64,000 nt of DNA from Stigmatella ashevillena (lineage in GTDB: Bacteria > Myxococcota > Myxococcia > Myxococcales > Myxococcaceae): contig NZ_JAQNDM010000002.1 of NCBI RefSeq assembly GCF_028368975.1, positions 1,612,001 to 1,676,000 on the forward strand. Reading direction: 5' to 3'. The notes under the pieces are model-generated. The model saw only the letters and a program-made list of their open reading frames with translations, made no database searches and was not told the origin of the DNA. Both the position numbers and the translations under genes were made by a program. Shown here piece after piece: positions 1 through 64,000 of this stretch; position 1 is the stretch's first letter; every line of letters begins with the position of its first letter.

Positions 1-1175
1 TGACCTTGCTCCAACCCGAGCAGCGCAACAACGACTTCATCCATTCCCTGATCGCCTCCAGCAAGGTGAGTCCCTACGGCGTCCTGCCGGTCTGGCAGTT
101 TCACGGCCTGGAGACGTGGTGCATGATCGGCTACCACGCGGTGCCCGTCATCGCCGACGCCTATATGAAAGGCATCCGCGGGTACCCTGCGGATCAAGCG
201 CTCGACGCGATGGTGGCCAGCGCCACCTACAAACCCTACGGAGGGCTCGAGCACTACATGTCCCTTGGCTACGTTCCCATCGACAAGGAACCCGAGGCCG
301 CCTCCAAGACACTGGAGTACGCCTACGACGACTGGACCATCGCGCAGATGGCACGGGCGATGGGACGAGAGGCCCTGGCCAATCAATTCGAGATGCGGGC
401 GAAGAACTACCGCAACGTGTTCGATACCAAGACCGGCTTCGCGCGTGCACGCAAGTCCGATGGCAGCTTCCGCGAGCCCTTTGATCCGGCGGCGGTGGGC
501 TACGGCAGTGACTACACCGAGGGCAATGCCTGGCAGTATTCCTGGTACGTGCCTCAGGACACCGCCGGGTTGATTTCGCTGCTGGGAGGCGACGCGAAAC
601 TGACCGCGAAACTGGATGCCGTCTTCGACGCCAAGGTCTCCGCCGAGTCCTTCGCACACGTCGAGGACATCTCGGGCCTGATCGGCCATTACGCTCACGG
701 CAACGAGCCGAGCCATCACGTCGCCTATCTCTACAGCTACGCGGGTCAGCCCTGGCGCACCCAGGAGCGGCTGAAGCAGATCATCGACACCCAGTACAAA
801 GCAACCACGGACGGGCTGGCGGGCAATGACGACTGCGGCCAGATGTCCGCCTGGCTGGTGTTCACAGCGCTCGGCTTCTATCCGGTGACACCGGGCAGCA
901 ACGAGTATGTGATTGGACGGCCCTTCGTCGAACGCGCCGCGCTGAACCTGCCCAACGGCAAGCGGTTCACCGTGGTGACCGAGAACCTGGGCGATGGCCG
1001 CCCCTACATCGGCAAGGTGACGCTCAACGGAAAGCCCTTGGAGCGCAGCTTCGTGCGCCACGAGGAACTCATGGCGGGCGGAGAGCTTCGCTTCGTGATG
1101 CAGGCCAAGCCGAACAAGCGCTGGGCCACCCAGGCAGGCAGCCGACCTTACTCCCTGTCCAACGCCCAGCACTGA
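1..1175 (+). CDS. GH92 family alpha-mannosidase, C-terminal part (cut by window edge)
   Basis: The frame is open from the left edge to a TGA at 1173-1175, so the start lies outside the window and about 390 residues are visible. Glycoside hydrolase family 92 enzymes are calcium-dependent exo-alpha-mannosidases of about 700-800 residues, usually exported. The visible part matches their catalytic (alpha/alpha)6 half. YTEGNAWQYSWYVPQD lies near 510-560, GNDDCGQMSAW near 822-852, and SNEYVIGRP follows near 898-920. In characterised GH92 enzymes the Glu of the first block and the Asp of the second act as general acid and base, and both are present. The C-terminal beta-sandwich runs to the stop. It is convergent with the split aldo/keto reductase gene. 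Family assignment is firm; linkage specificity and export cannot be read from this fragment. Confidence 0.9.
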   Translation, partial: TLLQPEQRNNDFIHSLIASSKVSPYGVLPVWQFHGLETWCMIGYHAVPVIADAYMKGIRGYPADQALDAMVASATYKPYGGLEHYMSLGYVPIDKEPEAASKTLEYAYDDWTIAQMARAMGREALANQFEMRAKNYRNVFDTKTGFARARKSDGSFREPFDPAAVGYGSDYTEGNAWQYSWYVPQDTAGLISLLGGDAKLTAKLDAVFDAKVSAESFAHVEDISGLIGHYAHGNEPSHHVAYLYSYAGQPWRTQERLKQIIDTQYKATTDGLAGNDDCGQMSAWLVFTALGFYPVTPGSNEYVIGRPFVERAALNLPNGKRFTVVTENLGDGRPYIGKVTLNGKPLERSFVRHEELMAGGELRFVMQAKPNKRWATQAGSRPYSLSNAQH

Positions 1176-1196
1176 GCCCAGCACAAGGACCATGCC

Positions 1197-1228
1197 CATC
1201 CCCTTGGCGGCCATAGGCCAAGGGGATG
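1197..1228. terminator. Hairpin between convergent genes
   Basis: Perfect 12-bp inverted repeat CATCCCCTTGGC / GCCAAGGGGATG with an 8-nt loop, 22 bp after the GH92 stop and just beyond the end of the convergent reductase gene. There is no T-tract. It could serve as a bidirectional terminator or mRNA 3'-end stabiliser. Confidence 0.6.
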
Positions 1229-1233
1229 CCGGT

Positions 1234-2122
1234 TCAACCCCCAGTGGATGGCTTTTCCATCCATACGGGCGGCGCATACCCGGCCGGCTTATCGCCGACA
1301 GAACTTCCGGCATTCAATATCCGTGACTGATACGCATCGGTGAACATCGGGTATGGGAAAGGCGGGGTCCGTGCACTCACCGTGTTGAGCCGCTGGCGCA
1401 ACCCCGCCGGGAGCTCGAAGTCCAACGCGGCGAGATTGTCTTCCAACTGGCTGACCTTGCTCGCGCCGATGATGACCGAGGCCAGCCCGGGTTGCGTGGC
1501 GGCCCAGTTCAACGCCACCTGCGCCATGCTGCGGCCCACCTCCTGGGCCACCTCTTCGAGAGCCGCCACCACCCGCCAGTTGTGCTCGGTGAAGAGGCCG
1601 CTCCCCGGCCCCGGCCCCTTTTGCGTGAGCCTGCCCTCGCCCGTGCCACCGCCCTCGCTCGGCCGGTATTTCCCAGAGAGCAGCCCCATCCCAAGCGGGC
1701 TCCACGCGGTGATGCCCAGTCCCAGCGTCTGCGCCAATGGCACGAACTCAGGCTCGATGTTCCGTTCGATCAACGAGTATTGCAATTGCAGGTTGATGAG
1801 CGGCGTCAGCGCATGTGCTTCGGCATACGTCTGCGCACGTCCTGCATACCAGCCTGGCACATCGGACAGGCCCGCGTAGCGGATCTTCCCAGCCCGCACC
1901 AGGTCGTCGAACGTCCGCACGACCTCCTCGGCCGGGGTGATCCGGTCCCACGTGTGCAGCAAGTAGAGATCAATGTAGTCGGTGCGCAACCGGCGCAGCG
2001 AGGCTTCCACCGCGCGCATCATGTTCTTGCGGCCATTGCCGCCCGCGTTCGGATTGCCAGACTCGACGTTGTTGCTGAACTTGGTGGTCAGCACGACGCG
2101 ATCACGCACCCCTGCCTCGGCA
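1234..2122 (-). CDS. Aldo/keto reductase, 3' exon (C-terminal three-quarters, downstream of the group II intron)
   Basis: This is the C-terminal part of an NADPH-dependent aldo/keto reductase (TIM barrel). The frame reads AEAGVRDRVVLTTKF, then a GNPNAGGNGRKN segment, YIDLYLLHTWD, the conserved GLSDVPGWYAGRA, and SPLGMGLLSGKY. The N-terminal quarter (catalytic Asp/Tyr region) lies at 4108-4334 on the same strand, with a group II intron between. Joining GT at 4109-4108 to T at 2122 recreates LGKFVAEAGVRDR, the expected continuous AKR sequence; the spliced protein would be about 371 residues. Read alone, a GTG at 2109 could start translation, but the product would lack the Tyr/Asp active site. 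Functional only if the intron splices; otherwise a disrupted gene. Confidence 0.8.
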
Positions 2123-2129
2123 GTCGGGT

Positions 2130-2230
2130 CGGGGACCGGCGCGGTGGTGTGCAGGCTGCCCTTGGCTGTGTCCGCCGTTTCCGGCTTCGTGCCCGTGTAG
2201 AGCGCGCCATCACTCCGTCTCCGGTCCCCG
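2130..2230 (-). ncRNA. Putative domain VI / 3' stem of the group II intron
   Basis: Perfect 10-bp inverted repeat, 2221-2230 against 2130-2139 (CGGGGACCGG / CCGGTCCCCG on the minus strand), enclosing about 81 nt, between domain V and the 3' splice site. It sits where domain VI should be but is much longer than the usual 30-45 nt, so it may carry an insertion or 3' extension. The branch-point A is not identifiable by eye. Confidence 0.5.
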
Positions 2231-2237
2231 CCTCATC

Positions 2238-2270
2238 GAACCGGACAGGCGGATTTCCCGCATCCGGCTC
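2238..2270 (-). ncRNA. Group II intron domain V
   Basis: On the minus strand the 33-nt element begins GAGCCGGATGCGGG, has an AAAT-containing tip, and ends CCGTCC-like/CGGTTC. This is the GAGCC...GGTTC hairpin with terminal loop and bulge that defines bacterial group II intron domain V. It starts 12 nt after the reverse transcriptase stop, as is usual. Confidence 0.88.
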
Positions 2271-2282
2271 GCCGCGAAGGCG

Positions 2283-3593
2283 TCATCTCATCGGGGTTAT
2301 GATTCCTTTCGGCAGGGCGCCCGCTTTCGCGGCGGTGTAGTACCGGATGCGGTAGTCGTTGAAGAGACCCCACATCCTGTACACGACGTCGCTACTCCAC
2401 CTCGTCCAGCCGAAGCCCCTTCGCTTCAGTTTCTTCACCGCGAACCGTCTCACCTTGAGTTCGACCTGCCACTTCACCTTGTCGAATGCTCGGCTCGAGT
2501 TCCCCACTCGGAAGTAGTTCACCCAACCGCGAAGGACCGGGTTGACTTGGACCACCGCCTCCTGCACCGACAGGTGCCGGCTGCCGTGGAGGACATCCCT
2601 GACCTTGCGGAGGACCTCGGTGAGCTTCTTCTTTCGCGGGCTCGTGTGTGCATACCCCTTCCGGATGGTGGGGTTCGGCTTCCAGCGGAACTCGAAGCCG
2701 AGGAACGCGAACATGGCCCCCTTCTCGGTCAGCAACACCGTCCGGGTCTTCTCCTTGTTCAGCTGCACGCCGATGGCCTCCGCTTCTTCGCGGATGCGCT
2801 CCAGCGCACGCTCCGCCCACCTCCATCCTCGCTTCGAGTTGAAGGTGAGCACCACCATGTCATCGAGGTACCTCACATAGGTGAGATAACCTTTGCCCTT
2901 CCCCAGGGCGTGGTCCAAGTCGTTCAGCGCCACGTTGGCCAACAGCGGCGAGAGCGGAGACCCTTGCGGGATTCCGCACCCACCCGTGCTCTTCAGGAAT
3001 TGCTTCACCAGGGCGAGCACTCGGCCGTCTTGGACTCTGCGCGCCACCTTCTCCATCATCCGGTCGTGCCGAATGGTGTCGAAGAAGGACTTCAAGTCCA
3101 CATCCACGGCCAGGTGCTTCTGGTGGTTCATCCCCTTGCGCACTTCGTCCACGGCCTGATGTGCCGAGCGCCCAGGTCTCGCCCCGAACGAATGTGCCGA
3201 GAAGTCGGCTTCGAAGACGGGTTCCAGCAGCAACCGAAGCGCGCCTTGGACCACCCGGTCTCGAATCGTTGGAATCGAGATGGTGCGGACCTTGCCGCCC
3301 TCCTTTGGAATCTCTCTTCGTCGGTACGGCTTGGGGGTGTACCGCTCCTCCTCCAACTCCCGTGCGAGCTCCGACAGGAACTCGCCGCGTCCCTGGCTCT
3401 CGATGGCCTCGAACGTCACGCCGTCCGCCCCGGGAGCACCGCCATTGTGGCGGGCTTCGAGGTAGGCGGCTTCGAGGGTCTCCAGCCGGGTGAGGTGAAC
3501 GTACATTCCCCAGAAACGATGCATCGGGGCGGATTTCGCCTGATGGCCTATCCTCGTTCGAAGCTCCTGCAGACTGATGGTGGGCTTTGTCAT
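2283..3593 (-). CDS. Group II intron reverse transcriptase/maturase
   Basis: About 436 residues from the ATG at 3593 (MTKPTISLQELR); the frame stays open upstream to 3650. It is the intron-encoded protein that copies intron RNA into DNA and assists splicing. RT landmarks in order: GAPGADGVTFEAIE, YTPKPYRRREIPK, VRTISIPTIRDRVVQGAL, the palm motif DLKSFFDTIRHD, GIPQGSPLSPLLANV, and YLDD near residue 242 (most group II RTs have YADD). The thumb/maturase region X contains GWVNYFRVGNSS. The protein ends about 30 residues after that, so there is no HNH endonuclease domain. It lies inside intron domain IV. No frameshift or stop is seen, so the element looks intact. Confidence 0.93.
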   Translation of the reverse strand: MTKPTISLQELRTRIGHQAKSAPMHRFWGMYVHLTRLETLEAAYLEARHNGGAPGADGVTFEAIESQGRGEFLSELARELEEERYTPKPYRRREIPKEGGKVRTISIPTIRDRVVQGALRLLLEPVFEADFSAHSFGARPGRSAHQAVDEVRKGMNHQKHLAVDVDLKSFFDTIRHDRMMEKVARRVQDGRVLALVKQFLKSTGGCGIPQGSPLSPLLANVALNDLDHALGKGKGYLTYVRYLDDMVVLTFNSKRGWRWAERALERIREEAEAIGVQLNKEKTRTVLLTEKGAMFAFLGFEFRWKPNPTIRKGYAHTSPRKKKLTEVLRKVRDVLHGSRHLSVQEAVVQVNPVLRGWVNYFRVGNSSRAFDKVKWQVELKVRRFAVKKLKRRGFGWTRWSSDVVYRMWGLFNDYRIRYYTAAKAGALPKGIITPMR

Positions 3594-4107
3594 CCCGCTC
3601 CTGCCTCGCTCCTCCCTCGGAATGCCTCCGGTAGGGCCCCTTCGCTCCACGGGCGTTACCCCGCTTCGCAGCTACTACGGACCCATCCGTCGGGCTCTCG
3701 CCTTCGCCGGGCTTCACCTTTCGGCTCGCCCGGCTACCTTGCTTCCGCGGGCTTTCTCCGCGGGGCGAGGAGCCCTTCCCTGTTTCAACCCATGGCCTTG
3801 TGCACGTGCCGTGGCCTTTACCCCGCCGAGCGGTCCTTCCCCTGGTCAACTTCGGAACGGACCTGCGGCCTTCGCCATGATTGTGGTGACTCAGCGCTCG
3901 GAACCTATCTGCTTACGGGGCCTCGACCGGCCGTTCATCGCGTCGTTACGGCCCGCGCACTCGCTCATCCCGCCCAGGGCGGGACTTTGTCGGTGGGCTT
4001 CGCTCTCGGGCATCTCCCCCGCGAGCGCCACCCCAGCTATGCGGCTTCGACCTGTTGCCGCTTCGGGACTCTCACCCTACGGGTCCATGGGTACCTCCAG
4101 GCATCAC
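3594..4107 (-). ncRNA. 5' ribozyme section of the group II intron (domains I-III)
   Basis: These 514 bp between the 5' splice site and the reverse transcriptase start have no supported gene. By position they must hold intron domains I-III and the proximal half of domain IV. The extreme 5' end reads GTGATGCCTGG (GTGTGATGCC if counted from 4109), resembling the GUGYG consensus. Individual helices and exon-binding sites were not resolved. Confidence 0.65.
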
Positions 4108-4334
4108 ACAAACTTGCCGAGCATCGTCTCGCTCGTGCCTTGGGTGTAGAAGTCGGCGGTATCCAAGAAGTTGCCGCCCGCGGCCAGGTACCGGTCGAAG
4201 ATCGCGCGCGAGACCTCTTCCGGCGAACCCCACGCCCCAAACAGGCCGTCGGTTCCGAACGTCATGGTACCGAGCGCCAAGGGGCTGACACGAAGGCCTG
4301 AACGGCCAAGGGCGTAGTATCGATCAATGGGCAT
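4108..4334 (-). CDS. Aldo/keto reductase, 5' exon (N-terminal quarter)
   Basis: Starts at the ATG at 4334 (MPIDRYYALGRSGLRVSP), preceded by the AAGGAAG ribosome site 10 nt upstream. It shows the AKR N-terminal hallmarks: LGRSGLRVSPLALGTMTFG, then NFLDTADFYTQGTSETMLGKF, which carries the catalytic Asp and Tyr (D..FY). Without splicing the frame runs a few codons into the intron and stops at TGA 4106-4104, giving a useless 77-residue peptide. The rest of the enzyme is at 1234-2122. A palindromic operator and a TetR gene lie directly upstream on the same strand, which suggests the reductase is repressor-controlled. Confidence 0.8.
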
Positions 4335-4360
4335 GGGAGTGCTTCCTTTCGTGGGCAAAT

Positions 4361-4380
4361 ATTGGACTGGACAGTCCAAT
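4361..4380. promoter_or_regulatory. Perfect palindromic operator, probable TetR binding site
   Basis: attggactggacagtccaat: two perfect 9-bp arms (ATTGGACTG / CAGTCCAAT) around 2 bp. It is 27 bp upstream of the reductase ATG and 41 bp downstream of the TetR gene on the same strand. Size and symmetry fit a TetR-dimer site. A degenerate copy lies upstream of the TetR gene itself. Confidence 0.72.
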
Positions 4381-4421
4381 TAAGAGAACAAGTCATCGCC
4401 TCGGAAGGCCTTCCGAGGGTG

Positions 4422-5006
4422 CTAAGACGCCTTCAACCCCTCGAGTGCGAAGAGGGCGATGTCTCGAAGCGCCTCGGGGGTCGAGCCCGCCTTGGCGCTG
4501 ATCCGCATGCCCCGGATCGTCGAGAGGAGAAAGCGCCCCGCCGCGCGCTCGTCCGCCGAAGCGCGAACCTCTCCCTTGCGCTTGGCTTCCTGCACGACGC
4601 GCTCGAACGCGGCTTCACAAAGCATGCTGGCGGACTTCACCATCGATGCGACCTCGGGATCCAACGTCGCGAGCTCTGCGGTCGCGTTCACGGACAGGCA
4701 GCCTCGGGCCAGCTCACTGGGACTCTGATCCGCGATGGCGAGCAGCACCTTTCCGATCGCCGACAGCGGCGAGGCCGCGGTCCGCAGGTTCTCGAAGAGC
4801 TCCGCGCCCGTCTCGGCTTGGTAGTACCTCAACGCTTCGAGGTAGATCCGGCGCTTGTCGCCAAAAGTGTCGTACATGCTCTGGCGCCCGATGCCCATCG
4901 CCCGCAGAAGGTCGTCGGTCGAGGTCGCCTCGTATCCCTTTTCCCAGAAAACGAGCATGGCCCGCTTCAACGCCTCATCGCGATCGAACTCTTTGGTGCG
5001 TGCCAT
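4422..5006 (-). CDS. TetR/AcrR family transcriptional regulator
   Basis: About 194 residues from the ATG at 5006 (MARTKEFDRDEALKRAM); an in-frame GTG at 5012 is an alternative. The N-terminal TetR_N helix-turn-helix covers roughly residues 6-52, with FWEKGYEATSTDDLLRAMG followed by MYDTFGDKRRIYLEAL. The C-terminal ligand domain begins its core with LARGCLSVNATAELA, typical of the TetR subgroup that often controls aldo/keto reductases and oxidoreductases. The regulated reductase is next downstream on the same strand, with a perfect palindrome between them. It is therefore probably the local repressor, responding to an unknown electrophile or carbonyl. Confidence 0.9.
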   Translation of the reverse strand: MARTKEFDRDEALKRAMLVFWEKGYEATSTDDLLRAMGIGRQSMYDTFGDKRRIYLEALRYYQAETGAELFENLRTAASPLSAIGKVLLAIADQSPSELARGCLSVNATAELATLDPEVASMVKSASMLCEAAFERVVQEAKRKGEVRASADERAAGRFLLSTIRGMRISAKAGSTPEALRDIALFALEGLKAS

Positions 5007-5024
5007 CCTCACTGCATAAAGATT

Positions 5025-5042
5025 CTGGACTCATCTGTCAAT
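5025..5042. promoter_or_regulatory. Degenerate operator upstream of the TetR gene
   Basis: TGGACT (5026-5031) and TGTCAA (5036-5041) form a partial inverted repeat resembling the half-sites of the perfect palindrome at 4361-4380. It lies about 20 bp upstream of the TetR start and could give autoregulation. The match is imperfect (4 of 6 paired positions). Confidence 0.3.
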
Positions 5043-5154
5043 TAATCCAGCAACCCGTGTGCGACAATGAGGCACCCAAGACACCTCCCTGCTCTCAAGT
5101 AGGCAAGGGTAAGCTTCTGGGCTGGCCGAGGGCTTCTCCTGTAGAAGCGGCGGA

Positions 5155-5520
5155 ATGAAGAATGAAGTCTTGGTGCTCTCCTACGCAGGCTGTGGAACCT
5201 GCAAGAAGGCCCTCCAGTGGCTGAACCAGCACGGGGTGGCCTACCGCCTCCGCGCCATCGTTGACGCGCCTCCCACGCAGGCGGAGCTTGCCCAGTGGGT
5301 GCCCCAGAGTGGTGTGTCCGTGCGCAAGTGGCTCAACACCAGCGGACAGAGCTACCGCGCCCTGGGCAAGGAGAAGGTGGACGCCGCCAGCGACGCACAG
5401 CTCATCCGCTGGCTCGCGGCGGACGGAAAGCTCGTCAAGCGGCCCGTCCTGGTCCAAGGCAACACGGTGCTCGTCGGCTTCAAGCCCGAGACCTACTCGC
5501 AACACCTCTCAGGCACGTAA
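5155..5520 (+). CDS. ArsC/Spx-like thioredoxin-fold protein (arsenate-reductase family)
   Basis: 121 residues. The N-terminal strand-loop VLSYAGCGTCKKALQWL carries a CxxC active site (CGTC, about residues 14-17), followed by the ArsC/YffB/Spx family features SVRKWLNTSGQSYRALG and LVKRPVLVQGNTVLVGF. The family holds glutathione- or thioredoxin-dependent arsenate reductases, YffB-like proteins and Spx regulators. The CxxC rather than CX5R motif makes true arsenate reductase uncertain, so this is better seen as a small cytoplasmic thiol oxidoreductase. The downstream lyase gene starts 41 bp later and may be co-transcribed. Confidence 0.85.
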   Translation: MKNEVLVLSYAGCGTCKKALQWLNQHGVAYRLRAIVDAPPTQAELAQWVPQSGVSVRKWLNTSGQSYRALGKEKVDAASDAQLIRWLAADGKLVKRPVLVQGNTVLVGFKPETYSQHLSGT

Positions 5521-5561
5521 ACGCTGTACCGCCCTCCTCTCCCCCATCCCACGAGACTACC

Positions 5562-6809
5562 GTGACGCATCGACATCTCAGCAGAGGCGAATTTCTCGCC
5601 CTCTCAGGCCTGCTGGCAGGCTCCTCGTTTCTGTCTCACACGGCCGCAGCCGCTCCCAACAAACCGCCCCCTGCCAGTGGAAGCGCGGGCGCGCGCGGGG
5701 CCAAGCCCGGTCCGGCCAAGCCCGAGCGGGCACAATGCGAGCGCTTGATGTGGCAGTGCCGGGCCTCCCTGACCCAGGGCGCCACCGAGGACTTGAGCAC
5801 CGAACTCATCCGGATCGGCGAGTGGCTCGGCCGCCAAGGCATCGCGGCGGACATGTATGGCTACGGCGAGTTCATCCAGTCCTTCGAGCGGAACATCGCC
5901 GAGCGGCTTGGCTTCGAAGAGGGGTGTTTCATGCCCACGGGCACCATGGCCCAACTCTGTGCGCTGCGTGTCTACGCGGACGAGAGCACCAACCGGATCG
6001 TGGGCGTCCACCCCTCGTCCCATCACGTCCTGCACGAGGACGACAGCTACTCGGTGCTGCACGGCCTGCGCGCCGAGATGCTTGCGCCCTGGTCCAGGCC
6101 CTTGCTTGCCCGTGACGTGAAGAATGCCCAGGAGCGTCCAGGGGTGGTCAGCGTCGAGCTGCCCGTGCGCTGGCTGGGCGGGCAACTCCAGACCTGGGAG
6201 CAACTGGAGGAGCTCAAGCGCACGTGCCGGGAACTTGGCGTGAAGTTCCACATGGATGGTGCCCGATTGTGGGAGTGCCAGCCTTTCTACAACCGCTCCT
6301 ATGCGGACATCTGCCGTGGCTTCGACTCCGTGTACGTGTCCCTCTACAAGACGGTGGGCGCCATCGGAGGAGCCGTGCTGGTGGGTGGGCGCAACTTCAT
6401 CAAAGAAGCACGCCTCTGGCGGCACCGGCACGGAGGAAATCTCTTTCAGATGCTGCCCTACGTGGCCTCCGCGGCGATGCGCCTGGAAGAAGCACTGGCC
6501 CGTCTTCCGGGCGATGTCCAGCGCGCGAAGTCCCTGTCCGAGGGGTTGGCCGCCGACTCCCGCCTCACGGTGCTTCCCAGACCGGTCCAGACCAGCATGT
6601 TCCACGTCTTCTTCCGGGGAGAGCCCGCGGCGCTGGTGAAGCAGCGCGACCGCATCGCACGGGAGCAGGGCCTCTGGGTCGCGGATGAATTCAACGACAC
6701 GCGCGTCCCTGGCGTGGTCGAGGTGGAATTGCAAACAGGAAAAGGGTTCGAGAACGTCGACATCAAGGACGCCGTGCGGGCCTTCCTCTCGTTGCTCGAG
6801 CCTGCATAA
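5562..6809 (+). CDS. Exported PLP-dependent beta-eliminating lyase / threonine-aldolase-like protein
   Basis: Start taken as the GTG at 5562, giving about 415 residues; upstream extension of the frame overlaps the ArsC-like gene. The first 30 residues (THRHLSRGEFLALSGLLAG, then a SHTAAAA cleavage-like site) look like a Tat-type signal with only one Arg of the usual pair. The rest is a fold-type I PLP enzyme of the threonine aldolase/tyrosine phenol-lyase family: FMPTGTMAQLCAL, HPSSHHVLHEDDS, KFHMDGARLWE with the cofactor-binding Asp, and SLYKTVGAIGGAVLVG with the Schiff-base Lys. The substrate is unknown. Either the protein is exported folded through Tat or the leader is vestigial. Confidence 0.82.
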   Translation: MTHRHLSRGEFLALSGLLAGSSFLSHTAAAAPNKPPPASGSAGARGAKPGPAKPERAQCERLMWQCRASLTQGATEDLSTELIRIGEWLGRQGIAADMYGYGEFIQSFERNIAERLGFEEGCFMPTGTMAQLCALRVYADESTNRIVGVHPSSHHVLHEDDSYSVLHGLRAEMLAPWSRPLLARDVKNAQERPGVVSVELPVRWLGGQLQTWEQLEELKRTCRELGVKFHMDGARLWECQPFYNRSYADICRGFDSVYVSLYKTVGAIGGAVLVGGRNFIKEARLWRHRHGGNLFQMLPYVASAAMRLEEALARLPGDVQRAKSLSEGLAADSRLTVLPRPVQTSMFHVFFRGEPAALVKQRDRIAREQGLWVADEFNDTRVPGVVEVELQTGKGFENVDIKDAVRAFLSLLEPA

Positions 6810-7002
6810 TCCGAGAACCCCCAACGGTGAACAGCGGCCGCTGCCTACTGCTGCTCACGGACGTTTCTCTCGCTGTCCTCCAAACCCAGGGGCAAGCACG
6901 TGTCTCGTGCTGAATGGCACCTTGGGCTGGCCAGCCGACGGCACCGGCTCGTCCATGCATTCATGGGACTGCGTGGAAAACGCAAGCGGAGGAGTGCCCG
7001 CA

Positions 7003-8325
7003 ATGAGCAGAAGCTGGTGGCGCAGGGGGATGGCGGGGGTATTCGCCATGGGACTGATGTATGGGAATGTTTGCTGGGCGAACTGGACGTTCTTCGATCC
7101 AGCCCAGGGAGCACCCCGGGACGCATGGGGAATCACGGAAGACGATGGCGGGAACCTCTGGATTGCCGGAGGAGAAGAAGGGCTCTTTCTCCTGCGGCCC
7201 GAAGCAACCCAGTTCGAGCGATTCACCCTGACCGATGGCCTGCGGCCCTACGGCTATCTCGAGGACGGCAGTGCGCCCGTAGGCCCGAAATACCTCAAGG
7301 TCATCTCGGTGGCGGGAGGGCCTCCCGGAACGGTGTTCGTGGGCTACGAAGGCCAGGGCGCTTGCGAGAGCAACTTCTACCGGCCCGGCCGCGAGCGGGA
7401 CCCGAACATCTACAAGAGCGGTGACGCGGACAAGGTCACCCTGACGGATACGGGCATCCAGGTCGCCCACTACGACATCTCCTCTGGAACGAGTTCGGAG
7501 AGCGGAGAGGCTGGAGACCGCGAGAAGGTCTGCTCCGTGCGGCGCATCGTGTGGGACCGGAAGTACGGCAACCTGTGGTTCGGTGCCAACCATGCCTTCG
7601 CCTGGGGAGATCCGAACCACCAGAGTGCCCCCACCTGCAATGGACAACACCACTGCTCGGGGGTGAGGGAACACACGCACCCGCACATCAATGCGAAGGA
7701 TGCATCAGGCCATGTCTTCCGGCTCACCGACGCATACCACGGGATCGCCGTGCTGCCCGATGGCGACGTGTGGTTCGGCGGCGCCAACCGCACCACCCGT
7801 TTTCGCTTCATGACCGTGAAGCCCCCCCGTGACTTCGAGAGCGCACGCAAGAAGTCCGAGAACGCGTCCGCCATCGCCAACCGCATCGATGTCTGGCCAG
7901 ACCTGGTGGACGAGATCGGCATCCCAGGCCCCTCCGACCGGGTTGACGACATTGTGTCCGGCATGGCGCTGATGCCGGATGGCTCGGTGTGGGTGAGTTC
8001 CTACGCGCGGGGCCTAGCGCTGCTGAGCCCCACGGGCAAGGTGAATCAGTATGCCCTCAATACCGGACCGGACCGGTTCATCACCTCGCTCGTGAGAGAC
8101 CCGTCCGACGACAGTCTCTGGATCGGGCTGCGCTGGGGCGGAGGACTCATCCGGATGAAGGACAACCAGGTGACCCGGTATGCCTCGGCGCTCGGCTCCC
8201 TGACCTCCCGTCCCATCTGGGACCTCCAGTCCACGGTCCGCGCAGGCCAGCGGCGGCTCCTCGTGGCCTTCGGGCGTGACGAGTACGGCCACGACGGCGG
8301 CATCGGCATCTATGTAGGCGACTAG
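7003..8325 (+). CDS. Secreted beta-propeller protein (two-component-regulator-propeller type)
   Basis: 440 residues from the ATG at 7003, with GGAGG 10-14 nt upstream. A signal peptide spans about residues 1-24 (RRGMAGVFAMGLMYGN, then VCWA). The mature part has repeated DxxGNLWIAGGEEGLF-like blades: ITEDDGGNLWIAG, DRKYGNLWFGA, LPDGDVWFGGA, MPDGSVWVSSYARGLAL and DDSLWIGLRWGGGL. These are typical of WD-like propellers seen in sensor proteins and in stand-alone secreted forms. No kinase domain follows. The 193 bp upstream (6810-7002) show no supported gene. Function is unknown; probably ligand or scaffold binding at the cell surface. Confidence 0.82.
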   Translation: MSRSWWRRGMAGVFAMGLMYGNVCWANWTFFDPAQGAPRDAWGITEDDGGNLWIAGGEEGLFLLRPEATQFERFTLTDGLRPYGYLEDGSAPVGPKYLKVISVAGGPPGTVFVGYEGQGACESNFYRPGRERDPNIYKSGDADKVTLTDTGIQVAHYDISSGTSSESGEAGDREKVCSVRRIVWDRKYGNLWFGANHAFAWGDPNHQSAPTCNGQHHCSGVREHTHPHINAKDASGHVFRLTDAYHGIAVLPDGDVWFGGANRTTRFRFMTVKPPRDFESARKKSENASAIANRIDVWPDLVDEIGIPGPSDRVDDIVSGMALMPDGSVWVSSYARGLALLSPTGKVNQYALNTGPDRFITSLVRDPSDDSLWIGLRWGGGLIRMKDNQVTRYASALGSLTSRPIWDLQSTVRAGQRRLLVAFGRDEYGHDGGIGIYVGD

Positions 8326-8360
8326 CAAACCGAAAGGCCCTTCCAACGCCCTCCCGCTGG

Positions 8361-8393
8361 CCCCGCTTGCCCTCCGTGGGGGTGCAAGCGGGG
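8361..8393 (+). terminator. Hairpin after the propeller gene
   Basis: Perfect 10-bp stem CCCCGCTTGC / GCAAGCGGGG with a 13-nt loop, 35 bp after the stop. No T-tract, so intrinsic termination is only likely. It separates the propeller gene from the deaminase fusion. Confidence 0.6.
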
Positions 8394-8445
8394 TCCACCG
8401 GCCGGGGTCGCTGGCCCGTCCGGATCGGCGCTACACTGCACGGGC

Positions 8446-10941
8446 ATGACGCTCCCCCCCGGCCTGGGTCTCGCGCCCGGCCACCGCGTGAAGTGGATCG
8501 ATGGCCGCATCGCCGTCGAATCCGACGATGATCGCAGCCGCCTCCGCGCCGCGCTGGAGCGCAACCTCGTGGCCGAAGACGAAGGCCGCACGCTCATTCT
8601 TGGTGGCCAGATCCGCGCCCACCTCAGTGCCCCCGCTTACGTTGAGCCGCTCACGGCCTTCGAGGCGCGTTTCCTCGCCGACAACGACGTGCCCCTGTCG
8701 CTCCCCACCGGCACGCCTGCGTTCTCACCGCGCACAGACCTCCATACTCACTTCGCTGGGGCCCTTCCCGGGAGGATCCTCGTCGAGCTGGCCGCTGCCA
8801 CGGAGGGGGTCACCGTGCCGCGAGGTGTGCTCGCAGAGGCAGGCATCGATGCTCGCCAGGATGTCCCCGCCGCCGCCCTCAGCACGCTGGCGCGAGAGCG
8901 GCTCTCGCGCAGCTTCGATGTTCCCCTCGACCGGCAGATCACGTTCCAGGACATGGAGCGCCTCTACGCACGGCGAAGTCCCCTCACCAAGCACCCCCGC
9001 CTCTTCGTTCCACAGCTCTGGGCCATTGCCCGGGAGTTCGCCACCCACGGCGTACGCTATGCCGAACTCTCGCTGTCCACGGCGGTAGAGCCCGAGGTCC
9101 TCGCCGCGCTTCATGCCTCGCTCGACAGCATCGAAGCAGACAGCGGTGTACGCCTCCGCTTCCTCGTGGCCTTGTCCCGCCACGACGACCTCGAGTGGGA
9201 TCTCGATGTCCTCGAGCGCCTCGAGCAGTGTCTTCCCAGCCGTGCCATCACGGGCGTGGACTTCATGGGTCATGAGACATGCTCCACGCGGGCCTTCGTA
9301 CCGGTCCTCGAGCGTGCCGGGGCTCTCGGAGAGGCGCGGCCTGGTTTCGTGGTCCGCGTGCACGCAGGGGAGAACCCTGCGTTCCCGGAGAACGTCCGCG
9401 AGGCTGTCCGCACGCTGCTGCCCTTCCCAGGAATCGAGATCCGCATCGGCCACGGGCTCTACGGCGTCGACGATGAGACCCTGGCCTCCATGGCCCGCAA
9501 CTCGGACCGGGTGGTGGTGGAGTTCAACCTCACCTCCAACCTCGCCCTCAACAACATCCAGACCACGCTGCAAGTGCCGCTGCGACGGTATGTGGATGCT
9601 GGCGTCTCGGCCGTGCTCGGGAGCGACGGCGCCGGCCTCTACGGCACCTCCGCCACCGATGAAGCACGCGCTGCCCTCGCCTGCGGCCTCGACGAGCAGC
9701 GGCTTGCCTGGCTCCGGCACACGGAAGACGCGCTGCTGAAGAAACGCCACGAGAACGAACGCACCCAACCTCTGCTCGGTGACTGGCTCCCCCCTCCGCC
9801 CGCCCCCCGGAGGCACTTCACCCCGGCCCGCGCCACCGAGCTCGCGGCGCTGCGCGGCTCGGTGCGGGCGGCCCAGGAGCAGAGGCTTCGCCAGATGGGG
9901 GCCACCGTCACCCAGGAGGTGCCCGCCCTGGCCGGACGCCCCCTCCTGTGGCTCGCGGGGGCGTGGCGTCACGCATTCGCGGCCTGGTCACCGGAAGAAA
10001 TCCGAAATGCTTCCGAGATCCTCACGGAGGTCCTGCGTGGCCTCGCCTCCCGCGGGGGCCTTCTCCTGACCGGCGGGACGTGCCACGGAATGGAAGGGTT
10101 GAGCCACGGCCTTGCCGCTCAGGTGGGCGTCGATGTCCTCGGCGCCATCGTGGAGGAAACGCTCGCGGAGGACCTCGACGCTCGCGTGCGGACCTTCTGG
10201 CGCTGTGCGCGCTCCTTGTACGAGAAGGCCGCGCCCGTGGTTCGCCTGGTGCGCGACGCACACGGGCTCGGGCTGTTCCTCGGCGGAGGCCTCATTGTCG
10301 CGGACGAGCAACAAGCGGCCCACAACGTCCGTGCCCGGCACGTGATGCTGTCCGGACTGAGGGGCGCCGCGGTGGACGCCGCGCGTGCCAGCCAGCACGT
10401 CCGCTTCGTTGACGACGCGGCAAGCATCCTGGCTGCACTCGATGACACACGTCCGTGGGGCCAGCTCCGCTACCCCGGCCCCAATGACGCCGCGGACATC
10501 GTCGTCATCCGGCGCGGCTCCCTCGGCGAGGACGAGCTGCTGCTGATCCGGCGCCACGACGACAGCGACGCCGCCGCAGGACGGATGTCCTTGCCCGGGG
10601 GCTTCGTTCACCCGGGCGAGGCGCCGCGCGACGCCGCCGTCCGCGAGCTTCTCGAAGAGACAGGGCTCCGGATTCCAGCAGCCGCGCTGAGCCCCGTTGC
10701 CATCGTGGCCGGAGGAGGACGCGACCCGCGCGACACGGACGAGCGGTGGGTGCGCAGCCACGTCTTCGCCGTCCGCATTGACGGCGAGGACGCCACCCCC
10801 CACGGCACCTCAAGCAATCTCGTCCTTGGAGGCTCGGACGCCGCGGCGGCGCTCTTCGTCTCCAGCACCCACCGGCCACGCCTGGCCTTTGATCATGACA
10901 GCCTGGTCACCCAGGCCCTGGCGGTGCTCTCCCAGGGCTGA
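8446..10941 (+). CDS. Three-domain fusion: adenosine deaminase - SLOG/LOG-like Rossmann domain - Nudix hydrolase
   Basis: 831 residues with three apparent enzymes. (1) Residues about 95-440: metal-dependent adenosine deaminase family, with H100-T-H102, HAGEN at 306-310, GHGL with H336, and GSDGAG with D394. These are the four metal ligands and the catalytic Glu/His set. (2) About 500-665: a Rossmann-like SLOG/LOG-type domain with LLLTGGTCHGMEGL (539-552) and LGLFLGGGLIVADE near 608-620. (3) About 690-830: Nudix hydrolase with a perfect Nudix box at 719-741 (GGFVHPGE then RELLEETGL). ADA deaminates adenosine-type purines, Nudix cleaves nucleoside diphosphate derivatives, and SLOG domains bind or process nucleotide ligands. 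One chain with all three suggests coupled purine-nucleotide turnover or a nucleotide-based conflict system. The N-terminal ~95 residues are unassigned. No obvious Shine-Dalgarno site. Confidence 0.85.
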   Translation: MTLPPGLGLAPGHRVKWIDGRIAVESDDDRSRLRAALERNLVAEDEGRTLILGGQIRAHLSAPAYVEPLTAFEARFLADNDVPLSLPTGTPAFSPRTDLHTHFAGALPGRILVELAAATEGVTVPRGVLAEAGIDARQDVPAAALSTLARERLSRSFDVPLDRQITFQDMERLYARRSPLTKHPRLFVPQLWAIAREFATHGVRYAELSLSTAVEPEVLAALHASLDSIEADSGVRLRFLVALSRHDDLEWDLDVLERLEQCLPSRAITGVDFMGHETCSTRAFVPVLERAGALGEARPGFVVRVHAGENPAFPENVREAVRTLLPFPGIEIRIGHGLYGVDDETLASMARNSDRVVVEFNLTSNLALNNIQTTLQVPLRRYVDAGVSAVLGSDGAGLYGTSATDEARAALACGLDEQRLAWLRHTEDALLKKRHENERTQPLLGDWLPPPPAPRRHFTPARATELAALRGSVRAAQEQRLRQMGATVTQEVPALAGRPLLWLAGAWRHAFAAWSPEEIRNASEILTEVLRGLASRGGLLLTGGTCHGMEGLSHGLAAQVGVDVLGAIVEETLAEDLDARVRTFWRCARSLYEKAAPVVRLVRDAHGLGLFLGGGLIVADEQQAAHNVRARHVMLSGLRGAAVDAARASQHVRFVDDAASILAALDDTRPWGQLRYPGPNDAADIVVIRRGSLGEDELLLIRRHDDSDAAAGRMSLPGGFVHPGEAPRDAAVRELLEETGLRIPAAALSPVAIVAGGGRDPRDTDERWVRSHVFAVRIDGEDATPHGTSSNLVLGGSDAAAALFVSSTHRPRLAFDHDSLVTQALAVLSQG

Positions 10942-10950
10942 CGCGGCCCC

Positions 10951-12192
10951 CTATCTCGGCCGCTGAAACACGAGCGACACGTTGGTGCCTCCAAAGCCGA
11001 ACGAGTTGCTCATGACCGCATCCACACGCTGCTCACGCGCGGCGTTGGGGATGCAGTCGAGCGTGATGCGAAGATCCTGCTTCTGGAGATTGATGGTGGG
11101 CGGGAGGATGCCGCGCTGGAGCGCCAGGATGCTGATGACGGCCTCCGCCGCGCCGGCAGCGCCGTTCATGTGCCCTGTCATGGACTTGGTGGACGAGATG
11201 GCCACCCCACGGGCCGCCGCGCCGAACACGCTGGCGATTCCTTCCATCTCCAGCATGTCGCCGAGATCCGTCGATGTGCCGTGCGCGTTGATGTAGCCGA
11301 TGTCCGAGGGCACGAGCTGCGCGTCCTTGAGCGCCAGCCGCATGCTTCGCTGGGCACCCTCATGTCCCGGAGCAGGCTGGGTCACGTGGTACGCATCCGA
11401 GCTGGCACCGTAACCGGTCAGCTCCGCATACACCTTCGCACCGCGGGCGCAGGCATGCTCCCATGTCTCCAGCACCAGCATCCCGGCCCCCTCTGCCACC
11501 ACGAAACCATCACGGTCCGCGTCAAAGGGACGGCTAGCCTGCTGCGGCGCTTCGTTGCGAGTGGAGAGCGCCTTCATCGCGGCGAACCCCCCCACGCCCA
11601 GCAAGGTCACGGGCGCCTCGGCCCCCCCGACGACGGCGGCATCGAAGTCGCCTCGCTGGATACCGCGAAAGGCTTCCCCCAGGGCGTGGGCACTGGTGGA
11701 ACAGGCGGAGTTGGAGGACCAGCTCGGGCCTTTGATGCCATGGCGGATGGAGATGTAGCCCGGGGCCATGTTGATGATCATCTGGAGAATGAAGAAGGGA
11801 CTGATGCGATCCGGTCCCTTCTCCAGGGCTCGCCGGTAGGTCTCCTCCAGGCTGCCCAGCCCTCCGATTCCCGAGCCGACGATGACGGCGACCCGCTCGG
11901 CGTTCTGGGACGTCACCTCCAGGCCTGAGTCCTTCAAGGCCATGTCCGCGGCGGCCACCGCGAACTGGCAGAACCGGTCCATCCGGCGCATCTCCCGCCG
12001 GTCGATGAAGTCCTCTGGGCGGAAGTCCTTCACCTCGCCCGCAATACGGCAGTCCAGGCCGCTGGCATCGAAGAGCGTGATGGGTCCCACTCCGCTCCGG
12101 CCTTGGATGAGAGCCTCCCAGCTCGACTCCACTCCCGTGCCACAGGGGCTGATGAGCCCAAGTCCCGTGACCACAACGCGCCGCTTCTCCAT
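10951..12192 (-). CDS. fabF: Beta-ketoacyl-ACP synthase II (FabF-like)
   Basis: 413 residues from the ATG at 12192 ([18 protein letters not shown]), with AGGGG 8 nt upstream. The thiolase-fold condensing enzyme has the complete Cys-His-His triad: [13 protein letters not shown] (Cys near residue 163), [13 protein letters not shown], and [14 protein letters not shown], followed by [14 protein letters not shown]. It elongates acyl-ACP with malonyl-ACP in fatty-acid synthesis, but in myxobacteria such stand-alone copies are often paralogues. No fab cluster or acyl carrier protein is adjacent, so it may be a specialised copy. It is convergent with the deaminase fusion and divergent from a TetR gene, which may regulate it. 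Family firm; fabF role less so. Confidence 0.88.
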
Positions 12193-12343
12193 GCTGGAGC
12201 CCCTGATGTTCACACCCCGAGGGATGCATTGACCCTCCATTTATAGTATGCCCATCATCTCATCACAACCGTTCGTGGATGGGGCCCAGTGGACTCACAG
12301 GATGATGTCCGTCATTCTACGAGGGGTTGGGAGGCCCTTACCC

Positions 12344-12949
12344 ATGCGATACGGACCCGAACACAAGCAGGCGACACACACGCGCATCCTCACCGCGGCC
12401 GAGTCGCTCTTCCGGCAGCACGGCTTCGAGGGCGCAAGCGTGGAGCGCGTCATGCGCGCCGCAGGCCTGACGGTAGGCGGCTTCTATGCCCACTTCTCCT
12501 CGAAGGAGGCGCTGCTCTCGGAAGCCCTGCGGGACTTCCTCCAGAAGCGCAGGGAGCGCTGGATGGCGGGTATCGAGGAGCTGCGTGGCAAGGAGTGGCT
12601 GAGTCACTTCACCCGTCGCTACCTCAACCGGCAGCTCCGCGATGACCCGGGGACGGGTTGCCTCATGCCGTCCCTGCTGTCGGACCTCACGCGGGCCTCA
12701 CCGGCGATCCAGGCCACGTTCGCCGAAGGTCTGGACGCATTGGCCCGCGAAGCCCAGACTCACTTGGACGATGAGAAGGGTGTCACGGCCCGGCAGAAGG
12801 CCCTCGCGTCCATTGCCCTGTGCTTCGGCACGATGACGTTGGCCAGGGCCACGGCCTCGCACCCCTTTTCGGATGAGCTGCTGGCAGCCGCCCGTGCCCT
12901 CCTTCTGACCGAAGAGGAAACACCGTCGTCCCCTCCCCGTCCCCGCTGA
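12344..12949 (+). CDS. TetR family transcriptional regulator
   Basis: 201 residues from the ATG at 12344 (MRYGPEHKQATHTRIL), with GGGAGG about 10 nt upstream; in-frame upstream ATGs at 12305 and 12248 lack a site. The HTH covers about residues 12-58: ILTAAESLFRQHGFEGASVE, RAAGLTVGGFYAHFSSKEAL. The C-terminal TetR_C part has GTGCLMPSLLSDLTRASP, similar to regulators of the YxaF/AcuR-like subgroup. It is transcribed divergently from the FabF-like gene with 151 bp between starts. An imperfect 8-2-8 palindrome (GGATGATG TC CGTCATTC, 12300-12317) is a weak operator candidate. It ends 14 bp before the convergent SNF2 gene. Confidence 0.88.
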   Translation: MRYGPEHKQATHTRILTAAESLFRQHGFEGASVERVMRAAGLTVGGFYAHFSSKEALLSEALRDFLQKRRERWMAGIEELRGKEWLSHFTRRYLNRQLRDDPGTGCLMPSLLSDLTRASPAIQATFAEGLDALAREAQTHLDDEKGVTARQKALASIALCFGTMTLARATASHPFSDELLAAARALLLTEEETPSSPPRPR

Positions 12950-12963
12950 CCTCACGCCACGGG

Positions 12964-15900
12964 TCAGTGGACCGTCCGGGTGCCCGGCTCCTCTTCATCA
13001 CCTTGCCGGTCGCGGAGAGGCTCTCCCCCCGCCAGCAGGGAGAGCAGGTCCTTCGTGGTGAGACGCGCCGCGACCTCCGTCCCTTCGAGCACGCCCGCCA
13101 CCAGGGCGCGCTTGTCCGAGTGGAGTGAGAGAATCTGCTCTTCGATCGTTCCGCGAGCGATGAGCCGGTACACGGTCACCGGCCGCGTTTGTCCGATGCG
13201 ATGGGCACGATCCGTCGCCTGGTCTTCGACCGCCGGGTTCCACCACGGATCCAAGTGGATGACATAGTCGGCGGCGGTGAGGTTGATGCCCGTGCCACCC
13301 GCCTTGAGCGAGATGAGAAATATCTCTCCTTCGCCCTCCTGAAACGCTTGGATCCTCTTGGCGCGCGCAACGGGGGGCGTCGAGCCATCCAGGTACTGGT
13401 ACGTGAAACCGACGCGCTCCACCTCTTCCCGGACAAGCGCGAGGTGCGAGGTGAACTGGCTGAACACCAGCACCCGGTGGCCCTCGCTTTTCAGTTCCTC
13501 CAGAAGCTCGAGGAGGCGTCTCATCTTCGAGGACGAGACGTCCGACTGGGCATCATAGAGGCGGGGATGCGAAGCAAGCAGTCGCAACCGGGTGAGCGCC
13601 GCCAGCACCTGGAAGCGCTGCTGCTCATCACGAAGGCCCTTGCCTTGAGTGCTGACCTCCGCGACCGCCGCGAGCCGCGCATCCTCATAGAGCGTCCACT
13701 CCTCTTCGGAGAGCGCCACCGGCACTTGGATCTCCGTCCGCGAGGGCAGCTCTCGCGCAACCTCCTGCTTCGTGCGCCGAAGCAAGAAAGGACGCAGCAC
13801 GCGCGACAGGGCTGCGCTCGCCTCAGGCTCTTTCCCCCGCTCAATGGGCGCGGCAAAGCGCTCCCGGAACTGCTCCCAACTGCCCAACAGTCCCGGAAAG
13901 ACGATCGCGAAGAGGCTCCACAGCTCGCCGAGATGATTCTCGAGCGGCGTTCCCGAGAGCGCGATGCGGAAACCCGCGTTCAATTGCCGTGCAGCCCGGG
14001 CACGCCGGGTACTGGGGTTCTTCAACGCCTGCGCCTCGTCGGCGACAAGGGTCGCGAACGAAATGGCCTCCAGCCGCGCCGCATCCCGCACCAGCAAGCC
14101 GTAGCTCACGATGAGCACGTCGTGCTTCTTGAGCTTCGCCAGGCATGCCAGCCGGTCTGCCTCCTCCGCGTAGAGAATCGGGCGAAGGCTCGGCGCGAAG
14201 CGTTGGATCTCCTGAACCCAGTTGAAGGCGACCGAGGTTGGCGCGAGGACCAGCGCGGGACCGAGCCGGGCACGATCGAGAAGCACCGCCAGCGCTTGCA
14301 CGGTCTTCCCAAGCCCCATGTCATCCGCGAGGCAAGCACCGGCACCCCAGGCCGCGACCCGGCTGAGCCACGCGTGGCCCTCCACCTGATAATCGCGCAG
14401 CGTGGTCCCCAGCGAGGCCGGAGGTTTCGGCTTGAGCGACAGCGACGAGGCAAGGCGCTCCGTCAGAAGCTGCCAGGAGGGAGCCGCTTGGACGTCCGCC
14501 CCCGCGTCGCGCAAGGCGCTGATGGCCGGAACCGCGCCCGGCGAAAGCTCTACCCGGTTCTTTCCCAGAAAGGCGTGGTCGGCGACCGCCAGCAAGCGCC
14601 TCCGCAAGGTCTCGCTGAGTTCGACCCACCGGTGCGCATCGACGCGCACGAAGCGCTTCTGCCGCCGGGCCGCATCCAGAAGGACCGCAAGCTCGAGCCT
14701 TCCCGCTTCGACTTTCAGCTCGCCCGAAACGCCGAACCAGTCTCGCTTTCGCTCGACCTGCACCCTCAATGCGTCGGGGCCACCGGAGGAGGTAATGACC
14801 GGCTTCTCGTCCACCCACTCGACTTCGAGGCCCGCTGGGGGCTTCTGCAAGGCGGCCACCAGCTCCAACGCGCCCTCCGTGTCACCGAGCCGGAAGCAGA
14901 AGGGAGGCCCCTCCTCAGCGGCCGAGAGGGGCAGCGATGCAATGTCCGCACGTGCGCGCTCCTCTTCCCGCAGCAACTGGCGGCGCACGTAGCCCCGCTC
15001 GCCACCGCGGGAGAGCAGGACATCACGAGGGCCTACACCCGGATGGAACAGCGGCGCGCCCGGTCCTGGCCGTACGAGCAGCTCGAGTTCGAGCGACACG
15101 TCAGGAAGCAGGCGCAGGCGGACGACGGTGGACAGCTCCGGCTGGAGCTCACGCCCTTTCAACGTCTGCGGAACCACCAGGGGAAGGCGCGTTTCGAGGC
15201 GGGCCAAACGCTCCAGCAACTGCTCGTGACTCTCGGGAGGAAACCGGTCGCCATGCTTCTCCAGCACGCTCCAGAGCTGCCGTGCCTCTTCATTCACGTC
15301 GATGAGCAGGCATCGGCCCCGTTGCTCTTCGACGGTGAACAGGGGCTCGCCAGGAGAGGCCGTGCGCAGCAGCGCACTCAGCAGCTTCGGGTTGAACCGC
15401 TCCCCTTCAATGGAAGGCTCCAGGCGGATGTGGTCCTCCGCGGCAAGTGCCGTGAAGCCCAGTTGCACGCGCCTCACCTCGAGGGGTGTTTCCGGGCTTA
15501 GTTCGAGCGCTACTCGGGGATGACCGGCCAGCGAGAGGAAGGCCCGGGAAGGAAACGTCCCTGCCGCGCGGGACGCAGGAGCCCAGGAGACGAGGTGTTC
15601 GGCGATGCGCAGGTCCTTCTCGGCGAGCCATTCGCGATGATCCTCGAGCAACCGCGCCGCCGTCATCCGCGCGCCGGAACTCAACGTGCCCCGGCGGGTC
15701 TGCTTCTTCACGAGGGGCGACACGGTCAACATGCCGAGTTCATGCTCGATGAGCCACCACACCTCGATCGTGGCGCGGGGCTTCGCCGCCTCTGCCTCGA
15801 ACAGCTCGAGTTCCTTCAGGGCACGCGCCCACGCTGGACGCAGAAGCTCCTCGGCGAGCCGTCTTGCCTCTTCGCTCCGGACGGTGTCCGCCAGCAGATC

Positions 15901-16815
15901 GAGGACCGTGTCGATGAGCGCGAGCGCGTGGACGCAGCCCTTTGGCCGAACCGAGCAACTGCACTCCACCCGGCCCGCTCCCCCACTGGGGAACGTCAAC
16001 CGGGCCGAGACCCCCACCGTTCCATAATCCGGTCCCCCTCGAACGACCCGTTCCCGTTCCTTCCACGTGAGCGCGCAGGCGGCCACATCGAAGCTCCAGG
16101 ACTCCAAGGAGCGCCGCTCACGGGACCGCGGTGACACATGGGGCCGAAGCGTGCGGCGAACCTCCAGCAGACGGCTCCACAGCGGCGCCAGCAACGCGTC
16201 CCCGTGCTGCTCCCGCCGCGCGGCCTCCTCGGTGAGCGCCCGCCGCACTGAGCCCTCCTCCTCCCGCAGGGAGGCCCACGCCGCCTCGGTGAGCGCCGTT
16301 TCCAGCCCCTTGCCCCGCGCGCCGACATGACGGAGCGCCCCCTCTCTCGAACCGACATCCCGGAGGGCAAGACCGCCCAGGACATGGCGAAGCCCGTTGC
16401 GCTGCGCCTCGTTGATGGCCAGGTCCTGGATGAGAACGACCGCGGAGACCGCGAGCATGTGCCGGACGTGGTGCTCCTCCGCCCATCGCTCCAGCGCGTC
16501 TCGCGTCGCGAACGGCCCTTCGGGCGACTCCGCCACGGCGGCACCTTGCTGTGCGAGAAAGGAAAGGCCGAGGGCGACGGCGTGCTTGCACACCACTTGC
16601 CTCACCGGGCACGTGCAGTTGGACACGAGCGTTCCGCTGAGGGCGCTCACCCGGACCCGGTACTCCGACGTTCCCACCACGAGACCCTCGAGCGCATCTT
16701 TCTCGAGGATGCAGGAGAGGACTCGCCCCTCCCGCCAGTACGCCTCACCGCGGGCAAAGGCGCCTCCCGCGGCCGTGCGAAGAGTCTCGGAGGTGAGCAG
16801 CGTGGGTAACGACAT
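12964..16815 (-). CDS. SWIM zinc-finger SNF2 family helicase (DEAD/DEAH-type ATPase)
   Basis: 1,283 residues. The N-terminal SWIM zinc finger is C67-x-C69...C76-x-H78 (CTCPVRQVVCKH), and a second CxC...CxH-like motif (CSCSVRPKGCVH) lies near residue 290. The C-terminal half is a complete SNF2 motor: DDMGLGKT (motif I, about 828-835), VADEAQALKN (motif II, near 923), SGTPLENHLGELWSLF, the DUF3670-adjacent region before the motor, and SLKAGGTGINLTAADYV plus TDRAHRIGQTRPV in the helicase C lobe. Such bacterial RapA-like/SWI2 proteins translocate on duplex DNA and remodel bound proteins. Common in myxobacteria, usually as single genes. It is flanked by a convergent TetR gene and an upstream lactate dehydrogenase gene 224 bp away; no supported gene lies in that gap. 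Confidence 0.93.
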   Translation of the reverse strand: MSLPTLLTSETLRTAAGGAFARGEAYWREGRVLSCILEKDALEGLVVGTSEYRVRVSALSGTLVSNCTCPVRQVVCKHAVALGLSFLAQQGAAVAESPEGPFATRDALERWAEEHHVRHMLAVSAVVLIQDLAINEAQRNGLRHVLGGLALRDVGSREGALRHVGARGKGLETALTEAAWASLREEEGSVRRALTEEAARREQHGDALLAPLWSRLLEVRRTLRPHVSPRSRERRSLESWSFDVAACALTWKERERVVRGGPDYGTVGVSARLTFPSGGAGRVECSCSVRPKGCVHALALIDTVLDLLADTVRSEEARRLAEELLRPAWARALKELELFEAEAAKPRATIEVWWLIEHELGMLTVSPLVKKQTRRGTLSSGARMTAARLLEDHREWLAEKDLRIAEHLVSWAPASRAAGTFPSRAFLSLAGHPRVALELSPETPLEVRRVQLGFTALAAEDHIRLEPSIEGERFNPKLLSALLRTASPGEPLFTVEEQRGRCLLIDVNEEARQLWSVLEKHGDRFPPESHEQLLERLARLETRLPLVVPQTLKGRELQPELSTVVRLRLLPDVSLELELLVRPGPGAPLFHPGVGPRDVLLSRGGERGYVRRQLLREEERARADIASLPLSAAEEGPPFCFRLGDTEGALELVAALQKPPAGLEVEWVDEKPVITSSGGPDALRVQVERKRDWFGVSGELKVEAGRLELAVLLDAARRQKRFVRVDAHRWVELSETLRRRLLAVADHAFLGKNRVELSPGAVPAISALRDAGADVQAAPSWQLLTERLASSLSLKPKPPASLGTTLRDYQVEGHAWLSRVAAWGAGACLADDMGLGKTVQALAVLLDRARLGPALVLAPTSVAFNWVQEIQRFAPSLRPILYAEEADRLACLAKLKKHDVLIVSYGLLVRDAARLEAISFATLVADEAQALKNPSTRRARAARQLNAGFRIALSGTPLENHLGELWSLFAIVFPGLLGSWEQFRERFAAPIERGKEPEASAALSRVLRPFLLRRTKQEVARELPSRTEIQVPVALSEEEWTLYEDARLAAVAEVSTQGKGLRDEQQRFQVLAALTRLRLLASHPRLYDAQSDVSSSKMRRLLELLEELKSEGHRVLVFSQFTSHLALVREEVERVGFTYQYLDGSTPPVARAKRIQAFQEGEGEIFLISLKAGGTGINLTAADYVIHLDPWWNPAVEDQATDRAHRIGQTRPVTVYRLIARGTIEEQILSLHSDKRALVAGVLEGTEVAARLTTKDLLSLLAGGEPLRDRQGDEEEPGTRTVH

Positions 16816-17039
16816 GGGCCGGTGACTCTAACCGCACCGCATGGCGCGGGAGGGCGTTCTGAGCACCGCGGACAGCGCCTGCCCGTCCGCAGGGGAGCCC
16901 TCCCCCCGTGCTGAAACTTCACACGCCGTCACACGACACGGTACAGGACGCGCCTTTGGGGGCGCACGCGCCACAGAGCGGGTTGCAAAAGAAGACCTCC
17001 CCACCTTCCCAGCAAATCCTGGAGAGACTGAACCTGCCG

Positions 17040-17990
17040 TCAGAAGCCCAGGGTCCGGATGGCCTGACGGATGGTGTCCGCGCTGTGCTTCAGCCCCTCG
17101 CGCTCGTGCTCGCTCAGGGGAAGCTCCAAGACGGCCTCGACCCCCCCCCGGTTGATGATGCTCGGCACGCTCAGGCACACATCGCGAATGCCCAGGTACC
17201 CCTCCAGGCGCGAGCTCACGGGCAGCACCCGTTGCTCGTTGTGAAGCACCGCCTCCAGGATCTGGGCCGTCGCCAGGCCAATGGCGTAATTGGTGGCGCC
17301 CTTGCCTCGGATGACATGGTAGGCGGCATTGCGCACATCATCGAAAATGCGCGCGCGATCCTGCTCGAGCAGCGGTGCCCGCCCGTGCACGGACCACTGC
17401 ATGAGCGGCACTCCGCCCACCGAGGCCGAGCTCCACAAAGGGAGCTCCGAGTCACCATGCTCGCCCGCGATGAAGGCGTGCACATTCTGCACCGCCACAT
17501 TCAAGTGGCGGGCCAGCAGGAAGCGAAACCGCGAGGAATCCAGCACGGTCCCACTGCCCAAGACGCGCCGGGCAGGAAGACCACTGAGTTGCTGCACCAC
17601 GTACGTCAGCACATCCACGGGATTGGTCACCACGAGCAGCAAGGCATCCGGTGCCACCTTCATCAACTGGGGCACGAGCGAGCGGCACAGCGCCACATTC
17701 GCGCCCGCCAGTTCCATGCGTGTCTGTCCGGGTTTCTGCTTGGCTCCCGCCGTGATGACGACCACATCGGCCCCCGCGCAGACACCGATGTCATCCGAGC
17801 CCTCCAGGGTGGCCATGGGCACGAACTGAAGCCCGTGGTTGAGATCAAGCACTTCCGCATCCACCTTGGCACGGTTGATGTCGTAGAGAGCAAGCTGCTT
17901 CGCCACGCCTCGGATCATGGCCGCGTAGGCGATGGTGGCCCCAACCGCACCTGCTCCGATGATGGCGATCTTGCTGACTTGTTCTGGCAT
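17040..17990 (-). CDS. ldh: L-lactate dehydrogenase
   Basis: 316 residues from the ATG at 17990 (MPEQVSKIAIIGAGAVG). Rossmann NAD-binding loop GAGAVGATIAYA at the N terminus, DLNHGLQF, ITAGAKQKPGQTRMEL with the substrate-clamping Gln/Arg region of LDH rather than malate dehydrogenase, VVTNPVDVLTYV, and the catalytic loop GEHGDSELPLW with the proton-relay His near residue 179. It interconverts pyruvate and L-lactate using NAD in the cytoplasm. The start was placed there because upstream residues in the frame do not match the family. It lies between the SNF2 gene and a strong hairpin that ends the upstream lipoprotein gene, so it probably has its own promoter in 17991-18031. Confidence 0.92.
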   Translation of the reverse strand: MPEQVSKIAIIGAGAVGATIAYAAMIRGVAKQLALYDINRAKVDAEVLDLNHGLQFVPMATLEGSDDIGVCAGADVVVITAGAKQKPGQTRMELAGANVALCRSLVPQLMKVAPDALLLVVTNPVDVLTYVVQQLSGLPARRVLGSGTVLDSSRFRFLLARHLNVAVQNVHAFIAGEHGDSELPLWSSASVGGVPLMQWSVHGRAPLLEQDRARIFDDVRNAAYHVIRGKGATNYAIGLATAQILEAVLHNEQRVLPVSSRLEGYLGIRDVCLSVPSIINRGGVEAVLELPLSEHEREGLKHSADTIRQAIRTLGF

Positions 17991-18031
17991 AGAAGGCCAA
18001 GTCAAGCACAGGACGCCATGAGTCTCCAGTC

Positions 18032-18074
18032 CCATCCGCTGCTCAAACCGGATGCCGGAATGAGCAGTGGATGG
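18032..18074 (-). terminator. Strong hairpin after the small lipoprotein gene
   Basis: 14-bp stem with one mismatch (CCATCCGCTGCTC 18032-18044 against GAGCAGTGGATGG 18062-18074), with an inner CCGG-ATG-CCGG element. It starts 12 bp past the stop of the minus-strand gene at 18086. No clear U-tract. Confidence 0.55.
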
Positions 18075-18085
18075 ATGAACATGGG

Positions 18086-18625
18086 CTAATAATACCGCCA
18101 AGTCCCGCTGCAGGAAGAGCCCGTGAATGCATAAGGCTGGGCTCTGGCTTGAGACACTTTTCCGTCGAGGTTGCCCTCATCGCAATAGCGCAGGGAGTAG
18201 TCATCGTTGGGCGACGCGTACTCGAAGGAGCTGATGCACAACTCGCTGACGTAGCGCTTGAGGGTAATTTCAGCCCAGTCATCGGAGTGGCTGCCAGAGG
18301 GGCTGTCGTAGACGCGAATGATCGTTCCAGCATCCACCCGGAACAGCATCATCGAGCGAGCCTCATCATTGACCCAACCCGAGCCACTCGCGTTGGGCAT
18401 GATCATCGCCGCGTTGTTATAGACATACCAGCCCACCTGATCTCCACCGCAGCCGTTGTTCTCCCAGAACGTGATGATCGGAGGAGAGACCAGCGGATTG
18501 ATCTCTTCCTTCTGCGCCAGGGGGGCTGCTACCTCCTGGCCCGCCCCGTCCGTGGCAGGTTCGGACTCAGGACCGCACGCCGCGGCGAACAGCAGGACAC
18601 TCAGCACACCGTTTCGAAGACTCAT
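18086..18625 (-). CDS. Lipoprotein with possible beta/gamma-crystallin-like domain
   Basis: 179 residues from the ATG at 18625, with GAGGAG 8 nt upstream. The N-terminal lipoprotein-like signal is MSLRNGVLSVLLFAAACGPE, with Cys at residue 17. A 25-residue linker follows, then about 130 residues rich in Tyr/Trp/Ser: ITFWENNGCGGDQVGWYVY, SGWVNDEARSMMLFRVDAG, YDSPSGSHSDDWAEI, LRYCDEGNLDGKVS. The NDEARSM...IRVYDSPSGS pattern is reminiscent of Greek-key beta/gamma-crystallin motifs, as in myxobacterial protein S relatives, but the resemblance is weak. Probably outer-membrane or surface anchored. The 223 bp upstream (18626-18848) show no gene. Confidence 0.6.
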   Translation of the reverse strand: MSLRNGVLSVLLFAAACGPESEPATDGAGQEVAAPLAQKEEINPLVSPPIITFWENNGCGGDQVGWYVYNNAAMIMPNASGSGWVNDEARSMMLFRVDAGTIIRVYDSPSGSHSDDWAEITLKRYVSELCISSFEYASPNDDYSLRYCDEGNLDGKVSQARAQPYAFTGSSCSGTWRYY

Positions 18626-18848
18626 TTGACATTCTCCTCGCAATGACTGGGACGACGCGAATACCCAGACTGCCCTCTCAGGCAGCGGCCCAGAGCACAC
18701 CGGAGCGCCCTGTTCGCGAGGAGCGATGTATGGGAATTCGCGCCCATCCGCGCGGTCCATGCAGCCAAGCGCTCCTCCGGTGCAGTGAACCGGCTGAGCC
18801 CGCCCGTGAGCTGTCAGGCTTCGCTTGCTTCCCAGGCGCCGGCAGCCC

Positions 18849-19463
18849 TCAGGATGCCTTCGTCCCGCTCCGGGAGGAGCACACGCCCGTGAGGGTCTCC
18901 ACCAGTTCCTCCACGGAAGACGTGGGAAAAATGGGACACGTGAGCTTGAGGCTCACCAGCCCATGGAGCGCCCCCCACAGCACCTCGGCCAGGGGGATGA
19001 CGCGAACGGTGTCCGCCACCTCACCCTGGCTTTTCAATGCTTCCACGAGCTGGACCAGCACTTGAAAAGCACGCCCTCCCGCATCCTCGGGGCTGCGGAA
19101 GATGTCGGTGGTGAACTCCGGATCGGTCATGAAGAGCAGCCGGTAGGTCTCCGGCTGCTCCAGGCCAAAGCCGACATACGCCTCGGCGAGCGCCCGGAGC
19201 CGACGCACCGCGATGGGCTCGGCGGCCGCCGGCCCCAGCCGCGCGAGCAACTCCTCGAAGCCCTGTAGGCAGAGCGCCCGGGCGATGGCATCCCGGCTCT
19301 TGAAGTGCAGGTAGATGGCCGCCGGCGAGTACTCGATGGCCTCGGCGAGCTTGCGCATCGTCAGCCCCTCGAAGCCCTCGCGCACGACCAACTCCCGCGC
19401 CACCCGGAGGATGGTGGTACGGACCTCGGTCTTCTGCCGCTCCCGGCGCTCCACAATCCCCAT
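18849..19463 (-). CDS. TetR family transcriptional regulator
   Basis: 204 residues from the ATG at 19463 (MGIVERRERQKTEVR), with GGAG 8 nt upstream. HTH at about residues 12-58: ILRVARELVVREGFEGLTM, LAEAIEYSPAAIYLHFKSRD. The C-terminal TetR_C domain is of the WHG/TetR_C_13 kind (YVGFGLEQPETYRLLFM). It is divergent from the NAD(P)-epimerase gene, with two adjacent palindromes in the 104-bp gap, which strongly suggests autorepression and control of that neighbour. Confidence 0.9.
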   Translation of the reverse strand: MGIVERRERQKTEVRTTILRVARELVVREGFEGLTMRKLAEAIEYSPAAIYLHFKSRDAIARALCLQGFEELLARLGPAAAEPIAVRRLRALAEAYVGFGLEQPETYRLLFMTDPEFTTDIFRSPEDAGGRAFQVLVQLVEALKSQGEVADTVRVIPLAEVLWGALHGLVSLKLTCPIFPTSSVEELVETLTGVCSSRSGTKAS

Positions 19464-19505
19464 GTTGAGGTCTCCGCTTGACACGAGTGAACGGGCCATA
19501 CTATC

Positions 19506-19532
19506 TGAACACCGTTCACTGAACGCTGTTTA
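19506..19532. promoter_or_regulatory. Tandem palindromic operator between TetR and epimerase genes
   Basis: Two 13-bp palindromes one base apart: TGAAC-acc-GTTCA (19506-19518, perfect) and TGAAC-gct-GTTTA (19520-19532, one mismatch). They sit in the divergent promoter region, 36 bp before the epimerase ATG. Side-by-side TGAACNNNGTTCA sites fit two TetR dimers. Confidence 0.72.
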
Positions 19533-19567
19533 TAAGCTGAACAACCATAAGAAGGGAGACGCGTTCC

Positions 19568-20533
19568 ATGGGAAAATGGGCACTGTGGGGAGCTTCTGGG
19601 GTGGTGGGGCAAAGCATCGCGGAGGCCCTCCGCACCCAGGGCCAGCCCTACCGGGTGGTGGGCCGCTCGCTCGGTGGGTTGAAGGCCACGTTTGGGGGCG
19701 ATCCGCTGGCGGAAATGGCGACGTGGGATCCAGAAAACGAGGCGACGGTGCGCGCGGCGGCCCGAGGCATCGACACGCTCATCTACACCGTCGGGGTGCC
19801 CTATCAGGACTTTCGCCTGCACCCGTTGTTGATGAAGCGCACGCTCGACGCGGCGGTCGCCGAGGGCGTGGAACGGCTGGTGCTCATCGGCACGGTGTAC
19901 CCCTATGGCCATGCCCAGACGACTCCCGTGCGAGAGGATCATCCGCGCGAGCCGCATACCTTCAAGGGGCGGATGCGCAAGGAGCAGGAGGATCTGGTGC
20001 TGGCCGCGGATGCCGCCGGCCGCATCCGAGGCACCGTCTTGCGTCTGCCGGACTTCTACGGACCGGGCGTGGACAAAAGCTTCCTGCACTCCGCCTTCCA
20101 GGCGGCGCTCCAGGGGAAGAAGGCGGACCTGGTGGGCCCCATCGACGCGCCCCATGAGTTCGTCTTCGTTCCAGACGTGGGGCCCGTGGTGCTCGCGCTC
20201 GCGAAGGAGCCGAAGGCGTATGGACGGTTCTGGAATCTGGCCGGCGCGGGAGCGGTGACCCAGCGATTCCTGGTCGAGCGCATCTTCCAAGAAGTGGGCC
20301 GCAAGCCGAACTTCCGGGTGGCCTCCAAACTGATGCTGCGCCTGATCGGACTGGGCAATCCGTTCATCCGCGAGCTGGTGGAGATGCACTACCTGCTCAC
20401 GCACCCGTTGCTCATGGACGACTCGGCGCTGCGCGCCCTGCTCGGCACGGTGCACAAGACGTCCTATGAAGAAGGCATCCGCCGCACCCTGCGCGAGATG
20501 GGCCAGGGGCAGCGGGTACCGCACTCGGCGTGA
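19568..20533 (+). CDS. NAD(P)-dependent epimerase/dehydratase family protein (extended SDR)
   Basis: 321 residues, preceded by AAGGGAG. The N-terminal Rossmann motif is WALWGASGVVGQSIAEAL (GxxGxxG). A DTLIYTVGVPYQDF segment, RLVLIGTVYPYGHAQ (Tyr region) and LPDFYGPGVDKS follow, ending in a C-terminal substrate lobe. This places it among atypical/extended short-chain dehydrogenases of the NAD-dependent epimerase group. Substrate unknown. It is divergent from a TetR repressor and shares its tandem operator, so it is likely induced by a small-molecule ligand. The C terminus is convergent with the LNS2-like gene 42 bp away. Confidence 0.86.
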   Translation: MGKWALWGASGVVGQSIAEALRTQGQPYRVVGRSLGGLKATFGGDPLAEMATWDPENEATVRAAARGIDTLIYTVGVPYQDFRLHPLLMKRTLDAAVAEGVERLVLIGTVYPYGHAQTTPVREDHPREPHTFKGRMRKEQEDLVLAADAAGRIRGTVLRLPDFYGPGVDKSFLHSAFQAALQGKKADLVGPIDAPHEFVFVPDVGPVVLALAKEPKAYGRFWNLAGAGAVTQRFLVERIFQEVGRKPNFRVASKLMLRLIGLGNPFIRELVEMHYLLTHPLLMDDSALRALLGTVHKTSYEEGIRRTLREMGQGQRVPHSA

Positions 20534-20575
20534 GAAGGCCCTGCCCTCTCCATCGCCAGACCTTGGAACGCCCGG

Positions 20576-21571
20576 CTACCGGGGGATGCACCCGGAGCCA
20601 GGCGTGGAGGCCACCACCGTGGTGAGGTGTTGGAAGTAGTCGTTCCAGATCGGAAGGGTGCCCTCGGCTCCCGCATGCTCGCCAATGATATAGGTGCTGG
20701 CCTTGGGCAGGCCCACCGCCGCATAGGCGGAAATGTCCGTGGACGCATTGCCATACACGCGGACGATGTCGAGCCCCACCTCATCGAGCAGGTAGGACAG
20801 GTAATCGATCTTGTACTGCTCGGTGTCCGGCGGAATGGGCCCCCCTCCATAGGGATTGGTGTGCACATGCCCATTCAAGAGGCCTTTGTATTGGATCCAC
20901 TCCCGCGTGTCCTTGGCCACCCAATAGGGCCGGCCCGTGAGGTAGACAATCTGGTAGCCCAGGGCCGCATAGCTGTTCACCACCTCCACCGCGGAAGGAT
21001 AGGCCTGGGCCGTGCTGACACCGAGGTAATCGCCGACCATCTCGAAGTCATTGAGGGTCAAGGTGCCATCAATGTCGAACAGGACGGTCTTGCGGCCCGG
21101 CTCGACCACGGAGACAAAGCCACTGGCCGAGCTGAGATCGCCTTCGACGATCATCGCCACCCGGTACTCGCCCACGGGCCGGAGAATGGGCACGTGGATT
21201 TTCCCATCGGAGTCCGTGCGGTACTTGCCGACGTACTGCCAGCCCGGCATCTGGGTTCCCGTGATGTAAACGTGGACATCCTCATCCTCCAGGTCTTTGT
21301 GAAGGACGCCGCTGTAGTCGAACTTGCCCACGACCGTGGCCTGGACCCCCACGGGCACGATTTGATCGTGCACCATGTGATAGGCAGGATAGGTCCAGGA
21401 CAGGAGCTGGCTTCCCGAGTGCCGGAAGCTCCGCCGCGCCGGCCCCTGGAGTGTGGGGGGATTCGCGACCGAGGCGTAGTCTGGGCATGTGGGCTGCGCG
21501 AAGGCAGCCGAGGGAACAACACACAGCATCCAGAGCATCCGCGCGAGTACTTGAGCAACAGTCCGTGTCAA
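20576..21571 (-). CDS. Secreted LNS2 (lipin/Ned1/Smp2)-like HAD-fold protein
   Basis: 331 residues if it starts at the TTG at 21571, which has AAGGAGG 5-12 nt upstream; the frame extends only to another TTG at 21589. A signal peptide (VLARMLWMLCVVPSAAFA, cut before QPTCPD) is followed by a beta-rich region (residues about 40-150) and an HAD-like LNS2 domain. That domain has VLFDIDGTLTLNDF (DxDGT catalytic loop), YQIVYLTGRPYWVAKDTREW, and IVRVYGNASTDISAYAAVG. The family includes eukaryotic lipin phosphatidate phosphatases, and this one would act outside the cytoplasm. The stop codon sits in the loop of a short CCCGG/CCGGG hairpin. Confidence 0.75.
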   Translation of the reverse strand: MTRTVAQVLARMLWMLCVVPSAAFAQPTCPDYASVANPPTLQGPARRSFRHSGSQLLSWTYPAYHMVHDQIVPVGVQATVVGKFDYSGVLHKDLEDEDVHVYITGTQMPGWQYVGKYRTDSDGKIHVPILRPVGEYRVAMIVEGDLSSASGFVSVVEPGRKTVLFDIDGTLTLNDFEMVGDYLGVSTAQAYPSAVEVVNSYAALGYQIVYLTGRPYWVAKDTREWIQYKGLLNGHVHTNPYGGGPIPPDTEQYKIDYLSYLLDEVGLDIVRVYGNASTDISAYAAVGLPKASTYIIGEHAGAEGTLPIWNDYFQHLTTVVASTPGSGCIPR

Positions 21572-21681
21572 GATTGCCTCCTTGGCCAAGCTCCGGCTCG
21601 AGTTTGAAGCAGACAGCCGGGAGCAGGGCGCGCCTTATACCGCACATCCCGGCAATCCATCTCTGACATGCACGAAGGGTC

Positions 21682-22566
21682 TCATTCCCCACCTTCCTGG
21701 GCCCGTGCGCGCACCTCCGCCGCGAACAAATCCGCTGCGGGCGTTCGCGGTGCGCCCTTGCGCCAGAGGAGCGCCGCGAGTTCAGAGCGAGGCGCGGGTG
21801 AGAGGCGCTTGACCACCAATCGCTCGGCATCCGCGAGCCTCGGCTCGGGAAGCACCGTGACGGCGAGCCCCGCCCGGACAATGGCCAGCACGGTGGCCAC
21901 GGCGTTCGATTCAAGCGCGACGTGGGGCACCAACCGCATGGCGGAAAACCAGGCATCGACGCGGGCGCGCACCCTCAGACCCGATGTCAGCAAGGCGAAA
22001 GGCTCGTCCACCAGTTGCCGCGCCCCCACGGACTCGCCCCCCGCCAGAGGGTGTCCCCGCCCAACCACGAGCGCGAGCCTGCTGTCGAAGACAGGCTCGG
22101 CCTCAAGGTCCAATGAGCGCGCGGGCGCATAACCCAACCCGACATCCAGCTTGCCGTCCGCGAGCCGCCGCTCCAGTCGCCGCACGACAGCCTCCTCGGC
22201 ACTCAGTGCAAGCCCGGGGTGTCTGCGCAACACAGCGGCCAGCGCTGGCACCACGACACCGCGCATGCTGGGCGGATAGCCCACGCGCAGGGCGCCCGTG
22301 GTGAGCCCCCGCAGCGCCCCCACCGCCACCATGCCCGCATTCACATCCTCCAGCGCGCGCGAGGCATAGGAGCGGAACAACTCCCCTGCCTGGGTCAGCC
22401 GCACGCCGCTGCGCGCGCGCTCGAAGAGCGGCGTTCCGAGCTCCTCTTCGAGCTGGCGGATCTGCTGCGACAGCGTGGGTTGGGAGACATGAACGCGCCG
22501 CGCCGCGCGCCCGAAGTGCAGCGTGCTGGCAACCGCGGAGAAGTAGCGGAGGTGGCGCAGTTCCAT
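21682..22566 (-). CDS. LysR family transcriptional regulator
   Basis: 294 residues from the ATG at 22566 (MELRHLRYFSAVAST). Winged HTH at residues 1-60 (RAARRVHVSQPTLSQQIRQL, then LFERARSGVRLTQAGE), then a periplasmic-binding-protein-like effector domain from about 90 (ALRVGYPPSM, VDVGLGYAPARSL-like, LALVVGRGHPLAG). It is divergent from the acetolactate synthase and aldehyde dehydrogenase pair with 101 bp between starts, the standard arrangement for a LysR activator of its neighbour. An ACGAAT direct repeat near 22608-22622 is a weak candidate site. Confidence 0.9.
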   Translation of the reverse strand: MELRHLRYFSAVASTLHFGRAARRVHVSQPTLSQQIRQLEEELGTPLFERARSGVRLTQAGELFRSYASRALEDVNAGMVAVGALRGLTTGALRVGYPPSMRGVVVPALAAVLRRHPGLALSAEEAVVRRLERRLADGKLDVGLGYAPARSLDLEAEPVFDSRLALVVGRGHPLAGGESVGARQLVDEPFALLTSGLRVRARVDAWFSAMRLVPHVALESNAVATVLAIVRAGLAVTVLPEPRLADAERLVVKRLSPAPRSELAALLWRKGAPRTPAADLFAAEVRARAQEGGE

Positions 22567-22667
22567 CTCCGCATCATAGATGATGCCTATCGGGTTCATG
22601 GGAACAAACGAATGTACGAATCGATGGCCTTGGGTAGATCTTCTCTCGTCACGAAGGAGACAACCCC

Positions 22668-24311
22668 ATGAAAGCATCCGACCTGTTCGTCAAAGCGCTC
22701 GAAGCCGAGGGTGTGCGCTGCGTCTTTGGACTTCCCGGTGAAGAGAACCTGGACCTGCTCGAGTCCATGCGCGCCTCGGGCATCCGCCTCGTCGTCACGC
22801 GTCATGAGCAGGCCGCGGGTTTCATGGCCGCCACGCAAGGACGGCTGACGGGACGCGCGGGGGTGTGTCTGGCGACGCTGGGCCCTGGCGCCACCAACCT
22901 CGTCACGGCCGCGGCGTATGCTCAACTCGGTGCCATGCCCATGGTGATGATCACCGGCCAGAAGCCCATCAAGGCCAGCAAGCAGGGGCACTTCCAGATC
23001 GTCGATGTGGTGGGGATGATGCGGCCCCTGACCAAGTCGACCCGTACACTCGTCGCCGCGGAGCAGATTCCCTCCGCGGTGCGTGAGGCGTTCCGGCGTG
23101 CCGAGGAAGAGCGTCCAGGCGCGACGCACTTGGAATTGCCCGAGGACGTGGCGCGTGAATCCTCCGCCGCGGTTTCTCTCGCGCCCAGCATCCACCGCAG
23201 GCCTGTGGCCGATGAGGCCTCCATCGCTCAGGCAGTCGAGGCCATCGCCTCCGCCCGCCGCCCGCTGTTGATGATCGGCGCGGGTGCCAATCGCAAGTCG
23301 ACTTGGGAGATGCTTCGCGTCTTCGTGGACCGGGTGGGAATGCCCTTCTTCAGCACCCAGATGGGCAAGGGCGTGGTGGATGAGACGCACCCTCTCTGGA
23401 TGGGCACCGCGGCGCTCTCCGATGGGGACTTCGTCCACCGGGCCATCGAAGCCTCGGACTGCATCGTCAACGTCGGCCATGACGTCATCGAGAAGCCCCC
23501 CTTCGTCATGCGCGATTCCCGCCGCACGGTGGTTCACCTGAACTTCTCCTCGGCCGAGGTCGATCCTGTGTACTTCCCGCAGGTGCAAGTCACGGGAGAC
23601 ATCGCCAATGCGGTGTGGCGCCTCGCGGAGGGGGTCGGCCAGCGCCCGCACTGGGACTTCGCGCCCTTCGAGCGCGCCAGGGCAGAGCTCGACGCGCAGC
23701 TCGCGGGTGGCGCGGGCGATGACCGTTTTCCCCTCTACCCCGCCCGGCTCGTCGCGGAGGTACGGCGCGCGATGCCAGATGACGGCGTTGTGTGCCTGGA
23801 CAACGGCATGTACAAGCTCTGGTTCGCCCGCTACTACCGCTGCCGACGGCCCAACACGCTGCTGCTCGACAACGCGCTCGCGACAATGGGCGCAGGGCTC
23901 CCGTCCGCCATCGCGGCGAAGCTGGTTCATCCCCGGCGCAAAATGCTCGCGGTGTGTGGCGATGGCGGGTTCATGATGAACTCGCAGGAATTGGAGACAG
24001 CCGTACGCCTGAAGCTCGACCTGACGGTGGCCGTCGTCCGCGATGACGGCTATGGAATGATTCGCTGGAAGCAAGGGCAGATGGGGCTGCCCGACTTCGG
24101 GATGGCGCTGGGCAATCCGGACTTCGTCCGCTACGCAGAGGCGTACGGCGCGCACGGACACCGCCCGGCGAGCGCCACGGAGTTCGGCTCCACGCTCACC
24201 CGCTGCCTGGAGTCGGGGGGCGTGCACGTCATCGACGTGCCCATCGACTATTCGGATAACGCACGTGCGCTGGGAGCTGGCAGCGAGGCCAGCGCAGCCC
24301 ATGAGTCATGA
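22668..24311 (+). CDS. Acetolactate synthase-like ThDP enzyme
   Basis: 547 residues, with AAGGAG 8 nt upstream. All three ThDP-enzyme domains are present: the N-terminal PYR domain with GLPGEENLDLLESM (catalytic Glu) and RHEQAAGFMAATQGRL; a central nucleotide-binding-like domain; and the C-terminal PP domain with VCGDGGFMMNSQELETAVRL (GDG...N thiamine-diphosphate motif). Closest in architecture to catabolic/anabolic acetolactate synthase large subunits, which condense two pyruvates. There is no small regulatory subunit or ketol-acid reductoisomerase next to it, and an aldehyde dehydrogenase follows. It may therefore make acetolactate for overflow metabolism or use another 2-oxo acid whose aldehyde product the partner oxidises. 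Confidence 0.88.
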   Translation: MKASDLFVKALEAEGVRCVFGLPGEENLDLLESMRASGIRLVVTRHEQAAGFMAATQGRLTGRAGVCLATLGPGATNLVTAAAYAQLGAMPMVMITGQKPIKASKQGHFQIVDVVGMMRPLTKSTRTLVAAEQIPSAVREAFRRAEEERPGATHLELPEDVARESSAAVSLAPSIHRRPVADEASIAQAVEAIASARRPLLMIGAGANRKSTWEMLRVFVDRVGMPFFSTQMGKGVVDETHPLWMGTAALSDGDFVHRAIEASDCIVNVGHDVIEKPPFVMRDSRRTVVHLNFSSAEVDPVYFPQVQVTGDIANAVWRLAEGVGQRPHWDFAPFERARAELDAQLAGGAGDDRFPLYPARLVAEVRRAMPDDGVVCLDNGMYKLWFARYYRCRRPNTLLLDNALATMGAGLPSAIAAKLVHPRRKMLAVCGDGGFMMNSQELETAVRLKLDLTVAVVRDDGYGMIRWKQGQMGLPDFGMALGNPDFVRYAEAYGAHGHRPASATEFGSTLTRCLESGGVHVIDVPIDYSDNARALGAGSEASAAHES

Positions 24312-24337
24312 GAAGGAAAGAGAAAGAGGGAAATGCC

Positions 24338-25771
24338 ATGCTGGCTGAACGCTATCCGTATTATCTGGCCAACCGGCCGCAGCAGCCCAACGCAGCGCTG
24401 GCCGTGACAGACAAGTACACCGGCGAGACCGTGACGCATGTGGCGCTCGCGGACGCGGGCGCCGTGGAGCAGGCCATCGCCGCCGCGGCGCTCGCGGCAG
24501 GCCCGATGCGCCGGCTGGCCCCCTACGCCCGGCAGGAGGTGCTCGAGCACTGCGTCCGCCGCTTTCACGAGCGGGCCGAGGAATTCGCGCTCACCCTCTG
24601 CATCGAGGCGGGCAAGCCCCTCCGCGACGCCCGGGGCGAGGTCACCCGGCTCATCGAGACATTCAAGGCGGCGGCCAGTGAGGCCGTGAGAGGTGGAGGC
24701 GAGCTCTTGAACCTGGAGGTGTCGCCACGGACGGCCGGGTACCGGGGCTTCACCCAGCGCGTCCCCGTCGGCCCCTGCTCCTTCATCACCCCGTTCAACT
24801 TCCCGCTCAACCTGGTGGCACACAAGGTGGCACCCGCCATCGCCGCAGGGTGTCCCTTCGTGCTCAAGCCCTCGGATCGCACGCCCGTGAGCGCGCTGCT
24901 CATGGCGGAAGTGCTCGCTGAAACGGCGCTCCCCGAAGGCGCCTTCTCGGTTCTCCCGACCCGATTGGAGGATGTCGGGCCGTTCATCGAGGACGATCGG
25001 CTCAAGTTGCTCTCCTTTACCGGCTCGGAAAGGGTGGGCTGGGAACTCAAAGCACGGGCGGGCCGCAAGAAGGTGGTTCTGGAGCTGGGCGGCAACGCGG
25101 CCTGCGTGGTGGACCGCGATCAAGGGGAGCGGCTGGACTTCGTCGCGGACCGGATTGCCCATGGCGCCTTCTTCCAGGCGGGGCAGAGCTGCATCTCGGT
25201 GCAGCGCGTGCTCGCACACGAGGAACTGTATGGCGCTCTGCGCGAACGGCTCATCGCGCGGGCGCGGGCGATGCGCCCCGGAAATCCCCGGGAGGAATCC
25301 ACCACCCTGGGGCCCCTCATCGACGAGCCCGCGGCGCGACGGCTGGAGGGATGGATCGAGCGGGCGGTCGGGCGCGGGGCGCGGATCCTCGCTGGAGGGA
25401 AACGCCGCGGAGCACTGCTCGAAGCCACCGTGCTGGAGGGTGTCCCCGACGACGAGCCGCTGTACGCCGAAGAGGCATTCGGTCCGGTGGTGCTCCTCCA
25501 GTCTTTCCGCGCGTTCGACGATGCACTCCGTGCGGTGAACGGCGGGCGCTATGGACTGCAAGCAGGCCTCTTCACCCGCGATCTGTCGCGGGCCATGCAG
25601 GCCTGGGACGAATTGGAGGTGGGAGGCGTTGTCGTGGGAGACGTGCCAAGCTTCCGCGTCGATACGATGCCCTACGGCGGCGTGAAGGGCTCCGGGCTGG
25701 GGCGCGAAGGTGTGAAGTACGCCATGGAGGACATGACCGAGCCACGCCTGCTCGTCCTGCGCCAGGAATGA
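24338..25771 (+). CDS. NAD(P)-dependent aldehyde dehydrogenase
   Basis: 477 residues from the ATG at 24338, chosen because AGAGGGA lies just upstream; an ATG at 24308 overlaps the previous stop as ATGA and is the alternative. ALDH landmarks: SFITPFNFPLNLVAHKVAPA, FVLKPSDRTPVSALLMAE (cofactor Lys), LSFTGSERVGWELK, VVLELGGNAACVV (catalytic Glu), FFQAGQSCISVQRV (catalytic Cys), and EEAFGPVVLLQ. It oxidises an aldehyde to an acid or acyl derivative in the cytosol. It forms an operon with the acetolactate synthase-like gene under the divergent LysR. Confidence 0.92.
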   Translation: MLAERYPYYLANRPQQPNAALAVTDKYTGETVTHVALADAGAVEQAIAAAALAAGPMRRLAPYARQEVLEHCVRRFHERAEEFALTLCIEAGKPLRDARGEVTRLIETFKAAASEAVRGGGELLNLEVSPRTAGYRGFTQRVPVGPCSFITPFNFPLNLVAHKVAPAIAAGCPFVLKPSDRTPVSALLMAEVLAETALPEGAFSVLPTRLEDVGPFIEDDRLKLLSFTGSERVGWELKARAGRKKVVLELGGNAACVVDRDQGERLDFVADRIAHGAFFQAGQSCISVQRVLAHEELYGALRERLIARARAMRPGNPREESTTLGPLIDEPAARRLEGWIERAVGRGARILAGGKRRGALLEATVLEGVPDDEPLYAEEAFGPVVLLQSFRAFDDALRAVNGGRYGLQAGLFTRDLSRAMQAWDELEVGGVVVGDVPSFRVDTMPYGGVKGSGLGREGVKYAMEDMTEPRLLVLRQE

Positions 25772-25785
25772 CCCAGCGTGGCTTG

Positions 25786-26799
25786 TCAGGTGCGCCAAGC
25801 ATGCTGGCGCCCTGATTCGCGCCACCGCGTGGGCGTCACGCCCTCCCAGCCGTGAAACGCGCGCGAAAAAGAGTTCAGCTCCTCGAAGCCCAGGAGGAAA
25901 GCGACCTCTCCTGCATCGAGCTCGGTGTTGGCCAGCAGCCGGCGCGCGGTGTCCCTGCGAACGTCATCGAGCAGGCTCTGATACGTCGTTCCGAACTCTC
26001 CGAGACGGCGCTGAAGGGTGCGCTGGCTCATGCGCATCTCCTTGGCCAGCTTCCCGACGCTGGGACGCTCACCGCACATACGGCGGCTCAGAATCGCCCT
26101 CGCATCGTCGGCCACCGAGCGCGACGTCAGATGCTCACTCAACTGGGCTTCCAGCCCCGGCAACATCACCGCGAGCAGGTCGGCATTGTGTGTCACGAAG
26201 GGACGCGCAAGCGCCGCCTCGTCCATGACCAGAAAATCGAGCGGCGCGTCGAAGCGCACCTCGCTCCCGAAATGCCGCCGGAGGGCGCTCTCGTTCGACC
26301 GGCGCCTCGCCAGCTCCACCCGCAGCGGGGAGATGGAAGCCCCCAATCCCCGCCGCGCCAGGGCGAGAATGGAGGCAAACGTCGCATCGACGAGCATCAT
26401 CGGGAGTGACTCTTCGACGTGCACCCAGTGAAAACGGATCCTCGCTTCCCCCTCCGACGTCTCGACGGAGACCTGTTCCCCACAGACGAGGAACTTGTAC
26501 CGCGCGAACTTCTTGAGCGCGTCACCGAGATTGGGCGAGTGGAGCGCCGCCAGCGACGCGACATCGAATTGATGGGGCATCGCCTCGGCCCCCACTCTCA
26601 GACCCAGTTCCTGGCTGCCGCCCACCTCTTCCACCGCGCGCCAGAACGCGAAGAACTCTCGGGTTGAGAGCTTGGCCCTCGGGGGTTGAAACCGGGAAGG
26701 CACGAGTCCCGCGTGGCGCAGCAGACGCGCCACATCCACGCCCAGGGCCGCAAACCTGTCGAGCAAGACGCTCGGAACTGGAACGAGGTCCGCAGGCAA
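25786..26799 (-). CDS. AraC family transcriptional regulator
   Basis: 337 residues, starting with TTG at 26799, preceded by GGAGGAGC. The start follows the stop of the SDR gene by one base, implying translational coupling. The N-terminal arabinose-binding-like domain (AraC_binding_2/PF12625 style, residues about 20-200) is followed by the C-terminal double HTH: GKLAKEMRMSQRTLQRRLGE and ELNSFSRAFHGWEGVTPTRW. Regulators of this OruR/ArgR-like subgroup often control lipid or aldehyde catabolism genes. Likely target: the SDR gene with which it is co-transcribed. Confidence 0.9.
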   Translation of the reverse strand: MPADLVPVPSVLLDRFAALGVDVARLLRHAGLVPSRFQPPRAKLSTREFFAFWRAVEEVGGSQELGLRVGAEAMPHQFDVASLAALHSPNLGDALKKFARYKFLVCGEQVSVETSEGEARIRFHWVHVEESLPMMLVDATFASILALARRGLGASISPLRVELARRRSNESALRRHFGSEVRFDAPLDFLVMDEAALARPFVTHNADLLAVMLPGLEAQLSEHLTSRSVADDARAILSRRMCGERPSVGKLAKEMRMSQRTLQRRLGEFGTTYQSLLDDVRRDTARRLLANTELDAGEVAFLLGFEELNSFSRAFHGWEGVTPTRWRESGRQHAWRT

Positions 26800-26800
26800 T

Positions 26801-27685
26801 TCAGCTCCTCCCTGGCCTGACGAGCTTTGCCACCGGCGACTCAGAGAAAGGGGCCAGACCTTCGAAGTCGGTCGACAGGCTCAGGGCCTTCCACTTCGCG
26901 TCCTCTTCCGCGCGTGCCTCGGCCACGACACCGGCGAGAAAGACCGCGTCGGAGCCCAGAAGCAACCGGAGCGGCGGCTCTTTTTCCAAGGCCATCTGGA
27001 GAATGGCCTGCGCGCACTTCGTGGGATCGCCCCGCATGACGTCGGGGTTCTCTTTCCGGTACCCGACCATCGCCCCGACGGTTGCCTGATAGTCGCTCTG
27101 GATGTCACCCGTCTTCATGGAAGACCCCGCCCAATCGGTGCGCATCCCTCCGGGCTCGACGATGGTGACACGAATGCCGAAGCGGCCCACTTCTTTCGCG
27201 AGCACCTCGGAGAAGCCACCCACCGCCCACTTCGCGGATTGGTACGCTGCAAGGCCTGGGGTCGAGCCGCGTCCTCCAACAGAGGAGATCTGGATGATGT
27301 GGCCCTCGCGCTGCGCACGAAGGATGGGCAGAGCGGCCCGCGTCACGTTCACGACGCCGAAAAAGTTCGTCTCGATCTGAGCGCGGAAGTCATCCTCCGC
27401 GACGTCCTCGATCGAGTTGATGTTCGCGTATCCAGCGTTGTTGACGACAACATCCAGGCGCCCGAAAGCGGACGTCGCCATCGCTACGGCCGCGCGCGCC
27501 GCAGCAGGATCCGTCACATCGAGCCCGACGGCACGCACCCGCTCTCCGTATTGGGTGACAAGGACCTGAAGGTCTTCAGGATTGCGCGCAGTGGCCACGA
27601 GGCGGTGGCCGGCGGCGAGCACGGCCTTGGCGAGTTCACGGCCGAGACCGCGAGAGCTTCCGGTGATGAGCCAAACCTTCGACAT
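26801..27685 (-). CDS. Short-chain dehydrogenase/reductase (SDR family)
   Basis: 294 residues from the ATG at 27685 (MSKVWLITGSSRGLGRELAK), with GAGGAG about 9 nt upstream. Classical SDR features: TGSSRGLG cofactor loop, NNAGYANINSIEDV, IIQISSVGGRGSTPG (catalytic Ser), AAYQSAKWAVGGFSEVLAKE (YxxxK), and VEPGGMRTDW. It uses NAD(P)(H) to oxidise or reduce an alcohol or ketone. The AraC gene begins one base after its stop, so the two are co-expressed. Confidence 0.92.
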   Translation of the reverse strand: MSKVWLITGSSRGLGRELAKAVLAAGHRLVATARNPEDLQVLVTQYGERVRAVGLDVTDPAAARAAVAMATSAFGRLDVVVNNAGYANINSIEDVAEDDFRAQIETNFFGVVNVTRAALPILRAQREGHIIQISSVGGRGSTPGLAAYQSAKWAVGGFSEVLAKEVGRFGIRVTIVEPGGMRTDWAGSSMKTGDIQSDYQATVGAMVGYRKENPDVMRGDPTKCAQAILQMALEKEPPLRLLLGSDAVFLAGVVAEARAEEDAKWKALSLSTDFEGLAPFSESPVAKLVRPGRS

Positions 27686-27820
27686 GGGGATACTCCTCAA
27701 GAAGGGCAGGACGACACCCCACGCATACCGTGAGCCGCCCCGCCCTCCGTCATCCGAGTGCGCCAATCCATCATCGAATCGCGCCAAGGAGCGCCTGGCT
27801 TCGAAACAGGCTGCCGTGAG

Positions 27821-28336
27821 TCAGCGCGGGCGCTGCACGAACGCGGCGAGCTTGGCGAGCGTCTGCTGGCCGAGTTCCACCGCTCCGAACGCCTTCACCC
27901 GCTGGCATTCCTGCACGGAGGGGAAGACGGAGTGCATGGTGAGCCGGGTCTTCTGGCCCTGTGCCTCGAAGGTCACGGTGACTTCGAATGCCTCCGGGTC
28001 ATCGTCCACGTCCGAGCCATGCCGGTAGACCAGGCGTTCGGGACGAACCACCTCCCGGTAGGTGATTCGATCCGGGAACTTCGTCCCGTCAGGCCCCGTG
28101 AGCAGGAAACGCAATGTGCCCCCTGCCTTCACCTCCATCTGGTGCACCTGGGTGGAATAGCCATCCGGGCCCCACCATTGCGCCACGTGGGCGGGATCCG
28201 TCCACGCGTCGAATACCAGTTCGCGCGGGGCATCCAGCACGCGAGAGAGAATGATTTCCCGATCGGCGGTGGAACTCGGGCTGGGAGAAACAGGCATCGG
28301 GTGGCGCTCCTCAAGGGGTAGGGGGGTGGGGATCAT
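27821..28336 (-). CDS. AHSA1/SRPBCC (START-like) domain protein
   Basis: About 171 residues from the ATG at 28336, which overlaps the ArsR stop as ATGA; a second in-frame ATG at 28297 with GAGGAG upstream is an alternative. Activator-of-Hsp90 homologue-1-like fold: REIILSRVLDAPRELVFDAW, DPAHVAQWWGPDGYS, GTLRFLLTGPDGTKFPDR, ERLVYRHGSD, and RLTMHSVFPS. These proteins form a hydrophobic cavity and typically pair with an ArsR regulator exactly as here. Ligand unknown. Confidence 0.9.
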   Translation of the reverse strand: MIPTPLPLEERHPMPVSPSPSSTADREIILSRVLDAPRELVFDAWTDPAHVAQWWGPDGYSTQVHQMEVKAGGTLRFLLTGPDGTKFPDRITYREVVRPERLVYRHGSDVDDDPEAFEVTVTFEAQGQKTRLTMHSVFPSVQECQRVKAFGAVELGQQTLAKLAAFVQRPR

Positions 28337-28698
28337 CGTCGACGTCCTTTCTTCGCTTCGTCGGACTGCTTCTGATTTGCCTGCAAGGTCTTGAGATACG
28401 ACTCCAGCCGATCGAGCCGTTGCTCCCAGTGCTCGCGGTATTGGCCGACCCAATCGGAGACCTCGCGCAGCGGCGTCGCCGCCAGCGTGCACGGCCGCCA
28501 CTGCGCCTCCCTGCTCCGGGTAATCAGCCCCGCCCGCTCCAACACCTTGAGGTGCTTGGTCACCGCCGGGAGGCTGATGTCGAAGGGAGCCGCCAGCTCG
28601 GTGACTGCGGCCTCGCCTTTCGACAACCGCGCGAGGATTGCCCGCCGGGTCGGGTCGGCAAGCGCAGCGAAGGTCCGTGACAAGGTGTCGGTCTGCAT
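28333..28698 (-). CDS. ArsR family transcriptional regulator
   Basis: 121 residues. Winged HTH: FAALADPTRRAILARLSKGE, AAPFDISLPAVTKHLKVLER, AGLITRSREAQWRPC. There are no metal-binding Cys pairs, placing it in the SdpR-like non-metal subgroup that controls AHSA1/SRPBCC partners. It is the first gene of a two-gene operon with the overlapping AHSA1 gene. A 10-bp inverted repeat begins only 4 bp before its start codon, so autorepression is likely. Confidence 0.92.
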   Translation of the reverse strand: MQTDTLSRTFAALADPTRRAILARLSKGEAAVTELAAPFDISLPAVTKHLKVLERAGLITRSREAQWRPCTLAATPLREVSDWVGQYREHWEQRLDRLESYLKTLQANQKQSDEAKKGRRR

Positions 28699-28702
28699 CG
28701 GT

Positions 28703-28738
28703 ATTTAACCCATCGTATAAATAACCAGTGGGTTAAAT
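28703..28738. promoter_or_regulatory. Inverted repeat operator of the ArsR gene
   Basis: Perfect arms ATTTAACCCA (28703-28712) and TGGGTTAAAT (28729-28738), 16 bp apart, with an inner TAACC-AGTG-GGTTA (28722-28735). The closeness to the ArsR ATG (28698) means a bound dimer would cover the promoter or the ribosome site. The bases after it (28739-28817) are AT-rich and may also promote the plus-strand beta-helix gene. Confidence 0.72.
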
Positions 28739-28871
28739 GCAAGTCCTTGAGCAAGCCGTGTCTGCCGAAAACATTTAATTCAAGTAAAAACAATTTTATT
28801 GGTCATTGCTGCCAAACATGAATTCTGCTAAAGGCACTCGTCTTTCCCTATCCCTGAAAAAGGATGGCGTC

Positions 28872-31139
28872 ATGCACCGCGTCAAACCGGATGAATTGCT
28901 CCTTGCCGTTCACCCCCGCCGGAAACGTGCCCTGGGACTTGCCGTCACCGTCCTCGTGGCCGGCGCCAGTTGTGCGGAAGCCCCTGAGCCCGGGCAACCC
29001 GTGGCCCCCGATGTCCAGCAAGCCGCGCTCGCGGCGAGCACGCTGACGGTCACCCTGAAGACCTGGTCGGGCCACTACCTGGTCGCCGACAAGGGGGGCG
29101 GGGCCGACTTGATGGCCTACAGCACCCAGGCGCAGGACTGGGAGACCTTCACGCTCACGGATGTCAACGGCGGTTCGCTCGTCAGCGGCGACGTGGTGAC
29201 GCTGCAGAGCATCAGTGGCCAGTGGGGCTCGGCGATCAACGGCGGTGGCGGGGCCATCAAGTTCACGGCACCGGCGCCCCAGGCCTGGGAGCAGTTCAGC
29301 GTCGTGAAGCTCGCGGGGAGCGGCGACATCATCAACGGCGACAAGATCGCCCTGAAGACGACGGTCACCGGCCAGTTCGTCTCCGCCGCCAACGCGGGCG
29401 GCAGCACCGTGACCGCCGCGGGTGCCACGGCACGTGAGTGGGAGACGCTCACCCTGGGCGTCCTGGCGGGTGGAGGGGGCGGTGGGACCGGTCCGGACTT
29501 CGGGCCCAACGTCTTCATCTTCGATCCCTCCATGCCGACGTCGACGATCCAGAGTCGGCTCAACAGCATCTTCGCGCAGCAGGAGAAGAACCACTTCGGC
29601 AACGAGCGGTACGCGTACTTCTTCAAGCCGGGCCAGTACAACCTCGACGTCCAGATCGGCTTCTACATGAACGTCTTCGGGCTCGGCCAATCGCCCGACG
29701 ACGTGACGATCACCGGTGCGGTCCGCACCAAGGCAGACTGGTTTCAGGGCAACGCCACCCAGAACTTCTGGCGCGGCACGGAGAACCTCTCCGTCGTCCC
29801 GACGCTGGACTCCAATAAGATGGTGTGGGCCGTCTCCCAGGCGACCACGATGCGCCGCGTCCACGTGAAGGGCTCCATCAACCTCTGGGACAGCGCCTGG
29901 AGCAACGCCTGGTCCAGCGGCGGGTTCATCGCGGACTCCAAGATCGACAACGTCATCAACTCTGGAACCCAGCAGCAATTCCTCACCCGGAACACCAGCC
30001 TGAACAACTGGCAGGGCCAGAACTGGAACATGGTCTTCGTGGGGGATGAGCAGGCTCCGTCGGGCACCTGGCCGAATCAGGTCTACACGGTCGTCGACAC
30101 CACGCCGGTCATCCGGGAGAAGCCCTACCTCTTCATCGACAGTGCCGGTAACTACGCCGTCAAGGTCCCCTCCCTGCGCACCAACAGCAAGGGGCGGACG
30201 TGGGCCAACGGCATCACCCCCGGAGCGGTCCTGAGCATCGACCAGTTCCACATCGCCCGCTCGGACCGGGACACGGCCTCCACGCTCAACGCCGCACTCA
30301 GCGCCGGCAAGCATTTGATCTTGACCCCCGGCATCTACCACCTCTCGGGTCCTCTCCAGGTGTCGAACCCGGGGACCATCGTCCTGGGGCTCGGTCTCGC
30401 GACGCTCATCCCGGACCAGGGCACCAGCGCGATGAATGTCGCGGACGTCGATGGTGTGACCATCGCGGGAATTCTCTTCGACGCCGGCATCAACAACTCC
30501 CCTGTGTTGATCACTCTGGGGAACGCGGCGAACGCTGTCAGCCACGCCGCCAACCCCACGGCCCTCTTCGATGTGTCCTGCCGCGTGGGTGGAGCGGCGG
30601 TGGGCAACGCGACGAGCTGCCTCACCGTCAACAGCAACGACGTGCTGCTCGACAACATCTGGCTGTGGCGCGCTGACCACGGCAGCGGTGTGGGCTGGGA
30701 CGTGAACAAGGGCATCAACGGCATCACCGTCAACGGCAACAACGTGTCCGCCTATGGCCTCTTCGTCGAGCACTTCGAGGGTTATCAGACCCTCTGGAAT
30801 GGCAACGGGGGCCGCGTCTACTTCTACCAGTCCGAGATTCCCTACGACGTTCCCAACCAGAGCCGGTGGACGCATGACGGCGTGCGCGGCTACGCGTCGT
30901 ACAAGGTCGCCAACTCCGTGACGAGCCATGACGCGCGCGGCCTCGGCATCTACTCCGTCTTCTGGAACCCCGTCATCCTGGAGAACGCCATCGAGACGCC
31001 GTCTAACTCCGGCGTGAAGTTCCAGCACATGATCACGGTGTTCCTGGGCAGCACCGCAGGGGCCGCAATCAACCACATCATCAATGGCACCGGAAACGCG
31101 GTCACCAACCAGAACATGGTGGCGAAGTCGTCCTACTGA
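28872..31139 (+). CDS. Secreted beta-helix protein with fascin-like N-terminal domain
   Basis: 755 residues from the ATG at 28872, chosen because AAAAAGGA lies 8 nt upstream; an ATG at 28818 has no such site. Signal sequence RALGLAVTVLVAGASC suggests export, possibly as a lipoprotein. Residues about 50-195 hold three repeats of a trefoil/fascin-like module (TVTLKTWSGHYLVADKGGG, VVTLQSISGQWGSAINGGG, KIALKTTVTGQFVSAANAGG). The rest is a right-handed beta-helix with FGNERYAYFFKPGQYNLDVQ and AGKHLILTPGIYHLSGPLQV, as in pectate-lyase-superfamily glycanases of the GH55 type. Relatives are sometimes labelled adenylyl cyclase, which the sequence does not support. Probably a carbohydrate-active or adhesive surface protein. 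Confidence 0.8.
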   Translation: MHRVKPDELLLAVHPRRKRALGLAVTVLVAGASCAEAPEPGQPVAPDVQQAALAASTLTVTLKTWSGHYLVADKGGGADLMAYSTQAQDWETFTLTDVNGGSLVSGDVVTLQSISGQWGSAINGGGGAIKFTAPAPQAWEQFSVVKLAGSGDIINGDKIALKTTVTGQFVSAANAGGSTVTAAGATAREWETLTLGVLAGGGGGGTGPDFGPNVFIFDPSMPTSTIQSRLNSIFAQQEKNHFGNERYAYFFKPGQYNLDVQIGFYMNVFGLGQSPDDVTITGAVRTKADWFQGNATQNFWRGTENLSVVPTLDSNKMVWAVSQATTMRRVHVKGSINLWDSAWSNAWSSGGFIADSKIDNVINSGTQQQFLTRNTSLNNWQGQNWNMVFVGDEQAPSGTWPNQVYTVVDTTPVIREKPYLFIDSAGNYAVKVPSLRTNSKGRTWANGITPGAVLSIDQFHIARSDRDTASTLNAALSAGKHLILTPGIYHLSGPLQVSNPGTIVLGLGLATLIPDQGTSAMNVADVDGVTIAGILFDAGINNSPVLITLGNAANAVSHAANPTALFDVSCRVGGAAVGNATSCLTVNSNDVLLDNIWLWRADHGSGVGWDVNKGINGITVNGNNVSAYGLFVEHFEGYQTLWNGNGGRVYFYQSEIPYDVPNQSRWTHDGVRGYASYKVANSVTSHDARGLGIYSVFWNPVILENAIETPSNSGVKFQHMITVFLGSTAGAAINHIINGTGNAVTNQNMVAKSSY

Positions 31140-31165
31140 TCCACCGAAGTGTTGTTGAAGAGACA

Positions 31166-31205
31166 CGGCCCAGGGCGCGAGGAGATGCGCGCTCTGGGCC
31201 GTTTT
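31166..31205 (+). terminator. Rho-independent terminator of the beta-helix gene
   Basis: GC-rich hairpin (CGGCCCAG...GCGCG and CGCGC...CTGGGCCG, with one bulge per arm) followed directly by TTTT, 26 bp after the stop. A convincing intrinsic terminator. Confidence 0.85.
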
Positions 31206-31258
31206 CGTTATCGTGTTGAAAGGAGGGACATCGCATGTCTCCCACTGTCACGATAACG
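31206..31258 (+). promoter_or_regulatory. Inverted repeat enclosing a ribosome site and start codon
   Basis: Perfect 10-bp arms CGTTATCGTG (31206-31215) and CACGATAACG (31249-31258) around a 33-nt loop that holds the GGAGG site and the ATG of the small lipoprotein gene. In mRNA this would display or restrict the start region; in DNA it could be an operator. Confidence 0.5.
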
Positions 31259-31540
31259 GACCACGGCTGTCTGGCGCGGGGCAGCCCCAATCCCTTTCGC
31301 GGGCTCATGCTCCTGGCGGGACTGCTGCTGGTGGGCTGTGCCAATTCCAAGCCCTTGGGGGCCCCCGGCCACCCCGGCGCCCCTGCCCTCTGGACCCCCG
31401 CGAACAAGGCAGGCTTTGGCACCGCGCGCAGCTGGACGCACGCCCAATTCGTGCGTCTGGCCTGGTCCATCCACGTGGGCTACCCCATCGAGCAGCCCAC
31501 CGTGGTGGCCTGCCGCTACACGGGCATCTGCCAGCGATAG
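31235..31540 (+). CDS. Small lipoprotein, unknown function
   Basis: 101 residues. AAAGGAGGG lies 7 nt upstream of the ATG, an unusually good ribosome site. An N-terminal leader (RGLMLLAGLLLVGCANSKP) contains a lipobox LVGC with Cys at about residue 35. The rest is short and Pro/Gly/Trp-rich (GAPGHPGAPALWTP) and ends in VACRYTGICQR. No family recognised. Likely anchored in a membrane facing the periplasm or outside. The next gene is convergent 14 bp away. Confidence 0.65.
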   Translation: MSPTVTITDHGCLARGSPNPFRGLMLLAGLLLVGCANSKPLGAPGHPGAPALWTPANKAGFGTARSWTHAQFVRLAWSIHVGYPIEQPTVVACRYTGICQR

Positions 31541-31554
31541 CCGCGACGAATGCC

Positions 31555-31947
31555 CTACATCCTTGAGCGAGCGGGCTTCTTCTTCGCCGCAGAGGCCCTG
31601 CGAACCGCCTGCTCTTTCTTGGCCGCGGTCCGCAGGGCCGCCTCCACGGCACGGCGGGCCCAGGGCAGAAGCGCATAGGCATCGTCGACTGCCTCCGCAG
31701 GCGGCGTCCAATAGGACATGGTGATGGGCGCCCTTCCCCTTCCCGCGTCGTAGACGAAAGGCACGCCCCCCGCAGCCTCGAAGGCGGGCCGGGAGAGTTC
31801 ATCCGTTTTGAGGAAGAGCTGGCCGCTGATGATGAGCCCCATCATCACCCCCTCGCTGTAAAGCCCCCATCCGCCGAACATGGCACGTGCCCGAACGGGG
31901 CCCAGCGGTTCCAGCAGCTCCAGCGTGTACTCCACGAAGCGATCCAT
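31555..31947 (-). CDS. TfoX N-terminal domain protein
   Basis: 130 residues. Matches the TfoX_N family: EYTLELLEPLGPVRARAMFG, GGWGLYSEGVMMGLII, QLFLKTDELSRPAF, VPFVYDAGRGRAPITMSYW, and PPAEAVDDAYALLPWARRA. The Lys/Arg/Ala-rich C-terminal tail (AKKKPARSRM) may bind nucleic acid. TfoX proteins regulate competence in gamma-proteobacteria, but stand-alone N-domains in other bacteria have no known role. A small palindrome (CTACCT-cca-AGGTAG, 31963-31977) lies 15 bp upstream of the start. Confidence 0.88.
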   Translation of the reverse strand: MDRFVEYTLELLEPLGPVRARAMFGGWGLYSEGVMMGLIISGQLFLKTDELSRPAFEAAGGVPFVYDAGRGRAPITMSYWTPPAEAVDDAYALLPWARRAVEAALRTAAKKEQAVRRASAAKKKPARSRM

Positions 31948-31995
31948 GTACCAAGGATACCCCTACCTCCAAGGTAGTGCACGCATGGATGCCCT

Positions 31996-32457
31996 TCACT
32001 CCTCTTGAGGGGGGGCGAGGGGTTTGCCCCCGAGGGAGAGGTCGCCCCCCGTGACAGCACGGCCACAGGCCTGGCATGCCAGGAACGCGTGAAGGCGCTC
32101 TCCACAGTCGTGCTCGAAGGCACCTCCGGCGCGCGGCCCCGCCGGTACCCACCGCTGGCCCCATTGCAACAGGGTGAGCAACGTAGGCGCCAGCTCCACG
32201 CCCGCCTCGGTGAGGTGGTACTCACTGCGCTGAGGCCGCTCGGAGTAGAGCACCCGGCGCAGGACGCCACCGTCCGACAGCTTGCGCAGGCGCGCGGTGA
32301 GCACGTCCCGAGGCGCCCCCGTGTTGTGGGCGATGCCCTCGAAGCGGCGCACCCCGTAGAAGACCTCGCGGAGGATAAGCAGGGACCACTTCTCCCCTAC
32401 CACCTCCAATGCGGAAGCCAGGGAACACACCCGCGGGGCCACGTCCTGCTTTGACAT
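31996..32457 (-). CDS. HxlR family transcriptional regulator
   Basis: 153 residues. Winged HTH of the HxlR/MarR-like type: CSLASALEVVGEKWSLLILR, EVFYGVRRFEGIAHNTGAPR, LTARLRKLSDGGVLRRV, YHLTEAGVEL. It has a C-terminal extension with HDCGERLHAF and CQACGRAV, possibly a zinc ribbon. It is divergent from the DUF1304 membrane protein gene, with 127 bp between starts containing GGTTGG...CAAACC and CAGTT...AACTG repeats that could be its operators. Confidence 0.9.
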   Translation of the reverse strand: MSKQDVAPRVCSLASALEVVGEKWSLLILREVFYGVRRFEGIAHNTGAPRDVLTARLRKLSDGGVLRRVLYSERPQRSEYHLTEAGVELAPTLLTLLQWGQRWVPAGPRAGGAFEHDCGERLHAFLACQACGRAVTGGDLSLGGKPLAPPQEE

Positions 32458-32584
32458 GCCCTCATCCTAATTTATCGGTTGGAAAAACAAACCCACGTGC
32501 TAGGGTGCAGCCAGTTTGAATTACCAACTGACTGAACCGGTGCCCTTCTCGGGACGCATCGGCTCGAGCGAGGGGAAGCTTCCG

Positions 32585-32947
32585 ATGCAGATTGCCGCGC
32601 AGGTGCTGGTGGGGCTGGTCGCCGCCATCCACGTCTACATTCTGGTGCTGGAGGCGTTCCTCTGGAACAAACCCCTGGGAAGAAAAGTTTTCAAGACCGA
32701 AGCGGAGTTCGCCGCCAAGTCCGCGACGCTCGCCGCCAACCAGGGGCTGTACAACGGCTTCCTCGCCGCCGGACTGGTGTGGGGCCTCGTGGCCAGCGAT
32801 CCCATTGGCTTTCAGGTCAAGCTCTTCTTCCTCGCCTGCGTCGCCGTGGCCGGCGTCGTCGGGGCCCTCACGGTCAGCTCGCGCATCTTCTTCGTGCAGA
32901 CCGTGCCCGCGCTCATCGCGGGGACCCTGGTGCTGCTCGCGCACTGA
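32585..32947 (+). CDS. DUF1304 family integral membrane protein
   Basis: 120 residues from the ATG at 32585 (MQIAAQVLVGLVAAIHVYIL), preceded by GAGGGGAAG; the frame extends upstream to a TTG but 120 residues is the family length. Four hydrophobic segments, with the family motif LEAFLWNKPLGRKVF and LAANQGLYNGFLAAGL. Role unknown; often next to HxlR or MarR regulators, as here. The 3' end overlaps the convergent reductase gene by 35 bp. Confidence 0.9.
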   Translation: MQIAAQVLVGLVAAIHVYILVLEAFLWNKPLGRKVFKTEAEFAAKSATLAANQGLYNGFLAAGLVWGLVASDPIGFQVKLFFLACVAVAGVVGALTVSSRIFFVQTVPALIAGTLVLLAH

Positions 32948-33893
32948 GGGCTTCGAGAAGGGCTTCGAGGTGCTGGACGGGCAGCCCCGCGCTCTTTCCC
33001 AGGCTGATGTATTCGCCCAGCATCAGCCGCGTCTGCGCGGAGACCTTGGTGAAGTGGACCCGCACGTAGGTCTCCACATCGAAGGGCGCCAGACGGCTCC
33101 CCAGCAAGAGGAGCCTGAGCGGCAGGGGCCGCAGGAGCGCCGGAGGGCCCTTCTGGGAGGTCCCCTCCACGATCTGAACGGCTTCCCGGGCCGCCTCGCG
33201 GACGGCCTTCGCGGACGGCCCCTTCAAGAACCGCTCGAAGCTCCAGCCCGCGGTCTCCAGCCCGCTCACGAAGACGTTCAGCAGGGCCGTGGGGACCGCG
33301 GTGCCCCGGACCACATCGGGCGCTTCGTGGGCGGGATAGCCCCCCTCCCGAAGCGGCCGGAGCACCTCCTGGAGGCGCTGGGGAGGGCCGCTGAACATTC
33401 CTCGCGCCATGGGAGGAAACCAGAACGCCGTGCCCGGCGCTGAGGGCTCTCCTGGCGTCAAGGGCTTCTGGAAGCTGATGAAGGGAATCATCCCGCTGAC
33501 GAGCCGGGTGGCGGGCACCCACTGCAAGAGCCAATCTCTGTCCTTGAGTGCGGGCTGGAGCATGACCCAGGTGGCCTCTCCCGTGACACGGGCCAGCTCG
33601 CTCGCCCAAGTTCCCTCGCGCAGCGCGGTGGAGGAGACGCAGAGCCACACCTGGTCCCAGGACTGTTGCGCCACCTCTTGGGGCGAGACGAGCACACCGA
33701 ACCCGGAGAGGCTCACGGCCGGAGGATGCGAGAAGCGGCTGAGTTTCTGGAGGGTGAAGCCCGCACGGGTGGACGCCACGTGCTGCTCCTTCACCAGAAA
33801 GGAAAGCTCACAACCCGCCGCCTTCAGGAACTTCCCGAAGACCTGACCGACAGCTCCTGCTCCGACCAGAAGGACTCGAGGACGTGCGCTCAT
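32913..33893 (-). CDS. Ketopantoate reductase family protein
   Basis: 326 residues. N-terminal Rossmann domain RVLLVGAGAVGQVFGKFLKA and a C-terminal helical ApbA_C domain. The mid region has SWDQVWLCVSSTALREG and WVMLQPALKDRDWL. The fold is that of 2-dehydropantoate 2-reductase (PanE/ApbA), but the usual NGxxN substrate motif is not evident (LQPALKD in its place). It may therefore be a paralogue with another 2-oxo acid substrate or no pantoate role. Confidence 0.75.
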   Translation of the reverse strand: MSARPRVLLVGAGAVGQVFGKFLKAAGCELSFLVKEQHVASTRAGFTLQKLSRFSHPPAVSLSGFGVLVSPQEVAQQSWDQVWLCVSSTALREGTWASELARVTGEATWVMLQPALKDRDWLLQWVPATRLVSGMIPFISFQKPLTPGEPSAPGTAFWFPPMARGMFSGPPQRLQEVLRPLREGGYPAHEAPDVVRGTAVPTALLNVFVSGLETAGWSFERFLKGPSAKAVREAAREAVQIVEGTSQKGPPALLRPLPLRLLLLGSRLAPFDVETYVRVHFTKVSAQTRLMLGEYISLGKSAGLPVQHLEALLEALSARAAPGSPR

Positions 33894-33986
33894 GGCGGCG
33901 TCCTAGCCTGTCTCCGGGAGACGCGCCGCAAAAACGCTCCTGGAGGGAGCCGCGCGGGCCAACGCCCTGTAGAATGCCTTTCGAAC

Positions 33987-35645
33987 ATGAGCGGTCTCCC
34001 CCTGGGACACCCCCTGCCCACAGGGCGCGCGGGGCTCTCGCGCCTCCTGTCCCGTGTCCCCGTCCCGGTGCTTGTCCTGGCAGCGGCGCTCGTCGTGCGT
34101 GGGGCATACCTCCTCACCGCGCACGGCCTGGCCTTCGATGCGCCACTGATTGACGCGGACTATTACGACTTCCTGGGAGAGCGACTCGCCCGCGGCGAAG
34201 GATTCCCAGAAGGGCCCTTCTGGCAACCGCCGCTCTATCCGGCGGTGCTGGGCTTGCTCTACTGGCTGGGCGGGCACAGCCTGTGGTGGCCTCGGCTTCT
34301 CCAAGCCTTGCTGGGAGCTCTCACCGCGGCCCTCGCTTCCGGAGTGGCGCGGCGCGTCTCCGGCCACCCGGGCGTGGGGTTGCTCGCGGGAATGCTGGTG
34401 GCCCTGCACGGCCCGCTCGTCTTCTATGACGGAGAGCTGCTGGCCACCTCGCTTGGCACCTTCCTGGGAACCGCCGCGCTCTGGCTGGCCCTGCGCGAGC
34501 CTCGCTCCCTCTGGACAGCGCTGGGCTGCGGCGCCTGCATCGGCCTCGGAGCGCTCACGGTGGCCCCCCTGCTGCTGCTCCTTCCTCCCCTGGCGTGGGC
34601 CCTCGCCAAAGGCCGTCCCATGCGCGCCGCACTCTGTGGCGCCATCTGTGCCGCCCTGGTGCTGTGCGCCACCGCCTTCAACCACGCCCGCACCGGCGAG
34701 TGGCTGCTCATCTCCGCCAATGGCGGCATCAACCTGTGGCTGGGCAACAACGCGGACGTGGACGGGGCCATGGCCCTTCGTCCCGGCGCGGCCTGGGAGA
34801 CGCTGGTGAACGAGCCCGCGCTCCATGGCTTCCACACCCCGGCGTCCCAGGACGCGTACTTCACCCGCCGGGCGCTGACCTGGTGCGGCTCGCAGCCGAT
34901 GATGTGCGCCAGCAACCTGCTGTGGAAACTCCGGCTGCTGCTGGTGGCCCGAGAGCTGCCCCGAAACGAAGATCTTTCCCTCGTCCGCTCGCAGTCCCCC
35001 GTGCTGTGGGCGCTCACGGTGAGCCCTGGCGGCATGGCGCTCCCCTATGCCCTGCTGTGGCCGCTGGCGGCGGCGGGAAGCGTGGCCCTCTGGCGCCAGA
35101 GGCGAACCGGCACCCAGGAGGCACGGGCCGCGCTGACCCTGGCGGGGGCCACCCTCCTGCTCGCCGCGCCCTCCATCCTCTTTTTCGTCTCCGGACGCTA
35201 CCGGGCTCCGCTGGCCCCCGCGCTGTGCGTCCTCGCGGCGCTGGGACTTCACGCGTTGAGCTCACGCACGGCCCCACGGGGAGTGCCCGCAGCGGTGGCC
35301 CTGGCCGTCCTGGGGCTGTCCGTGTGGCCCGTGCGGCTGGCGGTGGATGCCGTCGACTTCGAGGCCGAGCTGCATTACGCCGTGGGCGGACGGCGGGCCC
35401 GGCTCGGCGATGACGCGGGCGCGGTGGAAGCCTGGCGCCGCGCGGTGAGTCGCAAGCCGGACTCCCTGGAAGCAGGCTTCAACCTCGGCCTTGCCCTCGA
35501 ACGGTTGGGACGCCCAGAAGAGGCGGCCCGCACCTATGAAGCCCTGTTGCACTGGCACCCGAACGAGCCGCTCGTGCGATCCCGGCTCGCTCAGCTGCGG
35601 GACGCAGTGCGCCATGCGCCTCTCAAGAACCCTACGAACCCGTAA
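33987..35645 (+). CDS. GT39/PMT-like membrane glycosyltransferase with C-terminal TPR
   Basis: 552 residues from the ATG at 33987. About ten hydrophobic helices (VPVPVLVLAAALVVRGAYLL; WTALGCGACIGLGALTV; LTLAGATLLLAAPSILFF). In the first loop, DAPLIDADYYDFLGERLARG matches the Asp-Tyr motif of ArnT/PMT-like polyprenyl-phosphate-dependent glycosyltransferases, and FWQPPLYPAVLGLLYWL follows. Residues about 455-552 hold two tetratricopeptide units (GDDAGAVEAWRRAVSRKPDS; GRPEEAARTYEALLHWHPNE). The acceptor is unknown. It starts a plus-strand run of four exported-protein genes and a kinase gene, though 118 bp separate it from the next. Confidence 0.82.
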   Translation: MSGLPLGHPLPTGRAGLSRLLSRVPVPVLVLAAALVVRGAYLLTAHGLAFDAPLIDADYYDFLGERLARGEGFPEGPFWQPPLYPAVLGLLYWLGGHSLWWPRLLQALLGALTAALASGVARRVSGHPGVGLLAGMLVALHGPLVFYDGELLATSLGTFLGTAALWLALREPRSLWTALGCGACIGLGALTVAPLLLLLPPLAWALAKGRPMRAALCGAICAALVLCATAFNHARTGEWLLISANGGINLWLGNNADVDGAMALRPGAAWETLVNEPALHGFHTPASQDAYFTRRALTWCGSQPMMCASNLLWKLRLLLVARELPRNEDLSLVRSQSPVLWALTVSPGGMALPYALLWPLAAAGSVALWRQRRTGTQEARAALTLAGATLLLAAPSILFFVSGRYRAPLAPALCVLAALGLHALSSRTAPRGVPAAVALAVLGLSVWPVRLAVDAVDFEAELHYAVGGRRARLGDDAGAVEAWRRAVSRKPDSLEAGFNLGLALERLGRPEEAARTYEALLHWHPNEPLVRSRLAQLRDAVRHAPLKNPTNP

Positions 35646-35763
35646 AATGTGAAAATGCCGCTTTTCAAGCGCCCACCCCTGCGCTTAAGACAGACACGTG
35701 CGCGGCGGCTCCGGGACGGAACGCGCCCCCACGCGAATCCCCCGAAGTCTTCTGGAGGTGTCT

Positions 35764-36600
35764 ATGAGCACTCGCGGCATGAGCGGTCATCCCTTGAAGG
35801 TCCTGGCCATTCTGGCGGCCCTGGCGGCGGGCTGTGGGAGCGGCCCCTCTTCGGTGGAGAGCGTCGAGCTGAAGGGCGCGGACGAGAACCTCGTCACCCG
35901 TGACAGCGCGCTGACCGCCTGCGTCACCTCGGGGGCCAACCTCCAGACGACCACGGACCTGAACCTGCGCTCGGGCGCCGGGACGAGCTACGGCATTCTC
36001 CTGACCATGCCGGGCAGCGCCATCGCCAAGGAAGCCGGCGGCGGCTGTCCCACCAGTGGTTGGTACAAGCTGACCTACAGCGGCATCACCGGCTGGGCCT
36101 CGGGGACCTACCTCAACCTGGCGACAACCACTCCGCCCTCGACGACCCGGGACAGCGCCATCGTCCGGGCCCAGAGCGCGATGGGCTTCTCCTACTGGTG
36201 GGGCCACGGAGGCTGGAACGAGGGCTCCGCCAAGGGCTCGTGCTCCGGCAACTGCCCGAGCTGCACCCACAGCGGCTCGTACGGCGCGGACTGCTCCGGC
36301 TTCCTCGCCAAGGCCTGGGTGGTGCCCAGCAGCAACAGCAACATGGCGGCCGACTCGCACCCTTACAGCACCATCAGCTTCAACTCCGACACCAGCCAGT
36401 GGACGACCATCTCCCGGGACAACCTGCTGAAGGCGGACGCCCTCGTGTACAACACGAACGGCGCCGGCCACACCTTCCTCTACGAGTCGGGGGACGGCTG
36501 GGGCAGCATGTGGGCCTACGAGTGCAAGGGCTGCGCGTATGGCTGCGTGCACAACCTGCGGACCGCCACCACCACCTACCACGCCATCCGGCATTACTGA
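35764..36600 (+). CDS. Lipoprotein with SH3-like and NlpC/P60-like domains
   Basis: 278 residues from the ATG at 35764, with GGAGG just upstream. Lipobox LAAGC at about residue 24 (VLAILAALAAGCGSG). Bacterial SH3 domain at about 55-125: TTDLNLRSGAGTSYGILL, GWYKLTYSGITGWASGTYL. An NlpC/P60-like cysteine peptidase-type domain follows: GSYGADCSGFLAKAWVV with the Cys, NGAGHTFLYESGDG with the His. Probable cell-wall hydrolase (D-Glu-diaminopimelate endopeptidase type) or a relative, surface attached. Unusual Cys-rich insert SCSGNCPSCTHSGS before the active site. First of three close genes. Confidence 0.82.
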   Translation: MSTRGMSGHPLKVLAILAALAAGCGSGPSSVESVELKGADENLVTRDSALTACVTSGANLQTTTDLNLRSGAGTSYGILLTMPGSAIAKEAGGGCPTSGWYKLTYSGITGWASGTYLNLATTTPPSTTRDSAIVRAQSAMGFSYWWGHGGWNEGSAKGSCSGNCPSCTHSGSYGADCSGFLAKAWVVPSSNSNMAADSHPYSTISFNSDTSQWTTISRDNLLKADALVYNTNGAGHTFLYESGDGWGSMWAYECKGCAYGCVHNLRTATTTYHAIRHY

Positions 36601-36645
36601 CCCGGCCCTTCGCGCAAGCGCCAGGACACAGGGAGGGCTCGAGCC

Positions 36646-37758
36646 ATGAAGGAGCGCACGCGCGCTGTCATCCTCATCGGGGGGCTCGCCGTGCTCGGGC
36701 TCGGCATCGCGCTCGGGGTGGCTCGCACGGGCGCTCGGGCCACGCCAGACGCGCTGCTTCCCGCCGATGGCACGGCGCTTCCCGGCGGAACCGCTCAGCC
36801 CCCGGGTGAGCGCCCCAGCCGCCCCTCTCCGGCGGACCCGGGACAGCGCTCGGCAAAGCCCTCGAAGCCCCGGGAGGTATTCGCCGAGCTGAGCTGGGGC
36901 AGCGGTCCCTCCCAGCTCGGGCGCGAGCGTCCTCAAGAGGGCAACCCCGAGGCCCCCATGTCCCTGGCGATGACGCCGCAAGGCGAGGCCGTGGTGCTGG
37001 ACCAGATCAACGGCCGCCTCGTGCGGCTGGGCCCGGACGGACTCGTGCGCGGCACCACCCCCCTCACCCAGCAAACCCCCCAGGATGTCACCGTGGCCAG
37101 GGACGGCACGTTGCTGGTGCTCGACCGGCTGAAGGACCAGTCCGTGGCCCTCATCGACCCCCTCACGGGCGAGCTGAAGGGAGACCTGCCCGTCACAGGC
37201 CCAGGCATTCCCAATCCCGGAGGCATCACCGGCACCTTCGTGGATGGAGACTCGGTGTACGTCGAGCGCGAGCACGGGGCCCTCATCCGCATTGGGGACC
37301 TCTCGGGCAAGGCCGACCCCTCACACCCGGAGATCCCCGGCCGCCCGACACGGGATGGCCGCGCTTACCTCCTCGCCCGCATCATCGATGCCCCGGCGGG
37401 CCGCCTCTTCGTCAACGCCATCGATCGGGAGTCCGGCCAGCGCCGCTACACCCGCGAGTACCGGCTCCAGTTTCCCCTGATGGCCATCACCTTGCTCGAC
37501 AGCGATCGGGCCGGAGTCATCTACCTGGGCGTGGCAGGCCAACTGCCCACCGGCAAGGCCAGCCCGGCCACGGAGCCCGGCGTGCGGCTCTTCTGTCTGG
37601 ATCCCTTGGACGGCAAGGTGCTGGGCCAGGCGGATCTGCCCCTCAACACCTTGCCGGAAGAGACCTTCCGGGACTTCACCGTCCTCGACGAGGGCGGCGT
37701 CCTCTTTCAGCTGCGCACCGAGACCGGAGTCACCTTCCGAAGGGCCGACTGCCGGTAG
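36646..37758 (+). CDS. Membrane-anchored beta-propeller-like protein
   Basis: 370 residues, with GGGAGG 8 nt upstream. The N-terminal membrane anchor VILIGGLAVLGLGIALGVA is followed by a Pro-rich spacer and a propeller-like region with NHL/YVTN-style blades (SLAMTPQGEAVVLDQINGR, VTVARDGTLLVLDRLKD, ITGTFVDGDSVYVEREHGAL). No catalytic motif. It lies 45 bp after the NlpC-like gene and 71 bp before the next lipoprotein gene, so it is probably co-transcribed. Likely an envelope scaffold or ligand-binding partner of its neighbours. Confidence 0.75.
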   Translation: MKERTRAVILIGGLAVLGLGIALGVARTGARATPDALLPADGTALPGGTAQPPGERPSRPSPADPGQRSAKPSKPREVFAELSWGSGPSQLGRERPQEGNPEAPMSLAMTPQGEAVVLDQINGRLVRLGPDGLVRGTTPLTQQTPQDVTVARDGTLLVLDRLKDQSVALIDPLTGELKGDLPVTGPGIPNPGGITGTFVDGDSVYVEREHGALIRIGDLSGKADPSHPEIPGRPTRDGRAYLLARIIDAPAGRLFVNAIDRESGQRRYTREYRLQFPLMAITLLDSDRAGVIYLGVAGQLPTGKASPATEPGVRLFCLDPLDGKVLGQADLPLNTLPEETFRDFTVLDEGGVLFQLRTETGVTFRRADCR

Positions 37759-37829
37759 TTTCCGCGGAAGCTGTTCTCGACCCTCATCGCGATACCGCAG
37801 TCCCCTGAATCCCCCCTGGAGAACCCCAT

Positions 37830-39125
37830 ATGTCTGGATGGCACCTGGAAACCCGAAGGTTTTTCGCCGTGGTGTGGCTCGCGGGAGCGGGCCTCGCGGG
37901 CTGTGGTCCCGCCGCGGAGCAGGAACCCGCGAATGAGACCGTGGGCACCGGAGCGCAAGCCCTCACGGAAGGGGCCCCCCTGACGGTGCACGATGCGAGC
38001 TGTCTCCAGCTTCAGGACCAGAACACCTGGAGCAGCTCCGCCTCCTACATGACGGGCGTAGGCCCCGCGCTGGGGCTTCCAGCCATCCTCCAGGATCTCA
38101 ACCGCGTGGGCCCCATGCTCACCGCCTCCACGCGCCCGCCCGCCACGGGCTACAAGGGGGGCTTTCGCTGGAACGACGGCGACATGGGCACCACGGAGTG
38201 GATTCCGCAGGCCCTCACCGCAGGCGTGTCTGGCAGCGCCAACGTCGCCATTGTCTCCTGGCACTACGCACTCACCAGCCCGGACAAGGGGGTGCGCATC
38301 TCCGTGGCGGACATCTCGGACATGTCCGCCAGCGCGGTGAATTACCGGCACCTCCTGCTGGTGCGGCCCACCAGCGCCGGCAACTTCACCAACGTGGCCG
38401 AGCACGGGGGTGGCCTGGCCTGGTACGGCAACTACCTTTATATGGCGGACACCTCGGACGGCATCCGGGTGTTCGACCTCACGCAGATCCGCGAGGTGGA
38501 CACCAGCACCGAGTGTGAGACGAAGCTGGGGAAGAACGGCTCGGTGTGGTGCGCCTATGGCTACAAGTACGTGCTGCCGCAGGTGAGCGCGTACGTGATG
38601 CCCGCGAGCATCACCAGCCCCTGCCGCACCAAGTTCTCCTTCCTCGGCAAGGACACGCGGGGCACGGTGCCCGTGGTGCTCTCGGGCGAGTACTGCAACA
38701 ACGGCGACACCCCGTGCCCCTATGACGGCAGCACGCCTGGGCTCGGGGGGCGGCTCTACCGCTGGCCGGTAGATGCCGCCACGAACCGGCTCAAGGCGGT
38801 GAGCGGCGTGGTGAAGCCCGAGCGGGCCTACATCATGAACGAGCCCAATGTGCAGGGCGTGGCCCCCCTCATGACGTCCACCGCGACCACCTCGTATTGG
38901 CTCAGCTCGACGCGCTACGGGGGCGCCCTCTTCAAGGTGTCCACGAGCGCCTCGCGCACGGCCTACCTCTCGGGCAGCTCGCAATGGCCGAGGATGCCCG
39001 AGGGCATGCACGCCACGGGCAGCGGCACCAACCTGTGGACGGTCACCGAAGGCGTGTCGGGCGTCACCTCCCCCGCCTCGGGCGGCCGCGTGGTCTTCTT
39101 CGTGGACCAGGCCTCGGTGGACTGA
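37830..39125 (+). CDS. Lipoprotein, unknown function (propeller-like)
   Basis: 431 residues; GGAG 8 nt upstream. Lipoprotein signal RRFFAVVWLAGAGLAGCGPA with Cys near residue 25. The body has no recognised family but shows segments of a LVIP/WD-like repeat kind: VAIVSWHYALTSPDKGVRIS, GLAWYGNYLYMADTSDGIRV, and GRLYRWPVDAATNRLKAV. The DTSDGIRVFDL motif recurs in myxobacterial surface proteins with choice-of-anchor or propeller folds. It has several Cys pairs (CETKLGK...WCAYG; CRTKF; CNNGDTPC), suggesting disulfides outside the cytoplasm. Confidence 0.7.
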   Translation: MSGWHLETRRFFAVVWLAGAGLAGCGPAAEQEPANETVGTGAQALTEGAPLTVHDASCLQLQDQNTWSSSASYMTGVGPALGLPAILQDLNRVGPMLTASTRPPATGYKGGFRWNDGDMGTTEWIPQALTAGVSGSANVAIVSWHYALTSPDKGVRISVADISDMSASAVNYRHLLLVRPTSAGNFTNVAEHGGGLAWYGNYLYMADTSDGIRVFDLTQIREVDTSTECETKLGKNGSVWCAYGYKYVLPQVSAYVMPASITSPCRTKFSFLGKDTRGTVPVVLSGEYCNNGDTPCPYDGSTPGLGGRLYRWPVDAATNRLKAVSGVVKPERAYIMNEPNVQGVAPLMTSTATTSYWLSSTRYGGALFKVSTSASRTAYLSGSSQWPRMPEGMHATGSGTNLWTVTEGVSGVTSPASGGRVVFFVDQASVD

Positions 39126-39159
39126 GTGCCCGCGGGCACTCCTGATAGATTCCAGGGCA

Positions 39160-40458
39160 GTGGATCCACTCTCCCTCCCTGCAGGCAGTCTGGTGGGCTC
39201 CTGGCGCGTGCTCCGTCTGCACGGCTCAGGCTCCTATGGTGCCGTCTACCAAGTGGAAGGCCTCGCCCCGAGGGCTCCAGGGCCCTTCGCCCTGAAGCTG
39301 GCGCGTCATCCCAGGGACCCTCGCTTCGAGCGCGAGGGCGAGCTGCTCTCGCGCCTCCACCACCCGTGCGTGCCCCGGCTGCACGAGCGGGGTGAGTGGC
39401 TGCATCCCTCGGGTTCCCCCTTCCCTTTCCTCGTCATGGACTGGGTGGACGGCGTGCCCCTCTACACCTGGGCCTCCCAACACCCGCTCTCCTCCCGCCA
39501 AACCTTGCGCTTCCTGGCCCAGGTGGCTCGCGCCCTGGAGGCCACCCACGCCGCACGGGGCGTTCATCGCGACGTCAAAGGCGAAAATATTCTCGTCCGC
39601 GCCTCGGATGCTCGCGCCGTGCTGGTGGACTTCGGCTCCTGCAACCATCAAGGCGCACGCCCCCTCACCTTTCAATTTCCGCCGCCGGGCACTCCCCAGT
39701 ACTACAGCCCCGAGTCGCTGCGCTTTCAGTGGGAGTGGCGCCACCAGCCCGGGGCTCGCTACGAGGCCACACCCGCGGATGACCTGTATGCCCTGGGCGT
39801 CACCGCCTATCGCCTCGTCACCGGCCGCTATCCCCCGGCCGCCCTGGACATGGAGATGACCGAGGACGGCTTCCGGCCTTTCTATCCGGCCTGGGTCCCT
39901 CCGGAGACATGGGTTCCGCTCAGCCCGGTGCTCTCTCAACTCATTCAGCGGTTGCTCTCGCGCACGCCCTCGGAACGTGGCACCGCTGGAGAGATTGCCT
40001 CACTCCTGGAAGGGGCCACGAAGACAGTCTCCACCGTTCCGCCGCGCATGTCCTTGGCCGGAGCCTTGGGACTGGCCTTCGCATCCAGCATGGCCCTCTC
40101 CGTGGGGGCGTCATGGCTGGGAGCACCTCCCTCGGTGGGAGAGCCCCCCAGGATGCTGCTTCCGTCAGGCGTGGACGGAGGGACAGCGGGTCTCGCGGAC
40201 GCCTCCGTGCCAGCCTCCCAGCACGAGGAAGTCCCCCAGCCTGGAGCAGGCTTCATGGGGCTGGGGATTCCCAAGAAGCCCTTCGCCGGGCAGCGGAGAC
40301 CCCCGTGCGAGCCTCGCTTAGAGACGGAAATCCACGGTGGCTGCTGGGTCCCACACCGTGAAGCCCCTCCGTGCGGAAGAGCTTCCTTCGAGTGGCAAGG
40401 CAGCTGTTACACACCCGTCATCGATATCTCACGGCCCGGCACATCCGGAGACCCATGA
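39160..40458 (+). CDS. Eukaryotic-like Ser/Thr protein kinase with transmembrane segment and Cys-rich tail
   Basis: 432 residues, starting with GTG at 39160. Kinase domain at about 12-290: GSGSYGAVY loop, FALKLARHP (Lys), GVHRDVKGENILV (HRD plus catalytic Asn), VLVDFGSC (DFG), and GTPQYYSPESL (activation/APE region). One hydrophobic segment (LAGALGLAFASSMALSVGAS) near 300-320 follows, then a Pro-rich stretch. The C-terminal domain has spaced Cys: RRPPCEPRLETEIHGGCW, EAPPCGRASFEWQGSCY. It should phosphorylate cytoplasmic proteins, with the tail on the other side of the membrane as a likely sensor. It directly follows three surface-protein genes. Confidence 0.92.
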   Translation: MDPLSLPAGSLVGSWRVLRLHGSGSYGAVYQVEGLAPRAPGPFALKLARHPRDPRFEREGELLSRLHHPCVPRLHERGEWLHPSGSPFPFLVMDWVDGVPLYTWASQHPLSSRQTLRFLAQVARALEATHAARGVHRDVKGENILVRASDARAVLVDFGSCNHQGARPLTFQFPPPGTPQYYSPESLRFQWEWRHQPGARYEATPADDLYALGVTAYRLVTGRYPPAALDMEMTEDGFRPFYPAWVPPETWVPLSPVLSQLIQRLLSRTPSERGTAGEIASLLEGATKTVSTVPPRMSLAGALGLAFASSMALSVGASWLGAPPSVGEPPRMLLPSGVDGGTAGLADASVPASQHEEVPQPGAGFMGLGIPKKPFAGQRRPPCEPRLETEIHGGCWVPHREAPPCGRASFEWQGSCYTPVIDISRPGTSGDP

Positions 40459-40482
40459 GGGTGGGCCCCCAGAGGGACCTCG

Positions 40483-42738
40483 CTACAGCAGGGAGCGCAC
40501 GGGCGAGGCGGCGAACAGGGGCGGGCCGCCATGGCCCAACTGCCCGTCCGTGTTGATGCCCCAAGCCCACGGCATCCCGTCGGCATCCAGGGCCAGCGAG
40601 AACACTTCCACGCTGACGGCGGCGCAGGACGCCACGACGGCCGCACCACTCAGCCCTGCCAGCTGCACGGGGGTCCTGCGCGAGGTGACCGTGCCGTCTC
40701 CCAACTGGCCATAAGCGTTCGCACCCCAGGCCCACGCGGTGCCCTCCGAGCTCACCGCGAACGAGTGGTAGGAGCCTGCGAACACGGATGCCATCCCACT
40801 CAGCCCGGGGACTTGGCCAGGCGTCAGGTGAGACGAGTTGCCAGAGCCATCTCCCAGTTGGCCATTGGCGTTGGACCCCCAAGCCCACACCGTGCCGTCC
40901 GAGCGCACTGCCAGCGAGTGGAAATTGCCCACCGCCACGGACACCACGTCACTCAGCCCCACGGCCTGCACCGGTCGGCTGCGCTGAAGCCACGTGCCAT
41001 CTCCCAGTTGGCCATAGTCATTGCCTCCCCAAGCCCACACCGTGCCGTCCGAGCGCACCGCCAGCGAGTGCTCAAGACCCGCCACCACCGCCACGATGTC
41101 GCTGAGCCCTTCCACCTGCACCGGCGTGAGGCGCTGTGTGGTGGAGCCATCTCCCAACTGACCGTCGGCGTTGGAGCCCCAAGCCCACACCGTGCCATCC
41201 GAGCGCACCGCCAGCGAGTGGCGATACCCCGCCGCCACGGCCACCACCCCGCTCAACCCTTCCACTGGCACCGGCGTGAGGCGCCGCGTGGTGGTGCCGT
41301 CTCCCAACTGACCGGCGGCGTTGGAGCCCCAAGCCCCCACGTTGCCGTCCGAACTCACCACCAGGGAGTGGCCATGGCCCGCCGCCACGGCCACGGCCGT
41401 GCTCAGCCCCACGACCTGCACGGGCGCCGAGTGATTGAGCCCACTGCCATCCCCCAATTGGCCGTCGGCGTTGGAGCCCCAAGCCCACACGGTACCGTTC
41501 GAGTGCACCGCCAGCCCATGGGCATAACCCGCCGCCACGGACACCAGCTTGCCCAACCCTTCCACCGGCACCGGCGTGAGGCTTCTGTCCAGCGAGCCAT
41601 CTCCACGCTGGCTTTGGAAGTTGGAACCCCAGGCCCACACGGTGCCATCCGGACTCAGCGCCAGCGAGTGGCCGGCACCCGCACTCACTTCCAAGGCCTC
41701 CCTCAGCCCTTCCACCAGGACAGGCCTGAATTGGCTCGACCTCATCCCGTTGCCCATTTGGCCGTCGGAACCGTCCCCCCAGGCCCACACGGTGCCATCC
41801 GCGCGAATCGCCAGCACGTGGTAAGAGCCCGAGGCCAGGGAAACCACCCCGCTCAGCCCAAACACCCGCCCGGGCACGAAGCGGCTGTTGGAGCTACCAT
41901 CCCCCAACTGGCCGTTGTTGTTGAACCCCCAGGCCCACACGGTGCCGTCCGCGCCCAGGGCCAGCGAGTGGCTGGAACCTGCCGCCGCGGCCACCACCCC
42001 GCCCAATCCGGACACCTTCCCGGGCGTGTAGCGGACGGTGGTGGTGCCATCTCCCATCTGTCCCGTGGAATTGCTGCCCCAGGCCCACACGGTGCCGTCG
42101 GAGAGCACCGCCAGCGAGTGGTGATAGCCCGCGGACACGGACTCCACTCCGCTCAGCCCGGCCACCTGCACGGGCACCGTGCTTGAAAGGCGGGTGCCAT
42201 CCCCCAACTGGCCATAATAGTTGTCTCCCCAGGCCCACACGGTGCCATCCGAGCGCACCGCCAGCGAGTGGTTCGCCCCCGCAGCCACGGAGACCACCCT
42301 GCTCAACCCGGTCACCTGCACGGGCACGGAGCGGGAGGTGGTGGTGCCATCTCCCAGCTGGCCATAATAGTTGTCTCCCCAGGCCCACACGGTGCCATCC
42401 GAGCGCACCGCCAACGAATGGAAGGCGTTCGCGGCCACGGCCACCGCCTCCGTCAGACCGGAGACCTGCACGGGCACCGTGCGCGAGAGGGAGGTGCCAT
42501 CCCCCAGCTGGCCAGAGGCATTGCGCCCTGCGGCCCAAACCGTGCCATCCGGACGCACGGCCAGGGAATGACTTTCTCCTGCCGCCACGCGCGATGGCCC
42601 CCGAGCCACCTTCGCCTCAGCGCGTTGCAAGACAAATGCCTCGGGCTCCTCCACGGGCTGCCCACAGCCCACGGCCAGCCACATTCCCAGCCCCGCCACC
42701 ACCATCCGGCACAGCCATCCCTTGCCACGTCTTTCCAT
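40483..42738 (-). CDS. RCC1-repeat lipoprotein
   Basis: 751 residues from the ATG at 42738, with AGGAGC about 9 nt upstream. The lipoprotein leader WLCRMVVAGLGMWLAVGCGQ has Cys near residue 25. The rest is 14 tandem RCC1-type repeats of about 50 residues each. The core pattern is HSLAVRSDGTVWAWG followed by GQLGDGT and a V.V.GL blade edge. Seven repeats make one propeller, so 14 would give two. Bacterial RCC1 proteins are mainly surface or secreted scaffolds; no guanine-exchange activity should be inferred. The repeats are strongly alike in DNA. Convergent with the kinase gene 24 bp away. Confidence 0.93.
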   Translation of the reverse strand: MERRGKGWLCRMVVAGLGMWLAVGCGQPVEEPEAFVLQRAEAKVARGPSRVAAGESHSLAVRPDGTVWAAGRNASGQLGDGTSLSRTVPVQVSGLTEAVAVAANAFHSLAVRSDGTVWAWGDNYYGQLGDGTTTSRSVPVQVTGLSRVVSVAAGANHSLAVRSDGTVWAWGDNYYGQLGDGTRLSSTVPVQVAGLSGVESVSAGYHHSLAVLSDGTVWAWGSNSTGQMGDGTTTVRYTPGKVSGLGGVVAAAAGSSHSLALGADGTVWAWGFNNNGQLGDGSSNSRFVPGRVFGLSGVVSLASGSYHVLAIRADGTVWAWGDGSDGQMGNGMRSSQFRPVLVEGLREALEVSAGAGHSLALSPDGTVWAWGSNFQSQRGDGSLDRSLTPVPVEGLGKLVSVAAGYAHGLAVHSNGTVWAWGSNADGQLGDGSGLNHSAPVQVVGLSTAVAVAAGHGHSLVVSSDGNVGAWGSNAAGQLGDGTTTRRLTPVPVEGLSGVVAVAAGYRHSLAVRSDGTVWAWGSNADGQLGDGSTTQRLTPVQVEGLSDIVAVVAGLEHSLAVRSDGTVWAWGGNDYGQLGDGTWLQRSRPVQAVGLSDVVSVAVGNFHSLAVRSDGTVWAWGSNANGQLGDGSGNSSHLTPGQVPGLSGMASVFAGSYHSFAVSSEGTAWAWGANAYGQLGDGTVTSRRTPVQLAGLSGAAVVASCAAVSVEVFSLALDADGMPWAWGINTDGQLGHGGPPLFAASPVRSLL
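40486..42600. repeat. Tandem ~150-bp coding repeats of the RCC1 gene
   Basis: Fourteen consecutive units of about 150 bp, each coding one RCC1 repeat. The most conserved DNA in each unit encodes the SDGTVWAWG core (CACACGGTGCC or CACACCGTGCC on the plus strand). The units at 40870-41300 and at 42180-42440 look the most alike, which suggests duplication or gene conversion. Confidence 0.85.
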
Positions 42739-42755
42739 GGTTCGGCTCCTGACAT

Positions 42756-42775
42756 CGCGTTGGTGATTCAACGCG
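42756..42775 (-). terminator. Hairpin between two minus-strand lipoprotein genes
   Basis: Perfect 7-bp stem CGCGTTG / CAACGCG with a 6-nt loop, 53 bp after the YD-repeat gene stop and 18 bp before the RCC1 gene start. No U-tract, so a weak terminator candidate or promoter-proximal structure. Confidence 0.4.
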
Positions 42776-42828
42776 GAAGAGCCGCTTTCTTCCCGCCCGG
42801 CGGCAAGGGTGCCTCAAGGGCGCTGGGG

Positions 42829-44166
42829 CTAATCGCACTCGTATTTGAAATCGCGGCGCACGGGGCCCTCGTCCAGCCCCGGCGTCCCCGAGTACGCCTC
42901 ATGAACGAGCCGCCCCTGGGCATCTCGCTCGTGGGTGCGCCGGGCATCCACCACACCGTCCCCGTTGCCATCCCACTCATCGAGCCAGACGATCTGCGTG
43001 CCACAGAGGTACGTGAGCCGACGGGTGGTGCGCATGCGGGTGGTCACGGGCGGCGCGGAGGGATCGTTCCCCGACGGTTGGGTGACGTCCTTGCCGAGCC
43101 GCTCCAGCAACAGCAAGCCCGAGGCGTCATGGTAGAAGGTCCGGATCAGCTCGTGCTCGTAGACGTTCACGGCCTTCTGCTCCCAGAGCCGGAACTCGCG
43201 GCCCCCCGGGCCATAGGAATGGACGGTGTGCCGGTTTGACTCAAACGCATACTCCAGCTCGTCCACGAGGTATCCCCGCTCATCGTACCGATGGGTGATG
43301 CGCTGGATGTCATCGTTGTCCCAGGCATCTTCTCGCAGCTTGCCATTGGGCCAGTAGGTGAACGTCTCGCACCGGGCGACGTTCATGTCGCAGTGAGGGG
43401 AGCTGTCGATGGCGACCAACTGTCCCGCCGGGTTGTACCGGTAGAAGACAGGCGTGTGCTCCTCGCTCGCGGGGAGGCGGTCAATGCGCTCGAGCCGACC
43501 CTTCGTGTTCCGGACATACCGGTACACAGTGATGTCATTGGGAGCAGACGAAGAGGTCTCGGTGCGCTCCTGGGGTTTGCCTGCGGCGTCGTAGACCCAC
43601 TCGATCTGGGTCCAGGTTCCCTCCGGCAGGTTCTCCTCGATGCGGCGAAAGGTCTCACGGCCGTTCACCCAGGAGTGGTGCTCCACCGAGTCCGGCGTGC
43701 CATCCGGCTTGTAGGTGCGCCATTCCAGGAGGCGGCTGTCGGCGTCATAGCGGCCCACCGCGCGGCGGCCATCCTTGTAGACCGAGACGCCCTCGCACGC
43801 CGTGGCGCGACGAGGCGGAACGCGCCCCGTCCATGGCACACAGGCCACGGGAGACAGGGTGGGCGCCCCCTCCAATCCAGCACTCACGGGCGGAACATTG
43901 CCCGGTGAAGGCAAGGGCTCTGCTCGCGGCACGGCAGGCTGCGCGGGAGGAATGGAAGGCGCAGCCGGAGGCGTTTCGGGAGGCGCTGGCGGGGGCTGCC
44001 CCGTGGGCGTATCCCCCGTCACGGGCTCGGAGGGAACGGAAGGCACTTCCTCGGGAGGCTGTTGCTGCTCTGGGGTTTCCGGAGCAGGCGGCTCCTCACG
44101 TTGCGCTCCACATCCCGCGAGTACGGCACACAATCCCCACCCCACCCAGCCTTGGTATTGGCGCAT
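42829..44166 (-). CDS. YD/RHS-like repeat lipoprotein
   Basis: 445 residues from the ATG at 44166 (MRQYQGWVGWGLCAVLAGCG; lipobox LAGC). A Pro/Glu-rich spacer of about 100 residues (PPAPETPEQQQPPEEVPSVP) keeps the body off the membrane. From about residue 130 come irregular YD-type repeats: YDADSRLLEWRTYKPDG, VYDAAGKPQERTE, YNPAGQLVAIDSS, YWPNGKLREDAWD, YDERGYLVDELEYA, ending in GRLVHEAYSGTPGLD. This is the surface-exposed Tyr-Asp repeat pattern of Rhs/wall-associated proteins, but with no toxin domain at the end. Probably a carbohydrate-binding or structural outer-membrane protein. Confidence 0.82.
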   Translation of the reverse strand: MRQYQGWVGWGLCAVLAGCGAQREEPPAPETPEQQQPPEEVPSVPSEPVTGDTPTGQPPPAPPETPPAAPSIPPAQPAVPRAEPLPSPGNVPPVSAGLEGAPTLSPVACVPWTGRVPPRRATACEGVSVYKDGRRAVGRYDADSRLLEWRTYKPDGTPDSVEHHSWVNGRETFRRIEENLPEGTWTQIEWVYDAAGKPQERTETSSSAPNDITVYRYVRNTKGRLERIDRLPASEEHTPVFYRYNPAGQLVAIDSSPHCDMNVARCETFTYWPNGKLREDAWDNDDIQRITHRYDERGYLVDELEYAFESNRHTVHSYGPGGREFRLWEQKAVNVYEHELIRTFYHDASGLLLLERLGKDVTQPSGNDPSAPPVTTRMRTTRRLTYLCGTQIVWLDEWDGNGDGVVDARRTHERDAQGRLVHEAYSGTPGLDEGPVRRDFKYECD

Positions 44167-44287
44167 TCCGTCCCCCTGTGTGCTGATGAGCGACAACCTG
44201 CGCACCTTGAGAAGAGGTGCCATCGGACGGAGGTGGGCTGCCTGGCGCCCGCCAGGAAACCCGTCCTGGACCCTGGGGAGGGGCGAC

Positions 44288-44923
44288 TCACCGGAACTTC
44301 GAGCCCCCCATCGCCGTGGGGCACCAGAAGAACGTGGTGCCCTCGGCCCCCGCCACAGGGAGCCGCTGGAAGCCCAGACGCTCATAAAAACGCAGCGCCC
44401 GGGTGTTGGTGTCCCCCGTGCCCAGATGCAAGGACGGCGCACCGGCGGCCGCCGCAGCGGCGAGAAAGGTCTCCACGAGGCGCCTCCCGTGACCGGCGCC
44501 CTGCGCCTGGGGAAGCAGGTCGACATGAAGGTGGGCGGGATGGGGCACCAACTCGGGCGCCAACATCCATTCGGGATGATGCAGCGTGGCGATCAGCCGC
44601 TCATCCCCGGTGCGTGCCGGTTCGACCAGGGGAGGATAGCGGCTGGCCACGCGGGGCAACCACCGGGCGCGCCAGGCCTCCACGAAAGCCGCCGTATGGG
44701 CAGTGCCCAGCACGTACCCCACCACGTGTCCTCCCTCTTCGAGCACGAACGCAAGCTGCGGCTCGAGCGCGAGATAGGGACCGGCGTAGACGTCGGCGAG
44801 CAGCTCGTCGCTCAGGTAGTGGCCCCTCGCATCCTGACCGGCCGCACCCGTGCGCACACAGATGTCGTACACGGCATCCCGGTCTTTCGGCTGGTAGGGT
44901 CGAACAGGCATGGCCGGGCCCAT
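44288..44923 (-). CDS. GNAT family N-acetyltransferase
   Basis: 211 residues from the ATG at 44923, with AGGGG 10 nt upstream; the ATG at 44911 is an alternative. GNAT fold: VRPYQPKDRDAVYDICVRTG, FVLEEGGHVVGYVLGTAHTA, and the acetyl-CoA loop QAQGAGHGRRLVETFLAAA (Q/RxxGxG/A), then RALRFYERLGFQRL. The N-terminal pattern resembles the acetyltransferase part of O-GlcNAcase/hyaluronidase-linked proteins, but the substrate is unknown. Divergent from the small helical-protein gene, with 137 bp between starts. Confidence 0.9.
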   Translation of the reverse strand: MGPAMPVRPYQPKDRDAVYDICVRTGAAGQDARGHYLSDELLADVYAGPYLALEPQLAFVLEEGGHVVGYVLGTAHTAAFVEAWRARWLPRVASRYPPLVEPARTGDERLIATLHHPEWMLAPELVPHPAHLHVDLLPQAQGAGHGRRLVETFLAAAAAAGAPSLHLGTGDTNTRALRFYERLGFQRLPVAGAEGTTFFWCPTAMGGSKFR

Positions 44924-45060
44924 GTTTGCCGAGCCCCTGCCCGGAGACGAGAACGTTCGTCCAGTGATGACTGGAAGAAACTTCAGGGCCGTGGGGACGA
45001 TAATCTCCACAAGAAGATTGCTTCCGCCCTGGAAGCTTCCGAAATCCGAGAAAAAACCGA

Positions 45061-45285
45061 ATGACCACCGCCATCAACGACATGGTTTCCGCCATCACGA
45101 GCGGAGTTCGCTCCAACACCGCGCAAGAGTCGAAGTGGATTGCCAGCGCGCCCCCGGAGATGCAGGGTCAGATGAAGTCGCAGATCCTGATGCAGAAGGA
45201 GCAGGAGCTGTGCCAGATGCTCGCCCAGGCCATGAAGCAGCTGAGCGAGCTGTCGAAGAGCACCATCCGGAACATCGGCGGCTAG
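45061..45285 (+). CDS. Small helical protein, unknown function
   Basis: 74 residues, no signal or membrane segment. Predicted by eye as two amphipathic helices joined by ASAPPEMQGQ: TTAINDMVSAITSGVRSN and LMQKEQELCQMLAQAMKQLS. Its size and helix-PP-helix layout are reminiscent of type III secretion needle subunits, but I see no diagnostic residues and no secretion genes nearby. It ends with SKSTIRNIGG. A strong terminator follows 25 bp after the stop, which supports a real, independently expressed gene. The ribosome site is weak. Confidence 0.6.
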   Translation: MTTAINDMVSAITSGVRSNTAQESKWIASAPPEMQGQMKSQILMQKEQELCQMLAQAMKQLSELSKSTIRNIGG

Positions 45286-45310
45286 TTCTCTGCCGCACCC
45301 GTTGCACCCC

Positions 45311-45355
45311 GAACCGGCTTCGCGTGGGCTCAGCGCCCCAACGCGGAGCCGGTTC
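45311..45355 (+). terminator. Rho-independent terminator after the 74-aa protein gene
   Basis: 15-bp stem with one G-T pair (GAACCGGCTTCGCGT, 45311-45325, with ACGCGGAGCCGGTTC, 45341-45355), a 15-nt loop, then TGCTTTGT. Strong hairpin with a short T-rich tail. Confidence 0.75.
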
Positions 45356-45482
45356 TGCTTTGTCCCGTAAGTGATGCAGGTGGCAAGCACCACGACCCCG
45401 CTCCGCTCGGGGGGCGAGCAAGCTGAGCCACTTGCTTCCTGGTCCAGTACCTCACCGTACCCAGGGTGAACATGCTCTTACT

Positions 45483-46745
45483 GTGCCTGCGTCTCCTGCC
45501 AATCCAGCGAATGAGCGGCGCGACCAACTGCTGAACGCCATCGAGCAGCTGCTCGCGCTGCCTGCGGCCGAGCTTCGCTCCACGATGAACCGTGCCAGCC
45601 AGCTCATCAGCGAGCTCTTCCAGGCCGAGAAGGTAGATGTCTTCTTCCTGGAGCCAGAAACCCAGACACTTGTGGCCTTGGGAGTCAGCGATACGCCCAT
45701 GGGACGCAAGCAGAAGAGCCTCGGCCTGGACCGGCTACAGCTGGCCAACCGAGGGCGCATCGTCGAGGTCTTCGAGACAGGACAACCCTGGCATTCGGGG
45801 CATCAGGACGAGGATCCCAATGAGTTGCCAGGCATCAAGTACGGGCTGGGCATCCGATCCGCCATCACGGCCGCGATCGAGATCGGCGGGCGGCGGCGGG
45901 GCGTATTGGAGTGCTCCTCGTCACGCCCAGAGTATTTCTCCCTGAATGATCTGCGCTTCCTGGAGGCAGTTGCCAAGTGGATAGGCATGGTGGCACACCG
46001 GGCCGAACTCGTAGAGCAGCTGACAAAGGCCGCCGCCGAGCAGGGCCGCCGCGCCGCCGCCGATGAACTCATCACCATCCTGGCCCACGACATAGGCAAC
46101 CACCTGTTCTCATTGCGCACGCGCATCGAGCTCATCCACAAGCGGGCACAGCGTGAACAATCCACCGACTACTTGCGCGATGCCCAGGCAGCAACCCGGG
46201 GCCTTGAGGCCCTCATGCGCCTGACGTCGGATCTGCTCGACGTGGGCCGACTCGATCAGGGGCTCTTTGCCCTTCGCCCACAGTCCGTGGACCTGACGCG
46301 GTTGGTGGAGGAAGTGGCCGCCGCCGCCACGACCCCTCGGACCGCAGTCCAATATCGGGGGCCCGCGGAGCTGGTGTCCATGGCCGACCTGGACCGCCTC
46401 CGCCAAGCGCTCTCCAACCTCGTGGCCAACGCGCTGAAGCACTCCCCCACGGGGACGCCCGTGGTCGTGGAGGCCGCCCGGCAGACACGCACGGACGGCA
46501 CCTGGGCCGTCCTCACCGTCTCCGACCAGGGCCCGGGTATTCCGCCGCACCTGCTCCCGCGGCTGTTCGAGCGCTTCGTGCGTGGCCCTGGCTCTTCGGG
46601 ACTCGGCCTCGGTCTGTACCTGGCGCGGCAGATCGCCATCGCGCATGGCGGCTCGCTCGAGGTCCACTCCGCTCCGGGCAAAGGCACGTGCTTCGAACTC
46701 GCTTTCCCCATGGATCGGGACACGCTGTCCGGCCCGGTGGCGTGA
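45483..46745 (+). CDS. GAF domain sensor histidine kinase
   Basis: About 420 residues from the GTG at 45483; a TTG at 45432 extends the same frame and no ribosome site decides. N-terminal GAF domain at about residues 30-175 (VDVFFLEPETQTLVALGVSD; GIRSAITAAIEIGGRRRGVL). The dimerisation/phosphoacceptor region reads ELITILAHDIGNHLFSLRTR, with DIGN in place of the usual HELRTP-type sequence. A complete ATP-binding lid follows: LSNLVANALKHSPTG (N box), LTVSDQGPGIPPHLLPRLFE (G1/F), GSSGLGLGLYLARQIA (G2). Cytoplasmic, no membrane helix. No response regulator is adjacent, so its partner is encoded elsewhere. Confidence 0.9.
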   Translation: MPASPANPANERRDQLLNAIEQLLALPAAELRSTMNRASQLISELFQAEKVDVFFLEPETQTLVALGVSDTPMGRKQKSLGLDRLQLANRGRIVEVFETGQPWHSGHQDEDPNELPGIKYGLGIRSAITAAIEIGGRRRGVLECSSSRPEYFSLNDLRFLEAVAKWIGMVAHRAELVEQLTKAAAEQGRRAAADELITILAHDIGNHLFSLRTRIELIHKRAQREQSTDYLRDAQAATRGLEALMRLTSDLLDVGRLDQGLFALRPQSVDLTRLVEEVAAAATTPRTAVQYRGPAELVSMADLDRLRQALSNLVANALKHSPTGTPVVVEAARQTRTDGTWAVLTVSDQGPGIPPHLLPRLFERFVRGPGSSGLGLGLYLARQIAIAHGGSLEVHSAPGKGTCFELAFPMDRDTLSGPVA

Positions 46746-46783
46746 CTCGGGGCCCCAGCCCATGCCACCTCGGACGGCGAAGC

Positions 46784-46813
46784 GGGCGCATCTGCTCCTG
46801 CGTGGATGCGCCC
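46784..46813. terminator. Hairpin between convergent genes
   Basis: Perfect 8-bp stem GGGCGCAT / ATGCGCCC with a 14-nt loop in the 98-bp gap between the convergent histidine kinase and GH3 genes. It may end both transcripts; no T-tract. Confidence 0.5.
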
Positions 46814-46843
46814 TGCCGTTTCGCCTCTCCGAGACGCGCCCGG

Positions 46844-49150
46844 CTACTGCACCTGCGCGATGATGTCGTTCAGCATCTGCTCGGTGAACTTGCCCTCGGA
46901 GAAAGCGATCAGCTTGTAGGCGGGCATGTCGTTGACGAACACCAACGTCGACATCTCGGCCTTCTTCCGGGCGCGCTCCTCCCGCAACGTGCGCTTCACG
47001 GTGCTTTGATCTTCTGTCGTCCCGCCCATGATGATGCTCGTCAGCCGCGAGTAGAACGCCTTGCCCTTGGGGTGGTCCTTGAACTCCTTCACCATGGAGT
47101 TGCGCGTCAGCGTGGGGACGGCCACCTGGGCCTCCACCGACACGGGCTTTCGCAGGGGCAAGTCCCTGGACGAACCGCCGACCAGGATGTCGAACCGGCC
47201 CGGGTTGACGGTCCAGCGGTGGAGCTGGGCGTTGTAGTAGGCGAAATCACGCGGGTTCAGCGTGAAGCTCACCGTCTTCTCCTCACCGGGCTGGAGTGCC
47301 ACCTTGGCGAAGGCCTTGAGCTCCTTCTCCGGCCGGCTGACGGCGGGCACCTCTTCGCGGACGTAGAGCTGGACGATTTCCTTTCCAGCCACCTTCCCCA
47401 TGTTCTTGACCTTCACCTGAACGGTCAGACTCCCGGTGTCCTTGATGGACGATGCGCTGAGGGTCATCTCCGAATAGGCGAAGGTGGTGTAGCTCAGACC
47501 AAAACCAAACGGGAACAGCGGCGTGATGTTCTTCTTGTCGTAGTACCGGTAACCAATGAAGACGCCCTCGCCGTAGTGGGCCTGCTGGTTCAGTCCGGGG
47601 AACTCGATGGCGGTCGGCGTGTCCTCCGTACGCACCGGGAAGGTCTCCTGCAATTTCGCAGAGGGATTGACCTTGCCCGTCAGGATATCGGCGATGGCTC
47701 CTCCACCCGCCTGTCCCGTCAGCCAGCCCTCCAGAATGCCCTTCACCCGGCCCACCCAGGGCATGGCGATGGCAGAGCCGTTCATCAACACCACCACGGT
47801 ATTGGGCTGAACCTGACTGACCGCATCGATCAATTGGTTATGCCCTTCGGGCATGTCCAGGTTGGGGCGATCGAAGCCTTCGGACTCGTGACTGTCCGGC
47901 AGTCCGGCGAAGACAATGGCCACGTCCGCGTTCTTCGCCTGCTGCCGCGCGTCGTCGAGCAGCTGAGCGGTGGTCACCCCTTCGAAGTCGTAGCCCTCCG
48001 CGTAAGCGATGCGCTCGCTTCCGCCCAGAATCTCCACCAGCTCGTCATACGCATTGGAGATGCGCGCCGGATTCACCTGCGAGCTTCCAGCGCCCTGGTA
48101 ACGGGGCTCCTTGGCGAAGGCACCCACCAAGGCGATCTTCTTCTTGCCCCCTGCGTCCAGCGGCAGGATGCGGTCATCGTTCTTCAGCAAGATGACGCTT
48201 TCACCTGCCACCTGCCTCGCCAGGGCATGGTGCTGATCCATGTCGAAGCGGACACCGGTCCGGCGGCTCTCCGAGGCCTTGAGGACCACGGCGACCAGCG
48301 AGGCCACCACCTCATCCAAGCGTGACACGGGCAGTTGCCCTGCGTTGACGGCCTCGATGATCTTCTTGCGGTTCACGTCCCCGCTGCCGGGCATCTCCAG
48401 GTTCAGCCCGGCCATGACGCCCTTGGCGCGATCGTGGACAGCGCCCCAATCCGAGACCACGAACCCCTCGAACCCCCATGCCTTCCGGAGGATGTCCTCG
48501 AGCAGGAGGGGATTCTCAGAGGCGTAGACGCCGTTGATCTTGTTGTAGGCGCACATCACCGACCAGGGCTGGGCCTGGGTGATCGCGATCTCGAAAGCGG
48601 GCAGATAGATTTCGTGCAGTGTTCGTTCATCGAGGTTCGAGCTGTTCACCATCCGCTCGAACTCCTGGTTGTTCACCGCGAAGTGTTTCAGGGAGGTCCC
48701 CACCCCCTCGCCCTGAACCCCCTGGATATAAGCCGCTGCCAGACGGCCGGCCAGGACAGGGTCTTCGGAGAAGTATTCGAAGTTGCGCCCCCCCAACGGG
48801 GAGCGCTTCATGTTGATGCCCGGCCCCAAGAGCACCTGGACATCATGGGCCTGGCTCTCGCGGGCCAGGGCAGCGCCCACCTGCCGGATGAGCTCCGTAT
48901 CCCAGCTCGAAGCCAAGGCGGAAGCCGTGGGGAAACACGTTGCGGGAACACTGTCCGCGGTGCTTGGCCCCACCGCCTTCCGGAGCCCATGCGGACCATC
49001 CGTCATGAAAATCGACGGGATTCCCAGCCGTTCGATCTTGTGGGTCGTCCACGCGCCATTGCCAGACAAGAGCAGGGCCTTCTCTTCCAGTGTCATCTTG
49101 GACACCAGCTCCTGCGCTTTTGCTTTGTAGCCTTTGGATTGTTCGGACAT
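46844..49150 (-). CDS. GH3 family beta-glucosidase
   Basis: 768 residues from the ATG at 49150 (MSEQSKGYKAKAQELVSKMT), with GAGGA about 9 nt upstream. GH3 N domain: LLGPGINMKRSPLGGRNFEYFSEDP region, VGTSLKHFAVNNQEF, and the nucleophile motif GFVVSDWGAVHD (Asp). A GH3 C domain and a fibronectin-III-like C-terminal domain follow (LPFGFGLSYTTFAYSEMT, TVQVKVKNMGKVAGKEIVQL). Retaining exo-beta-glucosidase. No signal peptide, so it acts in the cytoplasm on imported sugars. It is the last gene of the seven-gene beta-glucoside operon, 32 bp after the GH1 gene. Confidence 0.93.
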   Translation of the reverse strand: MSEQSKGYKAKAQELVSKMTLEEKALLLSGNGAWTTHKIERLGIPSIFMTDGPHGLRKAVGPSTADSVPATCFPTASALASSWDTELIRQVGAALARESQAHDVQVLLGPGINMKRSPLGGRNFEYFSEDPVLAGRLAAAYIQGVQGEGVGTSLKHFAVNNQEFERMVNSSNLDERTLHEIYLPAFEIAITQAQPWSVMCAYNKINGVYASENPLLLEDILRKAWGFEGFVVSDWGAVHDRAKGVMAGLNLEMPGSGDVNRKKIIEAVNAGQLPVSRLDEVVASLVAVVLKASESRRTGVRFDMDQHHALARQVAGESVILLKNDDRILPLDAGGKKKIALVGAFAKEPRYQGAGSSQVNPARISNAYDELVEILGGSERIAYAEGYDFEGVTTAQLLDDARQQAKNADVAIVFAGLPDSHESEGFDRPNLDMPEGHNQLIDAVSQVQPNTVVVLMNGSAIAMPWVGRVKGILEGWLTGQAGGGAIADILTGKVNPSAKLQETFPVRTEDTPTAIEFPGLNQQAHYGEGVFIGYRYYDKKNITPLFPFGFGLSYTTFAYSEMTLSASSIKDTGSLTVQVKVKNMGKVAGKEIVQLYVREEVPAVSRPEKELKAFAKVALQPGEEKTVSFTLNPRDFAYYNAQLHRWTVNPGRFDILVGGSSRDLPLRKPVSVEAQVAVPTLTRNSMVKEFKDHPKGKAFYSRLTSIIMGGTTEDQSTVKRTLREERARKKAEMSTLVFVNDMPAYKLIAFSEGKFTEQMLNDIIAQVQ

Positions 49151-49182
49151 ATCAGAGGTCCTCGCCAGAAAGCCGACTGGGT

Positions 49183-50556
49183 TCAGGGAACGGTCAACGC
49201 GTTCTCCGCGATGACGCCGCGGTACCAGAGTGCGCTGTCTTTGGGGATGCGCTGCTGGGTCTTGTAATCCACCCAGACGATACCAAAGCGCTGCGAGTAG
49301 CCGCGGTCCCACTCGAAGTTGTCCATGAGCGACCACACGAAATAACCCGCCAATGGAGCGCCCTGCTCCATCGCACGCCGGGCCGCGACAAAGTGGTCAC
49401 GCAAGAAGGCAAGCCGCTTCTCATCCCTCACACGCCCATCCTCACCGGGAGCGGTCGAGTAGCTCACCCCGTTCTCCGTCACGTAGATCTTCCGTGGCCG
49501 GTAGTCGAGGTGGACACGCACCAGAATCTCCCGGAGACCGTCTGGGTAGACCTCCCAGCCCATCTCGGTCCAATCCTTTTCCGGCGCAAGGAACACCTGA
49601 CGAGGCTCATTCTCTGCCTCCGGTACCTTGTCACTCCTGAGGACCGTGCGGTTGTAGTAGTTGATCCCCAGGAAGTCGCACTTCACCGCGATCGTCTCGA
49701 GATCCCCAGGCTGAACCTCGGTGAACCCCTCGGGCGGCAGGCGTCCGGCCGCGATGTGGTCCGCGACCATGTCCGCCGGGTAGCGGCGTCCGAAGAGCGG
49801 GTCGAGGAACCACCGGTTGAAGTAACCGTCGAAGTGCCGGGCCGCGTCGTGGTCTGCCGCGCTCGGGGAGGCGGGGTGCGCGGGCGTCAGGTTCAGGGTG
49901 ATTCCGACCTCCGCCCCTGGGCTCGCAGCGCGAATGAGGGGGACAGCGAGCCCATGAGACAAGAGGAGGTGATGACTCGCTGCGAGCGCCGCGCGGTAGT
50001 CCTTCAAGCCCGGCGCATGGATTCCCAGTTGGTGGCTGAGCATGCTCGCGCACCAGGGCTCATTGTGGGTGATCCACTTCTTCACCCGGTTCCCCAAGAA
50101 GCGAGCGACGACGCCCGCGTACTCGGCGAACGCCTCCGCCGTCGACCGCTTCGTCCAGCCGCCCTCGTCCTGGAGCACCTGGGGCAGATCCCAGTGGTAC
50201 AGCGTCGCGTAGGGCTCGATCCCCGCCTCGAGCAACGCGTCCACCAGGCGGCCATAGAAGTCCAGGCCGGCTTGATTCACCTTTCCACGGCCCGCAGGGA
50301 GGATGCGCGGCCACGCGACGGAGAAGCGGTAGTGCTTGATCCCCAGGCTCTTCATCAGCGCGATGTCGTCGCGGAAGCGATGGTAGTGATCACACGCGAC
50401 ATCGCCGTTCGTTCCGTCATTCACCTTTCCAGGCGTCTTCGAGAAACGATCCCAGATCGACTCACTGCGCCCGTCTTCCGACGCGGCGCCTTCAATCTGG
50501 TAGGAGGACGTGGCGACCCCCCAGGCAAACTCTTTGGGAAAACTGATGTTTGTCAT
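49183..50556 (-). CDS. GH1 family beta-glucosidase
   Basis: 457 residues, the standard GH1 length. FAWGVATSSYQIEGAASEDG at the N terminus, HYRFSVAWPRI, ITHNEPWCASMLSH with the acid/base Glu, FLGINYYNRT, IYVTENGVSYST with the nucleophile Glu, and YFVWSLMDNFEWDRGYSQRF. Retaining beta-glucosidase/6-phospho-beta-glucosidase family; the residues around the sugar pocket do not settle between them. Because the operon encodes an ABC importer and no PTS, unphosphorylated beta-glucosides such as cellobiose are the likely substrate. No signal peptide: cytoplasmic. Gap of 30 bp from the upstream ATPase gene. Confidence 0.94.
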   Translation of the reverse strand: MTNISFPKEFAWGVATSSYQIEGAASEDGRSESIWDRFSKTPGKVNDGTNGDVACDHYHRFRDDIALMKSLGIKHYRFSVAWPRILPAGRGKVNQAGLDFYGRLVDALLEAGIEPYATLYHWDLPQVLQDEGGWTKRSTAEAFAEYAGVVARFLGNRVKKWITHNEPWCASMLSHQLGIHAPGLKDYRAALAASHHLLLSHGLAVPLIRAASPGAEVGITLNLTPAHPASPSAADHDAARHFDGYFNRWFLDPLFGRRYPADMVADHIAAGRLPPEGFTEVQPGDLETIAVKCDFLGINYYNRTVLRSDKVPEAENEPRQVFLAPEKDWTEMGWEVYPDGLREILVRVHLDYRPRKIYVTENGVSYSTAPGEDGRVRDEKRLAFLRDHFVAARRAMEQGAPLAGYFVWSLMDNFEWDRGYSQRFGIVWVDYKTQQRIPKDSALWYRGVIAENALTVP

Positions 50557-50586
50557 ACTTTTGGGACCTCGACTCAGCGAATCTCG

Positions 50587-51657
50587 TCAGGACGCAGCGC
50601 CCTCTGCCAGGGCACTCCTGGGACCCACGGCGCTCTGCGCCTGCGAGTCCACCGGACTGGCAGCGGTGCCCTGTCCAAACAGATGACACCGCACCCAGCG
50701 ATCCTGGGCCAGTTGTGTCGCCCCTGGCATCTCCTGGCGGCACACCGCCATGACGCTCGGGCACCGGTCCGCGAACGGGCAACCCGGCGGCGGATCAATC
50801 AGCTTGGGCGCACCTGACTTCGCCTTCAGCTCGCTCTTCATCGAGCCGTTCGGGTCTGGCACCGCGGAGAGCAGCAGTTGCGTGTAGGGGTGCGCGGGCT
50901 TGTGCATCAGCTCCTCGCTCGGCGCGCCCTCCACGATATGGCCCGCGTACATCACCATCGTCCGGTCCGCGAAATAACGCGCACTCGCGATGTCATGCGT
51001 GATGTACAGGTAGGCGATTCCCCGGTCCGCCTTGAGGCGCTCCATCAGGTTCAGGACGCCGACCCGGATCGACACGTCGAGCATGGAAATCGGCTCGTCG
51101 GCCAGAATTACAGAGGGCCCTGGAGCCAGCGCCCGCGCGATCGCCACACGCTGCCGCTGGCCTCCCGAGAGCTGATGCGGGTAACGGCCCGCGATCTCGG
51201 CCGCGGGGTTCAGATCGACGGTGGCGAGCAGCTCATGCACACGGTCCCTGAGTTCGGCGGCGCCCTTCGCCTTGCCGTGCAGAATGAGGGGCCGCTCGAG
51301 GTGGTTGCCGATCGTATGGACCGGATTCAGCGACCCGAACGGATCCTGGAAGATCATCTGCACCTGCGCCCGGTAATCGAGCGAGGCATGCCGCGGCTCC
51401 TCCTGGAGAATGTCCCTGCCACGGAAGAGAATCTTTCCGCTCGACGGCTCCATCAACCGCACGAGCAACCGCGCGATCGTGCTCTTGCCGCTGCCGGACT
51501 CTCCCACGAGCGCGACGACCTGCCGGGCGCCCAGCGTGAAGGAGATCTCGTTGAGGGCCCTCAGCCGCTTCGGCTTGAAGCCCCCTCCGACCTGAAAGTA
51601 TTTGCCGAGGTCTTTCGCCTCGAGGATGACCTGGTTCTCCTGATGGGTGATCGTCAT
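50587..51657 (-). CDS. ABC transporter ATP-binding protein, OppF/DppF type
   Basis: 356 residues. Walker [16 protein letters not shown]-loop region MIFQDPFGSLNPVHTIG, signature LSGGQRQRVAIARAL, Walker B SVILADEPISMLDVSI (D/E), switch His in LYITHDIASARYFAD. The C-terminal oligopeptide/dipeptide extension carries PPPGCPFADRCPSVMAVC, the iron-sulfur-type Cys cluster found in this family. It energises the importer together with the neighbouring OppD-type ATPase, whose 3' end it overlaps by 4 bp (ATGA). Confidence 0.94.
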   Translation of the reverse strand: MTITHQENQVILEAKDLGKYFQVGGGFKPKRLRALNEISFTLGARQVVALVGESGSGKSTIARLLVRLMEPSSGKILFRGRDILQEEPRHASLDYRAQVQMIFQDPFGSLNPVHTIGNHLERPLILHGKAKGAAELRDRVHELLATVDLNPAAEIAGRYPHQLSGGQRQRVAIARALAPGPSVILADEPISMLDVSIRVGVLNLMERLKADRGIAYLYITHDIASARYFADRTMVMYAGHIVEGAPSEELMHKPAHPYTQLLLSAVPDPNGSMKSELKAKSGAPKLIDPPPGCPFADRCPSVMAVCRQEMPGATQLAQDRWVRCHLFGQGTAASPVDSQAQSAVGPRSALAEGAAS

Positions 51658-52625
51658 GGTGAATCCAGGTGGCAGGCCTCGATGTGATCAGGCCCCAGCT
51701 CGCGCAACTCGGGCGCGTCGGAGCGGCAGCGGTCCACGGCCGAGGGACAGCGCGGGTGGAAGCGGCACCCCACGGGGAGCTTTCGCATGTCCGGAGGGGA
51801 GCCAGGGATGCCCACGAGCTTGCGGCGGGGCCCTCGGACCGAAGGAACCGAACCCAGCAACCCCTTCGTGTACGGGTGCTTGGGCGCGTGGAACAGCTCC
51901 CGCGAGGGCGCCATTTCCATGAGCTTGCCCGCGTAGAGGACCGCGATGCGCGTGGAGAACTCGAGGATCAGCGAGAGATCATGCGTGATGAACAGGATCG
52001 AAAACCCAAGCTTCTCCTTGAGCTCCGAGACCTGATGCAGGATCTCCTTCTGCACCACCACGTCGAGCGCTGTCGTCGGCTCGTCCATGAGCATCAGGGG
52101 CGGCTCGAGCGCGAGCGCAATCGCGATCACCACGCGCTGCCGCATCCCTCCCGAGAGCTGGTGCGGGTAGCTCGTCAGCCGCGAGCTATCGATTCCCACG
52201 AGCTTCAACAGCGACACCGCCCTGTCGACGGCATCGGAGCGCTTCACGCGCTGGTGCGCCTCGATCGCGTCCACGATCTGATCTCCGATCGTGAGGATCG
52301 GGTTGAGCGAGTTCATCGCGCTCTGGAAGACCAGCGAGATCTTGCGCCAGCGCAGATCCCGCAGCCGCGCCTCGTCCATCTCCAGCACGTCCTCGCCTTC
52401 GAAGAGCACCTGCCCGCCCGTGATGACCGCGGGAGGCCGGAGGATCCGCAGCAGGGCCTGCGCCACGGTTGACTTGCCGCTCCCCGACTCCCCAGCGAGC
52501 CCAAGGACCTCGCCCTTCCCAATGTCGAAGGAGACGCCATCGACGGCGCACACCGGACCCGCGGGCGTCAGGTATTCGACCCGGAGATCACGCACCGAGA
52601 GCAACGCCGGGGACTTAGCTTCCAT
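51654..52625 (-). CDS. ABC transporter ATP-binding protein, OppD/DppD type
   Basis: 323 residues. Walker [16 protein letters not shown] loop [20 protein letters not shown], signature [15 protein letters not shown], Walker [15 protein letters not shown], switch His [15 protein letters not shown]-terminal domain with [16 protein letters not shown], the typical three-Cys extension. Cytoplasmic ATPase subunit paired with the OppF-type protein. It overlaps the permease gene upstream by 11 bp and the next ATPase by 4 bp, so translation is coupled. Confidence 0.94.
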
Positions 52626-53583
52626 TGCGCCTCACCACGGGGGTCGAGAGCCCCGCTTCCAGATCATGGCTCTTGAGGAGCCGCGTCCATGTCCCTTCCG
52701 CCCGCAGCCGCGGGTTGGTGATCTCATCGATCGCGAAGTTGACGAGCACGAGCGCGAACCCGATGAGCGCGACGCACACTCCCGTGGGAACAACGGTCCA
52801 CCAGGCCCCCGTCAGCAGGGCTGCGTTGTTCGCCGCCCAGTACAGGTTCGTGCCCCAGGTGACCACACTGACATCGCCAATCCCCAGGAACTCGAGCCCT
52901 ACCTGCGCGCCAATCGCATAGACCGTCGCCGAGATGAAGCCGCTCATCAGCAGCGACGTCATGTTGGGGAGGATCTCCCGGAAGATGATCCGGAGACGCC
53001 CCTCGCCACTCACGATCGCGGCCAGCACGAAGTCCTTCTCGCGCAGCGAGAGGATCTGCGCACGCAGCATGCGTGCATTCCAAGCCCACCCCGTGATGAT
53101 GAGCACGACACCGATGGTGACGGGCCCAGGCTTCAGGTACGCCGCGATCACGACGGCCATGGGCAGCCCGGGGATGATCAGGAACACGTTGGTGATGAAC
53201 GACAGGACGCTGTCGATCCAGCCACCGAAAAATCCGGCGATCATCCCTACGAGCGCGCCAATCGCCATGACGGCAAAGCCTGTCAGGAACCCCACCGCGA
53301 GCGACGTGCGAGCCCCGGCAATCGTCTGCGCGAGCACGTCCTGTCCCTGCCCCGTCGTTCCGAAGAGATACTCGGCCGAGGGAGGCTGGTGCGGCGCGCT
53401 CACGAAATCGGACGGATCCCCCTTCACGACCACCGGTCCAAAGAGACCGAGCAGCACGAAGAACAGGATGAGGATCACCCCGGCCGACGCCTTGCGATTT
53501 CCGAGGAGCTGCCAGATGAACCCCGAGCGCTGCTTCTTTGCCTGCTTCGCGGATGCCATTCCAGGCTCCCTCTTTCCACTCAT
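52615..53583 (-). CDS. ABC transporter permease, DppC/OppC type
   Basis: 322 residues from the ATG at 53583, which overlaps the stop of the upstream permease as TGATG; an ATG at 53559 is an alternative. Six predicted membrane helices (ASAGVILILFFVLLGLFGP; TIGVVLIITGWAWNARML). The OppC_N segment carries PSAEYLFGTTGQGQDVL. The coupling EAA-type loop reads DFVLAAIVSGEGRLRIIFRE. It forms the channel with the DppB-type subunit. Confidence 0.93.
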   Translation of the reverse strand: MSGKREPGMASAKQAKKQRSGFIWQLLGNRKASAGVILILFFVLLGLFGPVVVKGDPSDFVSAPHQPPSAEYLFGTTGQGQDVLAQTIAGARTSLAVGFLTGFAVMAIGALVGMIAGFFGGWIDSVLSFITNVFLIIPGLPMAVVIAAYLKPGPVTIGVVLIITGWAWNARMLRAQILSLREKDFVLAAIVSGEGRLRIIFREILPNMTSLLMSGFISATVYAIGAQVGLEFLGIGDVSVVTWGTNLYWAANNAALLTGAWWTVVPTGVCVALIGFALVLVNFAIDEITNPRLRAEGTWTRLLKSHDLEAGLSTPVVRRNGS

Positions 53584-54560
53584 CAACGCGCCCGCGTCCG
53601 AGGATCGAGCCACACGTAAAGGACGTCCACCAACAGGTTCGCGGCCAGCACGGCCAGCGTGATGGTCAGGAAGATACCCTGCATGAGTGGATAGTCCTGG
53701 TTGCGCACCGCCTGGATGAGCAGATAGCCCTGTCCCGGGTACGAGAACACGATTTCCGTCAGCAACGAGCCGGAGAGGACGAATCCCAGCGCCATGCCGA
53801 AGCCCGTGACGTTCGGCAGGAGCGCGTTGCGGGCGGCATAGTGAAACATGATCCGCTTCTGGGACAAGCCCTTGGCATTCGCCATGGTGATGTAGTCCTC
53901 GGCGAGCACGCCCACCATCGTGCTGCGCATGCTGAGCATCCACCCGCCGAGCGTCGCGATGACGATCGCCGCCACCGGAAGCACCATGTGCTGAACCACG
54001 CTGAAGATGAACTCGCCGCTGAAGGCGGGCGCGAGCGTGTCGCTGTAGGCATGCCGGAGGGGGAAGATGCCGAGCACGAACCCAAGCCCGTAGAGCAGCA
54101 CCATCGCGAGCCAGAAGTAGGGAAACGCGCCCAGGAAGATCAGCACCGGCGGCATCACCGAGTCCAGCCAGCCGCCGCGCCTCCACGTGGCCACCACGCC
54201 CAGGGCGGTCCCGAGCGCGAAGCTGATGAGCACCGCGATCCCCGAGAGCAGGAGCGTCCAGCCCAGCCCCGTGGCGATCACCTCCGTCACGTTCGCGGGG
54301 AAGTACGCGACGGAGATGCCCAGATCGCCCTGGAACAGGTGACCCACGTACGTGAAGTACTGCTGGTAGAGCGGCGCATCCGTGAAACCAAACGCCAAAC
54401 GCAGGGCATCAATGGCCTCGGGCTGAAGCTGCCCCTGGAAGCGGGCAAACATCATCGAGGCCGGATCGCCCGGCATGAGGCGCGGGATCAGGAAGTTCAG
54501 TGTGAGCGAGGCCCACGCGGCGACCGCGTACAAGCCCAGGTTTCGCAGGAGATGTCGCAC
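53583..54560 (-). CDS. ABC transporter permease, DppB/OppB type
   Basis: 325 residues. First helix LGLYAVAAWASLTLNFLIP with the OppB-style PRLMPGDPASMM motif just after, about six helices, and the coupling loop DYITMANAKGLSQKRIMFHY. First permease gene after the binding-protein gene (34 bp gap). Together with the DppC type it forms the membrane pore of a cluster 5 importer. Confidence 0.93.
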   Translation of the reverse strand: MRHLLRNLGLYAVAAWASLTLNFLIPRLMPGDPASMMFARFQGQLQPEAIDALRLAFGFTDAPLYQQYFTYVGHLFQGDLGISVAYFPANVTEVIATGLGWTLLLSGIAVLISFALGTALGVVATWRRGGWLDSVMPPVLIFLGAFPYFWLAMVLLYGLGFVLGIFPLRHAYSDTLAPAFSGEFIFSVVQHMVLPVAAIVIATLGGWMLSMRSTMVGVLAEDYITMANAKGLSQKRIMFHYAARNALLPNVTGFGMALGFVLSGSLLTEIVFSYPGQGYLLIQAVRNQDYPLMQGIFLTITLAVLAANLLVDVLYVWLDPRTRAR

Positions 54561-54594
54561 GGCGCCGGATGAGCCTTTCTCTAACGCGCTGAGG

Positions 54595-56307
54595 TTACTT
54601 GGGCTTCACTTCGGTCAGGACGAACAGGTTCTCGGGAGAACTGTTGGGCGTGAGCTTCGCGTAAGGATTGTCCTTGCTCGGGAAGTTCGTGAAGCGGCTC
54701 GTATTGTACTCACCCCAGGACGGCCCCGGAAAGAGCGGGATGGAGGGCGCGTTCTGCACGAAGATCACCTGCATCTGATCGGCGAGCTTCTTCTGCTCCG
54801 CCTCGTCAGTCGTGCCCTCGAACGCCCGCAGGAGCGCGTCGGCTTCCTTGTTCCCGAAGCGGTGCCAGTTCCGGGCGGCGATCTCTCCCACCGGCCGGAG
54901 CGTCTCGCTCGACATGAGGTCGCGGTAGAAGTGATACGGGGTCGGCTCCTCCGAGGACCAGCCCATGCTCAGGTCGAACTCGCCCTTCTGGATCCGCTCG
55001 AAGTAGGGGCTGAAGTCGTAGGTCTTCAAGGTGGCGTTGAAGCCCACCTGCTTCAGGTTCTGAGTGATGATCTGCGCGGCGCGCACCCAGTCCGACCAGC
55101 CCGTGACGACGTTGACATCGAAGCTCAGGGGCTTCTTGTCCGCCCCCACCCGCACACCGTCCTCACCCTTCTTGAAGCCCGCCTCGTCGAGCAGCGCGTT
55201 CGCCTTGGCCAGATCGAGCTTGGTCCAGTCGCCCTCCTCCAGCGCCTTGGCATTGCGCCAACGGTTGTGCGCGTCGCTGAGCGCCGTCGCGTCCGCGGGC
55301 CGCGTGTAGCCGTACATCGCGACCTTGACGATCTGATCGCGGTCGATCGCCATGCTGATCGCCTTGCGCACGCGGACATCGTCGAAAGGCTTCTTCGTGG
55401 TGTTCACGTAGAGCATCGTCGTGTTGCCCACGAGCGGGAACCAGAAGTGGTTGTTCTCCTTGTCCTTGCTCACGTAGACGCGCTCGATGTCCGGCACGAA
55501 GCTGCCGGCCCAGTCCAGCTCACCCGTGAGCAGCGCGAGGTTCGCCTGATCGTTGCCCGGGTAAGCCGGGAAGCGGATGCTCTCGACGGCCGGCTTGCCC
55601 TTCTGCCAGTAGTTCGGGTTGCGCCCGAGCTCGAAGACCTGATTCTGGAAGACCTTCACCTCGGTGAACGGGCCCGTCGCCACGGGCGTCTCGTTCTTGT
55701 AGATGACCGGGTCGGCGACATCCTTCCACTTGTGCTCCGGCACGATCGGCTGATGAACGATATAGATGAGGCCGGGCACGTAGGAGCGCGACAGGGTGAA
55801 CTCGACCGTCGTGTCATCCTTGGCCTGGACCCCGTCGACGAAGCCCCACACCGCCGAGAAATCCAGGGCCTTGTGCTTCTTGAGGAGCTCGAAGGTGAAG
55901 GCCACGTCCTTGGCCGTGAATGGCTGGCCATCCGACCACTTCACGCCGGAGCGCAGGGTCAAGGTGAGCTTCTTGTTGTCTTCGCTCCACGCGTGCTTCT
56001 CGGCCAGCCACGGCACGAACTCGCCCTTGAGCGTGTTGAAGATCATCAACGGCTCATAGACACCGGCGCGGGTCGGAAAGCGCGCGGTGCCCGGAGCGAT
56101 CAAGGGATTGAAATTCCGGATCCAGGAGGCCTGTTGCTCCTGCGCGGCCGTCAGCGCTGTGGTCTTCACAGCTGCCGCCGCGGGCGTGGCCCCAGGGGTG
56201 GCCGCCGTGGGCGCAGGCTTTGCGCCCTCCTGCGAACTCTTTGAGCAGTGAACGAGGCCCCCGAGCGACAGCAGGGACAGGCACATCATCAGCAGCCGAC
56301 GTGACAT
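54595..56307 (-). CDS. ABC transporter substrate-binding lipoprotein (SBP_bac_5 family)
   Basis: 570 residues from the ATG at 56307, with TAGGAGCG upstream in a GGAGCGCTCC palindrome. Lipoprotein signal LLMMCLSLLSLGGLVHCSKS with Cys near residue 21. Family 5 extracellular binding protein: WLAEKHAWSEDNKKLTLTLR, SGVKWSDGQPFTAKDVAFTF, VRKAISMAIDRDQIV-type segment, and NAPSIPLFPGPSWGEYNTSR. Family members bind peptides or, as in the cellobiose-binding proteins of some bacteria and archaea, oligosaccharides. With two beta-glucosidases in the same operon, cellobiose or another beta-glucoside is the better guess. First gene of the operon. Confidence 0.92.
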   Translation of the reverse strand: MSRRLLMMCLSLLSLGGLVHCSKSSQEGAKPAPTAATPGATPAAAAVKTTALTAAQEQQASWIRNFNPLIAPGTARFPTRAGVYEPLMIFNTLKGEFVPWLAEKHAWSEDNKKLTLTLRSGVKWSDGQPFTAKDVAFTFELLKKHKALDFSAVWGFVDGVQAKDDTTVEFTLSRSYVPGLIYIVHQPIVPEHKWKDVADPVIYKNETPVATGPFTEVKVFQNQVFELGRNPNYWQKGKPAVESIRFPAYPGNDQANLALLTGELDWAGSFVPDIERVYVSKDKENNHFWFPLVGNTTMLYVNTTKKPFDDVRVRKAISMAIDRDQIVKVAMYGYTRPADATALSDAHNRWRNAKALEEGDWTKLDLAKANALLDEAGFKKGEDGVRVGADKKPLSFDVNVVTGWSDWVRAAQIITQNLKQVGFNATLKTYDFSPYFERIQKGEFDLSMGWSSEEPTPYHFYRDLMSSETLRPVGEIAARNWHRFGNKEADALLRAFEGTTDEAEQKKLADQMQVIFVQNAPSIPLFPGPSWGEYNTSRFTNFPSKDNPYAKLTPNSSPENLFVLTEVKPK

Positions 56308-56374
56308 GGAGCGCTCCTACGTGAAGAGTGCTCCATATATGCTATCCAGATCATCGCGGGCAGATTCGTTTTTC

Positions 56375-56387
56375 GACGCAAAGCGTC
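56375..56387. promoter_or_regulatory. Palindrome upstream of the beta-glucoside operon
   Basis: GACGC-AAA-GCGTC (5-3-5) about 68 bp before the binding-protein start, within the 271-bp gap 56308-56578 that holds the operon promoter and no gene. Possible operator for an unlinked repressor. Short, so it may be chance. Confidence 0.35.
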
Positions 56388-56578
56388 ATCGATAGAGAGG
56401 CCCTCTTCTCACAGGGCGACCCCCCCGCTGACGCACGGCGTCGAAATGCCTGCCGGTCTGCATGGAGCGAGCGGACCCGATCCAGCACGTCCTGTCCCTA
56501 CGGAGTCCGTTGGAGATTCCAATAAACGCCTGGGTTGTAGCGATTCTTTCTCCAGAAAGGATGCGCTAACCAGGAGCC

Positions 56579-57091
56579 GTGACTTTGCTCTCGACCCTGC
56601 TCCTCCCGTTGATGCTCTCGACGACGCTCCTGGCCGCCTGCGCATCGTCGCCGCCCAGTCCCCCCGCCTTGGCCCAACCACCCTCCGTGAGGCAACTGGG
56701 CTGGCTTTCCGGCCGCTGGCATACGACGGCAGGCACCACCTACCTCGAAGAGACCTGGAGCGCCCCGGAAGGGGACTCGATGCTCGGCATGTTCCGAGCG
56801 GTGAAGGACGGAACCGCTGGCTTCTATGAGCTGATGGCCATTGAGCAGGACAGCGATGGCATCGTCCTGCGGATGTTGCACTTCGGCCCCAAGTTCACGC
56901 CCCATGAGGGCGACGGAGACCTCATGAGGTACGTCCTCGTGGAAACGGACGAAACACAATATGCCATCTTCGAGACGCCGACCGAAGACCGGGTGCGGCG
57001 CATCGTCTACCGCCTCCAAGGCCGCACGCTCCACATCTCGCTGTTGAGCCGGGAGGGAGCCGTCCTCGAGCAATTCATCCTGTCTCGATAA
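56579..57091 (+). CDS. Lipoprotein of the DUF6265 type
   Basis: 170 residues from the GTG at 56579. The AGGAG at 56572-56576 is only 2 bp before that GTG but 8 bp before the in-frame TTG at 56585, which is therefore the likelier start (168 residues). Lipobox LAAC in STLLLPLMLSTTLLAACASS. The mature part is one domain: LGWLSGRWHTTAGTTYLEET, SAPEGDSMLGMFRAVKDG, and LRMLHFGPKFTPHEG, a lipocalin-like barrel family of unknown ligand. Divergent from the transporter operon, convergent with the SIR2 gene 13 bp away. Confidence 0.85.
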   Translation: MTLLSTLLLPLMLSTTLLAACASSPPSPPALAQPPSVRQLGWLSGRWHTTAGTTYLEETWSAPEGDSMLGMFRAVKDGTAGFYELMAIEQDSDGIVLRMLHFGPKFTPHEGDGDLMRYVLVETDETQYAIFETPTEDRVRRIVYRLQGRTLHISLLSREGAVLEQFILSR

Positions 57092-57104
57092 CAGCGGGGC
57101 TGTG

Positions 57105-59288
57105 TTACCGGAGCCGCAAATCTCCATTCCCACTGAGCAGGTATTGGAGGGGTGTGGCATCGTCCGTGAATTGAGAGAGGGATTGCTTTCGCGCGCGGAG
57201 GACCGCCTCCGCGATGGCTGTTCCAGCAATGAGTTCCCGGTGCAGCGCGGCCATGAAGGCCGTCCCCGAATCGCCGCGCGGCTCTCCAAAGCATCCCACG
57301 AATGCGCCTACTCCCGTCTGGGTTGCCAGCTCCATGAACCCGGGGCGGCCCTCGAAGAAGGTTTCCCAAGAATGGGGGACGGGAGACCGGCGAGGCCCCT
57401 CCTTCACCGGTGGGACCCTGAAAGCATCCGGGGCAAACGCCGAGAAAGGTGCGCTGAGGACCATGAAGGGGAGACGGCCTCGGCTGAGCACGGAGCGCAA
57501 GACCCCCGCGGAGAGATCCATACCGCCCGGCAGGCGCAGGCAGAGCTCTCCCTCGTCCTGACCCATGTCCCCCACGAAGTGGAAGAGGTCCGGCAGTCCA
57601 TTATCGAGCTGGGCCATGATCCGTTTGAACGTCGCCTGATCACCCCGGAGGACGGTACACAGCATGTTCTCCTCCCCCTGATAGAGCTGGATGAGCCGCT
57701 CGGTCTCACGCGTTCCCCGTCTGGAGGGATCTCCAGCCCCTTCGATGAGCAGCACCCAGGGAAAGGAGCGAACCGTGGGCTCTCCTCGAACCTGGGCTGA
57801 GATGCCGACAGGCGCACGCACCAGCCGCCGCTCCAGACCCTTCTCTCTGCCCTGGAGCAGGAGAAGCTCCCAGGGAAACCGCTCCAGTTCCGCAGCGGGA
57901 TGCAGCACCCACGGGGTTTGGGCCCCCCCCAGCGGGAGGGACTTCGCCAGCAGATTCCCGATACGCGCATAGCGCGTGGCGTAAGACGGCGTCCTCTCCT
58001 CGATGGCCTGAAGCAAGGGCGGCCAAAGGTCCTCGGGCACCCCATCCGAGGCGCTGATCTGCGCCACGGAGTCTTCCCCACCCAAGGTCAGCCGGAACTG
58101 AAGCCGTCCAGCCCCCCTCTCGATGAAGAGGTGCTGCGGTACAGAGGAAATGGGAGGCGGTGCAGGGGCCGCCGCAGGGGGGCTCTTGAGTGCTGGAACG
58201 AGGACTTCCTCAGGAGACTCTTCCATCTCTGCTTGCGAATCCCCCCCCAGCGGCCCCAGTAGCCGTGCCAGGAGTCCTTCCTCCTGCGTCCGCCTGTGCT
58301 CGATGCCCTCTCTTGCAGGAACAGGCGGCGCAGACAGAGCGGCCGGCGGGAAAAGCCTCGGCGGGCTGGCGGCAGGGGCAGCAGGGATGGAGAGCGAGAC
58401 CACCTTGGAGGCAACCATCTCCGAGCCTCCCCCCACCGCCGTAGCCGGGGCCGGCTGCACCGCCTCTTTCAATGCCTTCAAGAAGCCGAACACCTCCTCG
58501 TGCTTGCCGCCCGCATTGGTGTAGGGGATGACCCTGATGCGCGCCGAGCGCCAGAGCACATCCCGCTCCACCGGCCCCAGACCCGTCATCAGCGCGAAGC
58601 GATCTGGGACGTAGCCCTTGAAGTGCGTGAGTTGCCGGTCCATCAGCAACCGGAAGTCTGGGTCCGACAGCGAGAAGCCCACGAAGAGCAGGGCCTTGGT
58701 GAGCAGCAGGCTGGTGAAGACCTCGTTGAAAGCCGGGTTGGCGTGGATGATCTCACTGTAGTCGCGGGAGGTGAGCACCACCGTCTCGGGGCGGTCGATG
58801 TCCCCGTGCGCCTTGAGGATGAACGGTCCGCCCTCGAACAACAGCAGCCCCAAGGCGTCCGTGTCCTTGTGGGTGAGCGTCTTCGGAAAACCACCCTTCA
58901 CCTCCGAGTACGCCCGCTCCAGCAGCTTGTCGTAGTTGGTCGTCACCCAGGCGCTGAAGGGCAGTTGCATCACCTGAAGGTGGGCCGGAGACAACGGGGT
59001 GGTGTCTCCGCGAAGCCGACCGGTCAGGAACTGATGATGGGCGGCCCCGAGCTGCTCCTTGCAGTAGTCCGCCACCTCCAGCAGCTTGCCCTGATCCACA
59101 AGCTGCTTCAGCTCGGCCTCGTACTGGGCTCCGTCCGGCAGCGAGGCGACCACCTCATCGATGACGTCGAGCAGCAGTCGGCGCCACGTGGGCAGTCCGG
59201 CCCCTGCCGACAGACCGGCTCCAACGAACACCACACAACGGCTCTGCTGGATGTAGCGAATGAGCGACCCAGGGGGCTTCGGCGTCAT
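57105..59288 (-). CDS. SIR2-family NADase-like protein with degenerate CHAT-like C-terminal domain
   Basis: 727 residues from the ATG at 59288. Residues 1-290 form a SIR2-type Rossmann domain: CVVFVGAGLSAGAGLPTW, TTNYDKLLERAY with the conserved Asn (near 115), KAHGDIDRPET with the catalytic His (near 158), and LLFVGFSLSDPDFRLLM. A Pro/Ala-rich linker (about 295-400) leads to a caspase/CHAT-like domain (about 430-727). Where active CHAT peptidases have a His in an FxGHG motif and a Cys in LSACxS, this protein has HFVGDMG (near 569) and VLSAPFS (near 609), so it appears to be a pseudopeptidase. SIR2 domains of this kind deplete NAD in several antiphage systems. It stands alone, divergent from a hydrolase gene. 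Confidence 0.85.
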   Translation of the reverse strand: MTPKPPGSLIRYIQQSRCVVFVGAGLSAGAGLPTWRRLLLDVIDEVVASLPDGAQYEAELKQLVDQGKLLEVADYCKEQLGAAHHQFLTGRLRGDTTPLSPAHLQVMQLPFSAWVTTNYDKLLERAYSEVKGGFPKTLTHKDTDALGLLLFEGGPFILKAHGDIDRPETVVLTSRDYSEIIHANPAFNEVFTSLLLTKALLFVGFSLSDPDFRLLMDRQLTHFKGYVPDRFALMTGLGPVERDVLWRSARIRVIPYTNAGGKHEEVFGFLKALKEAVQPAPATAVGGGSEMVASKVVSLSIPAAPAASPPRLFPPAALSAPPVPAREGIEHRRTQEEGLLARLLGPLGGDSQAEMEESPEEVLVPALKSPPAAAPAPPPISSVPQHLFIERGAGRLQFRLTLGGEDSVAQISASDGVPEDLWPPLLQAIEERTPSYATRYARIGNLLAKSLPLGGAQTPWVLHPAAELERFPWELLLLQGREKGLERRLVRAPVGISAQVRGEPTVRSFPWVLLIEGAGDPSRRGTRETERLIQLYQGEENMLCTVLRGDQATFKRIMAQLDNGLPDLFHFVGDMGQDEGELCLRLPGGMDLSAGVLRSVLSRGRLPFMVLSAPFSAFAPDAFRVPPVKEGPRRSPVPHSWETFFEGRPGFMELATQTGVGAFVGCFGEPRGDSGTAFMAALHRELIAGTAIAEAVLRARKQSLSQFTDDATPLQYLLSGNGDLRLR

Positions 59289-59416
59289 GGGACAACCATC
59301 TGCCACCAAGCGGCCTTTTGCCAACCCCTCCCGGTCCCCCTTCCGGAAACCGCGTACGGGCGGGAATTCCACAGTCCATTTCTTGGTAGAGCAGCCCCTC
59401 GACGAGGGAGGAGTTC

Positions 59417-60955
59417 ATGATGAACCTCGAATGGGCAGGGTTGCTCCGAAGGACACGCTCCGCGCTGGCGCTCACACTGGCTGTCATCGCCCAGCACGCC
59501 CATGCGGCTGGCGTGGCCGACTCGCGCAAAGCCGGGGACATCGTGATGGAGACCGGCTCAGGGGAGACGCCAGAGGGTAAACCGGTTCCCTACGAGATCG
59601 GCACCGTGTTCGTCCCAGAAAACCGGGCGGCGCCTCACAGCCGACTCATTGGCGTCGGATTCGCCCGAATCCGGGCAGCGCGGCCTACGGGAGGCCCACC
59701 GATCTTCGTGATGACCGGCGGTCCCGGCAGCAGCCTCCTCAGCACCTTGACCGACGGCGACATGAGTTCACGGCGTCGGCTGGCACTTTGGGCCACGTAC
59801 AGTGCCTCGAACGATTTGGTGGTGGTGGACCAGCGCGGCTATTCGACACGCGGGGAGGTATTGGAGTTCACCACGCCGAAGCAACCCTTGGATCAACCCG
59901 GTTCTCTGGCCGCGGACGCCGACACGCTGGTGAAGAGTGCCCACGAGGCGGTTGTGGCCCACCCTGGTAAGGACCTCACGGGATACACCATCGTCCAGAG
60001 CGCTGAAGACGTGAACGACCTGCGTCAGGCGCTCGGTTACCGCCAGATCACCCTGTATGGCGCCAGCTTCGGCTCACAGTGGAGCCTGGCGGTCATGCGG
60101 CTTCACCCAGAAATCGTGGCGCGAGCGCTGCTGACGGACGTGGAGCCGTTGGACTACGCCTACGACATGCCGTCGCACGTCTTCGCGGCGCTCCAGCGAA
60201 TCGCATGGGATGCCGATCGAGATCCTGGACTGGCTCCCTACCTGCCCAAAGACGGGGTCATGGGCGCGCTGCGCGCCGTTCGCGACCGCCTCGCGAAGAG
60301 TCCCCTCAAGATCAAGGTCAAGGACGAGACGACAGGAAAAACCCAGACCGTGACGCTCGGGCTGCAAGACTTTCAGGACTCCCTGCTCAGATCCGCCGAT
60401 ACCTGGCCCGCCTTCATTCTCTCCCTCTATCACCGTCACTATGACGGCTGGGCGCGTGAGGTCATCGAGCAGCGCCAAAGTCAAACACCCTCTGCCCTCA
60501 TTGGCCCGCTGTTCGATACGAGCCTGGGAGTATCCGCGGAGCGTGAGCACCTGCTGCGGACCGATTCAGGAACCGACTTGATCGGCATGGGCGCCTTCCA
60601 CTCCTACATCGCTTCCGCGCCCGCCTGGCCAAGCCCGGACGTTGGCGACACATTGAGGCTCATGGCCCCCAGCCCGATTCCTGTGCTCTTCGTGCACGGA
60701 GACTGGGACACGTCCACGCCCATTGAGAACCTGTTGAATCTCCTGCCCTACTTCCCCAACGGCCGAGCCATCCTGGTTCACCGAGGCACTCACGGTGATC
60801 GCAAACCCTTGCGCGAGCAGCATCCCGCGCTTTGGGCGCAGCTCGTCGAGTTCTTCAAGACGGGGGACACCCGCAACATCCCGGTCAACGTGACGCTTCG
60901 CGTTCCCGTATTCCAACAGCCACCGTTCCCTGCGCCTGCCAAATCCGCCTTGTAA
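59417..60955 (+). CDS. Secreted TAP-like alpha/beta-hydrolase
   Basis: 512 residues; GAGGAG precedes the ATG pair at 59417. Signal peptide RSALALTLAVIAQHAHA. Alpha/beta-hydrolase: oxyanion loop MTGGPGSSLLS, nucleophile elbow LYGASFGSQWSLAV (Ser), Asp in VLFVHGDWDTSTP, and His in HRGTHGD. The C-terminal TAP-like region matches proline iminopeptidase/tripeptidyl aminopeptidase relatives, which release N-terminal residues from peptides outside the cell. It lies directly before the polyketide synthase gene, separated by a structured 216-bp gap, so it may or may not belong to that cluster. Confidence 0.88.
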   Translation: MMNLEWAGLLRRTRSALALTLAVIAQHAHAAGVADSRKAGDIVMETGSGETPEGKPVPYEIGTVFVPENRAAPHSRLIGVGFARIRAARPTGGPPIFVMTGGPGSSLLSTLTDGDMSSRRRLALWATYSASNDLVVVDQRGYSTRGEVLEFTTPKQPLDQPGSLAADADTLVKSAHEAVVAHPGKDLTGYTIVQSAEDVNDLRQALGYRQITLYGASFGSQWSLAVMRLHPEIVARALLTDVEPLDYAYDMPSHVFAALQRIAWDADRDPGLAPYLPKDGVMGALRAVRDRLAKSPLKIKVKDETTGKTQTVTLGLQDFQDSLLRSADTWPAFILSLYHRHYDGWAREVIEQRQSQTPSALIGPLFDTSLGVSAEREHLLRTDSGTDLIGMGAFHSYIASAPAWPSPDVGDTLRLMAPSPIPVLFVHGDWDTSTPIENLLNLLPYFPNGRAILVHRGTHGDRKPLREQHPALWAQLVEFFKTGDTRNIPVNVTLRVPVFQQPPFPAPAKSAL

Positions 60956-61027
60956 TGAAAAGCAGACGGCCGGGCCCCTCAAGAGGACTCCGGCCGCGCA
61001 ACACCGTCACCACGCTCTGCTTTCATT
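60954..61027 (+). ncRNA. Nested stem-loop between the hydrolase and PKS genes
   Basis: Outer stem AATGAAAAGCAGA (60954-60966) with TCTGCTTTCATT (61016-61027), one bulged A. Inner stem CGGCCGG (60967-60973) with CCGGCCG (60990-60996), itself capped by CCTC-AA-GAGG. It begins at the hydrolase stop and ends 144 bp before the PKS start. Could be a terminator without U-tract or a leader RNA structure. Confidence 0.55.
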
Positions 61028-61171
61028 TCGGCGTCCTGCTGAGGAGGTGCTCCTTGGCTCAGTGCGGCAATCGCAAAGCCTACATTTTCACGGAACTCGA
61101 CAAATTCGAGCACGCCCGGCAAGAATCCCGGCGCTCGAAAGTGACCTGTACCTGCGGAGTGAGGCTCGCCC

Positions 61172-64000
61172 GTGAATGATCCGACATCCACGCGTTCCCC
61201 CTCGGACGCGTCCATGGAAGAGCGTGCGATCGCCATCCTGGGCATGGGGTGCCGGTTCCCGGGTGGCGCGGATGATCCCGAGGCCTTCTGGCAACTGATC
61301 CACGACGGACGCGACGCCACGATCGAGGTTCCCTCCGATCGGTGGGACAGGGATCGCTACTACGCGCCCGAGCGGCAACCGGGAAAGATGTACACCCGCC
61401 GGGGTGGCTTCGTGCCGCGGCTCTTCGACTTCGACGCCCGCTTCTTCGGGATCAGCGGCTCCGAGGCTCGGAATATGGAGCCGCCACAGCGCATGCTCCT
61501 CGAAGTCTGCTGGGAGGCGCTCGAGGACGCTGGAATCCCTCCCGAAAGCCTGGCCGGCTCGCGCACCGGCGTCTTCGTGGGGGCATCGGGGGGCGAGTTC
61601 CTCTTCACCCATGGCGCGGCGCTGGGGTTCGGCGGCGTTGGCGGGATGGCTTCGGTGGCGGCCGGGCGGCTCGCCTACCACCTGGATCTCCGAGGGCCCG
61701 CGATCTCGGTGGATACCGCGTGCTCGTCATCGCTGGTGGCCCTGCACATGGCCTGCGAGAGCCTGCGGCGCGGCGAGTGCGATCTGGCCCTGGTCGGCGG
61801 AGTGAACTCCATCCAGTTCCCCGCCATCCACCTGATGCTCTGTGACATTGGTGCGCTGTCGCCGGACGGCCACTGCAAGTCTTTCTCCGCAGCCGCGGAT
61901 GGCTTCGCCCGGGCCGAGGGCTGCGGGATGATGGTGATCGGGCGATGGCCTGACAAGGCTCGAGGGCGCGCCCGGGCCTTGGTCCGCGCCACCGCGCTCA
62001 ACCACGATGGACATAGCAGCACGCTGATCGCCCCCAGCAGCGAAGCCCAGGCCGCCCTCCTGCGCGAGGTGCTCGCCAGCGCCCGGCTGAAGCCAGAGGA
62101 CATCACCTACGTCGAAGCCCATGGCACGGGCACCCCGGTGGGCGATCCGCTCGAGTTCAGTGCCCTGCGCGAGGTGCTCGGAGGCGAGCGCGAACAACTC
62201 CTGCGAGTGGGCGCTGTGAAGTCGAACCTCGGCCACCTTGAGTCCGCGGCCGGCATGGCCAGCCTCCTCAAGGCCGTGCTCACGATCGAACGCGCCGAGC
62301 TCGCTCCCAACCTTCACGTGGACCGCGTCAATCCTCGCATCGAGTTGGCGGGCTCCGGCTCGGCGATCCTCACCGAGCGTGTACCCTGGCAGAAGCCCCC
62401 TCGAGGGCCTCGCCGGGTCGGCATCAGCAGCTTCGGATTCGCGGGCACCAACGCCCAGGCCATCCTCGAAGAGCCCCCAGAGAGCCCCATGGAGTCGCCT
62501 CCTTCTCCTCGTTCACGGCACATGCTCTGTCTGTCGGCCAGGAGCGACACCGCTCTCGCCGAGCAGGCCCGCCGCTACCAGCGGCACCTGCGGGAGCGCC
62601 CCTCGATTGAACTGGCCGACCTCTGCTTCACCGCTGCCGCGGGCCGGTCGCACTTCGAGCACCGCGCGGCCTGGGCCCTCGAGAGCCGCGAGCAGGCCAT
62701 GGCAGCCCTTGACCGGCTCGCGCGCGGCGAGGCCTCCGAGGAGATTGCCCTCGGGAAGCGTACGTCCGATCAGCCACCGCGCGTGGTGTTCCTGTTCACG
62801 GGACAGGGCTCGCAGTACCCCGGCATGGGCCGCTCCCTCTACGCCCAGGAGCCCGTCTTCCGCGACGCCTTGGACTCCTGCGCTCTCGCCTTGCAGGGCC
62901 TGCTTCCCAAGCCCCTGCTCGAGGTCCTCTTCTCTCCTCCTGACGACCCCTCCATCCACCAGACCCTCTACTCTCAGCCGGCCCTCTTCAGCCTCCAGTT
63001 CTCTCTCTGCAAACTCTGGGAAAGCTGGGGCGTACGACCCTCCGCTCTCATCGGCCACAGCGTCGGCGAGTTCGCTGCTGCCTGTCTCTCTGGCTCCCTG
63101 GACCTTCACGACGCTCTGCGCCTCGTCTCCTCTCGCGCTCGCCTCATGCAGTCCTTGCCTCTGAACGGCTCCATGCTCGCAGTTCAGGCTCCCTCTGACG
63201 TCGTGCGCCAGGCTCTGCCTTCCTCCTCTTCTCACCTCGTCTCCATCGCCGCCCTCAACGGGCCTCGCAGCACCGTCCTTTCTGGCGAACACAACGCACT
63301 TCTCCACATCGCCTCCTCACTGGAACTCTCGGGCATCAAGTCCCAGCGCCTCTCCGTCTCCCACGCCTTCCACTCCCCTCTCCTGGAGCCCATCCTCGAT
63401 GAGTTCCAGCGCTTCGCTGCCTCCATCCCCTCTCGCCCTCCTCGCTTAAAGCTCATCTCCAACCTCTCCGGCCTTCCCTTCTCCCAAGGCCAAGCACCTG
63501 ACGCCCTCTACTGGCGCAGGCATGCTCGTGAGCCTGTTCTCTTCGAACAGGGCATGCGCTCTCTGGCTGACTCCGGCTTCTCTCTCTTCCTGGAGATCGG
63601 TCCTCACCCCACTCTCTCCTCCCTGGCTCGCACCTTCCTGGACAGCGGCGACGGCGCGCAAACCTGGCTCTCATCGATGCATCGGGAGCGCGACGAGTCG
63701 GCCCAACTCCTCGCCAGCGCAGCCGCGCTCTACGCCCGAGGAGTGGACTTCGACTGGGAGGGCTTCTATCGCCATCGCGGAGGCCGCAAGGTCTCCCTGC
63801 CCACCTACCCCTTCGAGCACAAGCGCTACTGGATCCCGCCCGAGTCCCGGAGGGGAGGCCTCGACGCCGATGGCGCGCCCCTGCACCCGCTCCTTGGGCG
63901 GCGCCTGCCATCGGCCCTGGCGACCATCCCCTTCTGCTCGGAACTCAGCGCGGAGGAGCCCGCCTTCCTGCGAGACCACCGTGTCCACGGGATGACCCTG
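61172..64000 (+). CDS. Type I polyketide synthase, N-terminal part (KS-AT-DH..., cut by window edge)
   Basis: 943 codons are visible with no stop. Start at the GTG at 61172, with GAGG 7 nt upstream; the ATG at 61214 (MEERAIAILGMGCRFPGG) is an alternative. Ketosynthase about 15-440: DTACSSSLVAL (Cys184), EAHGTGTPVGD (His317), KSNLGHLESAAG. Acyltransferase about 545-840: FTGQGSQYPGMG, GHSVGEFAAA (Ser630), HAFHSP (731-736), the pattern for malonyl-CoA. A dehydratase begins near 900 with HPLLGRRLPS, and its HxxxG motif starts at His936. It condenses malonyl units on an ACP-bound chain. It appears to be the start of a cluster lying mostly to the right. The AT segment has unusual codon use. Confidence 0.95.
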   Translation, partial: MNDPTSTRSPSDASMEERAIAILGMGCRFPGGADDPEAFWQLIHDGRDATIEVPSDRWDRDRYYAPERQPGKMYTRRGGFVPRLFDFDARFFGISGSEARNMEPPQRMLLEVCWEALEDAGIPPESLAGSRTGVFVGASGGEFLFTHGAALGFGGVGGMASVAAGRLAYHLDLRGPAISVDTACSSSLVALHMACESLRRGECDLALVGGVNSIQFPAIHLMLCDIGALSPDGHCKSFSAAADGFARAEGCGMMVIGRWPDKARGRARALVRATALNHDGHSSTLIAPSSEAQAALLREVLASARLKPEDITYVEAHGTGTPVGDPLEFSALREVLGGEREQLLRVGAVKSNLGHLESAAGMASLLKAVLTIERAELAPNLHVDRVNPRIELAGSGSAILTERVPWQKPPRGPRRVGISSFGFAGTNAQAILEEPPESPMESPPSPRSRHMLCLSARSDTALAEQARRYQRHLRERPSIELADLCFTAAAGRSHFEHRAAWALESREQAMAALDRLARGEASEEIALGKRTSDQPPRVVFLFTGQGSQYPGMGRSLYAQEPVFRDALDSCALALQGLLPKPLLEVLFSPPDDPSIHQTLYSQPALFSLQFSLCKLWESWGVRPSALIGHSVGEFAAACLSGSLDLHDALRLVSSRARLMQSLPLNGSMLAVQAPSDVVRQALPSSSSHLVSIAALNGPRSTVLSGEHNALLHIASSLELSGIKSQRLSVSHAFHSPLLEPILDEFQRFAASIPSRPPRLKLISNLSGLPFSQGQAPDALYWRRHAREPVLFEQGMRSLADSGFSLFLEIGPHPTLSSLARTFLDSGDGAQTWLSSMHRERDESAQLLASAAALYARGVDFDWEGFYRHRGGRKVSLPTYPFEHKRYWIPPESRRGGLDADGAPLHPLLGRRLPSALATIPFCSELSAEEPAFLRDHRVHGMTL

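Follow-up and report, generated by a model that had tools for sequence, protein, structure and literature searches.

Domain organization and genomic setting of the fusion gene

The window analyzed here is a stretch of 64,000 nucleotides from the genome of Stigmatella ashevillena, a 10.95-Mb assembly. A single uninterrupted reading frame at 8446..10941 encodes a protein of 831 residues in which an adenosine/AMP-deaminase barrel, a SLOG domain and a Nudix hydrolase domain follow one another. A preliminary description had proposed this same chain, and it is borne out by an exact ORF, by Pfam matches to both outer domains (A_deaminase, PF00962, 4e-27; NUDIX, 3.1e-16; both exceeding the curated cut-offs) and by structure prediction for the SLOG domain. 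Pfam gives no match above cut-off for the residues between A_deaminase and NUDIX. The perfect Nudix box that the description had placed at residues 719–741 is likewise confirmed by position. The features of the gene and its product are as follows.

8432..8437, + strand: TACACT, resembling a −10 box and placed 8 nt upstream of the fusion gene's ATG
8446..10941, + strand: deaminase-SLOG-Nudix fusion gene, ATG start, 831 aa
8713..9780, + strand: adenosine/AMP-deaminase barrel, residues 90–445 (Pfam; structural fold matches)
8446..8712, + strand: strand-rich N-terminal part, residues 1–89, with strands at 7–59 in the full-length model
9781..9939, + strand: linker with a long helix, residues 446–498, the helix spanning 460–483 in the model
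9940..10449, + strand: SLOG domain, residues 499–668 (predicted model, fold matches, conserved columns)
10483..10941, + strand: Nudix hydrolase domain, residues 680–831, the last three bases being the stop codon
10600–10668, + strand: Nudix box, residues 719–741, a perfect GX5EX7REUXEEXGU

The position of the TACACT box suggests that the fusion gene is transcribed separately as a leaderless message. The box is kept in the four genomes of the window's genus that share one locus (G000, G005, G004 and G001) and not in G006 or G002. A hairpin upstream of the gene has a folding z-score of only −1.36 and was not used. The shared locus consists of an ArsC-like gene, a beta-propeller gene, the fusion gene, a ketoacyl synthase gene and an SNF2 gene. 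The neighbors differ in G006, in G002 and in three Archangium-type metagenome-assembled genomes (MAGs), so the gene has moved within the genus, and no single housekeeping locus holds all of its homologues. No partner gene common to all loci was found among the compared neighborhoods, which fits a self-sufficient enzyme.

In G002, an integrase gene ends ∼70 bp upstream of the fusion start codon and is followed by a short repeat, which occurs twice more, flanking bases included, elsewhere in that genome. The repeat resembles the 3′ end of a tmRNA; ARAGORN called no gene there. Where the G002 flanks match relatives, the hits listed are dispersed fragments that form no common locus. An AbiJ_NTD3 gene lies ∼4 kb upstream of the fusion gene in this genome, and a kinase gene matching PD-T4-6 models lies ∼7 kb upstream.

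Fold and active-site residues of the three domains

The middle domain was assigned from its predicted structure. When the middle segments of three proteins were scanned against Pfam, one homologue gave YAcAr (0.061), the window protein gave LDcluster4 (0.12) and the third gave nothing; both matches are below threshold, and both families belong to SLOG. The full-length model is poor at residues 613–656, and the domain was therefore folded separately; modeled alone from six sequences, it has a mean pLDDT of 83 and a pTM of 0.83. The 50 VIA rows listed for this model have Z values of 12.4–16.5 and, by their titles, are nearly all members of the SLOG superfamily, one row being a ciliary assembly. 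Moco carrier proteins and TM1055 score 14.9–16.5, LOG and related proteins 13–15, TRPM channels 12–14 and DprA 12.6–12.8. No single SLOG subfamily is picked out by VIA or Foldseek, with Moco carrier, LOG and TRPM structures lying within about 2–3 Z of one another. Foldseek places the LOG protein Rv1205 first (E 4.5e-6), and AMP-bound LOG entries are among the structural matches. Searched against sequences of solved structures, the SLOG profile finds four distinct ones at E≤10, with weak E-values of 0.048–0.47; each is either a LOG or a lysine-decarboxylase-like protein. Given the confident model together with the VIA, Foldseek and profile matches, the SLOG fold at residues 500–665 stands, and the earlier assignment of a LOG-like domain with two glycine-rich loops is upheld.

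The motifs of the domain are TGGTxxGxEG, [E/D]K594, GGGxxVxDE621 and NxRxR, of which TGGT and GGG are invariant in 7/7 rows. LOG phosphoribohydrolases carry a GGxGTxxE motif with a catalytic arginine and a catalytic glutamate. In the fusion this motif is incomplete, reading GGGxxVxDE; Glu621 occupies the place of the LOG glutamate, and Lys594 falls within the region of the catalytic arginine. Both residues are invariant in all rows, and Lys594 is always preceded by Glu or Asp. With the motif only partly kept and a lysine in the catalytic arginine region, the SLOG domain may be no enzyme.

The deaminase barrel retains a complete catalytic set: H100, H102, H306, E309, H336 and D394 are invariant in 7/7 covering rows of alignment A1 and 5/5 of A2. 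The mouse ADA counterparts are H15, H17, H214, E217, H238 and D295, respectively. Of the metal ligands named in the preliminary description, H100, H102 and D394 stand, and H336 does not: by comparison with ADA, the ligands are H100, H102, H306 (of the HAGEN motif) and D394, and H336 corresponds to the catalytic His238. In classical ADA, Asp19 and Asp296 contact the nucleoside, and Asp296 directly follows the metal-site Asp295. Alignment with solved ADAs places Ala104 at the Asp19 site and Gly395 at the Asp296 site, and both replacements are present in every covering row. Together these substitutions suggest, from the alignment, a nucleotide-like substrate for the fusion deaminase. The Asp296 site of ordinary Myxococcota ADAs is Asn in 21 of 22 readable sequences and Asp in one. 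Gly, the residue of the fusion, also stands at this site in two ADA-like proteins from relatives, and the Gly395 change alone is thus not unique.

VIA matches the barrel at Z 23–27 to AMP deaminase, ADA-like proteins, ADA and Cad1 without separating the classes; the best matches are AMP deaminase (Z 26.7 and 26.3) and an ADA-like protein (26.2), and ordinary ADAs score just 1–2 Z below them. In a tree of 29 ADA sequences, six fusion deaminases form a single long, fully supported deep branch; no sister group is claimed, because the tree has very long branches and is rooted at its midpoint. All 11 genomes with the fusion also encode a separate, ordinary ADA, which lies on another contig or far away.

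In the Nudix domain, the glutamates E734, E737 and E738 are invariant in 8/8 and 5/5 covering rows of the two alignments. Members outside the window's genus have an insertion of 10–11 residues within the Nudix box and keep REXXEE; one homologue (L051) has EETT in place of EEXG. At E≤1e-4, the Nudix profile retrieves 13 sequences of solved structure, eight of which are NadM (2), NrtR (2), TRPM2 (3, including two variants of a single protein) or NUDT9 (1). The remainder are 2fml and 3i9x, which are the best two and have no assigned function, one AraR and two MutT-like proteins. ADP-ribose Nudix enzymes have a marker proline some 15 residues beyond the Nudix box. The fusion has Gly at this position; in the alignments the proline is present in 3i9x, 2fml and NadM and absent in NrtR.

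Distribution, selection and candidate defense partners

The fusion is a new arrangement of three known domains that, within the searched data, is seen only in Myxococcota; outside this phylum, the data comprised phage, plasmid and viral collections and a narrow pattern scan of species representatives, with patterns that would not pick up members as divergent as the one in G075. A literature search whose reach stopped short of the 2015 Burroughs survey, which reportedly defined SLOG, returned no fusion of SLOG, Nudix and adenosine deaminase domains. When 195 genomes of Myxococcota were searched with the SLOG profile, 17 had a hit at E≤0.01, and 11 of these reached E<1e-40. These 11 genomes hold the family, as nine full-length members, including that of the window, and two fragments. 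The other six matches (G183, G189, G058, G056, G097 and G163; E 8.5e-14 to 0.009) are different SLOG-, LOG- or DprA-like stretches and were excluded from the count. Ten of the 11 genomes belong to the window's own family, in which they represent 10 of 96 genomes, 96 being a deduced figure.

Collecting homologues, as the preliminary description had advised, shows that the domain order is identical in all nine full-length members, down to ∼40% identity. Six of the seven genomes of the window's genus, the window's included, encode full-length proteins with identities of 80–92%; no homologue was found in the seventh, G003. The protein of G006, like that at the Hyalangium versicolor locus L021, is 81% identical to the window protein. 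The Archangium-type MAGs each encode a full-length fusion with ∼40% identity to it. Both fragments lie at contig ends and agree with the common order: one (G008, L025) comprises SLOG and Nudix, and the other, from a genome elsewhere in the phylum (G075), comprises the later half of the deaminase followed by SLOG and Nudix, its frame beginning at the contig end with ∼45 codons unlike the deaminase.

Pairwise dN/dS values were calculated with our own Nei-Gojobori script for the 15 pairs among six genes of the window's genus. They are 0.11–0.17 for the deaminase, 0.04–0.18 for SLOG, 0.14–0.23 for Nudix, 0.12–0.29 for the linker and 0.15–0.47 for the N-terminal part, where constraint is weakest. 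Purifying selection thus acts on the deaminase, SLOG and Nudix domains alike, and the joint keeping of the domains at both 80–92% and ∼40% identity, together with these low ratios, exceeds what chance would leave.

The neighborhoods were also scanned for defense genes, the scans covering part of each 20-kb neighborhood, with the genes at L024, L026, L027 and L028 left out. Judged by Pfam and PADLOC names, none of the scanned neighbors is a RADAR, Kongming or CRISPR partner, although the window's reverse transcriptase has generic matches to CRISPR-associated RT models. No RdrA ATPase gene was found among 10 window neighbors by PADLOC, in which an RdrA model is not a given, or among nine by Pfam. 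Kongming has KomB (HAM1-like) and KomC (SIR2-like) genes alongside, and no such genes are present among the nine neighbors scanned with Pfam. Besides the reverse transcriptase, the only one of the 10 window neighbors to match a PADLOC model is the SNF2 protein, encoded at 12964-16815, two genes downstream of the fusion, which is an end-to-end match to DpdE. A Dpd system at this locus is not claimed, as there is no TGT/DpdA-type gene near the SNF2 gene; the source genome has three TGT matches, the closest of them ∼360 kb distant along the same contig. Of 10 neighbors taken from L030, L022 and L023, a kinase is the only one with a match, to PD-T4-6 models, and the other nine give none.

The fusion protein itself gives PADLOC matches. 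Its deaminase matches the CARF_ADA model at 1.4e-15, covering just model positions 259–556 of 605, a part shared with ordinary ADAs; the CARF domain of Cad1 is absent. At E≤1e-8 the same model finds a match in 182 of the 193 Myxococcota genomes, with ordinary deaminases at 1e-55 to 1e-70 and the separate ADAs of the fusion genomes at 3e-59 or better. The match is therefore unspecific and was rejected as evidence of a CRISPR link. The second match, of the Nudix part, is to PDC-S07 (1.2e-5). The phage and plasmid collections gave partial matches: 10 phage records have a match, all deaminase-only or Nudix-only, and 32 plasmid records have one, the 15 listed being likewise deaminase-only or Nudix-only; none of either set covers 80% of the protein. 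None of 42 pattern matches in viral contigs is a relative.

Proposed function and relation to known systems

The explanation we favor, tentatively and at somewhat less than even confidence, is that the fusion is a self-contained, single-gene processor of 5′-substituted adenine nucleotides of the ADP-ribose type. This proposal draws on the intact active sites, the replaced adenosine-reading residues, the LOG/TRPM-type cleft and the kinship of the Nudix domain to ADP-ribose proteins; from these we infer its substrates, the sequence of its steps and its role in the cell. The separate ordinary ADA in every fusion genome and the deep branch formed by the fusion deaminases also speak for the proposal. 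The Nudix domain would cleave an ADP-ribose-like (NDP-X) compound at its diphosphate, the SLOG cleft, which is LOG-like, would bind the AMP-type part and possibly also cut its base-sugar bond, and the deaminase would take the 6-amino group off a nucleotide and not off free adenosine. The role would be the clean-up or recycling of unusual adenine nucleotides. LOG-type proteins are reported to free the base of nucleotides of the AMP type and may also remove non-canonical nucleotides (PMC9503650, PMC5940212). One of these papers reports that overexpression of yeast LOG1 protects against base analogues, in part dependent on HAM1, and that degradation of non-canonical nucleotides has been proposed as the first function of LOG proteins (PMC5940212). 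Several observations stand against the processor: the top fold match of the SLOG model is a Moco carrier protein and not LOG or TRPM, a single-sequence search with the Nudix part returns mostly MutT-type proteins, and the Nudix box of the Archangium-type members is interrupted by 11 extra residues. The incomplete LOG motif, the Gly at the proline marker and the lack of an assigned function for the two best Nudix profile matches also count against it.

Less probable, though a genuine possibility, is a regulated enzyme in which SLOG acts only as a sensor, as in ThsA or TRPM2. An ADP-ribose-type ligand bound by SLOG would switch the deaminase on, and the Nudix domain would destroy the ligand and reset the system. 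Some SLOG domains are reported to be non-catalytic sensors of cADPR variants or ADP-ribose derivatives (PMC9503650, PMC12948488), and the SLOG-type region of TRPM is reported to bind ADP-ribose and open TRPM2 (PMC13143021). The incomplete LOG motif is consistent with such a sensor, as is TRPM2 itself, which has both SLOG and Nudix domains and whose structures match both domains of the fusion. Against a pure sensor, all rows keep Glu621 and Lys594, residues that lie at or close to catalytic positions of LOG and that sensing alone need not preserve.

A defense role is possible, and the preliminary description had put forward the protein as a candidate in nucleotide conflict. In its explicit form, an anti-phage effector whose SLOG domain senses an infection signal, whose deaminase produces inosine nucleotides in the manner of Cad1 and whose Nudix domain curbs self-harm, we consider it unlikely. 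The patchy presence within the family and the changed gene location speak for it, as do the integrase, short repeat, AbiJ_NTD3 gene and PD-T4-6-type kinase upstream in G002 and the DpdE match in the window; SLOG, Nudix and ADA folds are, moreover, each known in defense. Cad1 is described as a sensor-plus-ADA fusion that can convert ATP to ITP in immunity (PMC11645235). No feature specific to such a role is seen in the fusion, however, and the missing RADAR, Kongming and CRISPR partners among the scanned neighbors, the SNF2 gene lacking a nearby TGT/DpdA-type gene, the locus common to four genomes of the genus, the unspecific PADLOC deaminase match and the want of a phage or plasmid record covering 80% of the protein leave the conflict idea unsupported.

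A bolder scheme, which we regard as quite unlikely, combines sensing with immunity or stress: a TRPM2-like bacterial SLOG and Nudix module would read ADP-ribose-type signals and control the adenine-nucleotide deaminase in the same chain. The result would be a self-limiting switch, encoded by one gene and serving immunity or NAD stress, that converts adenine to inosine nucleotides when ADP-ribose derivatives rise and is reset as Nudix destroys the signal. Ordinary purine salvage by a bulky adenosine deaminase with incidental extra domains, the housekeeping alternative in the preliminary description, is improbable: the complete catalytic residue set agrees with it, but the separate ADA in 11/11 fusion genomes, the loss of both adenosine-reading aspartates and the purifying selection on all three domains do not.

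If the three activities are coupled, the fusion would be a compact natural nucleotide sensor, editor and eraser within one chain, linking bacterial SLOG/ADP-ribose biology to the SLOG and Nudix pair of TRPM2 and to ADA-fold immune effectors such as Cad1. If it is only a clean-up enzyme, it would still represent a new deaminase family for 5′-substituted adenine nucleotides.

Similar to the fusion, Cad1, the CARF-adenosine deaminase of type III CRISPR, pairs a Rossmann-type domain with an ADA-fold deaminase (Z 23–26, 20–24% identity). The fusion departs from Cad1 in having no CARF part, in placing the two domains in the opposite order and in carrying an extra Nudix domain, and CRISPR genes are not seen among the scanned neighbors. 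With LOG, the cytokinin riboside 5′-monophosphate phosphoribohydrolase, the fusion shares the SLOG fold, an alignable glycine-rich motif and Glu621; the main differences are the incomplete GGxGTxxE, the lysine in place of arginine and an identity of only 11–20% in the structural rows. The Nudix domain resembles the NrtR/NadM-Nudix/COG1051 ADP-ribose group in its profile matches and its RDxRD-type and LAFDH signatures, whereas it has Gly at the proline marker and is joined to SLOG and a deaminase rather than to a DNA-binding or nucleotidyltransferase domain. The TRPM2 channel/chanzyme differs in having a channel, which the fusion lacks, and in the fusion SLOG and Nudix are adjacent and joined to a deaminase. 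Nevertheless, TRPM2 carries SLOG (MHR1/2) and a related Nudix domain (NUDT9-homology) in one chain and in the same N-to-C order, and the fusion matches the chanzyme in both, by SLOG fold (Z 13.9) and by Nudix profile (E 2.5e-7).

Start of the fusion gene and a SLOG-like domain elsewhere

Window 8432-8446, TACACT box
L052, G183:C14:123714-127163, SLOG-like domain in a Myxococcota genome outside the fusion family (SLOG profile, E 8.5e-14)

The TACACT box lies 8 nt ahead of the start codon of the fusion gene and is kept in the four genomes that share a common locus, a conservation which suggests, from sequence, that the transcript may be leaderless. The open frame enclosing the SLOG-like domain of G183 spans 2440 codons and perhaps encodes a giant multidomain protein.

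The fusion-gene locus of G002

L030 4932-5849, AbiJ_NTD3 protein gene (Pfam, 5.4e-31)
L030 9010-9995, integrase and short repeat

In G002, a genome of the same genus, the AbiJ_NTD3 gene is located close to the fusion gene, and its product has no PADLOC match at E<=1e-5. The integrase and the short repeat are immediately upstream of the fusion gene; the repeat looks like the 3'-terminal part of a tmRNA gene, and ARAGORN called no gene there.

Neighbouring genes in the window

Window 2283-3650, within region 1234-4379 (-), group II intron-type reverse transcriptase open reading frame
Window 12964-16815 (-), SNF2/SWIM helicase

The reverse transcriptase frame is flanked by two pieces, which in the congeneric G005 are separated by just 12 nt; Pfam assigns the N-terminal piece (4104-4379) to the aldo/keto reductases. 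No TGT/DpdA-type gene was found near the SNF2/SWIM helicase downstream of the fusion gene, with whose product a PADLOC DpdE model aligned end to end (2687 bits).
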